DNA of 44,862 bases, from contig JAGAUF010000073.1 in assembly GCA_017620885.1 (NCBI GenBank), positions 1-44,862 of the forward strand. The letters run 5' to 3'. Both the position numbers and the translations under genes were made by a program. How positions within the stretch are numbered: the first letter of the stretch is position 1; every line of letters starts with the position of its first letter. Shown here piece after piece: positions 1-44,862 of this stretch. Under the pieces are notes generated by a model. That model worked only from the letters and a program-made list of their open reading frames with translations. It was not told where the DNA came from and did no database searches. This stretch comes from Muribaculaceae bacterium. GTDB lineage: Bacteria; Bacteroidota; Bacteroidia; Bacteroidales; Muribaculaceae.

Positions 1-69
1 AATTGTTAAATTTATTAGCATGTATATGCTTGTTTTGCAATCATATAACAATCGTGGATAGAAAAAGGC

Positions 70-93
70 AAGCCGACTGGTGACAGCCGGCTT
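70..93. terminator. Weak hairpin, possible terminator of the gene left of the window
   Basis: AAGCCG and CTG pair with CAG and CGGCTT around a GTGA loop, with one unpaired base on each side. The sequence after it is only moderately T-rich (gttgctttgt), so termination is uncertain. Confidence 0.35.
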
Positions 94-134
94 GTTGCTT
101 TGTGGGTAAGTCTATTCCTTAAGTTAGTGACATT

Positions 135-160
135 GTGCCTTCGGCACGTCAGGCGCGCCG
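135..160 (+). repeat. REP-like palindromic repeat, copy 1
   Basis: A GTGCC-ttc-GGCAC hairpin is followed by GTCAGGCGCGCC. The first 24 bases match the sequence at 39644-39667 with one mismatch and in the same orientation, although the two copies are 39 kb apart. Short palindromes of this kind are scattered through Bacteroidales genomes. The copy number outside this window is unknown to me. Confidence 0.6.
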
Positions 161-329
161 TTATCGTCGTTTTCCATATCAGACATGCCACAGGCAATGT
201 CCCTACACGGCAGGTAATTCGCCCTCCTACACGGCTGGTAGGTTTTTCGGCGTTGTCAAGGGGATAAAGAGTTATAGAATGTTAAATAGTGGTGTATTTA
301 AGTTAAATAATTGTAAAATGGAGGGGTAA

Positions 330-360
330 TTGTCGGCGTTCATTTTTATTGTTACATTTG
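330..360 (+). promoter_or_regulatory. Bacteroidetes-type promoter of the 685 gene
   Basis: A -33 TTG (330-332) and a -7 TACATTTG (353-360) are separated by 20 nt, which fits the known Bacteroidetes primary-sigma pattern. The predicted start near 367 leaves a leader of about 318 nt before the ATG at 685. Confidence 0.7.
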
Positions 361-366
361 CAGTAT

Positions 367-684
367 CAAATAATTTTGACACGTAAATGATAACATCCAT
401 CAATCATTCTCTCCGCAACAAATACAAAAGGGGAGAAAACGTCGCGAATCCCTGCCGTGGCGTTTAGTAAGGGCAGCCGGGACTGCCCAGAAGTGATTCC
501 ATCAGCGCGACCGCGCAATCCGCATCGGAATATATCCGGAATATTTCATACCGTTGCCGTTCCAGACGGAATATACATCCTGATTGCAACGCGGACATGC
601 AATCCTACAGTTGTCTGCAAGATTTCTGTTGTGGGGGGACACTTTCCAACTGCAAGGTTTTTCCCCACCTAAATCAAGAATTAT
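367..684 (+). other. Long structured 5' leader (candidate cis-regulatory RNA)
   Basis: The leader holds a perfect hairpin GGGCAG-ccggga-CTGCCC (471-488). Just before the start codon a second closing helix is possible, GTGGGG (631-636) with CCCCAC (663-668), and it encloses an imperfectly paired interior. The second structure ends 17 nt before the ATG at 685 and could occlude ribosome entry. I do not recognise a named riboswitch class. The family, ligand and function are unknown. Confidence 0.4.
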
Positions 685-1095
685 ATGAAACGTTTCATAC
701 TGTGGGCAATCATGCTCACAATATTTATTCCGATGTCGTTTGCAGAGGCGACTATTAGTTATGTCGGATGCTATCCTACCTCTGGTTCATCTGTTTCTTC
801 TTTCGACTTCACTCTTGAATTCAATTATGATGGAGTAATTGAAGAGAATGGAGAAGGAGAGTACGGAATCGGCTGGATAGGAGACTATTTTGAAGGTATG
901 CCGGATTGGACTATGGCTGTAGAATTATATGAAGGAGATAGGACTTCTGGAAAATTCTTAGATAGAATTTTAACAACATCAGCAGACGGCAAATCTGATA
1001 GTTTTAAGGTCGGTAATACCGTGACGCTTTCGTTTCCCGGGATTATTCCTGAAAATGGAAAAAATATACAGTGTACGTATCCAATCAGTTTTTAG
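685..1095 (+). CDS. Surface protein, N-terminal part (frameshifted from 1071-3221)
   Basis: This 136-aa frame begins with a clear type I signal peptide (positive start, hydrophobic residues 4-17, cleavage near AEA). It continues into an Ig-like domain of the kind found in the neighbouring surface proteins. It stops shortly after residues NGK, where the frame at 1071-3221 takes over without a gap. Reading seven instead of six A residues at 1059-1064 gives the continuous join PENGKKYTVYVSNQF, which restores a normal domain edge. It is therefore most likely the N-terminus of one protein of about 845 residues, not an independent gene. Expression starts from the promoter at 330-360 through the long leader. 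The cellular role is unknown; export to the surface is inferred from the signal peptide and the C-terminal tail of the downstream part. Confidence 0.75.
   Translation: MKRFILWAIMLTIFIPMSFAEATISYVGCYPTSGSSVSSFDFTLEFNYDGVIEENGEGEYGIGWIGDYFEGMPDWTMAVELYEGDRTSGKFLDRILTTSADGKSDSFKVGNTVTLSFPGIIPENGKNIQCTYPISF
1059..1065 (+). other. A6 homopolymer / slippery site at the frame change
   Basis: The bases gga-aaa-aat place the heptamer A-AAA-AAT in the zero frame. A -1 slip here continues exactly into the long downstream frame. It could be a real mutation, a phase-variable homopolymer, programmed -1 frameshifting or a sequencing error; sequence alone cannot decide. Confidence 0.6.
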
Positions 1096-3221
1096 TATAC
1101 AGACTAAATGAAATCAAAAGTTTAGCTAAAAACGTTGTTGATTTTTATGGTGACGGTTTTGGCGCAGATAATCTGGTATTAACATATTATGGGGAGTCTG
1201 GCAGTTCCAATACTTTGTCTTTGGAATCAACATCTCTGCGTTCACAGCAAGAATTGGATGTATTGTCAGCAATTACATACACTTTCAACAATCCAATATC
1301 AGTGAATCCAGAAGCAAAGGCTCAGTTAAAAGAGGGTGAAAGTGTGATAGCATCCTCGACAAAATGGAATCAACCAGATGAGAAATCTATTACATTCTCT
1401 TTCGATGATGTAGCATTGATGATTACACATTCTTATGTGTTGGCACTTCCTGAAGGCATCGTGTCTATGGCATCGGACAGTGAACAAAAGAATGCTGCAT
1501 TCGACATAACGCTCAACGGCAATATGAGCAAGCTAATAGGGTTGGGCACTATTACCCCGCCTACTGATGAGAAGCAAATTCTATCTTCTGTCAAAGCATC
1601 CTTCAATGTTCCCGATGGCTACAAATTCTATACCCCGGAAGGTCTTGCGAACAAATATGCTGCAAAACTCTATCAGTCGGAAGTTTCAGAGGACAATCAA
1701 GTAGCTTCAATCCAAGGTGTGATTTCTCAGGGCAACATTGTTGTCTGGGATTTACCATCGATATCTCTCATGCCGGATACAAAATATATCCTTTATGTGC
1801 CGGAAGGTCAGTTCTGGGTATATGATACCAATAATAAAAGAGCAAATGAGTATTCCAATGCAGAAGTTACTCTTACATATCTGACTCCATCTGTCGAAGA
1901 AGCTAATCTTCCTCAGATTGAGTTTGGTACTCCTGTCATCGGTACACACAACAAGGGCACTCAGTTTGAGGACGGAATGAAGCTCTCATCATTGTTTTAT
2001 CTGGATGTCGCTTCCAAAGGCGAATATAAGTCCTTCTTAGTGTCTCCAAAAGCAATTGAAGAAGATCGCAAACCTGGGTATTTATATGAAATCACTGATA
2101 GTGGCGATGTGCTTGTAAAAGAATTCAATGTCGGTGTGGTTTCAATTGACAATGTCTATGATTACTATTCAGCTGGCCGTTTCACTCTTAATGCAACTTT
2201 CTATGAAGGGAAAAAGTATCGGATTGTTATTCCGTCAGGAATATTCACTGCCGGAAGTGTAAATACTTTCAATTATGTAACCAATCCGGAACTTTCCTAT
2301 ACTGTTGTAGGTGCAACTCCCACTGAGATCAAGAGCAAAGACTGCTCAATAGAAGAAGGTTCCACGGTGTCCAGACTCTACAACGTTACATGGACATTCA
2401 ACGGAAATCTTAATATTAAAGAAGATGGATGCGCCAACCTGAAAATTACCTATGCAAATGGTACTTCAATGAATATAAGTCTTCCATTATTCCGGACTTC
2501 TTTCAATGATGCCCAGACAAGGGTTCAGGCTATATGCACCCTGATGTCTTCCAGTGATGGCAATCCGATTGAATTCATGGATGGCTGGAAAGGAGAGATT
2601 ACTCTACCTGAAGGTGTACTTTACGCGGCCGCCGATGAATCCATCATCAACAAGGATATCGTTGTGAACTTCCTCGGTGCCACACCCAAACCGGAGGTTG
2701 TTGAGCCTGAATATGTAAGTCTCGACGTATCCTTCAACGGCGCTCACACTACTTCCACCAGAGTGGTCAAAGGTGAGAAAGTAACATTGCGGATTGTTCC
2801 TGAAAGCTGGAAGATTGAAAAGCTCGTACGTTACTCAGGCGCCGATGACACGACAGGCGATGACATGACGGAGTTTGCCGAAAATGGTATCTATACTTCT
2901 TCCGGTCTTAACAAGGATACCCGTCTGGAGGCAACGCTTGCTTATGCAAGTCCCCTCGTCTTCAGCGATATCACAACGGGTGTCGCAGAGCTTCCCGATT
3001 CTGACATTCAGATTTTCAGCGAAGGCGACAACATCGTAGTCAAAGGACTGTCAGGCGGCGAATTCATTACGGTCTACACTATGGCCGGTATTGCAGTCGG
3101 TTCGCATGAGACAGCTCCCGACAAGGACACTGTTAACATTTCGGCCGCAACGGGCCAGACATACATTGTCCGCGTTCAGAAAGCCGACGGCTATGACTAC
3201 GCAGCCAAGATAATGCACTGA
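1071..3221 (+). CDS. Surface protein with Ig-like repeats, C-terminal part of the 685 gene
   Basis: This is a frame of about 716 codons with no signal peptide of its own. That supports it being the continuation of the exported 685-1095 fragment. It has several repeats of about 110-130 residues, each opening with an ITYTFN-like beta strand and closing with an ALPEGI, YVPEGQF or VIPSGIF strand; the same closing pattern recurs in the 3353 and 27040 proteins. The last 75 residues (from about TTGVAEL) form a small beta-sandwich tail with VYTMAGIAVG and YIVRVQKADG. This resembles the sorting domains of type IX secretion cargo or a related Bacteroidales C-terminal domain. No type IX machinery is encoded in the window. 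The ligand is unknown. A strong terminator follows at 3264-3303. Confidence 0.75.
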   Translation: MYVSNQFLVYRLNEIKSLAKNVVDFYGDGFGADNLVLTYYGESGSSNTLSLESTSLRSQQELDVLSAITYTFNNPISVNPEAKAQLKEGESVIASSTKWNQPDEKSITFSFDDVALMITHSYVLALPEGIVSMASDSEQKNAAFDITLNGNMSKLIGLGTITPPTDEKQILSSVKASFNVPDGYKFYTPEGLANKYAAKLYQSEVSEDNQVASIQGVISQGNIVVWDLPSISLMPDTKYILYVPEGQFWVYDTNNKRANEYSNAEVTLTYLTPSVEEANLPQIEFGTPVIGTHNKGTQFEDGMKLSSLFYLDVASKGEYKSFLVSPKAIEEDRKPGYLYEITDSGDVLVKEFNVGVVSIDNVYDYYSAGRFTLNATFYEGKKYRIVIPSGIFTAGSVNTFNYVTNPELSYTVVGATPTEIKSKDCSIEEGSTVSRLYNVTWTFNGNLNIKEDGCANLKITYANGTSMNISLPLFRTSFNDAQTRVQAICTLMSSSDGNPIEFMDGWKGEITLPEGVLYAAADESIINKDIVVNFLGATPKPEVVEPEYVSLDVSFNGAHTTSTRVVKGEKVTLRIVPESWKIEKLVRYSGADDTTGDDMTEFAENGIYTSSGLNKDTRLEATLAYASPLVFSDITTGVAELPDSDIQIFSEGDNIVVKGLSGGEFITVYTMAGIAVGSHETAPDKDTVNISAATGQTYIVRVQKADGYDYAAKIMH

Positions 3222-3263
3222 TTGAAGATAAATCCCCTGCTTCGGCAGAATCCAACCTGATAC

Positions 3264-3303
3264 AAAGGACGGCGACACAAGATGCCGCCGTCCTTTGGTT
3301 TTT
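3264..3303 (+). terminator. Rho-independent terminator
   Basis: AAAGGACGGCG (3264-3274) pairs perfectly with CGCCGTCCTTT (3286-3296) around an 11-nt loop, followed by the T-rich ttggttttt. It ends the 685-3221 unit and separates it from the next gene. Confidence 0.85.
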
Positions 3304-3352
3304 CCAAATCACACTGTTTAAATAGCTTACACATTTAATAGACGATACATCG

Positions 3353-4678
3353 ATGAAATTTACATTACGAAAAGCGGTGTTGGCAGTCGCCGCCGCTGTA
3401 TGTTCGTTTTCCGCGTTTGCCGTGGTCAACGACATTACTCTCAAAAACGTAACACCCAAGGCCGGAGAACTTGATATAGAACTCCGTTCCCTTGAACAGA
3501 TTACGCTCACTTTCAGTCAGGATGTGAATGTACGCCCCAACACCCTTGCGTATCTTACCACGCCGGACGGGCAGGAACTCACGTCAGTGATGGAGCGCAA
3601 CCAATACCTGAAGAACACAGTTCTTCTTAGTTTCCCCGAAATCACGTATTATGCCGGTTCATACACGCTGACCATCAAGAAATGGTCCGTCGGCGATGAT
3701 ACATGGCTGGAGGACTATCAGCTCGGTCATTCCAATTCGGAGATACAGGTCGAATGGACTGTTACAAACGGTCTGAGCAAAGATGTAAGTTATGACTTAC
3801 AACCGGTATCCGTTCTTCCTGCCAACAATTCATCTTTCTCGTATCCGTCCCAGCCTCTTACTGCGATTCAGATTACAATGCCAGCGGGCACAATCATGAG
3901 TGCCGATGCCGAGGCTTCCCTCTCCTGTGTGGAAGCACGCTACAATCAGCCTCTTACCTTCGAGGCAGAAGAGAAAGGGAACAATATAGTGTATACCGCA
4001 AATGTATCTCCTTCACCGTTTGTCAGAGGCGATTACACCCTGACGTTCCCGGCAGGGATGTTCGGCGATTCAGAGTTTTTTGAGGAAGGAAAGGGTCATG
4101 CCAATCCGAACATATTCCTTATATACACCGTAGACCTGTCTGATCCGGATGCGACAGGCGATGAGGAGAATGTAAACTGGGATATTACACCCTCACGGGT
4201 TAAGATAGAGGGAAACAACCGCAATTATACCCTTACATGGAGCTGGCCGTCAGGTATCACGACCGACAACGAGACGTTATCAAATTGGCGTATACTTGAT
4301 AACCACGGATACCGCGTGCAAGACGTAACTTTCTCTTTCATCAATGAGGCGCAGCCCACGGAGGGAGTTAAGTTTACCGCAGACCTCACCCCGTCGGACA
4401 ATTATATTCTGCTTATCCCGGAAGGTTGCTTCTATGACGGGACGTATGCAGACAGCAATCACACGTTAGGTTCTGCAAATGCACAGCTCCGTTATGACTT
4501 CATCCCTCAGGACATATCTTCAGGTATAACAGCCCCCGAATCCGTGGATAAATCTGTCAATCGTTCCGTCTACACGTCGCAGGGCATCCGCATCTTCGAC
4601 AACGCCACGGAAGAGCAAATCCGAAATCTTCCGGCCGGCCTCTACATCATAGCCGGCAAGAAGATACTGGTAAGATAA
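3353..4678 (+). CDS. Exported Ig-like repeat protein with C-terminal tail
   Basis: This 441-aa protein has a type I signal peptide (residues 1-23, AFA before the mature VVNDIT). Three Ig-like repeats follow, marked by ITLTFSQ, YTLTIKKW, YTLTFPAGMF and LLIPEGCF strands. It is related in design to the protein encoded just upstream but is separated from it by a terminator, so it probably has its own promoter. The last 45 residues hold VYTSQGIRIF and LPAGLYIIAGKKILVR, the tail pattern shared with the 1491-aa protein at 27040. The tail is likely a surface-sorting or anchoring signal; this is inferred from the tail being the common feature of otherwise unlike exported proteins. The binding target is unknown. 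It converges with nadK, leaving only 12 bases between the stop codons. Confidence 0.75.
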   Translation: MKFTLRKAVLAVAAAVCSFSAFAVVNDITLKNVTPKAGELDIELRSLEQITLTFSQDVNVRPNTLAYLTTPDGQELTSVMERNQYLKNTVLLSFPEITYYAGSYTLTIKKWSVGDDTWLEDYQLGHSNSEIQVEWTVTNGLSKDVSYDLQPVSVLPANNSSFSYPSQPLTAIQITMPAGTIMSADAEASLSCVEARYNQPLTFEAEEKGNNIVYTANVSPSPFVRGDYTLTFPAGMFGDSEFFEEGKGHANPNIFLIYTVDLSDPDATGDEENVNWDITPSRVKIEGNNRNYTLTWSWPSGITTDNETLSNWRILDNHGYRVQDVTFSFINEAQPTEGVKFTADLTPSDNYILLIPEGCFYDGTYADSNHTLGSANAQLRYDFIPQDISSGITAPESVDKSVNRSVYTSQGIRIFDNATEEQIRNLPAGLYIIAGKKILVR

Positions 4679-4690
4679 TAGTTTGCGAAA

Positions 4691-5587
4691 TCAGCGGGCG
4701 CCCCAATGAAGCTTGTTCTGGAGCGTGGCTGCGAAATTGTCGGTGGAACGGCGGAGGGTGATGACGCGGAATGGCGCGCGACGGATGCGAAGATGCGTGC
4801 CGCGGCGTGCGACGAACGACCGGCCGTCGGCGCTGACGCGATACTGTTCGGCGCGTGATTCCATCGTGCAGTCGATTACGGAGTCGCCACTCAGTACGAT
4901 GGGGCGCAGTGTGAGCGAGTGGGGCGCTATGGGTGTGAGAGCCACGCAGTCCATAGAGGGCTGGAGTATGGGGCCGCCGAGCGACAGATTGTAGGCCGTC
5001 GAGCCGACAGGCGTGCTGATAATCAGCCCGTCGGCCAGATAGTCGGCGAGATGAACGTCGTCTACGCGTGTGCCTACACATATCATAGACGACGTTTCTT
5101 CTTTCGTGATGGCGATTTCATTGAGTGCGTATGGGTAGAAATCCTCCGGAATGTCGTCGCCTTCGAGCTGAAGAAGGGTGCGCGCTTCAAGACACAGCCT
5201 CCCATTGAGCAATTCTTCTACAAATTGTGCTGTTTCGTCGATGCTGCAGCTGGAGAGGAATCCGAGATGGCCGGTATTGATTCCCATAATGGGGATTTCG
5301 CGGTCGCCTATCCACTGAGCTGTCCGGATGAAGGTCCCGTCTCCACCGAGGCTTATGGCGCACTGAGCATCGTCGGGCACCGAGGATGAAATCTCTGTTC
5401 CTGCAGGGAGCTCTCCGGCACATTCGCGAAGATAGTCGGCGAATCGGTCACGCAGCACTACGTGAATATCGGCCTCTTTTAGCTGTTCGATAAATGTAAA
5501 GACACGCGGCAGGTATCGGTTCTGGTATCTGCTGCCGTTTATGCACACGGTTTTGACGCCGGCAAGGGTCTCCTTATTTTTACTCAT
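4691..5587 (-). CDS. nadK: NAD kinase
   Basis: A cytosolic enzyme that phosphorylates NAD to NADP with ATP or polyphosphate. The 298-aa protein has the family-defining GGDGT loop (residues 81-85), the INTGHLGFL segment (about 103-111), the ALNEIAI segment and the glycine-rich STPVGSTAY substrate loop. Its length is normal for the family. It lies 5 bases downstream of the CBS-type gene on the same strand and is surely co-transcribed with it. The pair faces away from pdxJ, a gene order I recognise from Bacteroides genomes. Function is confident. Confidence 0.95.
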   Translation of the reverse strand: MSKNKETLAGVKTVCINGSRYQNRYLPRVFTFIEQLKEADIHVVLRDRFADYLRECAGELPAGTEISSSVPDDAQCAISLGGDGTFIRTAQWIGDREIPIMGINTGHLGFLSSCSIDETAQFVEELLNGRLCLEARTLLQLEGDDIPEDFYPYALNEIAITKEETSSMICVGTRVDDVHLADYLADGLIISTPVGSTAYNLSLGGPILQPSMDCVALTPIAPHSLTLRPIVLSGDSVIDCTMESRAEQYRVSADGRSFVARRGTHLRIRRAPFRVITLRRSTDNFAATLQNKLHWGAR

Positions 5588-5592
5588 ATCAA

Positions 5593-6096
5593 TTACACGT
5601 TCAGATAGACCTGAAGAGCGTTCAGACGTTCTTCAGCTACGGCTTCATTGGCCATCGCGCGGCCACCGGTGTCCACTACGTCGTATCCGTAACGTTCAAG
5701 GCTGCGAATAGCCGCCGACGGGTCAGTGAGGCGTATGCGCAGTGTGACGCTTATCTTTCCATCGGCTGTCGGCGACGACATCATGTCCACAAGATGGGCG
5801 TCGGCATCCTCGACGGCGCGGGCTATCACCGAGGCTGAGAAATCTTCCGGGCGGCACTCCATCACTATTATGCTGCTATCGTCGCGCGCCGGGAGCAGGC
5901 GGCCAAGTCCTTCGAGCAGAGATTGTTCGTCGACTATGCCGAGAGTCTCTTTCCCCTCCCTTACCGTAAGGCGTCTTTCCGGCGCGTCAAGCAAGAGAGG
6001 AAGCACCTCAAGCAAGTGAGTCTCCGACGAAACGCACCGCCGGGGCAATTCTTTGCCTGTCGGAATATTATACGATATTGCATCTCTTGCTTTCAT
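5593..6096 (-). CDS. Shortened CBS/ACT-like partner of nadK
   Basis: This 167-aa protein is the first gene of the nadK operon. Its C-terminal half (about residues 75-167) has the IIVMECRPEDFS...VTLRIRLTD pattern of an ACT-like module and ends in VYLNV, like the longer CBS proteins that precede nadK in Bacteroides. Those relatives, as I recall them, are about 220 residues with two CBS motifs. Here the N-terminal region is about 50 residues shorter and holds at most one degenerate CBS motif (LTVREGKETLGIVDEQ). The role is unknown; CBS and ACT modules usually sense adenine nucleotides or amino acids, so a regulatory link to NAD phosphorylation is a reasonable inference. The start at 6096 agrees with the promoter at 6236-6267. 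Confidence 0.75.
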   Translation of the reverse strand: MKARDAISYNIPTGKELPRRCVSSETHLLEVLPLLLDAPERRLTVREGKETLGIVDEQSLLEGLGRLLPARDDSSIIVMECRPEDFSASVIARAVEDADAHLVDMMSSPTADGKISVTLRIRLTDPSAAIRSLERYGYDVVDTGGRAMANEAVAEERLNALQVYLNV

Positions 6097-6128
6097 TATT
6101 TTTCCCCTTTCTTTTTTACTCTGTTTAG

Positions 6129-6159
6129 TTGTGCGAATTATCTTTTTTTCTTACTTTTG
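6129..6159 (+). promoter_or_regulatory. Promoter of the pdxJ operon
   Basis: A -33 TTG (6129-6131) and a -7 TACTTTTG (6152-6159) are separated by 20 nt. The start near 6166 gives a leader of about 150 nt to the pdxJ ATG at 6315. Confidence 0.7.
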
Positions 6160-6240
6160 CACTCTAAAGAGAGCAAGTACGAAGCCCTGTTTTATAGTAT
6201 AACATACGGTGGCGCGCTTCGTTCTCTTTAAAATGCAAAA
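6154..6240. repeat. Inverted repeat joining two face-to-face promoters
   Basis: The segment from TTTTGCACTCTAAAGAGA to ACGAAGC on the left is mirrored by the complement of GCTTCGTTCTCTTTAAAATGCAAAA (6216-6240) on the right. The left arm has a 6-nt insertion. Each arm begins inside a -7 element, so the two transcripts start with nearly the same sequence and each can fold into the same long hairpin. Confidence 0.65.
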
Positions 6241-6267
6241 TTAGTAATTTCCAAGCAGTATAGCAAA
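6236..6267 (-). promoter_or_regulatory. Promoter of the CBS-nadK operon
   Basis: On the minus strand TTTG (6267-6264) and TAATTTTG (6243-6236) are separated by 20 nt, an exact match to the Bacteroidetes consensus. The predicted start near 6229 lies inside the pdxJ leader, so the two divergent transcripts overlap by roughly 60 nt at their 5' ends. Confidence 0.75.
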
Positions 6268-6314
6268 AAATGTGCCTGATTTAGTTAAGGATCACATTTG
6301 AAATTTATAAAACG

Positions 6315-7043
6315 ATGACTCGACTAAGTGTAAATATCAATAAAGTGGCCACGCTGCGAAATGCACGCGGAGAGAATGTGCCTGATGTTGTGGAATTTGC
6401 AAGAGACTGTGAGCGCTTCGGTGCGCAGGGTATCACGGTGCATCCCCGTCCCGATGAACGCCATATCACACGCCGTGACGCACTCGACCTCAAAGACGCT
6501 GTCAGCGTTGAGTACAATATAGAGGGCTATCCGGCTCCAGATTTCATCAAATTGGTTACGGGAATCCGTCCCGCACAGGTGACTCTCGTGCCCGACGCCC
6601 CTTCTCAACTGACGTCGTCGTCGGGATGGGATGTGATTGGAAACGTGGATTTCCTTCGCGAGATAGTGAAGACCTTTAAGGACGCCGGCATCCGTGTGTC
6701 GATTTTTGTGGCTCCCGACGTGGCTCAGATAGCGAAGGCTGCCGAGATTGGCGCTGATCGCATCGAGCTTTACACGAAACCTTACGCCGACAATTATGCT
6801 GACGACCGTGAAAATGCAATCGCCCCGTTTGTCACCGCTTCGGTAGCCGCCCATGAAGCCGGGCTGGGTGTGAATGCCGGCCACGACCTCAATCTGAAAA
6901 ATCTCGCTTATTTCCACGATACTATACCGTATCTTGACGAAGTGAGCATCGGCCACGCCTTGATTTCCGACGCTCTTTATATGGGCATCCACGATACTGT
7001 CCGGGCTTACCTCCGGGCTCTCGGCAATAATACTGATTTATAA
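6315..7043 (+). CDS. pdxJ: Pyridoxine 5'-phosphate synthase
   Basis: Condenses 1-deoxyxylulose 5-phosphate with the aminoacetone phosphate derived from 4-hydroxythreonine to form pyridoxine 5'-phosphate, the last ring-forming step of DXP-dependent vitamin B6 synthesis. The 242-aa TIM barrel shows the N-terminal [16 protein letters not shown], the HPRPDERHI phosphate-site segment, VEYNIEGYP, and the C-terminal GVNAGHDLN and [13 protein letters not shown] segments. Length is normal for PdxJ. It is the first gene of the run to 12089 and is followed after 61 bases by exbB, a neighbourhood familiar in Bacteroidales. Confidence 0.95.
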
Positions 7044-7104
7044 AAATTGACTGATCTGCTCTTTCTCTCTCCGAATACGCACAATATAAGAAAATAATAA
7101 AGAA

Positions 7105-7749
7105 ATGATGACACTTGCACAGACTCCTCAGACGCTTTCCCTATGGTCGCTCACTATCGATGGCGGCTACATTATGATTCCCCTTGCTCTGCTCCTGATA
7201 GTAAGCATCTATATTTTTGTGGAGCGGTGCATCGTGATAGGACGCGCGACGCGTGAAGACTCTACATTTATGAAGCGCATACGCGACCTTATCCATGAGG
7301 GTGACTTCGAGAGCGCCGAGAATCTTTGCAAGCGCACCGATACGCCGTATTCGCGCCTTATTCTGAAAGGAATCACGCGGGTAGGGCGCCCGATGAACGA
7401 CGTGCTTGTCGCTATCGAGAATACAGGCAATCTGGAGGTCGCCAGACTCGGACGTGGATTTACGTGGCTTTCCACAACGGCCGCCGGTGCCCCGATGCTC
7501 GGATTCCTCGGCACTGTCGTCGGTATGATACAGGCGTTTTTCTCGCTCGCAAAGGCCGGTACAGGCGCCAATATCACGCTGCTTTCAGGAGGTATATATC
7601 AGGCGCTCGTGACTACCGTGGCCGGTCTGATAGTAGGTATTCTCGCCTTGTTCGCTTACAATTACCTCGTTTCACGTGTCAATCGGGTGATGAACTCGAT
7701 GGAGGCGAAGACGATGGAATTTATGGATCTCCTCAACGAACCGGCTTAA
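7105..7749 (+). CDS. exbB: ExbB/TolQ-type proton channel subunit
   Basis: An inner-membrane subunit that, with ExbD, uses the proton gradient to drive a TonB- or TolA-like protein. The 214-aa sequence has a first membrane helix near residues 23-45, a cytoplasmic loop, and two further helices (about 128-150 and 168-192). It carries the conserved APMLGFLGTVVGMIQAF segment of the MotA/TolQ/ExbB family. The start is one of two adjacent ATG codons at 7105 and 7108. It is followed by exbD after 66 bases. The sequence cannot distinguish an ExbB from a TolQ role; the 247-aa TonB-like protein next to exbD favours energy transduction to outer-membrane receptors. Confidence 0.9.
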   Translation: MMTLAQTPQTLSLWSLTIDGGYIMIPLALLLIVSIYIFVERCIVIGRATREDSTFMKRIRDLIHEGDFESAENLCKRTDTPYSRLILKGITRVGRPMNDVLVAIENTGNLEVARLGRGFTWLSTTAAGAPMLGFLGTVVGMIQAFFSLAKAGTGANITLLSGGIYQALVTTVAGLIVGILALFAYNYLVSRVNRVMNSMEAKTMEFMDLLNEPA

Positions 7750-7815
7750 CACGCTCATCCGGGAAACGGATTCGCGCCTTTACGGTGCTTCCGCTTCCAT
7801 AAGCCCTGATGAATT

Positions 7816-8307
7816 ATGGCTCTTAAGAAACAATTCCCGCAGCTCGCCACCTTCTCGATGTCATCGATGACAGACGTGATCTTTCTGCTTCTGATTTTCT
7901 TTATGGTGACTTCGACTATTATCTTCCCGACAGCTCTTCCCGTAAATCTTCCCGAAAGCTCCACGCAGACAGATCTCAAACCTGTCACGGAAGTTTATGT
8001 GGATTCTCTTCAGAACCTCTACATAATCGCCGATCGCAACGACTCAGTGGCCTCCGCGCCGCGTCCTGTCGCCGACATTGACGCCCTGCGTGCGGAACTT
8101 TCCGCCATTCAGCAGACAGACTCACTGCGTGCCGTGGCCTTGAATGCTGACCGCAATGTGAAATACGATATTGTGGTGCAGATACTCGATATGGCCGCCC
8201 AAAACAATATGAAAATGGTGCTTGCCACGCGTGCCGCGCAGCGCACAACGCCCTCCCAACCGGCTACGACTGCAGATGACCCTCTCACTCCTGTAACGAA
8301 TGAATAA
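7816..8307 (+). CDS. exbD: ExbD/TolR-type proton channel subunit
   Basis: The partner of the preceding ExbB. The 163-aa protein has a short cytoplasmic start, one membrane helix (about residues 19-40) and a periplasmic domain. Asp20 at the head of the helix (SMTDVIFLLLIFFMV) matches the essential proton-carrying aspartate of the family. The periplasmic part follows at VNLPESS. The C-terminus ends in a Thr/Pro-rich tail. Its stop codon overlaps the next gene by 8 bases, which implies translational coupling. Confidence 0.9.
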   Translation: MALKKQFPQLATFSMSSMTDVIFLLLIFFMVTSTIIFPTALPVNLPESSTQTDLKPVTEVYVDSLQNLYIIADRNDSVASAPRPVADIDALRAELSAIQQTDSLRAVALNADRNVKYDIVVQILDMAAQNNMKMVLATRAAQRTTPSQPATTADDPLTPVTNE

Positions 8308-9043
8308 ATCAACCTCGGATAAAATAATTGCGGGTTTCGTCACCCTCTTCATCACCGCGTTAATTATCGTAACGCTGGTGCTGGGCGGTCTGACGTGGGA
8401 TAAGTCGCTGCTTGCGGAAACATACGCGTCGGATTCGACGGAAGAGTTGTTTATCGAGCCGGACATTCTTGAGGAAGACCCGGGCGAGGAATTGCCGGAT
8501 ATTATCGACGAAGAGGCTGCCCCGGCACCTCAGGGCGAGCCGGAACCGGCTGAAGCTGACAACCGCGAGATTATCACGCAGGGAGAAAATCCCGAGCCGG
8601 CACCTGCCGTGACGAAACCGGCCACGCAGAAGAAACCGTCGCCCGTGAAGGCCGTCGAACCGAAGAAGACCGAAGAGAAGGAGAAGAAGGCTACAAGTGT
8701 AAATGCAGTGAAAAATGCCTTCTCCAAAAACGGAAGCAAGGATTCAAAGAAAAACGGCACCTCGGTGGGAAAATCGGGTGTCAGTACGACCGGTAGCGCG
8801 CGCGGACGCAAGTTTATGGGTTGTCCGCATTTCACCGTCGCTGCGTCGGAACGTACCGTCGTCAAGGTGCGCGTCACTGTCAATGCCGCCGGTAAAGTCG
8901 TTTCGGCCTCTGTATCGAGCGGCGGCAACGCCGAACAGAAAGCTGCGTGTCTGCGCGCGGCGAAACAGGCCAAGTGGAGCGAGAAGCCGGGCGCTGCCGA
9001 TGCGACAGGCACTATAACATTTACGATTACTCCAAAAGCGTAA
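8300..9043 (+). CDS. TonB-like energy transducer
   Basis: A membrane-anchored, periplasm-spanning protein expected to transmit ExbB/ExbD energy to outer-membrane receptors. The 247-aa sequence has one N-terminal membrane helix (about residues 8-32), an acidic then Pro/Lys-rich linker (about 50-150), and a C-terminal TonB-like domain from about 168 (GRKFMGCPHF, VVKVRVTVNAAGKVVSASV, ITFTITPKA). The C-terminal domain matches the TonB/TolA two-strand-helix-strand pattern and is often annotated only as an energy transducer. Translation starts within the end of exbD (ATGAATAA overlap). The CMP-sugar gene begins 17 bases later, so the sugar module probably shares this transcript. Confidence 0.85.
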   Translation: MNKSTSDKIIAGFVTLFITALIIVTLVLGGLTWDKSLLAETYASDSTEELFIEPDILEEDPGEELPDIIDEEAAPAPQGEPEPAEADNREIITQGENPEPAPAVTKPATQKKPSPVKAVEPKKTEEKEKKATSVNAVKNAFSKNGSKDSKKNGTSVGKSGVSTTGSARGRKFMGCPHFTVAASERTVVKVRVTVNAAGKVVSASVSSGGNAEQKAACLRAAKQAKWSEKPGAADATGTITFTITPKA

Positions 9044-9060
9044 TCTCGTTATCCTCAGTA

Positions 9061-9780
9061 ATGAAAACTATGGAAAATATTCTGGTGACAATATGCGCCC
9101 GAGGGGGCAGCAAGGGAATTCCGGGGAAAAACATTAGAACGGTAGGCGGCAAGCCGCTTATTGCGTGGTCGGTGCAGACGGCGCGAAAATTCGCGGAAAA
9201 GAACGGTGCCGACGTGATTCTCTCAACCGATTCTCCTGAAATTGCGCGCATCGCGGCCTCTTACGGACTCAAGACGGAATATGTCCGTCCCGATTTCTTG
9301 GCCAACGATACGTGTGGCAAGCCCGACGCTATCAAAGATGCCATGCTTTGGAGTGAGCGGCAGATGAATAAGCAATATGACTTTGTGGTCGATCTCGACG
9401 TGACTTCTCCAATACGCACGATGCACGATGTGGAGGAGTGTGTGCGCCTGCTGCGCGAGAATTCGGACGCTCTGACTATCTTTTCAGTCAATCCCTGCGC
9501 GCGAAATCCCTATTTCAATATGGTGGAGGAGAAGGGCGACGGATTCTACGGGGTAGTCCTCGGGGGAAAATACACGACTCGCCAGTCGGCACCGAAGGTA
9601 TATGATATGAATGCTTCTATCTATGTCTATCGTCGCGAATCGTTGCTGCCGGAACATCCGAAGGCTGTCACGCCGCGCTCGCTGGTTTATGTGATGGATC
9701 ATATCTGCTTCGACCTCGATGAGCCACAGGATTTTGAGTATCTGACATATCTTGTTGAGACGGGGAAAATTGAGTTATGA
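9061..9780 (+). CDS. CMP-sugar synthetase, acylneuraminate cytidylyltransferase family
   Basis: Predicted to activate an acidic sugar with CTP, giving a CMP-linked donor for surface glycan assembly. The 239-aa protein has the nucleotide-binding signature ICARGGSKGIPGKNI at residues about 11-25, then VDLDVTSPIRT and the C-terminal LDEPQDFEYL segment typical of NeuA-like enzymes. I chose the ATG at 9061; an in-frame start at 8947 would overlap the TonB-like gene and adds no family sequence, and ATG 9070 is an alternative. The stop overlaps the next gene by ATGA. The actual sugar (sialic, legionaminic, pseudaminic or another) cannot be read from the sequence. Confidence 0.85.
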   Translation: MKTMENILVTICARGGSKGIPGKNIRTVGGKPLIAWSVQTARKFAEKNGADVILSTDSPEIARIAASYGLKTEYVRPDFLANDTCGKPDAIKDAMLWSERQMNKQYDFVVDLDVTSPIRTMHDVEECVRLLRENSDALTIFSVNPCARNPYFNMVEEKGDGFYGVVLGGKYTTRQSAPKVYDMNASIYVYRRESLLPEHPKAVTPRSLVYVMDHICFDLDEPQDFEYLTYLVETGKIEL

Positions 9781-10709
9781 AGATTCTGATAGTAGGGTTA
9801 GGTTCGATTGCGAAGAAGCATATCGCAGCGATTCGGAAGATTGATTCCGACGCCGAGATTGTGGCTTTGCGCTCCGGCAAGAACGCTCCCGAAATGGAGG
9901 GGGTGCGGAATATATACAGTCTCGAAGGCTTGGATGAAACGTTTGATTTCGCGATAATTTCAAATCCTACGTCATATCATGCTGAAACGGTGGAACGGCT
10001 GTTGCCCTTGAAAATTCCTCTGTTTATAGAGAAGCCGGTGTTTGAATCCACGGATTATTCCGAATTGATTCAGAAGACGATAGAGAGCGGCGTGCAGACA
10101 TACGTGGGATGCAATCTACGTTTCATGGACTCGCTTGTGATGCTGCACGATTATATCCGTTCACATCCCGAGAAGATAATCAACGAGGTAAACGTATATT
10201 GCGGTTCTTATTTACCCGAATGGCGTCCCGGTACGGATTTCCGCAAATGTTACAGCTCCATACCGGAATTGGGTGGGGGAGTGAATATCGATCTCATCCA
10301 CGACATTGACTATACCGTATGGATTTTCGGAAATCCTGTCGCTTCGCGCGGATTGTGCCGTAATGTTTCGTCGCTTGGGATACGGGCGTTTGATTATGCC
10401 AACTATACGCTTGTGTATCCGCGGTTTACGGCATCTATAATTCTGAATTATTACCGTCGCGATTACCGACGCCGCATAGAGGTTGTCTTTGACGACGATA
10501 CTTGGACAGTCGATCTCAAAGCGAATGAGATTACTGATATGAACGGGGAGACGGTGTATAAGGGTAGTGTGGGCGCCGCGCAGACCTACGAGGCGCAGAT
10601 GAGATATTTTATTAATGCCGTGAAGCGTGGAGAACGGATGGAAAATGACGTTGTCCATGCGAATGAGGTTTTGAAAATTTGTCTGAATTATGAAAGATTT
10701 GAAGGATAA
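9777..10709 (+). CDS. Gfo/Idh/MocA-family sugar oxidoreductase
   Basis: A probable NAD(P)-dependent oxidoreductase acting on a sugar or nucleotide sugar. The 310-aa protein opens with the Rossmann pattern ILIVGLGSIAKKHI and continues with the IEKPVF motif (lysine near residue 86) that marks Gfo/Idh/MocA enzymes. A later GGGVNIDLIHDIDY segment matches the G-x-x-D-x-x-x-H active-site region. Its start overlaps the preceding stop and its last 20 bases overlap the next start, so all three genes are tightly coupled. The substrate is unknown; context points to the sugar that is activated by the preceding gene product. Confidence 0.85.
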   Translation: MKILIVGLGSIAKKHIAAIRKIDSDAEIVALRSGKNAPEMEGVRNIYSLEGLDETFDFAIISNPTSYHAETVERLLPLKIPLFIEKPVFESTDYSELIQKTIESGVQTYVGCNLRFMDSLVMLHDYIRSHPEKIINEVNVYCGSYLPEWRPGTDFRKCYSSIPELGGGVNIDLIHDIDYTVWIFGNPVASRGLCRNVSSLGIRAFDYANYTLVYPRFTASIILNYYRRDYRRRIEVVFDDDTWTVDLKANEITDMNGETVYKGSVGAAQTYEAQMRYFINAVKRGERMENDVVHANEVLKICLNYERFEG

Positions 10710-11442
10710 AGTCATTATAGTGGCCGGTGCCAACGGCCTGATTGGTAAAGAAATAGTAAAAGAGCTGTATGAGCGTGAGGCCAAAGTAGTTTCAGCCGAC
10801 ATCTCTTTCAAGACTGCTTTTCATCCCGACGGCAAGGCGACATTTCGTCTCGACCTGAGCGACAACGCGTCGATCGAAGCTCTCGTAGATTTTACATTGG
10901 CGTCTTACGGCCGCATCGACGGCCTTATCAACGCCGCTTATCCGCGTACGAAGGATTGGGGCAAATACCGCTTCGAGGAGACTCCGTTCCGCCACTGGAA
11001 GGAGAATGTGGAATTGCAGCTAAATTCCGTGTTTTATCTCGATCAAAAGGTGCTCGACGTGATGAAACGTCAGAAATTCGGTTCGATAGTGAATTTTGGC
11101 TCCATCTACGGTATTGTGGGCAACGACTTCACTATTTATGAGGATTATGGAGGCACCTCCCCCGTGGAATATTGCGCTATCAAAGGTGGAATAATCAATT
11201 TTACGCGCTATCTCGCCTCCTATTTCGGCAAATATAATATCCGGGTAAACTGTGTTTGTCCCGGCGGAATTTGGGATCATCAGCGCGAAGAGTTCCTGAA
11301 GAATTATAATCACCGTTGCCCGATGAAGCGTATGGGAAATCCCGACGACATCGCTCCGCTCTGCCTTTTCCTTGTCTCTGACGGGGCGAAATACATCACC
11401 GGCCAGATAATCGCCGCCGACGGAGGGTGGACGGCGATATGA
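10690..11442 (+). CDS. SDR-family oxidoreductase
   Basis: A classical short-chain dehydrogenase/reductase of 250 aa. It has the cofactor loop VAGANGLIGKEI (residues about 11-22), the INAAYP segment, an active-site serine in IVNFGSIYG, and the catalytic YCAIK pair. The C-terminus has PDDIAPLCLFLVSD and ITGQIIAADGG as in most SDRs. It overlaps the Gfo/Idh gene by 20 bases and the next gene by ATGA. In Campylobacter-type nonulosonate loci an SDR (PtmA) accompanies a CMP-sugar synthetase (PtmB); that parallel is suggestive only. Confidence 0.85.
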   Translation: MKDLKDKVIIVAGANGLIGKEIVKELYEREAKVVSADISFKTAFHPDGKATFRLDLSDNASIEALVDFTLASYGRIDGLINAAYPRTKDWGKYRFEETPFRHWKENVELQLNSVFYLDQKVLDVMKRQKFGSIVNFGSIYGIVGNDFTIYEDYGGTSPVEYCAIKGGIINFTRYLASYFGKYNIRVNCVCPGGIWDHQREEFLKNYNHRCPMKRMGNPDDIAPLCLFLVSDGAKYITGQIIAADGGWTAI

Positions 11443-12089
11443 TTTCCGATTTCAACCTTTCCGGACTCTCTGATTTGCTGCATCGGCAACTCACCGGATT
11501 TTTCCCCCTCGACGAGTGGGAGCACGACCTTCTGAATCGTTGTATGCCTGAAACACTCTCGCGCCTTGAGAGATGTATCGCAGGCGTGGACAATAAATAT
11601 TTCCACCGCGATGGCGAGATTTTCTTTTCGCCGTTCCATTCCGGGCAATGGCTCATTTTCCTCTGCTATCTTGCCAATACAGTGTCCACTCGTCACGGTC
11701 TTGCCGCCTCCGAAGATATAAGGCGCGCGAAGACGTTTGCCGACAAGATTTATTATCTCAATAAGATAATGCATTCCGTCGATATTTATCACGAGGTGGA
11801 ATTGCCGGATGTTTTTTTCCTCGAACATCCCGTCGGGACGGTGCTTGGACGCGCGAGCTATCAGGAGGGTTTCATGGCGTATCAAAATTGTACGGTAGGG
11901 GGTAACAAAGGACATTACCCGACGCTCGGACGCAATTTCCGTATGATGTCGGGCAGCAAAATATTGGGTAATTCTCACGTCGGCGACAATGTTACGCTGG
12001 CGGCTAATACTTACGTGAAAGACACCGACATCCCCTCCGGGGCGACCGTCTTCGGAGCGTCGCCGAGCCTGACCATTAAATTTCTGTAA
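11439..12089 (+). CDS. Left-handed beta-helix acyltransferase-like protein
   Basis: A 216-aa protein whose N-terminal 110 residues are alpha-helical and unfamiliar, and whose C-terminal third has hexapeptide-type repeats (YQNCTVGGNKG, TLGRNFRMMSGSKILGNSHVGDNVTLAANTYV) like serine and sugar O-/N-acetyltransferases. It likely modifies the sugar made by the three upstream genes. The ATG at 11439 overlaps the SDR stop codon (ATGA); a GTG at 11427 is possible but less likely. A strong terminator follows 50 bases after the stop, ending the pdxJ-to-acyltransferase run. Confidence 0.75.
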   Translation: MISDFNLSGLSDLLHRQLTGFFPLDEWEHDLLNRCMPETLSRLERCIAGVDNKYFHRDGEIFFSPFHSGQWLIFLCYLANTVSTRHGLAASEDIRRAKTFADKIYYLNKIMHSVDIYHEVELPDVFFLEHPVGTVLGRASYQEGFMAYQNCTVGGNKGHYPTLGRNFRMMSGSKILGNSHVGDNVTLAANTYVKDTDIPSGATVFGASPSLTIKFL

Positions 12090-12138
12090 GAACAGCAACA
12101 GCACATTCTGATAGTCGAATGTATATATTCAGAATATG

Positions 12139-12166
12139 AAGAGAGATGAACAATCGTCTCTCTTTT
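12139..12166 (+). terminator. Rho-independent terminator of the pdxJ to acyltransferase operon
   Basis: AAGAGAGATGA (12139-12149) pairs with TCGTCTCTCTT (12154-12164) with one G-T pair and a 4-nt loop, followed by T residues. Confidence 0.8.
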
Positions 12167-12271
12167 GTTGTTGAAAAGAAGCATTATGACGGAGAGCCGA
12201 GGGCGGAAAGGTTTCTGATACAGCCCTGTCCGTCGAGTATGCGCAGAAAAAACATTTAAATATTGATGATT

Positions 12272-13126
12272 ATGAAATTATTGAAATGGAGTGCAATGGT
12301 CGCAATGGCTGTTCTGGCCGCAGGAGGATTTTCTGCTTGCGATGATGACAATGACAATCCGAATCCTATTCAACCCGGTGCAGGCGATGAGCTGACCTTT
12401 AACGTTTCAGACGTTTTTGAGAAAGGAGCCCCGAAAGGTATCGGTGATATGAACATTCAGACCGATAGTGAGGGGAGAGTGACCGGAATGGTCGACAATA
12501 CTTCGGGAGAGACAGTAAAGTTTGTCCGTCTTGACAAAAACAGCGATTTGGCTCGCGACTTCGACCTTATAATGCTGATTAAGGAGGGTAACGAAACCGA
12601 GGAACTCCGTCTGCGCCTGAACAAATCGGGATATGTGGAATATTGTCAGGAGAAAGATGTCGACGGAGATATGGATGAATGGAGCTTTGAATACAATTCT
12701 CACGGTCAGATGAGCAAGATGACGCGCACCGAAGGAGCAAAAGAAGTATATGAAATCAAATATGACGGAAATCGCAATATCACGGAAGTAGTGGTAACGT
12801 CCGACGAATTGCACGAAGGGGGTACCAACGTCATAGACTACGGTGCTGCTCCGATAGCCAATCTCGGTAACTTGATGCTTTTCGACGAGTGTTTCGGAAT
12901 AGACCTCGACGAGATGGAGTATGCGTATTATGCAGGTATCTTGGGACGTTCCACAGCAAGCCTGCCTATCTCTAAAGTCTTCACGGGCGATATTCCCGCT
13001 CAGGGAGATGAGACCGACACGCTCACATGGACATTTAACGACGGAGGTTTCCCGACGAATCTCATTGTTACGGAAAAGTCTCAATGGGGTGAGATGGAAA
13101 CAGATCGCTTCTCATTCAGATGGTAA
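12272..13126 (+). CDS. DUF4595-like surface lipoprotein
   Basis: A 284-aa predicted lipoprotein. The signal sequence ends in a lipobox (GGFSAC, Cys near residue 22) followed by an acidic DDDNDN stretch, the type of sequence that directs Bacteroidetes lipoproteins to the cell surface. The mature part has YD- and YN-rich beta repeats (FEYNSHGQMSKM, IKYDGNRNITEV) like DUF4595 proteins, which are short RHS-like beta-sheet proteins of unknown function. I chose ATG 12272; in-frame TTG 12263 and ATG 12266 are alternatives. It stands alone between terminators. I see no clear promoter in the preceding 180 bases. Confidence 0.8.
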   Translation: MKLLKWSAMVAMAVLAAGGFSACDDDNDNPNPIQPGAGDELTFNVSDVFEKGAPKGIGDMNIQTDSEGRVTGMVDNTSGETVKFVRLDKNSDLARDFDLIMLIKEGNETEELRLRLNKSGYVEYCQEKDVDGDMDEWSFEYNSHGQMSKMTRTEGAKEVYEIKYDGNRNITEVVVTSDELHEGGTNVIDYGAAPIANLGNLMLFDECFGIDLDEMEYAYYAGILGRSTASLPISKVFTGDIPAQGDETDTLTWTFNDGGFPTNLIVTEKSQWGEMETDRFSFRW

Positions 13127-13161
13127 TGGATTGATTCCCTATATTGGGGTCTAAAAATAGG

Positions 13162-13195
13162 GAGCCGGATTTGACATTTGCAGTCAGTCCGGCTC
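13162..13195. terminator. Bidirectional terminator between convergent genes
   Basis: GAGCCGGA (13162-13169) and TCCGGCTC (13188-13195) form a perfect stem. T-rich sequence follows on the plus strand (ttattcttt) and A-rich sequence precedes it (ctaaaaatag), so it can serve the lipoprotein gene and the convergent glycosyltransferase gene, whose stop codon starts at the next base. Confidence 0.8.
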
Positions 13196-14284
13196 TTATT
13201 CTTTGGGGAAGTATAGACGGAATAGTGAACGGCGGAAATGAGGCCATGAGAGGCGATGACGGAAGGTATTGAAGGCGGCTTCTCCCATACTGTGACGGAG
13301 GGCAGCGTCGGAAGCGATGGCCACAAGAGCGTCGCCGAGAGCGGCGGCATTCGCCGGGGGAACAAGGATGGAGTCGACGCCGTCACGGAGATATTCGGTC
13401 TGCGCGCCGTTGTTGGTGGCGACAATCGGACGTCCGGCAGCGAGGAAAAGGAGGTTGCTGACTCCGAATACTTCGGGACGTACTGACGGCATTACTCCGA
13501 AATCACATTCTCGCAGCGATTCCTCCGGGTGTCCGTCGTCTTTTTTCCAGTCGATCATCTCCATTACTCCGCGAGCCTGCGCCCTGCGTCGTAGGGAATC
13601 GACATAATCGGGATTGCCAGACCCATATATTCGCAGACGCCCCTTGACCTCGCGGAGTCGATAAATGGCGTCGATGAGTATTTCAAGGCCTTTGCCGGGT
13701 TCGAGTGAGCCGCAATACATTGCCGTCACGGGGCCGCGTTCTTTGAATGGGAGAGGTGAGAGGGGATTTGTGCTCAGAGATGTGAAGATGACGTGGAGGC
13801 GCGAAGCGTCAAATGGGTATTCTTTGTCCCATGTCGACAGGAATCGGTCGCGTGCCATCTGCGAGATGAAAATCTGAGCGTCGAGGTTTCGGTAGACGCG
13901 CCGCAGGAGCCATGTGTCGAAGGCTCGCTGTATCTTGTGCCGGGTGTGTATCACGCGGATGTCTTTGCGTCGGGCGAGCTTCCTCGCGAGAAGAATGATG
14001 AATGCGTCGCGGTAGCGATGTACGTGTATTACAGTGCCTTGCTCCTCTTTGCGAAAGTCGCGTGCAAGAAGGAATACGGAGGGGAAGTCGAGGTATCCGC
14101 CGAGGGGGATGTGGCGGATTTGGATTCCGGCATTGCGGAAGGGGGTGTCGACTACTTTTGCATCGCGTGTATAGACAAGAGTCTCAACGCCTTCGCGGGC
14201 CAGACCCACGCAGACGTTGAGAGCATATTGTGCCGTAGGAGTCCATCGGTTGGACTCCACGATATGAATGACGCGTTTTTTCAT
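13196..14284 (-). CDS. Family 4-type glycosyltransferase
   Basis: A cytosolic or membrane-associated retaining glycosyltransferase of GT-B fold, 362 aa. The C-terminal half has the donor-site pattern AMYCGSLEPGKGLEILIDAI, RLRIYGSGNPDYV, and the PEVFGVSNLLFLAAGRPIV region that replaces the usual E-x7-E motif. The N-terminal half binds acceptor (HIVESNRWTPTAQYA, VIHVHRYRDAF). It starts 14 bases after the alanine dehydrogenase-like gene on the same strand and is probably co-transcribed with it. Donor and acceptor cannot be predicted. A role in LPS or capsule is likely. Confidence 0.85.
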   Translation of the reverse strand: MKKRVIHIVESNRWTPTAQYALNVCVGLAREGVETLVYTRDAKVVDTPFRNAGIQIRHIPLGGYLDFPSVFLLARDFRKEEQGTVIHVHRYRDAFIILLARKLARRKDIRVIHTRHKIQRAFDTWLLRRVYRNLDAQIFISQMARDRFLSTWDKEYPFDASRLHVIFTSLSTNPLSPLPFKERGPVTAMYCGSLEPGKGLEILIDAIYRLREVKGRLRIYGSGNPDYVDSLRRRAQARGVMEMIDWKKDDGHPEESLRECDFGVMPSVRPEVFGVSNLLFLAAGRPIVATNNGAQTEYLRDGVDSILVPPANAAALGDALVAIASDAALRHSMGEAAFNTFRHRLSWPHFRRSLFRLYFPKE

Positions 14285-14298
14285 CGGTTCCTCCGCGG

Positions 14299-15399
14299 TT
14301 AGTTGGATGCGGAGAGGAGCACGCTGATGTCTACGCAGGGGAGACCGAGGAACGATGCGATAAGCTTGTCAGTCAGTTTGCCTTCGTAGGTGATTATACC
14401 CACTTGCAGTCCGGCGGTAGAGGCTACCATGGCGTCAATTCCCCCCTTGATGCTCATTTCATCGAAGAAATTGATAAGGACGTTGCTGAGTCCCATGGCG
14501 ACTGTGCGCGGTACTGCGAGCGACGGGCTCTGTTGCGTAAGGTCGAGCAAATAGACCGTCTCCTTCATTGAGGAACGCAGATCGGCCGGTAGCTCGAATG
14601 GACGCGTGCAATCGTCGATGATAATGACATCGGCCGATTTGACTTTCGAGGCGAGAACCCGCGGATGTATCGAGAGAGTCTGAACTCGATCGGAGCAGAT
14701 TTCCTTGATTGTCTGAAGCATGGAGACGTCATTGTCCATCACGGTGACAATGGCGCCTTGGCTGATTCCGGCGAGTGCAGCCGAAGCCACGCGCGTTCCC
14801 TGACCGATAATGAGAATCTCGCATGGATTGATGCCGGCAACACCGGCGAGAAGCACACCTTTGCCTCCACCGAGGAAAGAGAGATAGTCTTGGGCATACA
14901 TAATCGCGGCGCGTCCGTCTATTTCGCTGACTATATTGGAAAAGACGGGCTCATCGTTATGGCTCACTATATTGTCGAGGCTTACCGAGAGGATATGACG
15001 ACGATTGAGAGCCTCGATGAAATCGCGCTCAAAGAAGGAATGTCCCATCATGCACAGCAGGGCGGCTCCCTTGCGCATTTTTTCTATCTCGGGCGTACGG
15101 ATAGGCTCGTAGCAGAGTACCATATCGGCTTGGAGCGCTTGGTCTCGGCTGACGATTTCTACACCGTATTCGGCATAATTGAGATCGGTGAAACTGATGT
15201 CGACAGATGCGCCTTCCTCCATACATACCTGATACCCTTGCTCAATTATGACGCCGCAGGCTTCGGGCGTGATCATAAATCTGGTCTCGTCGCTGTCGGC
15301 ATAATTGCCTAAGATTCCGATACGGAAACCGGGTTTACCATGTATTATGGCTGCCGACTCGCTTTGAGTTTGCAGATCGTTGTTGCTCTTATTGTCCAT
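14299..15399 (-). CDS. Alanine dehydrogenase / PNT-family protein
   Basis: This 366-aa protein has the two-domain layout of alanine dehydrogenase and transhydrogenase alpha subunits: an N-terminal substrate domain (DETRFMITPEAC, with the conserved Arg) and a Rossmann domain with ILIIGQGTRVASAAL. The substrate-binding lysine normally found in KVKEP is not present; the segment here reads VLCYEP. The catalytic histidine region is also altered (CMMGHS). It may be a divergent Bacteroidetes subfamily with another activity, so I give no gene symbol. A promoter lies at 15418-15450. The glycosyltransferase gene follows in the same unit. Confidence 0.7.
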   Translation of the reverse strand: MDNKSNNDLQTQSESAAIIHGKPGFRIGILGNYADSDETRFMITPEACGVIIEQGYQVCMEEGASVDISFTDLNYAEYGVEIVSRDQALQADMVLCYEPIRTPEIEKMRKGAALLCMMGHSFFERDFIEALNRRHILSVSLDNIVSHNDEPVFSNIVSEIDGRAAIMYAQDYLSFLGGGKGVLLAGVAGINPCEILIIGQGTRVASAALAGISQGAIVTVMDNDVSMLQTIKEICSDRVQTLSIHPRVLASKVKSADVIIIDDCTRPFELPADLRSSMKETVYLLDLTQQSPSLAVPRTVAMGLSNVLINFFDEMSIKGGIDAMVASTAGLQVGIITYEGKLTDKLIASFLGLPCVDISVLLSASN

Positions 15400-15417
15400 T
15401 GTTCCATAGATTTGTCA

Positions 15418-15450
15418 CAAAGTTACAAAAAATATTTTGAAATGATACAA
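15418..15450 (-). promoter_or_regulatory. Promoter of the alanine dehydrogenase-like gene
   Basis: On the minus strand TTG (15450-15448), 22 nt, then TAACTTTG (15425-15418). The spacer is slightly longer than usual. The start would lie near 15411, about 12 nt before the ATG. Confidence 0.55.
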
Positions 15451-15470
15451 GAGTAGAGAAAATTTTTGTA

Positions 15471-16364
15471 TCAATGCCTTGACAAATAATCCCGAAGAAT
15501 TGCTTCTGCAGTCTGCGTGTCGATTGCAATTTGATTCTTAAGGTCGGCAATGTCGGGGAAATGTATCTCGTCGCGTATCCGATCGATGAAAAGGAGAGAT
15601 ATCGTCCGGTTGTAGAGATCTCCTTTCCAGTCGATAAGGTGAGCTTCGATGGAGATGTGTCCTGAATCGCTTACCGTGGGGCGTATTCCGATATTTACGA
15701 CAGCCGGAATACGCTGATTGTCGTCGGTGAGTGCCAAGGCCGCATAAACGCCACGCTGAGGGATGATGATGTCGGGGCCGGGACAGAGATTTGCCGTAGG
15801 AAATCCTATCTTGCGCCCGAGTGCCTGACCATTTATGATTTCACCCGAGAGGGCAAACGGACGTCCGAGGGCGGCGTTTGCGGCGGAAATATCGCCCGAA
15901 GTGATTGCGCGGCGAATTGTGGAGGAACTGATGGCTTCGAGTTGAGGCGCGACATTCATTTCTATCCCTTCTTCCGAGGCAATGCGCAGGTAGTCGTCGG
16001 GCGAAAGCATACGTCCGTCGCATCCGAAAGTGTTGTCATAGCCCATCACCATAATTTTGACGCCATAATTATCCCGAAGGGAGCGAAGCCATTGGGCGGC
16101 GGTCATGGAGCGCAGTTTGTCGTCGAAACGAAGCGTGACGACGCGGACGCCGTACTGTTGCAGCATACGGCGTTCGTCCTCGACGGGCATAATGCGTTTT
16201 GGGGCGCGCTGCGGAGCGATGAGCGTGAGGGGATGACGGTCGAATGTGAAGACGACAGGGTCGGCACCGCTTTCGCGAACGGTGTCAAGGAGCGTGTCGA
16301 GCACGAGACGATGACCGCGGTGAACGCCGTCGAATGTTCCTACTGTGGCGGCGACAGGTTTCAT
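15471..16364 (-). CDS. ribF: Bifunctional riboflavin kinase / FMN adenylyltransferase
   Basis: Makes FMN and then FAD from riboflavin in the cytosol. The 297-aa protein has the N-terminal adenylyltransferase domain (TVGTFDGVHRGHR with the nucleotidyl-transfer HxGH-like motif at about residues 13-16, and SSSTIRRAI) and the C-terminal riboflavin kinase barrel (GRKIGFPTANL, GVYAAL, VVNIGIRPTV). I chose the start at 16364, which overlaps the upstream HAD stop as ATGA; a longer in-frame extension upstream carries no family sequence. The coupling indicates a HAD-ribF operon, and the HAD protein could dephosphorylate a flavin intermediate, which is inference. Confidence 0.93.
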   Translation of the reverse strand: MKPVAATVGTFDGVHRGHRLVLDTLLDTVRESGADPVVFTFDRHPLTLIAPQRAPKRIMPVEDERRMLQQYGVRVVTLRFDDKLRSMTAAQWLRSLRDNYGVKIMVMGYDNTFGCDGRMLSPDDYLRIASEEGIEMNVAPQLEAISSSTIRRAITSGDISAANAALGRPFALSGEIINGQALGRKIGFPTANLCPGPDIIIPQRGVYAALALTDDNQRIPAVVNIGIRPTVSDSGHISIEAHLIDWKGDLYNRTISLLFIDRIRDEIHFPDIADLKNQIAIDTQTAEAILRDYLSRH

Positions 16365-16999
16365 TTCTGACGGTTTTGGATAAGCTCTTCCGCAGCTTTG
16401 ACGAGAGATGCCTCGGGAGTCACGTGCCATGTCTTGATGCCGAGACGTGCTGCGGCCTCGCAGTTGGCCTGACCGTCGTCAAGGAAAAGGGTCTCTTCCG
16501 GACAGAGGTCATAACGTCGGAGGAGAATCTCGAAGATACGTTTGTCGGGCTTGCAGCATCCCTCTTGGAAAGATGCCACAATTCCGTCGAAATAGTCGTT
16601 GATGGCGAGTCCTTCAGCGCGGAAATGACGGTCTATCCAGCTATGATACATCACCGGATTGGTGTTGGAGAGGGCGAGGACGCGGTAGCCGGCGGAGCGG
16701 AGAGCCCGGATAGCTTTCAGACGTTCCGTAGGGAGATCGACGAGGAAGGCGTTGAATGCGTTCTGAATATCAGTATCCGACGTGCCGGGACGACACAGAG
16801 GCCGTACCTGATCGAAAAACTCTGATGCGGTGCAAGCGCCTGTTTCGAGGGCGAGGAATGGGCCGCGCTGTCGGTACAGGTCGAGCATTTCGCCGGCTTC
16901 ACTCAGTCCTATTTCCTTCAAACGGGCGACTGAGCGGTCGCGACAGAGGTCTATGACTACTCCCCCGAGATCGAGAACTATGTTTTGAATATTTTTCAC
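16361..16999 (-). CDS. HAD-superfamily phosphatase
   Basis: A 212-aa haloacid dehalogenase-type hydrolase. Motif I is LDLGGVVID near residues 9-17: the nucleophile Asp is present but the usual second Asp two residues later is Gly, as in the YihX-like subgroup. Motif II is LALSNTNP, motif III is the lysine in EGCCKPDKRIF, and motif IV is FLDDGQANCEAA. The cap is the small helical type. It is the first gene of the unit with ribF. Small-molecule phosphatase activity (a sugar phosphate or nucleotide) is likely; the substrate is unknown. Confidence 0.85.
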   Translation of the reverse strand: MKNIQNIVLDLGGVVIDLCRDRSVARLKEIGLSEAGEMLDLYRQRGPFLALETGACTASEFFDQVRPLCRPGTSDTDIQNAFNAFLVDLPTERLKAIRALRSAGYRVLALSNTNPVMYHSWIDRHFRAEGLAINDYFDGIVASFQEGCCKPDKRIFEILLRRYDLCPEETLFLDDGQANCEAAARLGIKTWHVTPEASLVKAAEELIQNRQK

Positions 17000-17048
17000 T
17001 TCCGTTTAAACTTTTTGCGTGATTTTATGTCTAATTTAAAAAGACGTG

Positions 17049-17080
17049 CAAATTTAGCAAATTAATTTGAGATAGGAAAA
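17049..17080 (-). promoter_or_regulatory. Possible promoter of the HAD-ribF unit
   Basis: TAAATTTG on the minus strand (17056-17049) matches the -7 consensus. The -33 position 20 nt upstream reads TTTT instead of TTTG, so support is partial. Confidence 0.4.
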
Positions 17081-17206
17081 GATTCCACTGCAGGTTCTTA
17101 AACAAATTGCGGTAGAAAAACATTTAACAATTAGAGGGTGATGCGAAAATGCCGCCAATAGGGTTGGCGTCGCGTTATCCGGTAAGTCAGTATAATACGT
17201 AGAACT

Positions 17207-18187
17207 ATGAGCAATATCAAATCAATAGGTATTTTGACGTCAGGTGGGGATGCACCGGGGATGAATGCGGCTATTCGCGCCGTGACCCGTGCTGCGATTT
17301 TCGCCGGATTTCGTGTGTATGGTATTTATCGCGGTTATCGTGGATTGATAACGGATGAGATAGAGGAGTTTTCCACTCAGAATGTCAGCAATATTATCCA
17401 GCGCGGAGGAACGATATTAAAGACAGCGCGTTGCAAGGAATTTCAGACTCCGGAGGGTCGTCAATGCGCCTACGATGTGTTGCGACGCCATGAGATAGAC
17501 GCCCTTTGTGTGATAGGTGGCGACGGCTCGCTGACGGGCGCGCGTATCTTCGCTAATGAATTTTCTTATCCTATCGTAGGACTTCCCGGCACAATCGACA
17601 ATGACCTCTACGGCACAGACTCTACTATCGGTTACGATACGGCTCTGAATACAATTATGGAGTGTGTCGACAAGATTCGCGACACGGCGACGTCGCACGA
17701 GCGCCTTTTTTTTATCGAGGTGATGGGACGCGACGCAGGCTTTCTCTGCCTCAACGGGGCGATTGCATCGGGCGCCGAAGCTGCCATAATTCCCGAGATT
17801 TCCACACAGGCCGATCAGCTTTCGGAGCTGATAAAAAACGGTTTCCGCAAGTCGAAAAACAGTTCGATAGTGCTTGTGGCCGAATCGCCTTCCACAGGAG
17901 GTGCAATGGCTCTTGCTGACCGCGTGAAGAACGAATATCCGGAATATGACGTGCGCGTGACTATTTTGGGTCACCTGCAGCGCGGCGGTTCTCCTACGGC
18001 CTTCGACCGCATCCTTGCTTCGCGTATGGGGGCGGCCGCCGTCGATGCTCTGCTCGACGACCAGCGTAATGTGATGATTGGCATAAAGAACGATGAAATC
18101 GTTTATGTGCCGTTCTCCAAAGCTATCAAGAAAGATAAGCCTATCAACGCCGATCTGCTCGCTACGCTCCGTCGTCTGTCGATATAA
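17207..18187 (+). CDS. pfkA: ATP-dependent 6-phosphofructokinase
   Basis: Phosphorylates fructose 6-phosphate to the 1,6-bisphosphate, the committed step of glycolysis. The 326-aa protein has the ATP loop [19 protein letters not shown] at the start, GGDGSLTGA (about 103-111), the catalytic PGTIDNDL segment, and the [10 protein letters not shown] and [15 protein letters not shown] substrate segments. Length matches the bacterial PfkA type. The ion channel gene follows after 49 bases. I do not see a consensus promoter in the 200-base gap before it. Confidence 0.95.
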
Positions 18188-18236
18188 TCGCACAGACGAC
18201 TGCAATTCATCTCCCAATAATCTCCACTAAATCGCT

Positions 18237-18971
18237 ATGAAATACATACATAAAGGTAATACGGGCCATTCGGTAGAAATGCCGAAATGGGCTATGACGA
18301 TAGAGCGCATCTCACATTACGTAGTGCTGGTGCTTTCTCTGGCGCTGATTGTATTTATATCATACGATACCTTCACCGATGTCCAGTTCTTGGCCAACAG
18401 AACATATATGACCTTCCAACTGTGGGTCTGCATAATTTTTCTGGGAGATTTCTTCCTTGAGCTCAATCTGGCCCCCGACAAGCGCATTTATATTCGCCGG
18501 CGATGGTTTTTCCTGCTTATTTCCATCCCGTATCTTAATATAATCCGTCTTTTCGACATTCAGTTCAGCGAGTCGACTCTGTATTTCATCCGTTTCATCC
18601 CGCTGGTGCGCGGCGCATATTCTATGGCGATGGTAGTGGGCTTTTTCTCCACCAACAAGGCATTTACGCTCGTGGCTCAATATGCGTTCATACTTGTCTC
18701 GGCGATTTATTTCATGTCGTTGATATTTTTCTACGAAGAGAAGGACGTCAATGAGAATGTCGTCACATACTGGGATTCGTTGTATTGGGCGTGTATGAAT
18801 GTTACTACCATAGGATCGGAAATCGAGGCAGTGACCCCGGTAGGGAAGATCGGGTCGGTGGCGATGGGCATTTCAGGGATGTTGATGCTTCCGCTCTTTA
18901 CGGTCTATATCACTGACCGTGTGAAGCGTCTGAACGCGCGTCAGCGCTCCGATCAAGAGCCACAGCAATAA
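18237..18971 (+). CDS. Potassium-channel-like ion channel with altered filter
   Basis: A 244-aa inner-membrane protein with about six hydrophobic segments (near residues 24-44, 58-76, 88-106, 112-136, 143-165 and 200-222) and an arginine-bearing segment (IRFIPLVRG) reminiscent of a voltage-sensor helix. Between the last two helices the re-entrant pore segment reads WACMNVTTIGSEIEAVTPVG. In potassium channels this position carries TVGYG; here it is TTIGSE, so the selectivity filter lacks the second glycine and the tyrosine. This resembles a Bacteroides variant family I recall with TTVGS. The conducted ion is therefore uncertain. The last 15 residues are charged and cytosolic. Confidence 0.75.
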   Translation: MKYIHKGNTGHSVEMPKWAMTIERISHYVVLVLSLALIVFISYDTFTDVQFLANRTYMTFQLWVCIIFLGDFFLELNLAPDKRIYIRRRWFFLLISIPYLNIIRLFDIQFSESTLYFIRFIPLVRGAYSMAMVVGFFSTNKAFTLVAQYAFILVSAIYFMSLIFFYEEKDVNENVVTYWDSLYWACMNVTTIGSEIEAVTPVGKIGSVAMGISGMLMLPLFTVYITDRVKRLNARQRSDQEPQQ

Positions 18972-19000
18972 AAGGGAATATAGACATAATCATTAAAATA

Positions 19001-19047
19001 ATATGACCGGCCGCGCTTAGATTGTTCTATTCGCGGCCGGTTCATAT
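19001..19047. terminator. GC-rich hairpin after the ion channel gene
   Basis: ACCGGCCGCG (19006-19015) pairs perfectly with CGCGGCCGGT (19032-19041), extended by ATATG with CATAT around a one-base bulge. There is little T-tract on the plus strand, so it may act as a bidirectional barrier rather than a classic terminator. Confidence 0.6.
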
Positions 19048-19065
19048 ATGGGTACTGTCAGGAAA

Positions 19066-19098
19066 AGAAAGGTCGGAGTTTGAATCTCCGACCTTTCT
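19066..19098 (-). terminator. Terminator of the 1571-aa surface protein gene
   Basis: AGAAAGGTCGGAG (19066-19078) and CTCCGACCTTTCT (19086-19098) form a perfect 13-bp stem with a 7-nt loop. Read on the minus strand it is followed by tttcc, consistent with termination of the 19169-23884 gene. Confidence 0.8.
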
Positions 19099-19168
19099 GA
19101 AAATATAGGGAATTATGAGTGTTTGCGTAGGGCAAACCCGGGCGTGAATGATTCACGCGCCGGAATTA

Positions 19169-22100
19169 TTATTTGACGAGTACTTTGACGAAAGCGTTGC
19201 CGTTCTTCACAAGATAGATACCTGCATCGGTGGGGATGCGCTGGCTGTCGCTCTTGACGTTGACGGTGCGTACATATTTGCCGTCGGTGGTATAGAGCGC
19301 GATTTGCTGTCCTGCAAGGCCGGAGACGATGATTTCGCCGGTGCCGCCGTAAACGCCGCTGAGGTCCGTCAGATCGTCAACACCGAGAGAATAGACGATT
19401 GCCTCGTTGGAGCGGGGACCTTCGGTGATTCCTTTAGGAGCGTTGACGTGGGTAGTCACGAAGTAGATAGCGTTGTTGTCGCCGCTGTTCTCGTGCGTGA
19501 AGGTGTTGCCCTTGACGTTGTCGGCCACTTTCTCGAAGGTGTTCCAGTCACGGTTGAGGTAGCGGTAGACGGAGAAATGGTCCACGGTCCATTCATTGAG
19601 CTGAACAGGTGAGAAGGAGATGTCGTCGATGAGGGCGGCGAATGAGTCGAACGAGCGGTAAACGAGGGCGAAGTATTTAGCCGTCTTGGGAAGAGTGTAA
19701 GTTACTTTTTCCCAAGTTTCTTCACCGGTCTTCGAGAATGAGCGCACTTTGTGGAATGAGCCGCACTTGTCGGGTGTCGAGGCGTCACCGGCCACAATCG
19801 CGTCGCCGAGATGGTCGTCGGTTTCCGATACCCAGAGTTCTACATATTCAGTCTGCTCTACCGAGATTCTGTTATACCAGAAGGATATTTCGCTTCCGGG
19901 CACAACCTCCGGAGAGATCAGCCAGTCGGCTGCTTGAGGAGCTTCTTCGACTCCGAACTCGTATTCAAGTGCGCGGGCCATCAGATACTGGTTGCCGCTG
20001 TGCGGATAGAGACGCGGGTCGCCGAGGAGGTTGAGTGACTTGGCGTCGATAACTGTCCATGCCTGAGGCTCGTCGATGCCCGGCCAAGTAAGTCCTTCGA
20101 TGCCGAAGCATTTGCGCTTGTCCATATCGACATTGCGGAATGCACCGATTTTCTCCAAAGGAGTGAAGGGCACCTCATAGTCGAAGTTCTCGCTGGCACC
20201 ATGCTTAACGTCGGGCGTCGACCAGTTGAGTGTGACGGCGGTGTGTTCGTCATTGTATTTAGCCTCAAGATCGTTCACAACGGGGAGTTGTGATTTCACG
20301 ATTTTAACTTTGTATGAAGCGGTGTTGTTCACTTCAACTTCGTCTTCAATCGGTTCAATCTCAGCCTTCATGGTGATGTATTCATAGTCTTTCCATTCGG
20401 GCTTAACGAGGAACGTGTTGTAGAAGGAACCGGAACGTCCTGACGGCAGGTTAGGTGTGCGGTTTTCGTGCATATCGAGGAACTTGCCGTCGGGAGCGTA
20501 GAGCTTGATGTTGGCTTGGCAACGGTTGTTCTCTTCGCCTGAGTTGGCTACGGTAAGAGTTGCTTCAAACTTGTCGCCGATGCTACATTCTTCGGGACCG
20601 GTGAAAGAGGAAATCTTCATATCGTAGCTTACGTTCTGACGTATGCGGTAATTGTCGATGACGAAGTATTCATTGAGTGTGGAAGCGAAGTCCACATTGA
20701 TGAATATCTGTATCCACGGCTGGTTGGCAAACACTTCGGGAAGGATGAACTGCTGTTCGTTCCATTCGCCGGATGAACCTTTCTTATAGTTGATCTCACC
20801 GATCTGGATGATATTGTCAGGGTCTGAAGCGACGCGTCCGGTGAGATAGACTTTCGGAGTTTCGGCATAATCCCAAGTTTTGGCTGAGAAGAGCACTTCG
20901 GGGATGCCGAGCGTGGATGCTTTCGGGAGCATAATCTGACCCTTGCAAGGCACTGCGGCTTCGCTGAAGAAGAGCACGCATCCGGCGTTGACTATGGGAT
21001 TGCCGCCTATTTCGAGGCCGAGAAGCGAACGTTCGTTACTCCAGTTGGTACCTCCGTATCCGTCACCTGTGCGGCGTATTACGGGATAATAGTCGAAGTG
21101 GGTGGTGCCGTATTCCTCTGTCATCGGGAGCTCGTAGGGAGTTCCGAGGATTTCAGAATGGAAGTGAACATCCTGCGATTTGCCGGCAACGGTTTCGGCC
21201 TGAACGCCAAGCCAATAGTGGGCCTGTTCTCCTGCCGGTTCTGCGGTGTAGTCGAAGGACGTGGTCTTGGAAGTGCCTACCTTCTGAGGGTCTACAGCGG
21301 ATTTCCAGCGGGCGAAGATATTGTATGTGCAGTCGTCGGGGGATACGTATCCGCCGTTGATTCCGACAGAAGAGGGTTCGTCCCAATGGATATTGACTGT
21401 GCGGTTGTTGGCTTTAGGCGATCCGATGACGTTTCTCGGGCTGTAGGGGGTGTCGACACCGATATACTGACGGCTTACCACGGTACGGCCGTTGCCGTTG
21501 TCGTTGGCTACGGTGATGAAGAACTGGTTGAAGCCGTCTTCGAGAGCTTTGACATGGCCTGTTACGGTGCTTCCGGGAAGACCTTCTTTAAGGTCGAATT
21601 CGTCTACGCCTTCACATTCGAAGGTCACCTTGAGGTTCTTCTGTGCGTCGAGCGGCTGTCCGAAGGAGTTGAGCGTAGGAAGCTTGACTTCGATGTCGGC
21701 TTCAAGCGCACCCTTTTCGGCGGGCTTAACTTGGATGTCGGTAACGCCTTGCGGTACGTCGGCACTCTTGTCGGTAGCGCTGATCTTGACACCGCTGATG
21801 CTCATACCGCGACCACGGTTAGCTTTCTTAGAGCAGTAGTGGAATGCTACGTAGTAATCGCCGGCTTCGGGTACAGAGAAATTGACTGAGTATTCGACGG
21901 GCATAAGGGGACAACGCATCTGATTACGCTGCCAGATGATGTCGTCGGCTTTGAGCTTGGAATAATCGAATGATTTAGCGAGATAGATTTCGAGGTCTTC
22001 GCGCGTTACACCGGTGTAAAGACCACCGATGTTGAAGTCGAGCTTATAGAGCTTGGTAGCGTCTTCAAACTTGGAGAGGGGGAAGAATACCCACTCGTCG

Positions 22101-23884
22101 GCGTCGTTATAGTAGTTGATGAGCATGTGGAGAGCCTCGAAGCCGAGTTCCTTCGGTGCCCAGTGCGTAAAGGTTGTTCCGTCGCCGTCGCCGTCGATAA
22201 TCTTCGTGATTGAGAGGCCTTCCTCAGAGAAGTCTACTTCCATCGGGAGGGTGCGGGCACGACCTACGATTTCGTAGAGCATAGCGGGCTCGGATTCCAT
22301 ATTATTGGCAACGGCACGCACTGAGATGGCTGTGAGGGCCATATCAACGGGCTGAATGAAAGTATACTGAGTGTCGGTGATAGGACGTGAGTTTTGTTTT
22401 ACATTGTTGAAGTATACATCGTAATAGAGTGCCGAACGATCAACGTAACCACCGTGTGCACCACCTTCGACGGGCGCCTTCCAGCTGAGCGTATTGTTGT
22501 CGAGACGCACGTTAGTGGGAGAATATGGATTGTCGTGGCCGGTAAAGAACTTCGTTGAGATGGTCGGGCTGGCAAGCTCGTTTGCCTCGAAATAGATGGA
22601 GGCTTCGTGCTGACCTGCGCTGAAGTCCTGCGAAATGGTTTTGGTTTCGCCGGGAGTGAAGTCTTCTTCGAGGAGTTTCTTATCGTCAACGGTAAGAACA
22701 CCTTTGAGCTTGGTTCCTGCGGGGAATGCTACGCCGCTGTAAGCGAGTTCGGGAGCCGTCACAGAGATTGTAGTGGTTGTGCTGGCTTTGTCGGCTGTAA
22801 CGACGGGCTTGGCGGGAATTCCGGGGGCATCCCACTCGGCGTAGGGGTCGGTGTTGTGGATAGATGATATGTAACATCCCATAGGAGCCGAGATGCCCGG
22901 ACCGCGAGTCACCTCAAACGTTTCAGCATCAATGTAGTCGAGATAATACATCTGAGCGGCCGTTACTTGGGAAGCAACCACGAAACAACGGTCGAGCGGG
23001 CTATATGTGATAGCTCCGGGGTATGTGGACTGGAAGAGGGGTGAGTTGTCTTCAGTGGTGAGCGACGCGCCTTCTACTATCGTACCGTTGGTGCGGTTGA
23101 GGATGTAGGCAAGGTTGTTCTCGTTGAAGATATAGATTTCACCATCGAGGGGGTTATAGCATATAGCGTTGAGGAATCCGTAGCTCTTCAGGTCGCGGAG
23201 CAGGTCAACGGTATAGGTCTCGGGGTCGATTACTACGAGCTGGCTGACAGTGTTGCCGCCATCGGAGAGCGAGAGACCGTAGATTTTGTTGGTGGTGGGG
23301 TCGTAAGTCATCGTGTAGGGGCTTGCGATCTCATTGCCATCAAAGTCAATAGTGCGGAGCAGAGAGCCGGAGTCGAGGTCAACGACAAACCAGCGAACCG
23401 CAAAATTGAATACTGTGGATTCCACCGAGGGAAGATAGAGGGTATTGCCGATTGTCACACCCGACTGGAATTCATAGTCGTCGCTGCGATAGTGGGCGCC
23501 GTAATAAGCGGGGGTTAATTTCCCTGTTTTGGCGTCGATTTTGCCGAGGAATGCCTGTTCCTGAGCCACGAGTTGGGCGTGCTGAGGCACAACGGCGTAG
23601 AAATTTCCGCGACGGTCTTCGGCCGAGCGGGTGAGATAATTGGGAGCTTTCTCAGCCGTGGGCACCTTGAATGTGCCTCCATGACCGGAATCTTCCATAC
23701 CGGGTTTATTCATCTTGCGACCGGAACGAGAGCGCATTTTTTTTGCGTTCTCTTTCACCTGCGTGGATGAAATCGTCTTCCCGGCGGGATAGATTTTCTC
23801 CCATGCGCCTGCTGTGGTAGGCGCGAGAAGGGCTGCCGCGATGATTGCGACAAGCACTTTGCAAGTTAGAAGATTTCTTTTCAT
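19169..23884 (-). CDS. Giant multidomain surface protein with fibronectin-like and choice-of-anchor J domains
   Basis: A 1571-aa exported protein. I chose the ATG at 23884, which gives a clean signal peptide (residues 1-27, ending TTAGA); the frame extends upstream but not as signal sequence. Residues about 90-390 have repeated short beta segments (TYDPTTNKIYGLSL, YNPLDGEIYIFN, YSPLDRCFVVA) like a beta-propeller. Fibronectin III-like units occur near 455-545, 815-900 and 1200-1250 (NTLSWKAP, VNIHWDEP, VTLNWSTP). Residues about 1255-1430 match a choice-of-anchor J/MAM-like domain (LISPEVVPGSEISFWYN, FALVYRSFDSFAALIDDI). The last 70 residues form the C-terminal tail (GEIIVSGLAGQQIALYTT, GIYLVKNGNAFVKVLVK) resembling type IX cargo. 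The ligand is unknown. It stands alone between a terminator and a 358-base gap. Confidence 0.8.
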   Translation of the reverse strand: MKRNLLTCKVLVAIIAAALLAPTTAGAWEKIYPAGKTISSTQVKENAKKMRSRSGRKMNKPGMEDSGHGGTFKVPTAEKAPNYLTRSAEDRRGNFYAVVPQHAQLVAQEQAFLGKIDAKTGKLTPAYYGAHYRSDDYEFQSGVTIGNTLYLPSVESTVFNFAVRWFVVDLDSGSLLRTIDFDGNEIASPYTMTYDPTTNKIYGLSLSDGGNTVSQLVVIDPETYTVDLLRDLKSYGFLNAICYNPLDGEIYIFNENNLAYILNRTNGTIVEGASLTTEDNSPLFQSTYPGAITYSPLDRCFVVASQVTAAQMYYLDYIDAETFEVTRGPGISAPMGCYISSIHNTDPYAEWDAPGIPAKPVVTADKASTTTTISVTAPELAYSGVAFPAGTKLKGVLTVDDKKLLEEDFTPGETKTISQDFSAGQHEASIYFEANELASPTISTKFFTGHDNPYSPTNVRLDNNTLSWKAPVEGGAHGGYVDRSALYYDVYFNNVKQNSRPITDTQYTFIQPVDMALTAISVRAVANNMESEPAMLYEIVGRARTLPMEVDFSEEGLSITKIIDGDGDGTTFTHWAPKELGFEALHMLINYYNDADEWVFFPLSKFEDATKLYKLDFNIGGLYTGVTREDLEIYLAKSFDYSKLKADDIIWQRNQMRCPLMPVEYSVNFSVPEAGDYYVAFHYCSKKANRGRGMSISGVKISATDKSADVPQGVTDIQVKPAEKGALEADIEVKLPTLNSFGQPLDAQKNLKVTFECEGVDEFDLKEGLPGSTVTGHVKALEDGFNQFFITVANDNGNGRTVVSRQYIGVDTPYSPRNVIGSPKANNRTVNIHWDEPSSVGINGGYVSPDDCTYNIFARWKSAVDPQKVGTSKTTSFDYTAEPAGEQAHYWLGVQAETVAGKSQDVHFHSEILGTPYELPMTEEYGTTHFDYYPVIRRTGDGYGGTNWSNERSLLGLEIGGNPIVNAGCVLFFSEAAVPCKGQIMLPKASTLGIPEVLFSAKTWDYAETPKVYLTGRVASDPDNIIQIGEINYKKGSSGEWNEQQFILPEVFANQPWIQIFINVDFASTLNEYFVIDNYRIRQNVSYDMKISSFTGPEECSIGDKFEATLTVANSGEENNRCQANIKLYAPDGKFLDMHENRTPNLPSGRSGSFYNTFLVKPEWKDYEYITMKAEIEPIEDEVEVNNTASYKVKIVKSQLPVVNDLEAKYNDEHTAVTLNWSTPDVKHGASENFDYEVPFTPLEKIGAFRNVDMDKRKCFGIEGLTWPGIDEPQAWTVIDAKSLNLLGDPRLYPHSGNQYLMARALEYEFGVEEAPQAADWLISPEVVPGSEISFWYNRISVEQTEYVELWVSETDDHLGDAIVAGDASTPDKCGSFHKVRSFSKTGEETWEKVTYTLPKTAKYFALVYRSFDSFAALIDDISFSPVQLNEWTVDHFSVYRYLNRDWNTFEKVADNVKGNTFTHENSGDNNAIYFVTTHVNAPKGITEGPRSNEAIVYSLGVDDLTDLSGVYGGTGEIIVSGLAGQQIALYTTDGKYVRTVNVKSDSQRIPTDAGIYLVKNGNAFVKVLVK

Positions 23885-24242
23885 GTTGATATTATTGTAA
23901 TTGTTTAATTTTTCAAATTGCAAGCGTCCGAGTGGTAAACGGAAGCTATGTTGCCGGCTATGCGGTTCAGGCAATTCCCGAGCATTGGATTCGGGGAAAA
24001 GAGAGATGTTTGGTTTGAACGCCCTAAATTACTACTTTTTTTCTTAACGGGTACAAACTTTTTTGTTAAAAATTTTTCTATGGCGGTTTGTGCGCGGTTG
24101 CAGATAGGTGTATGTATAGGGTTAATTAATTATTGATTTTCAATAAATTTTTATCTTTTTAGTTTATCGTCAATTAATCCGGCGTATTTTATTGGATTTA
24201 TCAAAAATGAAAATATTCTTCTGCCGGAATGAAATTTTTGGA
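23885..24242. other. AT-rich intergenic region
   Basis: No gene is visible. It should hold the end of the DUF2752 transcript and the promoter of the 1571-aa protein gene. The best minus-strand promoter candidate is TTTG (24057-24054), 22 nt, then TAATTTAG (24031-24024), one mismatch from consensus with a long spacer. Long A/T runs occur at 24034-24085 and 24125-24165. I see no clear terminator. Confidence 0.45.
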
Positions 24243-24629
24243 TTAGAGATTGAAAATATTTCTCAAAACAGTCCATCCTGTGGCAAGAAGGCAAAAAACG
24301 ATGCATCCCCATTTGCCGTAAATGCGTATGTAAAGGTGACGGTGTCGTGTTCGGTTGAATTCCAGCCATATCAAAAAAATGATGACAGGAATCATAAGGA
24401 CGAGGAATGCGTTCTGTCGGAACGCTTCGGCCAAATTTCCCGTCAGCAGGGAGTGAATCATACGTTGCGAGCCACATCCGGGACACTTGTATCCCGTAAT
24501 CATAAATGTGATGCATTTGGGCATCCAGTATGCTTCGGCCGGGTCGAAAGCGGCATAGACAGCGGCAAACATTATCAGGGCGCAGATGGCGGAGAGGACT
24601 TTAATCTTCCGCTTTCCGTCCTGCGTCAT
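24243..24629 (-). CDS. DUF2752 membrane protein
   Basis: A 128-aa protein with three hydrophobic segments (about residues 9-28, 65-85 and 102-122). It has the family motif ITGYKCPGCGSQRMIHSLLTG (two cysteines and a GSQR sequence) that defines DUF2752. Function is not known. I chose the start at 24629, which overlaps the upstream stop codon as ATGA; this gives a normal-length protein. As I recall, DUF2752 and CD225/dispanin genes are often neighbours in Bacteroidetes. Here the CD225 domain is the tail of a PurN fusion, and the tight coupling suggests the two membrane proteins are made together. Confidence 0.85.
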   Translation of the reverse strand: MTQDGKRKIKVLSAICALIMFAAVYAAFDPAEAYWMPKCITFMITGYKCPGCGSQRMIHSLLTGNLAEAFRQNAFLVLMIPVIIFLIWLEFNRTRHRHLYIRIYGKWGCIVFCLLATGWTVLRNIFNL

Positions 24630-25717
24630 TTCACCAAGAGCGATAGGGGTAAATAAAGAGCGGAAAAGACGATGCCTGCCACAATTGTGATTATCAGCCA
24701 TATCTCCGTCATACGTGAAGATCGTTTCGCTCCCTCTATGTCGCCTACATAATATTTCGTGCTGACTTGCGACGAATATATTATCGCGATAATACCCGGA
24801 ATGAGGCAGCAAGCGAGGGTCAGAACGACAGCCCAAACGAAATAGGAGGGAGGCATGGGCTCCGTAGGCTGACATTGCGCGTTCGTCGCACCCGGCGTGA
24901 CGGGCTGCTCAAGCGGCTGTGCGGGAATATGCGGCGCCTGTGTCTGACAGGGATTCTGTGGCGTGGCTGCGTCCTCCGGGATAGGTGGCGTCAGCGTTTC
25001 TGCCGGGGAGGGTACGCTCAGCGCTTCCGCCCATTCGTCCTGCAGGCGTTTATCTGTCCCTTCTTCGGTTTTTTCTGTCGGTTCGGGCGCAACGGCTGTT
25101 TCTTGATTAACATCTGACGGAATCCGCGGAGGCAACGTAGCGGAATCAAGCCGCTCTACCAGCTTGACGATGGCGCGTGGATAAAGAGAATATTCCACAG
25201 GGTGAATTTTCTCTTCAAGCGTCCGGGGAGTGTCCTCGGGTGTGACAGTCACCTTCTCCTGCATGATGATTTCTCCCTTGTCCATTTCGTCCGTAACGAT
25301 GTGGACCGTCACTCCGCTTTCTGTCTCGCGTGCGGCGACGACTGCCTCGTGGACATAATGACCATACATCCCCTTGCCGCCGTAAGCCGGCAGCAGTGAA
25401 GGATGAATATTCAGGATACGCCCTTCGTAAGCCGCGATGATTTGCGTAGCCACATAATGCATAAATCCCGCCAACACCACGATGTCGATATTGTGATTGT
25501 GGAGTATTTCCACGATCTTTTCCGGCTCGTTGTCCCATACGGAATTCGGCACGTAGATTGTTTCGACGCCCAACGGCTCCATACGCGCTATGACGCCCGC
25601 ATTACGCCTGTTGGTCAGCACCAGAGATACATTTATCCGGCTGCCGTTATTGAAGATACGCGCGATGTTTTCGGCATTCGTTCCCGAACCCGATGCAAAT
25701 ATAGCTATTCTTTTCAT
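24626..25717 (-). CDS. purN: PurN fused to a CD225/dispanin membrane domain
   Basis: The N-terminal part (residues 1 to about 193) is glycinamide ribonucleotide formyltransferase of purine synthesis. It has IFASGSGTN (about 7-14), AGFMHYV, the NIHPSLLPAYGG loop with catalytic Asn103 and His105, and DEMDKGE with Asp146, so it looks catalytically intact. A Pro/Glu/Gln-rich linker of about 95 residues follows. Residues about 289-363 are a CD225/dispanin domain: a membrane segment with a cysteine pair (VLTLACCLIPGIIAIIYSS), the VGDIEGAKRSSR loop and a second membrane segment. PurN alone is normally about 190-210 aa. There is no methionine between the last PurN residues and the CD225 domain, so separate translation is unlikely. 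The start at 25717 lies about 35 nt after the predicted transcription start; in-frame ATGs at 25726 and 25750 are less likely. Confidence 0.88.
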   Translation of the reverse strand: MKRIAIFASGSGTNAENIARIFNNGSRINVSLVLTNRRNAGVIARMEPLGVETIYVPNSVWDNEPEKIVEILHNHNIDIVVLAGFMHYVATQIIAAYEGRILNIHPSLLPAYGGKGMYGHYVHEAVVAARETESGVTVHIVTDEMDKGEIIMQEKVTVTPEDTPRTLEEKIHPVEYSLYPRAIVKLVERLDSATLPPRIPSDVNQETAVAPEPTEKTEEGTDKRLQDEWAEALSVPSPAETLTPPIPEDAATPQNPCQTQAPHIPAQPLEQPVTPGATNAQCQPTEPMPPSYFVWAVVLTLACCLIPGIIAIIYSSQVSTKYYVGDIEGAKRSSRMTEIWLIITIVAGIVFSALYLPLSLLVK

Positions 25718-25758
25718 CTTGAACATAAATCTTTCTCCTCCACTTCCCAAATCTTTTG

Positions 25759-25790
25759 CAAAGTTAATCTATTTTCCACCCTTCTCCAAA
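25759..25790 (-). promoter_or_regulatory. Promoter of the purN-CD225/DUF2752 operon
   Basis: On the minus strand TTTG (25790-25787), 20 nt, then TAACTTTG (25766-25759), an exact consensus match. The start near 25752 supports the ATG at 25717. I see no purine riboswitch between them. Confidence 0.75.
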
Positions 25791-25916
25791 TATACCTGTT
25801 ATTTTTATTAAACCGATGACAATCTACAGTTGTTATAAGAAAGTAAGGAATGAGAAAAACACGCAATAAAACAAAATAAGAAAAACACGCATAGAAATCA
25901 GTAAAAATAAATCAAT

Positions 25917-26930
25917 ATGGAATTTTTAACGAATGATAAGCTCACGATAGTGGGCGCAGCCGGTATGATCGGCTCGAATATGGCGCAGACAGCTCTTATG
26001 ATGCGCCTCACCCCGAATATCTGTCTCTATGACCCCTACGCACCCGCGTTGGAGGGTGTCGCTGAGGAGATGAGACATTGCAGTTTCGAGAATGTCAATA
26101 TTACTTATACTTCTGATATTAAGGAGGCTCTGACGGGAGCCAAATATGTAGTATCGTCGGGTGGCGCAGCCCGTAAAGCCGGCATGACGCGCGAAGACCT
26201 CCTGAAGGGCAACGCTGAGATTGCCGCTCAATTCGGAAAAGACGTTCGCGCATATTGCCCGGACGTGAAGCACGTCGTCGTCGTCTTCAACCCTGCCGAC
26301 ATCACGGGCCTTATCACGCTCGTTTATTCAGGCTTGAAGCCGTCTTGCGTCTCAACACTCGCCGCCCTCGACAGTACTCGTCTGCAGAGTGAACTTGCCA
26401 ACCATTTCGGCATCCCGCAGTCGAGCGTTACAGGAGCCCGCACATACGGCGGTCACGGCGAACAGATGGCCGTCTTCAAATCGGGCACGATTGTCAATGG
26501 CAAACCGCTGACCGAGATCATTGAAGAGGGAACCCTTTCCGGTGATGACTGGAAGAATATAAAGGTGAAAGTGATTCAGGGAGGCAAAAATATTATCGAC
26601 CTGCGTGGCCGTTCATCCTTCCAGAGCCCGGCATATCTCTCTGTCAGCATGATTGCCGCCGCTATGGGTGGTGCGCCGTTCCGCTGGCCTGCCGGTGTAT
26701 ATGTCAATGACGCTCGCTTCCGTCATATCCTGATGGCTATGGAGACCGTCATCACCAAAGAGGGAATCAAGTTTAATCCTGCCAAGGGAACTCCCGAAGA
26801 GGAGGCTGAACTCGAAGCCAGCTACAAGCATCTTTGCACCCTGCGCGACGAAGTAATCGCAATGGGCGTGCTGCCTAAAATCGATGACTGGAAGAAATAT
26901 AATCCCTATCTCGACGATATCACGGCCTAA
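25917..26930 (+). CDS. mdh: Malate dehydrogenase
   Basis: Interconverts malate and oxaloacetate with NAD. The 337-aa protein has the Rossmann loop IVGAAGMIGSNMA (residues about 10-22), the NAD-binding acidic residue in CLYDPYA, FNPADITGLI, the DSTRL arginine segment and the catalytic histidine in ARTYGGHGEQ. It matches the lactate/malate dehydrogenase family in the form I recall from Bacteroidetes. Upstream, 25800-25916 is A-rich with no consensus promoter that I can see. It converges with the B12 operon, with a shared hairpin at 26975-27008. Confidence 0.9.
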   Translation: MEFLTNDKLTIVGAAGMIGSNMAQTALMMRLTPNICLYDPYAPALEGVAEEMRHCSFENVNITYTSDIKEALTGAKYVVSSGGAARKAGMTREDLLKGNAEIAAQFGKDVRAYCPDVKHVVVVFNPADITGLITLVYSGLKPSCVSTLAALDSTRLQSELANHFGIPQSSVTGARTYGGHGEQMAVFKSGTIVNGKPLTEIIEEGTLSGDDWKNIKVKVIQGGKNIIDLRGRSSFQSPAYLSVSMIAAAMGGAPFRWPAGVYVNDARFRHILMAMETVITKEGIKFNPAKGTPEEEAELEASYKHLCTLRDEVIAMGVLPKIDDWKKYNPYLDDITA

Positions 26931-26974
26931 ACGGAGTATTTTCAGGCTTTTAAGCGTTTGAGAAACAAAATCAT

Positions 26975-27008
26975 AGAGCGTGTCGATGATCACTCATTGA
27001 CACGCTCT
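26975..27008. terminator. Bidirectional terminator between mdh and the B12 operon
   Basis: AGAGCGTGTC (26975-26984) and GACACGCTCT (26999-27008) form a perfect 10-bp stem. On the minus strand it is followed by atgattttgttt, so it is the better terminator for the 27040-36222 operon. Confidence 0.7.
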
Positions 27009-27039
27009 CAATCTATTTAGAACTGTTTGATTACTTCTA

Positions 27040-30000
27040 TTATTTGCGGATCATCACTCGTTTGCCGTTGATGATATAGAGGCCCGGGGCGAGCGTCCTT
27101 ACGTCGTCGATGCTCCCGTTGCGTTTGAGTACCATACCCCCGACGGTAAAGATTTCGTATTTGCTGTTGTCGTCGAATACGGAATCAACATCGAGCGAGG
27201 TCACTACGTAGATGTAGATGAATTCGGGCGATTCTGTATCTTCCACACTGAAGGTCCCGGCAGGGACGACGAGGCGATAATTGCCGAGCGGAAGCAGAGC
27301 AGCTTCATCTGCGGAAAGAAGGACTTCTCCATTCTGACCGAGTGTCACATTATATTTGTAACCATCTACTGCTTCCAGACCGGTTTCGGTCGTCTTGAAT
27401 AGTTTTACGTCAGAATTTTCGGCGATTGCCGTAGCCTGAAGACCATCGGCAAGTGTCAGCGTGATGTCTCTGAGTTCGGAATCATTAACACTCCCCTCGG
27501 CGGGATTCACGGAAGGTCGGTTAATGATTACCTCGGGTTTCTCAATCGTCCACGTGTGCGTGTATTCGAGATTGACCGCACCGTTTACGAGGAAGAATCC
27601 TGCCGGTATCGTCATCTTATAGACGCCGGGTGCTGCCTTGTAGTCCTCATCGACGAGGAAGAGGAACGTCACGGCCGTGCCTGCGGGTTCAGCCGGTTCT
27701 TCGTCGGCCAACGGATCTACATCACCTCCGCCGATTATCACGTTGGAATCGCTGACAGCGAGGGCTTCTCCGATCTGTTTGCCGTCGAGAGTCATAATGA
27801 CCTTCGAGGCGCTTTCACTGTTCACCTTGACGTTGCCGTCAATTGACATCATCACGGCAAGGCTGCCATTCCACGTTTCTTCAGGAGTAAACTCATCATT
27901 CGGGCTGATAGCCGTCACAAGCGGCTCGATGTTCACCGGATCGAGATCCACAATCCAGCTCTGAGTGAATTCCGCTACGGGTGCGCCGTCGATAGTGAAG
28001 AATCCGGCCGGAATCTTAATCTCATAGAGACCCGGAGCCACCTCATAATCGTCTGCCGTCAAGAACGGGAAACGAACGAGATACTGTGCCGGACGGTTGT
28101 CCGAATTTTCTTCGTTGTCGGCTGAAGCGGCGGGATTGACTGTAAGCATGACGGATGAGGCAGTCAGAGCGTTGCCGATCTGTTTGCCGTCAAGAGTCAT
28201 CACGACTGCATCCTCACCCTTCTCATTCTTCTGAATCTGGCCGAATACGCCATATTCAACCGTTACTCCGAATTTCCAGAAATCTTTCGGATCGACCGTT
28301 TCGTTGGGAACGGCTGTAATGATATAATCGCCGAGTTTTACCTCCTCTTCGGGCACATTATAATAACGGTTGAAGTTTTTGTCGCAGCGCACTTCCTCTC
28401 CGTTGAGAACGGGATAGGCATCTGTGCCGATTGTCTGTCCGAAGGGGGCGCCAAGTCTGAAGGCCACTTCTCCGGAAGCCATCTGTGCGTCAGTGACGAT
28501 AACGCTTCCGTCATTTATTTTGTATGCCTCGACAGCGTATGCGTTTCTGACATTGTTTTTGGCGGTCGTTGAACCTACGCACGCGCCGCCGGTACTGGGA
28601 TTGACGGAGTTTACCTTTCCGATGTTGTAGACATTTTCTACTGTAACGGACGCATTGCCGTGGCAACCTAAGATACCGCCGCAATTGGCCGCCGCCTTGA
28701 GATTGCCGGTGTTGCAGCAGTCTTTTACAGTCACGCTTTCGGCGTAGGCATAACCGACGATACCGCCGATGTTGTTGTTGTCGCCCGTGATATTTACGTG
28801 ATTGACGCAGGATTCGATAGTTGCGAATTGTCTTGCATAACCCGCTATACCGCCGGAGTTGCTGAATACGTGCATCTGTCCGTCTACCTCGATACCCGAA
28901 ATAAGAGCCGGAGCCTCTTCCGATTCACCTTTGACGTATCCGAAGAGCCCTTTGTAAAGGCCGGTATAACGAGTATTGTCGTTGATGTAAAGACCCCTGA
29001 CGCGGTGGTTGCCTCCGAGGAATGTTCCGCTGAAATAAGTACCCATATTGTTGCCGATAGGAGTCCAGTCGTAGTTGCCCAGATCAATGTCGGCCGTTAG
29101 AACCGCGTTCAGGTTGCGGGTGTTGGTGTTCACCTCATTGGCGAACCATGCCAGCTCGCTGCCCGTGGAAATTTGATAAACACCATCTATTGATGCGGGC
29201 TCGGTAAGAGTTTCTCCGTCCCAGCAGTTGGCCGACTGTTCCATCTCGACTTTGAAAGTCTGCAATCCTTCAGCGTCGTCGGCGATATTGAATGTATTGC
29301 GGTAGCAGCGGTAGCCCTTCTTTCTTGCCACGACATCATACATTCCGTACGTGCCGGAATATAATCCCGTCTCTGCGTTGGCTTCAAGTACGGTTTCGCC
29401 GAATTTCATCTCAGTCTCGGCGTCAGCCGTATGGTTTTCAAGTCTGATGTCGAAAAGTTTATAGGGAGAAAGAGTGAAGCTTAATTCGGGAACATATCCG
29501 AAATAAGTCTTATGGGGAATTGCTGTAAAGTTGGGGGAACGTCCCGCTTCAGCGTCAATATTGCGGTGGTTGCCTATCGGATCGCCGTAACCGTTCACCT
29601 GAATGACGCCTTCCGTCATCTTGATTTCAGGAGTCGTCGCCACGTCGTGATCGGAGGGAATCGAGACAGTGACGGCTTGTGCGGCGGGAGCCGAACCGAA
29701 CGTGTACTGTCCGGCGCCGAGTATAAGCGATGATCCGTTGGGAACTCCGTTATAGGTCACATAGGCCGACATATTGTAGATACCTGCCAGTTTGTTTGCC
29801 GGATGAAAAAGACCGGAATACTGAATCTTGATATTGTCGCCCGGCTGGAAAATCTTGCTGTCCGCACGCGTGGCGTTTATGATTTCGCGGTGACATTTTT
29901 TCGCCGTCATCACCTGATATGTGGAATTGCCCGAAGCGTCGGTGAGACGCACAATCTGGCGCCCGTGCTTGAGAAGAAGTGTATAAGTGCCGTCATCGTT

Positions 30001-31515
30001 GCGCGTCACACCTTCAGTGCTGAAACCGGTATACGTGGCCATACGCTCCCCGATGGTCGGATAAGCGATCTGAATGGAGGCGACTCCCTCCGGTTTGAAG
30101 GTATATTTCGCACCCTCTTCAGTATCAAGATAATAGAATACGTCGTGTTCGGAATCTACATATTTCCCGGCCAATTTCTTGGCACCGTCGTTATATGCCT
30201 CGTTGATTATCATATTCGGCACTACGGATGACTCCGTCCCGCCGACGGTCACCACGTAGGCAGCTGTATTCTCCGGCCATATAGCGCCCCAGAAAGAGCC
30301 TCCCATATAATCGCGGATAGTACTGTTGTTGTACATATTCAGCTTGATGGCGTCATACGTTACAAGAACGATGACCGTGCCTTGTCCGATAGCCTTCAAA
30401 TCGGCCCACGCGGAAGATGGATCGCTTTCGATGCTGATGACGCTGTTGTCGGGCTTGCCGTCGAGACCTATGACGGTATAATGGAATTCAGGTTCGATGA
30501 AGTAGTTGTTGGTCTGGGAGTCGGTCAGCTGCCATGTGCGCATGGCATGTGCCTTGAATGTATCGCCCTGACGCAGTTTGAGATGGCCCTGCGGGTTGAT
30601 ATTGACGAAGATGTCGCCCGTCTCGTAGCCCTGATTGGAGTCCACACTGTGGTTCACCTGAAGAGGATTCCCTTCGTAATCGGATGTCGTGAAGACGAGT
30701 TTGGGACGCTTGGCCTCATTCGCGGACATTGTGAAGTAGCCGCCGAGCGTCATTTTGCCGGGAATACGGGTGCGATAATTGTATACCTGTCCGAGCGCGA
30801 GACGGTAATTGTATATCGTCGTGTCGCCTTCGGCAACTATCGATTCCGCATTTACAGGAGTGAAGTCCACGAAATGCGCGAATTTCATATTAAGCTGGAA
30901 TTCAGCCTCTTTGGGCACTTTGATGACAAAGTCTTCCGCCTTGGGGATAGAAGCCGAGACATTGATGTTGCCCGTCAATGTGTTGCTTCTGTAATACGAG
31001 ACGTATCCTTCGGCACGGCGTTTTTCAGCAGGGGCGAATTCAGCATAGAATGAGTCGCCGTTGAGCGCAAGGAACGTCTTGCGTCCGGCGGTGGTGCTGT
31101 TGCCGATGGTAACAGGGTGATTGACCCCCTCGCGGCTGTTCACCTTTACGTTGAGGGTATAGTCGTCGCCGTACACCCATGTGTTTCCATCCTCATCTCT
31201 GTTGGTCGCATAAGCGGTCAGAGTGAGAACAGTGATCTGCTGTTTGGCGGAGTCGCCCACGCAGACCTCGATTGTTCCGTTGACGGTAGTTCCGTCTTTC
31301 GCGTATCCTGTCAGCACATACTCTCCGGGCGTAGCGTCGAAGTTGTAGATGTACTTGTCAGGGCTGCCGGCCTCGACAATCTGCCCCGTGGTCTTGGATT
31401 TCATTGTCATCAGTTGTGACACTGAATTCATCTTCACGGTCAGATTCGTAGCCGATACGCTTATGGCACAGCTGCATATCGCGAGCAGTGCCAAAAGGTA
31501 GATTTTGGCTTTCAT
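27040..31515 (-). CDS. 1491-aa surface protein of the cobalamin operon
   Basis: The last gene of the riboswitch operon, starting 29 bases after the second propeller gene. A type I signal peptide (1-22) is followed by about 750 residues of beta-rich Ig-like and unassigned sequence. Next comes a GLUG-type beta-helix region (about 780-1030; ISTGSELAWFANEV, LTADIDLGNYDWTPIG, SGGIAGYARQFATIESC). Then come repeats of about 120 residues (1060-1420) that share MTLDGKQIG and VPAGTF/IPAGFF, as in the 685 and 3353 proteins. The last 45 residues form the shared tail (VGGMVLKRNG, LAPGLYIINGKRVMIRK). Position in the operon suggests a role in cobalamin capture or retention at the surface, comparable to BtuH in Bacteroides. 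No sequence match to BtuH is claimed. Confidence 0.75.
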   Translation of the reverse strand: MKAKIYLLALLAICSCAISVSATNLTVKMNSVSQLMTMKSKTTGQIVEAGSPDKYIYNFDATPGEYVLTGYAKDGTTVNGTIEVCVGDSAKQQITVLTLTAYATNRDEDGNTWVYGDDYTLNVKVNSREGVNHPVTIGNSTTAGRKTFLALNGDSFYAEFAPAEKRRAEGYVSYYRSNTLTGNINVSASIPKAEDFVIKVPKEAEFQLNMKFAHFVDFTPVNAESIVAEGDTTIYNYRLALGQVYNYRTRIPGKMTLGGYFTMSANEAKRPKLVFTTSDYEGNPLQVNHSVDSNQGYETGDIFVNINPQGHLKLRQGDTFKAHAMRTWQLTDSQTNNYFIEPEFHYTVIGLDGKPDNSVISIESDPSSAWADLKAIGQGTVIVLVTYDAIKLNMYNNSTIRDYMGGSFWGAIWPENTAAYVVTVGGTESSVVPNMIINEAYNDGAKKLAGKYVDSEHDVFYYLDTEEGAKYTFKPEGVASIQIAYPTIGERMATYTGFSTEGVTRNDDGTYTLLLKHGRQIVRLTDASGNSTYQVMTAKKCHREIINATRADSKIFQPGDNIKIQYSGLFHPANKLAGIYNMSAYVTYNGVPNGSSLILGAGQYTFGSAPAAQAVTVSIPSDHDVATTPEIKMTEGVIQVNGYGDPIGNHRNIDAEAGRSPNFTAIPHKTYFGYVPELSFTLSPYKLFDIRLENHTADAETEMKFGETVLEANAETGLYSGTYGMYDVVARKKGYRCYRNTFNIADDAEGLQTFKVEMEQSANCWDGETLTEPASIDGVYQISTGSELAWFANEVNTNTRNLNAVLTADIDLGNYDWTPIGNNMGTYFSGTFLGGNHRVRGLYINDNTRYTGLYKGLFGYVKGESEEAPALISGIEVDGQMHVFSNSGGIAGYARQFATIESCVNHVNITGDNNNIGGIVGYAYAESVTVKDCCNTGNLKAAANCGGILGCHGNASVTVENVYNIGKVNSVNPSTGGACVGSTTAKNNVRNAYAVEAYKINDGSVIVTDAQMASGEVAFRLGAPFGQTIGTDAYPVLNGEEVRCDKNFNRYYNVPEEEVKLGDYIITAVPNETVDPKDFWKFGVTVEYGVFGQIQKNEKGEDAVVMTLDGKQIGNALTASSVMLTVNPAASADNEENSDNRPAQYLVRFPFLTADDYEVAPGLYEIKIPAGFFTIDGAPVAEFTQSWIVDLDPVNIEPLVTAISPNDEFTPEETWNGSLAVMMSIDGNVKVNSESASKVIMTLDGKQIGEALAVSDSNVIIGGGDVDPLADEEPAEPAGTAVTFLFLVDEDYKAAPGVYKMTIPAGFFLVNGAVNLEYTHTWTIEKPEVIINRPSVNPAEGSVNDSELRDITLTLADGLQATAIAENSDVKLFKTTETGLEAVDGYKYNVTLGQNGEVLLSADEAALLPLGNYRLVVPAGTFSVEDTESPEFIYIYVVTSLDVDSVFDDNSKYEIFTVGGMVLKRNGSIDDVRTLAPGLYIINGKRVMIRK
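27771..28200 (-). repeat. Coding repeat within the 1491-aa protein
   Basis: The segment coding MTLDGKQI occurs at 27771-27795 and 28176-28200 with one base difference over 25, at the same place in two tandem Ig-like units about 135 codons apart. It indicates recent duplication of a domain. Confidence 0.7.
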
Positions 31516-31544
31516 ACGAAAAAATTAAAAGTTGTTATTAATGA

Positions 31545-32828
31545 TTAATTACCTGTGTATAAGATTTTTCTGCCATTGCGTATATATATTCTTCCTTTCT
31601 TTGGCTCCTTGACATAGAGGCCCTCAAGGTCATAGAAATATCCGTCGTTCCTTTCCGCACCGATCTGACTGATGTCGCCGCTGCGTGGCTTGAGGGCGAG
31701 GAAATGCGCCGGATTGATGTAGACGCCGTATCTGCCCACAAACTGTCCCTCGGGAGTCCACTGCCAGAGGGCGCCCGCAGCGGCAAACGAGCCGGCGTCT
31801 GTGGCGTAAATATAACCCGTATAGGGATTTACGTATATTCCGTATGGCATCATCATACTTTTCAAATCCTCCATCAGAGTGCCCGGCATATCCTCGTATA
31901 CGCCCTCGGCTCCGTCTGTCTCCATAACCTTGGCGGGATCTACGGTGACATAATTGAACGTATATTCACTTGTATAGTAGGAATATCTCGAGCCTATACA
32001 ATAGAACCGGCCGTCTGCCGCCGTACAGGAATATGTCGCGGCATACTCGAGTTTCTCGAAGCACTCCTCGTCAGGCTTGCCCGAAAGAACCGCATCGCAG
32101 TCGAGAATGATTGTGGCGGCGTCTATGTCATAGTAATCGCCCGGGGAATTGACACACAGATACTGTCCGCTCTGCGACATCTTCCCGTAGAGATTTATCT
32201 GATGCGTGTCGATGGTGCGCAGACGCTTCATTGTATTCGCTTCAATCACCTCAATTGTAGTCTCATATTCGTGGTCTTCCTGAAAGGCATACCCTCCCGT
32301 ATTGGCCACAAAGAGATAACCCTTGTAATATGCTATCCCTTCCGGCTCGTAGCCGACTTCGATTGTGTCTACAACCTTGAAGGTCTTGAGGTCGATTTTC
32401 GCTACATATCCTTTCGTGAAATAGACATAGCCGTCGACTGTCCCACACTCATGGCCGTATGACGATATGTACACATATTCGCCGTCTGTGGCGAGTTTAC
32501 GGTTGTTAGGCACGTCCTCCGTCGCCGCCACAGCCTTCCCTTTCGTATCGATAAACTGCACGATATTTGACCAGTTGACGGCTATTGCGATAAGATTGTC
32601 GCTCACCTGAATGATGTCATTCGGGGTGTCGCCGAGTTTGAAGCCGTTCACCTCGCGAAACCACTCGTTGCTGACTATCCTGCCGTCTTCAAAATAAGTG
32701 ATTTTGCCATTGTCTGTCTGCCAGTTGCCCTCGTTGAGCAGTATGATTCTTTCTTCTGCTCCGACGTGGAACGTCGCGAGGACAGCTGACATAAAGAGCG
32801 ACAATATCAATTTCAATTTAGAGTTCAT
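31545..32828 (-). CDS. btuG: BtuG-like beta-propeller, copy 2 (non-lipidated)
   Basis: A 427-aa YncE/DUF5074-like seven-bladed propeller. The mature part begins EERIILLNEGNWQTDNGK and carries blade segments such as DTPNDIIQVSDNL, VGYEPEGIAYYKGYLFVANTGG and MPYGIYVNPYTGYIYATDAG. Bacteroides BtuG, which binds cobalamin with very high affinity above BtuB, has this fold. BtuG there is a lipoprotein; here the signal peptide (1-24) lacks a lipobox cysteine. The C-terminus (FYDLEGLYVKEPKKGRIYIR then NGRKIL) has the shared tail pattern. It follows copy 1 by 149 bases and is about two-thirds identical by eye. Function in B12 capture is inferred from fold and operon. Confidence 0.8.
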   Translation of the reverse strand: MNSKLKLILSLFMSAVLATFHVGAEERIILLNEGNWQTDNGKITYFEDGRIVSNEWFREVNGFKLGDTPNDIIQVSDNLIAIAVNWSNIVQFIDTKGKAVAATEDVPNNRKLATDGEYVYISSYGHECGTVDGYVYFTKGYVAKIDLKTFKVVDTIEVGYEPEGIAYYKGYLFVANTGGYAFQEDHEYETTIEVIEANTMKRLRTIDTHQINLYGKMSQSGQYLCVNSPGDYYDIDAATIILDCDAVLSGKPDEECFEKLEYAATYSCTAADGRFYCIGSRYSYYTSEYTFNYVTVDPAKVMETDGAEGVYEDMPGTLMEDLKSMMMPYGIYVNPYTGYIYATDAGSFAAAGALWQWTPEGQFVGRYGVYINPAHFLALKPRSGDISQIGAERNDGYFYDLEGLYVKEPKKGRIYIRNGRKILYTGN

Positions 32829-32902
32829 TATTGCTATATATCGTTTATCTTAATAATATGCGTAATATCAGTGGTTTAAGTAAATTTTCAGTTCTGCGTA
32901 AA

Positions 32903-32940
32903 GGCGTATAAAACGCCCGTGAACCCTGTCTGGAGTTCAC
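32903..32940 (-). other. Intercistronic hairpins between the two propeller genes
   Basis: Two stems lie in the 149-base gap: GTGAAC/GTTCAC (32919-32940) and GGCG/CGCC (32903-32916, T-rich loop). They could lower or stabilise downstream expression. There is no long T-tract, so full termination is unlikely. Confidence 0.4.
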
Positions 32941-32977
32941 AAAAGGCTTTAAAATTTACTCTGTTAAAGTTCTGTGA

Positions 32978-34267
32978 TTATTCCCGGTTGGTGAGAATAA
33001 ATTTTTTGCCGCCGCGGATATATAATTCTCCGCTTTCCGGCACTTTCACACGGTTTCCGTGAAGGTCATATATGTGGTCGTCCTTTTTCTCCGCTCCGAT
33101 TGGATTGATATTTCCGCTCCCGGGCTTGAGAGCAAGAAAATGAGCGGGATTGATATAGACGCGATATTTGTCGACAAACTTTCCCTCGGGCGTCCATTGC
33201 CAGAGCGTCCCGGCCGTGGCAAACGAGCCTGCGTCAGTAGCGTAGATATAACCCGTATAGGGATTTACGTATATTCCGTATGGCATTGTCATTGTTTTGA
33301 GATCGGAGATTACCGTGCCGGGCATCTCCTCATATACACCGCGTTTGCCGTCGGTGGCAATTACCTCCCCGGGATCAATGGAGAGATAATTGAATGTATA
33401 GTCTCCGGTGATGAAAGAGAATCGGGAACCTACGGCGTAGAAACGTCCGTCGGTCGCCGTACACGTATTGGTGGCGGCATATTCCAGCACCTCGAAACAT
33501 TCCTCATCGCTTTTACCGGAAAGGGCGGCCTCGCAGTCAAGGATAACAGTCGTGGGCTGAATCTCGTAATCATCGCCTTGCGAGCCTACTATGAGATATT
33601 GCCCGCTCTGCGACAGCTTGCCGTAAAGGTTTATCTGATTCGTGTCGATGTCGCGCACGCGTGCGAGAGTCGAGGCGTCGAGCACCGTGACCGTCTTCTC
33701 ATATTCGTGATTCTCCTGAAAGGCGTATCCACCCGTGTTGGCAACAAACAAGTGCCCCTTATATAAGGCTATCCCCTCCGGCTCGTAGCCAACTTCGACG
33801 GCATCAACCGTCTTGAAGCTTTTCAGGTCGATTTTGGCCACAAATCCTTTCGTGAACGTCTTAGTGCCGCTGACAGTGCCACATTCGTGCCCGTAGGAGG
33901 TGACATAGAGATATTCTCCGTCAGTGGCCAGACGGCGGTTGTTGGGTACATCCTCCGTCGCGGCCACGGCTTTGCCGTCGCGGTCGATGAATTGCACTAT
34001 ATTCGACCAGTTGAGCGCGATTGCGACAAGATCGTCATTTACCTGTATAATGTCGTTTGGCGTATCGCCGAGTTTCATGCCATTGACGTCGCGAAACCAT
34101 TGATTGCTCACGATGCGGCCGTCTTCAAAATATGTCAGCCGTCCGTTGTCGGTCTGCCATAGCCCTTCGTTAAGAAGAAGAATCCGCTCTTCCGCTACGG
34201 CTGAAACAAAGGGCATTAGAACAGCCACGCTAAAACTCAATATATATTTCCTGATATTGATTTTCAT
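32978..34267 (-). CDS. btuG: BtuG-like beta-propeller, copy 1 (non-lipidated)
   Basis: A 429-aa propeller closely related to copy 2, translated from an ATG that overlaps the btuB stop codon (ATGA). Signal peptide (1-26, ending SAVA) with no lipobox. The mature start EERILLLNEGLWQTDNGR and the blades DTPNDIIQVNDDL, YEPEGIALYKGHLFVANTGG and MPYGIYVNPYTGYIYATDAG match copy 2. The tail is IYDLHGNRVKVPESGELYIR then GGKKF. Tight coupling to btuB is the arrangement of known BtuB-BtuG pairs, which form a lidded B12 transporter. Expected location is the outer face of the outer membrane. Confidence 0.82.
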   Translation of the reverse strand: MKINIRKYILSFSVAVLMPFVSAVAEERILLLNEGLWQTDNGRLTYFEDGRIVSNQWFRDVNGMKLGDTPNDIIQVNDDLVAIALNWSNIVQFIDRDGKAVAATEDVPNNRRLATDGEYLYVTSYGHECGTVSGTKTFTKGFVAKIDLKSFKTVDAVEVGYEPEGIALYKGHLFVANTGGYAFQENHEYEKTVTVLDASTLARVRDIDTNQINLYGKLSQSGQYLIVGSQGDDYEIQPTTVILDCEAALSGKSDEECFEVLEYAATNTCTATDGRFYAVGSRFSFITGDYTFNYLSIDPGEVIATDGKRGVYEEMPGTVISDLKTMTMPYGIYVNPYTGYIYATDAGSFATAGTLWQWTPEGKFVDKYRVYINPAHFLALKPGSGNINPIGAEKKDDHIYDLHGNRVKVPESGELYIRGGKKFILTNRE

Positions 34268-36222
34268 AAGGAGTAAGATAATGTTAATTTAAAATTACGT
34301 CCCGGCATCGGGTAACGGGGGATATGTTCGTACTGCACGTCGAAAAGGTCGTTCACTTCCAATGAAGCGGTAAACCATTTGAACGTGCCGGTAAGTTTTA
34401 CATCTACGTTATGATACGGCTTCAGAATGTCGTCCGGATCGGCATACGACCACATACGTTCGCCTACGTAAAGATTCGAGATAGTGAGAGAATATTTCTT
34501 CCAGCTCACTATTCCCGTCACGCCACAGGAGAACGTCGGAGAATAGCATATCGGCATATCGTAGGTGGCTTCATCCTGCGGATCGGTACGGTTCACGTCA
34601 CGCTGCCACGTGATCGACGTCAGCAGAGAAAAGTTCCAGTCGTTGGGCGAGAATTGGCCGGAAAGCGTGGCGTTCAGTCCGCGGCAGAATGTCTTCCCAT
34701 AGTTCATCATCGACCATGTGTATGTGCCCCGCAGCGGGAGGCACACGATGCGGTTGTCTATATAATTGAGATATACATCTGCCTGCGCCGAAGCCATCCA
34801 CGCCCCGCGGGCATACTGATATTCTGCGCCGAGATTCCATTGACGCGTATATTCAGGCTTGAGGTTGCGGTTGCCGACTTGCGTATAGTACAGGTCATTG
34901 AGCGTCGGAGCCCGGAAAATACACTTGTACCATGCACGCAGAGAAACGCCATAGAGGTTATAGCCCAGTGTGACGGAGGGGGTGAAACGGCTGAGAGGGT
35001 CGGCGGCGCCCGTCTTCAGGTCGGTATAATCCTTATAATACTGATACAGCGCGGAGGCGGCGAGACGCGCATTGCGGTAATTTATTTGCACGGCCGCCAC
35101 TGCTTTCTGGTCAAAACGTCGCACCGGGGAGAAATGCTTCAGGTCGGCCGTAAGCCATGATGTGCGTGCGTCATATCCCACATTGACGCCAAGCCATTTC
35201 AACGGATTGACGGCGTAGGAGGCCGACATATAGGCATCGTCCTGATAATAATGGTTGTCTACTTTTGCCGTGTTTTGGTTCTCTGGATAATCGGTGTTGT
35301 AGCGAAGATATTCATGGGCGTATTTGCCGTTGAATTTCAGCGAATGTATGCTGCTGAATGTCTTCTCCCATGAGGCCTGTACGAAGAGGTCCGTGTCCCA
35401 TTCGCGCCCGATATTTGTATATTTGTCGCTCAGACGGCGTACGATACCTCCCGGACAGCCGCGCTCGGAGGTATAGAAATACGCGTGCGATGAGAATCCT
35501 TCCTTGAACACGGCAGCCTCCGCACGTAGAAATTCGATGTCGGAATTCTTGCGGCGGCCAACCGTATCCTCATATTCCGACTTATACCTGAACGGATAAT
35601 CTCCTTTCGAGTTGATGTATTCGGCGTCGACGAATCCGCTCCATCCCTTGCGCGCGAATTCCCACGAGGCGCGTCCGCGGTATGTATGAAACGACGCCCA
35701 CCCTGCCAAGAGAGTCAGCGAGTCGCGCTGCGGACGGCGCGTGCGCAGATAGACGGTCGAGCCGGAAGCATATTCCGACGGCGACTGATTGTTGTCTAAT
35801 TTGTTCGCGTTATAAAGGGAGACTGATTCGAGAGTGGAAAGCGAATATTTGCCGAGGTCGACGGTGCCGTTCTGCGCATTGGTGATGCGGATACCGTCAA
35901 TATAAACGCCGACGTGCTGAGAGCCCAAAGAGCGCACATTCAAGGTTTTCAGACCGCCGAGACCTCCATAATCCTTGATTTGTACGCCGGCGAAATATTT
36001 CAGTGCGTCGGCAATCGAGGTAGATGATAATGATTGCAATTTTTCGCCCGAAAGTGACTGCACAGTGGCAAGCGGACGGCGTAATGCCGTCACCTCAAAC
36101 TCACTGAGCCCGACTACAGAGTCAGCCTCCGCGACTATATCAGTCGCGTTGCAAGTCAATCCCGTCAAAAAGAAAGACAGCGTTAGTGCAAGTTTCATCA
36201 GCTGTCCGCTAATTGCTTTCAT
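34264..36222 (-). CDS. btuB: TonB-dependent cobalamin receptor
   Basis: An outer-membrane beta-barrel receptor of 652 aa that imports cobalamin with TonB energy. After a signal peptide (1-26, ending NA) comes a short TonB-box-like segment (SEFEVTALRR), then a plug domain (SSTSIADALKYFAGVQIKDY, LNVRSLGSQHVGVYIDGIRI) and a barrel ending in the aromatic-rich strand NFKLTLSYSL. I chose ATG 36222 (MKAISGQLMKL); an ATG at 36267 would lengthen the start without improving the signal peptide. It lies 55 bases downstream of a cobalamin riboswitch and is translationally coupled to the first BtuG-like gene, so the substrate assignment is strong. Confidence 0.92.
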   Translation of the reverse strand: MKAISGQLMKLALTLSFFLTGLTCNATDIVAEADSVVGLSEFEVTALRRPLATVQSLSGEKLQSLSSTSIADALKYFAGVQIKDYGGLGGLKTLNVRSLGSQHVGVYIDGIRITNAQNGTVDLGKYSLSTLESVSLYNANKLDNNQSPSEYASGSTVYLRTRRPQRDSLTLLAGWASFHTYRGRASWEFARKGWSGFVDAEYINSKGDYPFRYKSEYEDTVGRRKNSDIEFLRAEAAVFKEGFSSHAYFYTSERGCPGGIVRRLSDKYTNIGREWDTDLFVQASWEKTFSSIHSLKFNGKYAHEYLRYNTDYPENQNTAKVDNHYYQDDAYMSASYAVNPLKWLGVNVGYDARTSWLTADLKHFSPVRRFDQKAVAAVQINYRNARLAASALYQYYKDYTDLKTGAADPLSRFTPSVTLGYNLYGVSLRAWYKCIFRAPTLNDLYYTQVGNRNLKPEYTRQWNLGAEYQYARGAWMASAQADVYLNYIDNRIVCLPLRGTYTWSMMNYGKTFCRGLNATLSGQFSPNDWNFSLLTSITWQRDVNRTDPQDEATYDMPICYSPTFSCGVTGIVSWKKYSLTISNLYVGERMWSYADPDDILKPYHNVDVKLTGTFKWFTASLEVNDLFDVQYEHIPRYPMPGRNFKLTLSYSL

Positions 36223-36277
36223 TTCACTACTTTTTTTCGCCACACCTTTTGCGCGAGTGTGCATCATGCGAAATTAT

Positions 36278-36505
36278 GTCGGCAGGTCTTCTGACTTATT
36301 TCCGCCCGGCATTGTCTTCCCGGCTTCCGCGCTCTCGCTCAGCCAGTGACGTCTTTATGCCGGTTGAATGTAGGCCCTCTTTTATGATAACCTACGGATT
36401 CTCCGCAGGCTTAATGACTTACATTCGGGAAAAATACAGCAGCGCGTCTGTCCGGGATTCTCACCCGGTTCCCTTATTCCCTTACAAGGGGAAACCAACG
36501 TTACT
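36278..36505 (-). ncRNA. Cobalamin (adenosylcobalamin-type) riboswitch
   Basis: Reading the minus strand, the core elements occur in order: GGTTTCCCCTTGTAAGGG arm, GAATCCCGGACAG then acgcgctgctgt (36453-36436), the GTCACTGGC element (36350-36342), AAGCCGGGAAGAC (36326-36314), and the B12 box AGTCAGAAGACCTGCC (36296-36281). This set is diagnostic for the class. It sits between the promoter at 36518-36549 and the btuB ATG, so bound B12 should reduce expression of btuB, both propellers and the 1491-aa protein. The mechanism is not clear from the sequence; no terminator hairpin with a T-tract lies before the ATG, which favours translational control. Confidence 0.93.
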
Positions 36506-36517
36506 CTAAATTCACCG

Positions 36518-36549
36518 CAAAATTACAACAAAAATATCTCCTCTCCAAA
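36518..36549 (-). promoter_or_regulatory. Promoter of the cobalamin operon
   Basis: On the minus strand TTTG (36549-36546), 20 nt, then TAATTTTG (36525-36518), an exact consensus match placed directly before the riboswitch. Confidence 0.8.
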
Positions 36550-36601
36550 TTTACTTGCCAAAATCAGCAAAAAAACTTTCTTTGAAATTTGAAAATACGA
36601 C

Positions 36602-36653
36602 ACAAAAGAAGGAGGCCTGGATAAAACAATTCCTCTCAGCCTCCTTCTTTTGT
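36602..36653. terminator. Terminator after rubrerythrin
   Basis: ACAAAAGAAGGAGGC (36602-36616) pairs perfectly over 15 bp with GCCTCCTTCTTTTGT (36639-36653). The T/A-rich ends make it active in both directions, mainly for the rubrerythrin gene on the minus strand. Confidence 0.85.
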
Positions 36654-36670
36654 AGCTTATATATTATATA

Positions 36671-37252
36671 TCAGATCGTGTAGTCGAGCGCCATATAATG
36701 CTGGTAAGGATGGTCGCAGGCCGGACATTTCTGCGGTGGAGTCGTCCCCTCATAGACGTATCCACACACGAGACACTGCCACTTGATTGGCTTGTCGCGC
36801 TTCCATACAGTGCCTTCTTGCACCTGTTTGAGATAATGCTGGAAACGGGCGTGATGCTCCGTTTCGATTTTTGCTATCGCCCGGAAATTGGAGGCAATCT
36901 CCGGAAAACCTTCCGCGTCAGCCGTCTTTGCGCACGCATCATAAAACTCATACCCTTCGTTTTGTTCCTCCTCGATGGCGGTCGCAAGGTTTGACGCCGT
37001 GTCGCCGATGACGCCCGCGTCGGCGGTAAGATTTACGCTTACCTTGCCGCCCTCCAAGTATTTGAAGAAAATCTTGGCGTGATGCAATTCATTGGCCGCA
37101 GTCTCGCGAAATACTTCTCCGATAGGGTAATAATTCTCCTTATCGGCTGCCGCGGCATAAAACGTATAGCGGCTATAAGCCGTTGATTCTGCGAAATAAG
37201 AAATGACGAGATTTTTCTCCGTCTGTGTGCCCTTTATATCCTTTGTTGTCAT
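36671..37252 (-). CDS. rbr: Rubrerythrin
   Basis: A cytosolic peroxide-scavenging protein of 193 aa, typical of anaerobes. The N-terminal four-helix diiron domain shows the ligand motifs SYFAEST, NELHHAKIF, EEEQNEGYEF and ETEHHARF. The C-terminal rubredoxin-like domain has the paired cysteines of CLVCGYVYEG and CPACDHPY. Length matches the family. The first 31 bases of the gene and its upstream sequence are tandemly duplicated, which places an 8-codon frame directly before the true start (see 37238-37299). Confidence 0.95.
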   Translation of the reverse strand: MTTKDIKGTQTEKNLVISYFAESTAYSRYTFYAAAADKENYYPIGEVFRETAANELHHAKIFFKYLEGGKVSVNLTADAGVIGDTASNLATAIEEEQNEGYEFYDACAKTADAEGFPEIASNFRAIAKIETEHHARFQHYLKQVQEGTVWKRDKPIKWQCLVCGYVYEGTTPPQKCPACDHPYQHYMALDYTI

Positions 37253-37299
37253 AGTATTAATTTGATTTATCCTTTGTTGTCATAGTATTAATTTGATTC
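37238..37299 (-). repeat. 31-bp tandem duplication at the rubrerythrin start
   Basis: Two copies (37238-37268 and 37269-37299) differ only at the outer edge. Each contains the ATG, the first codons and the AT-rich sequence before it. The upstream copy makes a small frame, MTTKDKSN then stop (37283-37257), ending 4 nt before the real ATG at 37252. Confidence 0.9.
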
Positions 37300-37549
37300 A
37301 TAGTCTTAATATGATTATGGTTATTCGTCAGTGTGTTTTCCGAATAGCTTGTGTGTTTTTCCGAACAGCTTTCCTCATTCTAACACCCCGACTCCCAAAT
37401 AGTTCATCTCCCCTCAAAGCATAAAGAGTTTTCCGAGTCCTCAGAGTTCTCAGAGTTCTCCGACTCCTCAGAGTCCTCCGAAAACCCACCAATCATCATA
37501 AAAGATCCCTCTCATATCTGATAATCTCGGCTACAAATTATGCTTATCG

Positions 37550-37581
37550 TTAGATATTTAAGATAAATTTTCGTAAATTTG
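37550..37581 (+). promoter_or_regulatory. Promoter of the ABC ATPase / Spm unit
   Basis: TAAATTTG (37574-37581) matches the -7 consensus exactly. The -33 region reads TTA near 37550-37552, a weak match at a suitable distance. The start would lie near 37588, at the first base of the leader hairpin. Confidence 0.55.
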
Positions 37582-37587
37582 CACCGT

Positions 37588-37636
37588 CATCTGATGTCTG
37601 AAGGGTGGATGTCTACTCTCTTCGGGCTGTCAGATG
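37588..37636 (+). other. Leader hairpin before the ABC ATPase gene
   Basis: CATCTGA (37588-37594) pairs with TCAGATG (37630-37636) and closes the whole short leader, from the predicted transcription start to 14 nt before the ATG at 37651. It may control translation. I cannot assign it to a known riboswitch. Confidence 0.4.
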
Positions 37637-37650
37637 CTTAAATTGTGTGT

Positions 37651-38340
37651 ATGGATATGGAACCGACAAGGATGACTGACACGGGCGAGGTGATTCTTCA
37701 ACTTGAAAAGGTGAACGTCGTATTGGAGGGAAGAAAAATACTGGAAGAGGTGGATTTGACCGTCCACCGTGGAGATTTCATCGCCGTCAGTGGACCTAAC
37801 GGCGGTGGAAAAACTACTTTGTTGAGAGTCCTCTTGGGACTGCTCAAACCCTCTTCAGGACACGTGGCGTATTTCCGCGCCGGGCGCGAGGTGAAGTCGC
37901 TGCAGTTCGGCTATTTGCCGCAGAAGAGCAAGATCGATACGCGGTTCCCTATCAGCGTTGGCGACGCGGTGCGTTCCGGACAATTGACCGGACTTTTCAA
38001 ACGCCGCACCGAGGAGCAGGAAGCTCGCTTTCGGGAAGTGGTGGAGATGACGGAGATCGACGATATTCTCGACCGCCCGGTGGGAGTCCTCTCTGGAGGT
38101 CAGCTGGAGCGGACTTTCCTCGCCCGAGCAATCGTCTCGAATCCCGAGATAATTGTCTTCGACGAGCCTCTATCATACATCGACAGTCGCTTCAAGCGGC
38201 ATCTCTATGAGATAATGGAGGATCTGGCGCGCGAGACCACAGTAATTCTTGTGAGCCATGAGATGTCGGTAATCAAGAAGATGGCTAATCGCCGTATTTA
38301 CGTGGATCACCGACTGACGGAAGAGGTTGGGGGTATATGA
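37651..38340 (+). CDS. Metal-type ABC transporter ATPase (ZnuC/MntB-like)
   Basis: A 229-aa ATP-binding subunit with Walker A GPNGGGKTT (about residues 49-57), Q-loop GYLPQKSKID, signature LSGGQLERT, Walker B EIIVFDEP and H-loop VSHEM. The GYLPQK-x-DTRFPISV segment is characteristic of the zinc/manganese family. I chose ATG 37651; GTG 37645 and ATGs at 37657 and 37669 are alternatives. No cognate permease or binding protein is adjacent: the next gene, 18 bases on, is a SpmA/SpmB-like membrane protein. Its membrane partner may lie elsewhere or may be that protein, which is speculative. Confidence 0.85.
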   Translation: MDMEPTRMTDTGEVILQLEKVNVVLEGRKILEEVDLTVHRGDFIAVSGPNGGGKTTLLRVLLGLLKPSSGHVAYFRAGREVKSLQFGYLPQKSKIDTRFPISVGDAVRSGQLTGLFKRRTEEQEARFREVVEMTEIDDILDRPVGVLSGGQLERTFLARAIVSNPEIIVFDEPLSYIDSRFKRHLYEIMEDLARETTVILVSHEMSVIKKMANRRIYVDHRLTEEVGGI

Positions 38341-38358
38341 TATAATCGACTGGATATT

Positions 38359-39588
38359 ATGGTATTAAACTGGATCTGGATAGCATTTTTCGCAATCGCT
38401 TTCATTGCTTGTCTCGGACAATCTATCTTCGCCGGCGACCTCGACGTATGGAGCCGCGTTATGAATTCATCCTTCGATCAGGCCGCTTTCGCGTTCGAGA
38501 TTTCCCTCGGCCTCACCGGAGTGCTCGCTCTTTGGCTCGGGATAATGAAAATCGGCGAAAAAGGGGGAGTTATAGAATTCTTCGGACGCCTCATATCTCC
38601 TCTCTTCTCCCGTCTGTTCCCCGGTATTCCGAAAGGGCATCCTGCCCTCGGCGCAATCTTTATGAATGTATCCGCCAATATGCTGGGACTCGACAATGCA
38701 GCTACACCTATGGGACTCCGCGCCATGCAGGAGATGCAGAAGCTAAACGATAAGAAAGATACAGCCACCGACGCGATGATTATGTTTCTCGTGCTCAACG
38801 CCTCCGGACTCTGTTTGATTCCAATCAGCATCATGATGTATCGTGCGCAGGGGGGCGCCGCCAATCCCACAGACGTCTTCATCCCTATTCTCCTTGCAAC
38901 GGCCATCGCGACACTCGTCTCGCTGATTATCCTGTGCATCAAGCAGCGAATCAAAATCGACACCATCCTCCTTCTATGGTTCGCCGGAATCGCCGCGGCC
39001 GTCGCGCTCGTTACATGGTTTTTTGCATCACTCCCCGCCGACAAGGTGCAGGTTTACAGTTCTTTCGGTGCGAATACAATCCTGTTCTGCGTCATCATAC
39101 TCTTCATAATCGCCGGAATCCGCAAGAAGGTGAACGTCTACGACACATTCATCGAAGGCGCCAAAGAGGGATTTAAAACAGCCGTCATGATAATCCCTTA
39201 CCTCGTCGCGATACTCGTCGCAATAGGGATGTTCCGAGCCTCGGGAGCACTTGATATTGTGACCGGTGCAGTGGAACGACTTGTGGCCGCCTGCGGTGTA
39301 GACACACAATGGGTCGGCGCTTTGCCTACTATGCTGATGAAACCCCTCAGCGGAAGCGGATCATGCGCTATGATGCTCGACGTAATGAAAGCAAACGGTG
39401 CTGACGCTTTCGTCAGCAAATTAGCCGCATGCGTCCGTGGTTCGACAGATACTACTTTCTATATCCTTGCCGTATATTTCGGATCCGTAGGCGTATATAA
39501 AACTCGATATGCCGCAGGATATGCCCTTATAGCCGATTTCATCGGGGCTGTCGCTGCCGTCTGCATCTCATATTTCTTCTTCACCTGA
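38359..39588 (+). CDS. SpmA-SpmB-type nucleoside recognition (Gate domain) membrane protein
   Basis: A 409-aa inner-membrane protein with about ten hydrophobic segments and two Gate/nucleoside recognition domains, equivalent to spore maturation proteins A and B joined. Typical segments are FFGRLISPLFSRLFPGIPKG, AIFMNVSANMLGLDNAATPMG and LMKPLSGSGSCAMMLDVM, with STDTTFYILAVYFGSVG near the end. Bacteroidetes do not sporulate, so the role is likely transport of an unknown small molecule. It is co-transcribed with the metal-type ABC ATPase. It converges with the KilA-N gene with 26 bases between the stops. Confidence 0.85.
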   Translation: MVLNWIWIAFFAIAFIACLGQSIFAGDLDVWSRVMNSSFDQAAFAFEISLGLTGVLALWLGIMKIGEKGGVIEFFGRLISPLFSRLFPGIPKGHPALGAIFMNVSANMLGLDNAATPMGLRAMQEMQKLNDKKDTATDAMIMFLVLNASGLCLIPISIMMYRAQGGAANPTDVFIPILLATAIATLVSLIILCIKQRIKIDTILLLWFAGIAAAVALVTWFFASLPADKVQVYSSFGANTILFCVIILFIIAGIRKKVNVYDTFIEGAKEGFKTAVMIIPYLVAILVAIGMFRASGALDIVTGAVERLVAACGVDTQWVGALPTMLMKPLSGSGSCAMMLDVMKANGADAFVSKLAACVRGSTDTTFYILAVYFGSVGVYKTRYAAGYALIADFIGAVAAVCISYFFFT

Positions 39589-39614
39589 CGCGGCTTGCAC
39601 GCCGATACCCGTTA

Positions 39615-40268
39615 TTACTCAACCATAAATACCGTGTAGGGACGTGCCTCCGGCACGTCAGGCGCGCGCCATTGCTTCGCCGTCACACCGAACATCGCCA
39701 CATTCAGCACATCGGCTTCATTGGCGTAGATGAAGGCCGCCTGTGCCGGCGTAACCTCCGCAGGGATAAGGTTATGCTTTATCGCGTCAGTGTGTATGCG
39801 GTAGTTGATTTTCGACAGCTCCCGCTTCGCCGACCAACCCGACAACCGCTGTTCTTCAGTCTTTAACCGCTGAAATTCCTTGACGATGTATAGCTCAAAC
39901 TCGACTGAAATCCAACTTGCAAACTTGAACGCAATATCCTTATGGGCGTAAGTGCCGCCATATCTTCCGGATTTTGAAACGATTCCAATAGCGTCAGTAG
40001 CATCAATCCATTTCTTTGGCGAGAGGGTAAATGCATTCAGCCCGGCCTGTCGTCTAAACCCCTCGAATTCGGTGGGTTTAAAATTCGGATTGTAAAGCTG
40101 CTCCCAAACGCCTAAATATTCTATGGTATTTCGATTGCGCATCCAGTTTGCAATAACGGTATTTGGCTCATCGCTCTTATGGCGAGCCAAGTCCGTCAAC
40201 GAGATATAATCATCACCGTTATGATTTATAATCGTAATGTTCGTATCTTGTACTATTATTTTTGCCAT
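39615..40268 (-). CDS. KilA-N domain protein, 3' end replaced by REP sequence
   Basis: A 217-aa protein with an N-terminal KilA-N DNA-binding-type domain (residues about 1-110: NGDDYISLTDLARHK, TIEYLGVWEQLYNP, GLNAFTLSPKKWIDATDAIG, GTYAHKDIAFKFASWIS). The middle LNVAMFGVTAKQWR segment is normal for the Bacteroidetes family. Relatives, as I recall, run to about 270 aa. Here the last 17 residues from about 201 (RAPDVPEARPYTV...) are encoded by the REP-like palindrome at 39633-39667, so the C-terminus is truncated and replaced. KilA-N proteins occur in phage and mobile DNA; function is unknown. The gene sits in a repeat-rich stretch. Confidence 0.8.
   Translation of the reverse strand: MAKIIVQDTNITIINHNGDDYISLTDLARHKSDEPNTVIANWMRNRNTIEYLGVWEQLYNPNFKPTEFEGFRRQAGLNAFTLSPKKWIDATDAIGIVSKSGRYGGTYAHKDIAFKFASWISVEFELYIVKEFQRLKTEEQRLSGWSAKRELSKINYRIHTDAIKHNLIPAEVTPAQAAFIYANEADVLNVAMFGVTAKQWRAPDVPEARPYTVFMVE
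39633..39667 (+). repeat. REP-like palindromic repeat, copy 2, inside the KilA-N gene
   Basis: GTGCC-tcc-GGCAC followed by GTCAGGCGCGC repeats the sequence at 135-158 with one mismatch over 24. It supplies the final codons of the KilA-N frame on the opposite strand. Confidence 0.75.
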
Positions 40269-40297
40269 TTTTTATGATATGGCTCTGTGCCAATACG

Positions 40298-40305
40298 CAA
40301 AGTTA
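40298..40305 (-). promoter_or_regulatory. Possible -7 element of the KilA-N gene
   Basis: TAACTTTG on the minus strand is an exact -7 match, 30 nt before the ATG. No TTG lies at the -33 position. Confidence 0.45.
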
Positions 40306-40420
40306 CTCATTTTCGCTGACATATAAAATAGTCCGTTGAAAATTCGTGTCTTTTCTCCAGCCACAAACCCTACTTCGCACGAAACCGTCGGCGCCGAATC
40401 CCGCAATGATTCCCCGGCGA

Positions 40421-40517
40421 ATCCCCGGAGGGGATGTAACAATGTAGCCGTGGGTCAGCGCGAAGCGCGCCACCCACGGGTAAATCACCCGCCATATTCT
40501 CCGTCCCCGTAGGGGCC
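40421..40517. repeat. REP palindrome cluster
   Basis: Three palindromes follow one another: ATCCCC-gga-GGGGAT (40421-40435), CCGTGGGT...ACCCACGG (40448-40479) enclosing GCGCGAAGCGCGC, and CCCC-gta-GGGG (40505-40515). I recognise the middle one as a sequence type scattered through Bacteroidales intergenic regions. Confidence 0.65.
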
Positions 40518-40560
40518 GAACAAAACCATAAACACGTAATCAAAATATAATAGAAGCACC

Positions 40561-40684
40561 GTTGTGATTTGCTTCATTTTTATTATCTTTGCACTATAAT
40601 TCACAACAACTCCTGATCAAACAATAATGACTGTACCGTTGTGATTTGCTTCAATTTTATTATCTTTGCACTATAATTCACAAC
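40561..40684. CRISPR. Two-repeat CRISPR-like array (orphan)
   Basis: Two 47-nt repeats (40561-40607 and 40638-40684) differ at one base and flank a 30-nt spacer (40608-40637). The repeats start GTTGTGATTTGC and end ATTCACAAC, with 7-nt inverted ends (GTTGTGA/TCACAAC). Repeat length, spacer length and the GTTGTGATTTGCTT start resemble type II-C arrays of Bacteroidetes that I recall, such as in B. fragilis. No cas genes or tracrRNA are visible, so it may be a remnant or a solo array. With only two repeats a simple duplication remains possible. Confidence 0.55.
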
Positions 40685-40758
40685 TACTGTTATTTAAACT
40701 TATTGCCCCGTCTTTTTTATCCCTTTATTGCCTGTCTTATCCCCTTCTCTTTCCTCTG

Positions 40759-40789
40759 TTGTCTATGTCCTGAAGATTTCGTAATTTTG
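40759..40789 (+). promoter_or_regulatory. Promoter of the 40830 ABC gene
   Basis: TTG (40759-40761), 20 nt, then TAATTTTG (40782-40789). The start near 40796 lies 34 nt before the ATG. Confidence 0.65.
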
Positions 40790-40829
40790 CGGTTAGGAAC
40801 TTCTACATCGGATATGGAAGGAGACGATA

Positions 40830-41540
40830 ATGGAAAATCAGATGAGAATTAATTATATAGAGCTTGAAAATACTCTGCCCAACGTATTCCTTAACGAGAA
40901 AATACCCCCTTCGGAGATATGGCGGAAGAGGGTGCGTTTCGAGCGCGGAGGCCGTTATCTCGTCGAGGCGGCCAGCGGAACAGGCAAATCATCGCTATGC
41001 GCTTATGTATTCGGCGCGAGAACAGACTTCGACGGCGATATATTATTCGGAATAGCAGAAGGGAAATCTGATTCTGATAGCTCCCCGAAGCCCGGAAAAT
41101 CTCTCGATATACGCCGGATAAAACCTGAAGAATGGCAGAAAATTCGTCGCGAAAATATCGCGTATCTGCCTCAGGAACTGGCTCTTTTCCCCGAACTGAC
41201 GGCCATCCAGAATATACGACTGAAAAATAATCTCACCGGATACGTTGCCGAGGAGCAGATAGCGGAATGGCTCGCACGCCTCGGAATTGATTCCCGTGCC
41301 GATTATCCCGTCGGAAAGATGTCGATTGGGCAGCAACAGCGTGTCGCGATAATCCGAAGTATATGTCAGCCCTTCGATTTCCTGATACTTGACGAGCCCG
41401 TCAGCCATCTCGATGAAGAGAACAACCGTATCGCCGCCGCTATCCTCGAATCCGAGGCTCGTCGTAATGGCGCCGCAATCATCGCCACGTCCGTCGGTAA
41501 TCCCCTTATGCTTGAAAATCAAACGCTTATGCGTCTATAA
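40830..41540 (+). CDS. ABC transporter ATPase with degenerate motifs
   Basis: A 236-aa ATP-binding subunit, paired with the FtsX-like permease 28 bases downstream. Walker A reads AASGTGKSS (first glycine replaced by alanine), the signature reads MSIGQQQR in place of LSGGQQQR, and Walker B is intact (FLILDEPVSHLDE). The usual H-loop histidine is absent (IIATSVGNP). An insertion near residues 75-95 (SDSDSSPKPG) separates the N-terminal strands from the Q-loop (AYLPQELALF). These changes suggest slow or regulatory ATP use, as in MacB/FtsE-type mechanotransmission systems. The substrate is unknown. Confidence 0.8.
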   Translation: MENQMRINYIELENTLPNVFLNEKIPPSEIWRKRVRFERGGRYLVEAASGTGKSSLCAYVFGARTDFDGDILFGIAEGKSDSDSSPKPGKSLDIRRIKPEEWQKIRRENIAYLPQELALFPELTAIQNIRLKNNLTGYVAEEQIAEWLARLGIDSRADYPVGKMSIGQQQRVAIIRSICQPFDFLILDEPVSHLDEENNRIAAAILESEARRNGAAIIATSVGNPLMLENQTLMRL

Positions 41541-41568
41541 TTCCCTCTCTCCAATTAATGGAAAAGAT

Positions 41569-42753
41569 ATGAAGCTGTCAGACAAGCTGTTACGAAAAAA
41601 TATGAGCACCGCGCGAATCGTCGGTTTTGCGCTCTCCAATTTCATCGGCCTCGCAATCATCCTCGCCGGGCTGCAGTTCTTCCTCGACGCCCGCTCCCTT
41701 TGGGAGGATGAAGATTCTTTCATTAAGAAAGATTATATTGTTGTTAATAAACGGGTTACGGCTAATAATACACTGGGCTTTGATAGCGGATTCACCCCGG
41801 ACGACATCGCTGATCTCCAGCTACAGCCGTGGCTGCGCAAGGTCGGAGTATTCACCGCCGCAGATTTCCGCGTCGCAGCGACCCTGTCGCAGCAAGGACG
41901 CGAGATGACCACCTCCATGTTTCTCGAATCAATCCCCGACGAATTCATCGACGTAGCCGATGCCTCGTGGCGCTATACTCCCGGAGCCGGCAGCGTGCCG
42001 ATAATCATTTCCAAAGATTATCTCACCCTATACAACTTTGGATTTGCATCCTCGACCGGAATGCCCCAGCTCAGCGAAAGATTGATGTCTTCGATTCCTA
42101 TGACGCTGACTCTCAGCGGAAAAAACTCCGACAAAACCATCGAGATTCGCTCATGCATAGTGGGATATTCCAACCGCCTCAACACCATTCTCGTGCCCGA
42201 GTCGTTCATGGCGCAAATGAACACACAATTAGGCACCGGACGCCCGCGCAATCCCTCACGCCTCATCCTCGATGTCAGCTCGCCGGGTGATGTGGCGATA
42301 ACACAATATCTTGACAGCCACGGGCTTGAGATGGCCGGCGACAAATCCGGCTCGCAAGCCTCCTTCCTCCTCAAAATCGTCACAGGCATCATCCTCGCAA
42401 TAGGATCCGTCATCACGTTGCTTTCCTTCTTCATTCTCCTCCTCTCCATCTCCCTCCTTATGGAGAAAAACCGTGACAAAATGCACACGCTTCTCATGTT
42501 AGGGTATCCGTTAAAAGAGGTCGGAGCCCCTTTCCGCCGAATAATCTTCATTGCCTCGACTGCCGCCCTTCTCGCCGCGCTTTTGGCCGTCCTGCTCCTC
42601 AGGGTTTATTACGGCGAGGCATTGAGCGGAATGACAACCGGGTCGACAGGCAATTTGTGGCTCGTTCCGCTGACCGGAATTTTACTGACCGCAGCCATCA
42701 TTATTTTCAATATTTTGGCTGTCCGTAAGAAGGTTATTGAGTCATTCCGATAA
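41569..42753 (+). CDS. FtsX/MacB-like ABC permease
   Basis: A 394-aa inner-membrane protein with the FtsX layout: one membrane helix near residues 20-40, a large periplasmic domain (about 45-265) and three C-terminal helices (about 275-305, 325-350 and 365-385). I chose ATG 41569; a longer frame upstream overlaps the ATPase gene and is not family sequence. With the preceding ATPase it forms a half-transporter that would act as a dimer. LolCDE-type lipoprotein handling, peptide export and cell-wall hydrolase control are all possible. The small PAS protein follows after 81 bases. Confidence 0.8.
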   Translation: MKLSDKLLRKNMSTARIVGFALSNFIGLAIILAGLQFFLDARSLWEDEDSFIKKDYIVVNKRVTANNTLGFDSGFTPDDIADLQLQPWLRKVGVFTAADFRVAATLSQQGREMTTSMFLESIPDEFIDVADASWRYTPGAGSVPIIISKDYLTLYNFGFASSTGMPQLSERLMSSIPMTLTLSGKNSDKTIEIRSCIVGYSNRLNTILVPESFMAQMNTQLGTGRPRNPSRLILDVSSPGDVAITQYLDSHGLEMAGDKSGSQASFLLKIVTGIILAIGSVITLLSFFILLLSISLLMEKNRDKMHTLLMLGYPLKEVGAPFRRIIFIASTAALLAALLAVLLLRVYYGEALSGMTTGSTGNLWLVPLTGILLTAAIIIFNILAVRKKVIESFR

Positions 42754-42834
42754 GCTGCTGTGACACAGTGTTTTATAAGTGAAATTAATAGAATTTAAAT
42801 AACCATGCAGTTTTGCTGAAAAATCATCGAAAAT

Positions 42835-43173
42835 ATGGAAAAATTGATTCCCGAATGGGCTGAAGGACTCGACTGCGCCGTGACGATATGCGATCGTGAC
42901 GCGAAGATAATTTTCATGAACGAACGCTCGCGCGCCACGTTTGCGCGCCATGGCGACATCATCGGCCACGACTTGCTGCAATATCATCCGCCGCGCGCTC
43001 AAGAGATGATTAAAAAGATGCTAAAAGAAGACGTATCAAACTGTTACACTATTACGAAGAATGGCCAGAGCAAGCTGATTTTCCAGTCGCCGTGGCGCAA
43101 AGACGGCGAAGTGGCCGGCCTTGTCGAGATCAGCATTGTCGTCCCCTCCGACGCCCCCCACTACACCCGCTAA
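42835..43173 (+). CDS. Single-domain PAS protein
   Basis: A 112-aa soluble protein consisting of one PAS-like domain: ITICDRDAKIIFMNERSRATF-like strand-helix start (residues about 17-37), IIGHDLLQYHPPRAQEMI helix, and a closing antiparallel sheet (KLIFQSPWRKDGEVAGLVEI). No output domain, no membrane segment. It may sense a small ligand or redox state and act through protein contacts. It follows the ABC pair on the same strand. Confidence 0.75.
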   Translation: MEKLIPEWAEGLDCAVTICDRDAKIIFMNERSRATFARHGDIIGHDLLQYHPPRAQEMIKKMLKEDVSNCYTITKNGQSKLIFQSPWRKDGEVAGLVEISIVVPSDAPHYTR

Positions 43174-43327
43174 TCCGCGTGAATTTGCCACAGTTGAGAG
43201 TAGGCAATTGAGGGGATGGAGCAGGGAATTGGGTTTGGGCAAAACAATTTGCGAGGGAGGGATGTTATAGGGGAAAGGGGTTAAGTGCGCACATGCGCGA
43301 GGGGGTAAGCAAAGGTCGGTTTCAGGG

Positions 43328-43350
43328 CTTTGCAAGCTATGCTTGCGAAG
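43328..43350. other. Hairpin upstream of the aldolase gene
   Basis: GCAAGC (43332-43337) and GCTTGC (43341-43346) around TAT, extended by CTTT and GAAG. The preceding 43193-43316 is strikingly G-rich. No consensus -7 element is visible before the ATG at 43399. Confidence 0.45.
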
Positions 43351-43398
43351 GCTGGCAACTGATAGTAATTAAGATAACAACACCAAAATAAAATAGTT

Positions 43399-44397
43399 AT
43401 GGTAGATTATAAGTCATTGGGTTTGGTAAACACCCGCGAAATGTTTGCCAAGGCAGTGCACGGCGGATATGCAATCCCCGCGTTCAATTTCAACAACATG
43501 GAGCAGCTTCAGGCCATCATCAAGGCGGCCGCTGACACGAAGTCGCCCGTTATTCTTCAGGTATCAAAGGGTGCGCGCAATTATGCGAATCCGATTCTCC
43601 TGAGATATATGGCTCAGGGCGCAGTGGAGTATGCTAAGTCGCTCGGATGGGAACATCCTCAGATCGTGTTGCATCTTGACCACGGCGATACGTACGAATT
43701 GTGCAAGGACTGTATCGACAATGGCTTTTCGTCGGTAATGATCGACGGATCGGCACTCCCGTTTGAGGAGAATGTAGAGTTGACAAAGAAGGTAGTAGAG
43801 TATGCTCACAAGTATGACGTTACGGTAGAGGGCGAGCTTGGCGTATTGGCCGGTGTCGAGGACGAGGTAGCTCACGAGCACCATACTTATACTGATCCTG
43901 AGGAGGTTATTGAGTTTGTTCAGCGTACGGGCTGCGACTCATTGGCAATTTCCATCGGTACGTCGCACGGTGCGTACAAGTTTACTCCGGCACAGTGCAC
44001 GCGTGACCCGAAGACGGGCCTGTTGGTTCCGCCGCCGCTGGCATTCAACGTGCTTGAGGCAGTTGAGGCAAAGCTTCCTGATTTCCCGATTGTTCTTCAC
44101 GGATCGTCGAGTGTTCCGCAGGAGTATGTGAAGATGATTGATGAGTATGGAGGCAATCTTCCTGACGCAATCGGTATTCCGGAGGATGAGTTGCGTAAAG
44201 CAGCGAAGATGGATGTCTGCAAGATCAACATCGACAGCGACAGTCGTCTTGCTATGACTGCAGCTGTTCGTAAGGTTATGCATGACAAGCCAGCAGAGTT
44301 TGACCCGCGTAAGTATCTGGGTCCGGCTCGCGACGAGATGGAGAAGCTGTATAAGCATAAGATTATCGCTGTTTTGGGCAGCGAGGGTAAGGCGTAA
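43399..44397 (+). CDS. fba: Class II fructose-bisphosphate aldolase
   Basis: Cleaves fructose 1,6-bisphosphate into two triose phosphates with a zinc cofactor; a glycolytic partner of pfkA at 17207. The 332-aa barrel has the AIPAFNFNN start, the catalytic LHLDHGD (Asp94 and zinc-binding His95), VEGELGVLAG with its zinc-site Glu, the second zinc histidine in IGTSHGAYK, and the LHGSSSVPQE and KINIDSDSRLA phosphate loops. Length fits the group of about 330 residues. A hairpin at 44421-44451 probably ends the transcript. Confidence 0.95.
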   Translation: MVDYKSLGLVNTREMFAKAVHGGYAIPAFNFNNMEQLQAIIKAAADTKSPVILQVSKGARNYANPILLRYMAQGAVEYAKSLGWEHPQIVLHLDHGDTYELCKDCIDNGFSSVMIDGSALPFEENVELTKKVVEYAHKYDVTVEGELGVLAGVEDEVAHEHHTYTDPEEVIEFVQRTGCDSLAISIGTSHGAYKFTPAQCTRDPKTGLLVPPPLAFNVLEAVEAKLPDFPIVLHGSSSVPQEYVKMIDEYGGNLPDAIGIPEDELRKAAKMDVCKINIDSDSRLAMTAAVRKVMHDKPAEFDPRKYLGPARDEMEKLYKHKIIAVLGSEGKA

Positions 44398-44420
44398 CGG
44401 CCTGAGAACATAAAGGGAAG

Positions 44421-44451
44421 AGCAGGCGTCAAAAGGGAAAAGACGTCTGCT
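44421..44451 (+). terminator. Terminator of fba
   Basis: AGCAGGCGTC (44421-44430) pairs with GACGTCTGCT (44442-44451) with one G-T pair. A short T-rich stretch (gttcctgta) follows. Confidence 0.6.
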
Positions 44452-44460
44452 GTTCCTGTA

Positions 44461-44862
44461 TGTGGAAATGTGAGGGGGTTGGAGAAAGATGAGTGTGTTT
44501 GAAGGATGTTTGGATTTGAAGGGAATGGGAGGGTATTATAGAGACAGATGTGAGGGATTTGAGGGACTGAGGGATTTGGAGATATGTGAGGGATTTGGAG
44601 ATATGTGATGGATTTGGAGATATGTGAGGGATTTGGAGATATGTGAGGGATTTGAGGGACTGAGGGATTGAATGATTTGAAGAATTTGAAGGGGAATGGG
44701 AGTATTTAGGAGGTAAAGAAGATTATGGAAATAAGAGATATAATAGATATTTTGAGGGGAGAATTTGGAGAGGGAAATATTGATGTTAAATGTGGGAAAG
44801 GGGATATTGATGTGGAAGGATGTGAGGGGAACATTGATGTGGAAGGATGTGAGGGGAAGGTG
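44461..44862 (+). repeat. Cytosine-depleted, purine-rich repeat tract
   Basis: By my count only four C residues occur in 402 bases on the plus strand. It contains four tandem 19-nt units of gggatttggagatatgtga (44571-44646, one with a single change) flanked by two identical 28-nt copies (44549-44576 and 44642-44669). Several GGG/GGGG runs could form G-quadruplexes. The first 260 bases are not open in any useful frame; the last 138 are coding (next entry). Confidence 0.85.
44725..44862 (+). CDS. Partial repeat protein running off the window
   Basis: A 46-codon frame opens at ATG 44725 and is still open at the last base. It has an unusually good Shine-Dalgarno sequence for this genome, AGGAGG at 44708-44713, 11 nt before the ATG. 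After a short amphipathic start (MEIRDIIDILRGEFGEG) come three units of nine residues: NIDVKCGKG, DIDVEGCEG and NIDVEGCEG. The 27-nt units are nearly identical in DNA. Codons avoid C (GAT, ATT, TGT), unlike neighbouring genes that often use GAC and ATC. A short repeat with alternating IDV could form a beta-solenoid, which is inference. The family is not recognised. Confidence 0.65.
   Translation, partial: MEIRDIIDILRGEFGEGNIDVKCGKGDIDVEGCEGNIDVEGCEGKV

Follow-up and report, generated by a model that had tools for sequence, protein, structure and literature searches.

A PurN domain joined to a CD225 membrane domain in one genus of Muribaculaceae, with intact and decayed forms

In the trifunctional purine enzymes of the GART type, PurN is one domain among several, and its partners are soluble purine enzymes. 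PurN itself needs cytosolic substrates. Fusions of an enzyme with an anchor, in which the enzyme later turns into a pseudoenzyme, are known in general. As for the CD225/dispanin family, with its antiviral IFITM proteins, the first dispanin paper gives as its motifs CC in the first helix and G-D and A-x6-A in the loop, and places both termini outside (PMC3282796). In IFITM3, an EPR and NMR study describes an intramembrane first segment, one transmembrane helix and an intracellular N-terminus (PMC4820770). For SynDIG4, a re-entrant helix and one transmembrane helix are reported (PMC13262616). On bacterial members, the literature searched, as far as the texts were accessible, yielded a family survey and a study in which mycobacterial copies were tested in human cells for virus restriction, and no function in bacteria. 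DUF2752 is not named in this literature, nor was a PurN-CD225 architecture found in it; a paper on the E. coli folate-purine metabolon is unrelated, and the word "membrane" is absent from the part of it that was accessible (PMC12583656).

The fused gene and its counterparts in the genus

The stretch of DNA analyzed here (the window) comprises 44,862 nucleotides of contig JAGAUF010000073.1 from a Muribaculaceae bacterium (assembly GCA_017620885.1). On its minus strand, at 24626..25717, one unbroken frame runs through a PurN domain, the Pro-rich linker after it and a CD225 domain, as the first-pass annotation had claimed without stating the strand. The protein has 363 amino acids and starts with MKRI; an in-frame upstream ATG would lengthen the N-terminus by MFK. 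Since the window belongs to a fragmented assembly (118 contigs, 87% complete), an assembly or sequencing error that joined two genes had to be considered. A search of 111 genomes of the genus, one of gut bacteria, together with the reading of frames, gave 42 further full-length loci of the same architecture in other genomes, with 41-62% identity where a single match spans the whole protein. An artefact is thereby ruled out, with practically no probability left to it, and PurN-CD225 is a real fusion; it was not the case that close relatives all have separate purN and CD225 genes.

The 43 full-length loci, window included, come from 43 genomes, two of which (G316 and G309) have identical proteins. 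Two rows were set aside: L236 duplicates L081 (G315), both being one locus, and the other is a second G307 contig with the same match. Altogether 42 of the 111 genomes carry a fusion with all four of the PurN residues tested (see below). Another 33 genomes keep the CD225 domain and linker and have lost the catalytic half of PurN, mostly with only the N-terminal half left; for four of these decayed forms, which have no PurN match at a phmmer E of 0.01, the assignment was made by reading the N-termini. In twelve genomes of the genus there is no fusion, and purN is free and of another type. An apparently longer, triple fusion in G315 (829-aa frame) was rejected, as its upstream part looks, by inspection, like an ABC transporter gene read in the wrong frame, and an extra PurN-like match in G329 is by inspection a PurU-like frame. 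Beyond the genus, the fusion was not seen in a sample of the family (247 genomes, 26 of them of the genus, at E 1e-40) or of the order (295 genomes, at E 1e-58), thresholds that a strongly diverged fusion could escape, and there was no CD225 in the best 80 of 264 named free-purN loci.

The PurN domain (residues 2-183; 25169..25714, minus strand) matched Pfam Formyl_trans_N (PF00551) over profile positions 1-181 of 181 with an E-value of 1.1e-38, far above the cut-off. Asn103, His105 and Asp146, which had been listed as evidence of an intact active site, are all present and so is N14; from what is known of E. coli PurN, we take N14 to be the Asn of the GAR site and the other three to be catalytic. 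All four residues occur in 42/43 full-length fusions, in 12/12 free PurNs of type A and in 25/25 of type B. The match to TIGR00639 is marginal, with 147.9 bits by hmmscan against the curated equivalog cut-off of 150.1, and 149.8, or 150.1 with neighbors in frame, in the genome search, where three free type A PurNs (G349, G013 and G310) also fell slightly below the cut-off. The predicted reaction of the fused PurN is the formylation of GAR with 10-formyl-THF.

The CD225/dispanin tail proposed earlier (residues 288-355; 24653..24856, minus strand) is borne out by a match to PF04505 over the full profile, 1-68 of 68 (E 1.3e-21, 76.9 bits against a cut-off of 27.1). Its membrane location is predicted; 19-residue windows with hydropathy above 1.4 start at 287-302 and 333-345, the two hydrophobic segments of the domain, and additionally at 76-79 inside PurN. 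The window protein carries both CC and GD, which are found in 42/43 and 39/43 full-length fusions, respectively, while just five of the 16 CD225-only proteins of the genus have GD. By reading, A-x6-A is A-x6-T in the window protein (the motif is present in 36/43 full-length fusions), and the domain call was kept because the profile match is very strong. The closest solved chain by sequence is PRRT1/SynDIG4 (9zks_M, E 3e-5).

Between the two domains lies a Pro-rich linker (residues 191-287; 24857..25147, minus strand) with the motif DEWAEAL, of the form WAxxL, at residues 227-233. In the full-length fusions the linker is long, has a median of 18% Pro and varies in length. WAxxL precedes CD225 in 43/43 full-length fusions, in 29/29 decayed fusions examined and in 15/16 CD225-only proteins, the single miss (L200) being cut by a contig end. 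As it is retained in proteins without PurN, and at a variable distance from CD225 (33-75 residues in the full-length set), it seems to belong to the CD225 protein and not to PurN. The linker also bears on the idea of a processed precursor, by which a protease would cut there, or translation would restart at Met288, to give soluble PurN and free CD225, with the fusion serving co-expression only. Its length, its Pro content and its variability would suit such processing, as would the position of Met288 at the CD225 border. The prevalence of WAxxL in PurN-free proteins nevertheless means that this motif is no PurN-release site, and we regard processing as very improbable. The lack of an internal Met had previously been put forward in favor of one chain. 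The window linker has no Met until 288, yet Met288 is itself internal, and since a Met ahead of the corresponding position occurs in the linker of 25 of the 43 full-length fusions, the absence of an internal Met cannot serve generally to argue for a single chain. The stronger argument is that the joined frame is conserved from species to species.

Neighborhood and origin of the fusion

Downstream, at 24243..24629 on the minus strand, is a gene for a DUF2752 protein (PF10825, E 2.6e-18, 66.3 bits against a cut-off of 27), whose start overlaps the stop of the fusion gene in an ATGA at 24626-24629, consistent with the coupling originally described. Upstream, TTTG-N20-TAACTTTG at 25759..25790 (minus strand) agrees with the consensus promoter reported earlier; the pattern, which we take to be of the Bacteroidetes type, has three matches in the window against 0.29 expected. 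A lactate/malate dehydrogenase family gene (25917..26930, plus strand) is divergent from the fusion and was found at the window's own locus only, among the genus loci examined. The surroundings also include two very large frames on the minus strand, one of 1601 aa on one side (19169-23974), with a DUF6383 match at its C-terminus, and one of 1491 aa on the other (27040-31515).

The DUF2752 neighbor, while real at the window locus, is no general companion of the fusion, as it follows 16/43 full-length, 23/33 decayed and 16/16 CD225-only genes. The earlier remark that CD225 and DUF2752 genes are adjacent in the absence of PurN was accurate for 21 of the 25 loci sampled in the family outside this genus, which are the 30 best-scoring CD225 loci of the family less five of the genus. 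CD225 proteins occur in 241 of the 247 genomes of the family sample. Among loci L034-L063, CD225 with an N-terminus that reads as GYF_2-like and a downstream DUF2752 gene form what is apparently a standing pair across the family.

Commonly found next to the fusion is an MsbA-like exporter gene, a label that derives from the best NCBIfam match of one protein, below its cut-off (510 vs 602). It lies upstream on the same strand at 36/43 full-length, 22/33 decayed and 14/16 CD225-only loci, the window's own locus being one without it next door, and at 0/12 type A and 0/25 type B purN loci. An msbA-purN arrangement was encountered in four of the 80 named free-purN loci (the best 80 of 264), none with CD225; these come from metagenome-assembled genomes titled Muribaculaceae (three) and Porphyromonadaceae (one). 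It recurs in three of 11 purN loci of nearby genera, of which one (G202) is the same record as the named locus L086. These neighborhoods would be explained if the ancestral order was msbA-purN-CD225-DUF2752 and the purN stop was later lost; no unfused msbA-purN-CD225 locus was found among the loci examined. As msbA-purN without CD225 and msbA-CD225-DUF2752 without purN both exist, an accidental junction is easy to imagine, and this favors a neutral passenger, i.e. a purN that lost its stop beside a CD225 gene with its function unchanged and the anchor merely tolerated, and whose remnant aids only folding, translation or insertion of CD225. Other observations on this alternative are given with the decayed forms.

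Gene trees served to compare the states. In a tree of 120 rows (43 fused), the fused PurN domains group together as a single clade with an SH-aLRT of 100, and they do so again (100/99) in one of 55 rows (25 fused) from which the distant type B was left out; when type B is included in a 62-row tree, it branches within the fused rows, where support is weak (85/37). For the CD225 domain, the tree (86 columns) has few supported forks and resolves little: neither intact nor decayed forms are one group in it (10 and 12 changes), and the supported forks force only one change. By the PurN trees, the fused PurN has a single origin. With 43 loci, this origin and the four residues in 42 of them, the initial suggestion that purN was captured by the CD225-DUF2752 pair, or lost its stop before it, fits the findings.

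Purine synthesis, decay and replacement

No other PurN was found in any of the 42 intact-fusion genomes (at E 1e-30), and no PurT in 19 of them (at E 1e-60). Ten of the 19, among them the genome of the window, were examined. PurD, the source of GAR, is above its cut-off in all ten; PurH has a match in all ten as well, which exceeds the curated cut-off in two and is truncated by the end of a contig in the genome of the window. Given PurD and PurH and no other PurN or PurT, the purine pathway appears to run via the fused chain, which is probably the only GAR transformylase of these 19 genomes, bearing in mind that many genomes are incomplete. Counted against a tethered GAR transformylase (see below) is the coexistence of PurT with an intact fusion in 23/42 genomes. 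A second PurN was sought in the window's genome and not found; one other formyltransferase match there is Fmt-like (best NCBIfam match fmt, on a fragment), the remaining formyltransferase match is below the cut-off, and there is no PurT at E 1e-60. PurT is patchy in the genus, with matches in 58 of 111 genomes at E 1e-60, 56 of them above the cut-off. In G007 (C36:3626-6427), PurD and PurH are adjacent and score far above those of the other nine genomes checked, while the fused PurN is retained, possibly a case of partial operon replacement.

Among the decayed forms, none of the 29 examined retains all four residues; 22 keep none and seven keep one, in an alignment that is uncertain past residue 105. 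In L208, as an example, the PurN profile is below its cut-off (E 0.0089). Another GAR transformylase was identified in 31/33 decayed genomes, namely a free type B PurN in 26 and PurT in five more, and neither was detected in the remaining two (G023 and G329). Type B was counted in 34 of the 111 genomes, of which 25 were placed in the tree, as a single clade, and nine (six of the 26) were assigned by TIGR00639 score alone. Its association with decayed as opposed to intact genomes is strong (Fisher's test, 4e-14). The neighbors of type B purN fall in the same families at 24 of the 25 loci examined, and one example tested per family gave PurM, PurH and PurD, the PurD piece being cut by the locus end and below the cut-off. 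The block purM-purN-purH-purD was apparently acquired as such; at L237-L261, 25 loci of the genus, the divergent free PurN lies in this neighborhood. The decayed N-terminal halves group together (86) within the clade of fused forms (93), in a tree that carries a long-branch warning, and because they are a single clade, decay and replacement look much like a single evolutionary event.

The remnant is seemingly under purifying selection. Over the first 110 codons, dN/dS of decayed genes was 0.09-0.14 in seven of eight pairs with measurable dS, pairs that were chosen by hand, with three of the seven low values from one trio and two with dS above 1.4. The eighth pair gave 0.41, on three synonymous and four non-synonymous changes, and four further pairs were saturated. 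Of nine intact pairs, the seven with dN/dS above zero gave 0.01-0.16 over the same stretch. In addition, two residues that are found in 0-17% of any free PurN group are conserved in the remnant, namely N26 (in 90% of 30 rows) and R27 (in 97%). Loss of the active site under continued selection suggests a second, membrane-associated job for the PurN half, and the selection could instead serve folding or insertion of the CD225 protein.

The neutral passenger draws further support from the four decayed forms without a PurN match and from the CD225-only protein of G025, which the CD225 tree places among mostly decayed forms (83), as both indicate that the remnant can be lost. Against it, the fusion persists across 42 species with about 47-62% identity to the window protein and with a free PurN in none, and the remnant retains N26 and R27, rare in free PurN, under selection. 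On balance, a mere passenger appears unlikely. One full-length fusion, in G307 (L162:2007-3104, minus strand), has kept its length with all four tested residues replaced; it is a whole-length dead enzyme and perhaps marks a second loss of catalysis, independent of the first. In this genome (68% complete), no other PurN and no PurT was found.

Proposed course of events and comparison with known systems

The reading that we prefer, to which we give a probability of roughly 70%, is that of a membrane-tethered GAR transformylase, i.e. an enzyme that was captured by a CD225 protein and at a later stage recruited as a module without catalysis. The event would have taken place in a single lineage of the genus, with purN joined in frame to the N-terminal end of a CD225 membrane protein whose original neighbors were DUF2752 and an MsbA-like exporter. 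PurN would be anchored at the inner membrane by the CD225 domain, which would comprise one transmembrane helix and a re-entrant helix like those of IFITM3 and SynDIG4, and the PurN domain would stay in the cytosol on its flexible Pro-rich tether, still producing formyl-GAR. Over time the PurN part may have come to serve the CD225 protein as a module for structure or interaction. The catalytic half would have been lost when its reaction passed to PurT or to a purine operon carrying a new purN, with the N-terminal Rossmann half retained for its second role. Both this role and the order of events are our inference.

Somewhat short of even odds is the narrower proposition that PurN has been domesticated as a membrane module with a second role at the inner membrane and persists in some 30 species as an anchored pseudoenzyme half. 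Such a role might lie in regulating the CD225/DUF2752/MsbA-like neighborhood, or in reporting the purine or folate state to it.

Both the tethering and a cytosolic N-terminus are predicted from sequence. If both termini were outside, as first described for dispanins, PurN could not work there, and this was counted against a tethered enzyme. An N-terminus in the cytosol, as in IFITM3, fits better because the fused enzyme needs cytosolic substrates. The fused enzyme may thus act as a built-in reporter of topology, supporting an IFITM3-like cytosolic N-terminus for bacterial CD225. The fusion also offers a handle on DUF2752. Furthermore, the genus has the intact enzyme, the full-length dead enzyme of G307, half-enzymes and PurN-free forms together, and the route from enzyme to pseudoenzyme is therefore traceable and testable in a single gene.

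Compared with known systems, the PurN half resembles a solved relative, 3p9x, to which residues 1-191 of the fusion align (E 8e-36), and N103, H105 and D146 are retained. GART chains also appear among the matches of this comparison. Free PurN chains compared have about 180-230 aa, to which the fusion adds a C-terminal Pro-rich tether and a CD225 domain. As in human GART, PurN is a single domain within a longer chain, but in contrast to the trifunctional purine enzymes its partner is a membrane domain and not other purine enzymes. With PRRT1/SynDIG4 and the CD225/dispanin/IFITM family, the fusion shares a CD225 domain with CC and GD, a Pro-rich N-terminal part and a very short C-terminus; it differs in having a metabolic enzyme as N-terminal partner and, in the window protein, a T at the end of A-x6-A. 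A similar architecture is seen in the CD225 proteins of other genera of the family, which likewise have an N-terminal domain (one protein was tested and gave GYF_2 in Pfam) and, at 21 of the 25 loci, an adjacent DUF2752 gene, whereas their N-terminal module is not PurN and no msbA match lies within about 1.5 kb at the 25 loci. With GYF_2 there and PurN here, the CD225 proteins of the family seem to carry exchangeable N-terminal modules, PurN being one of them.
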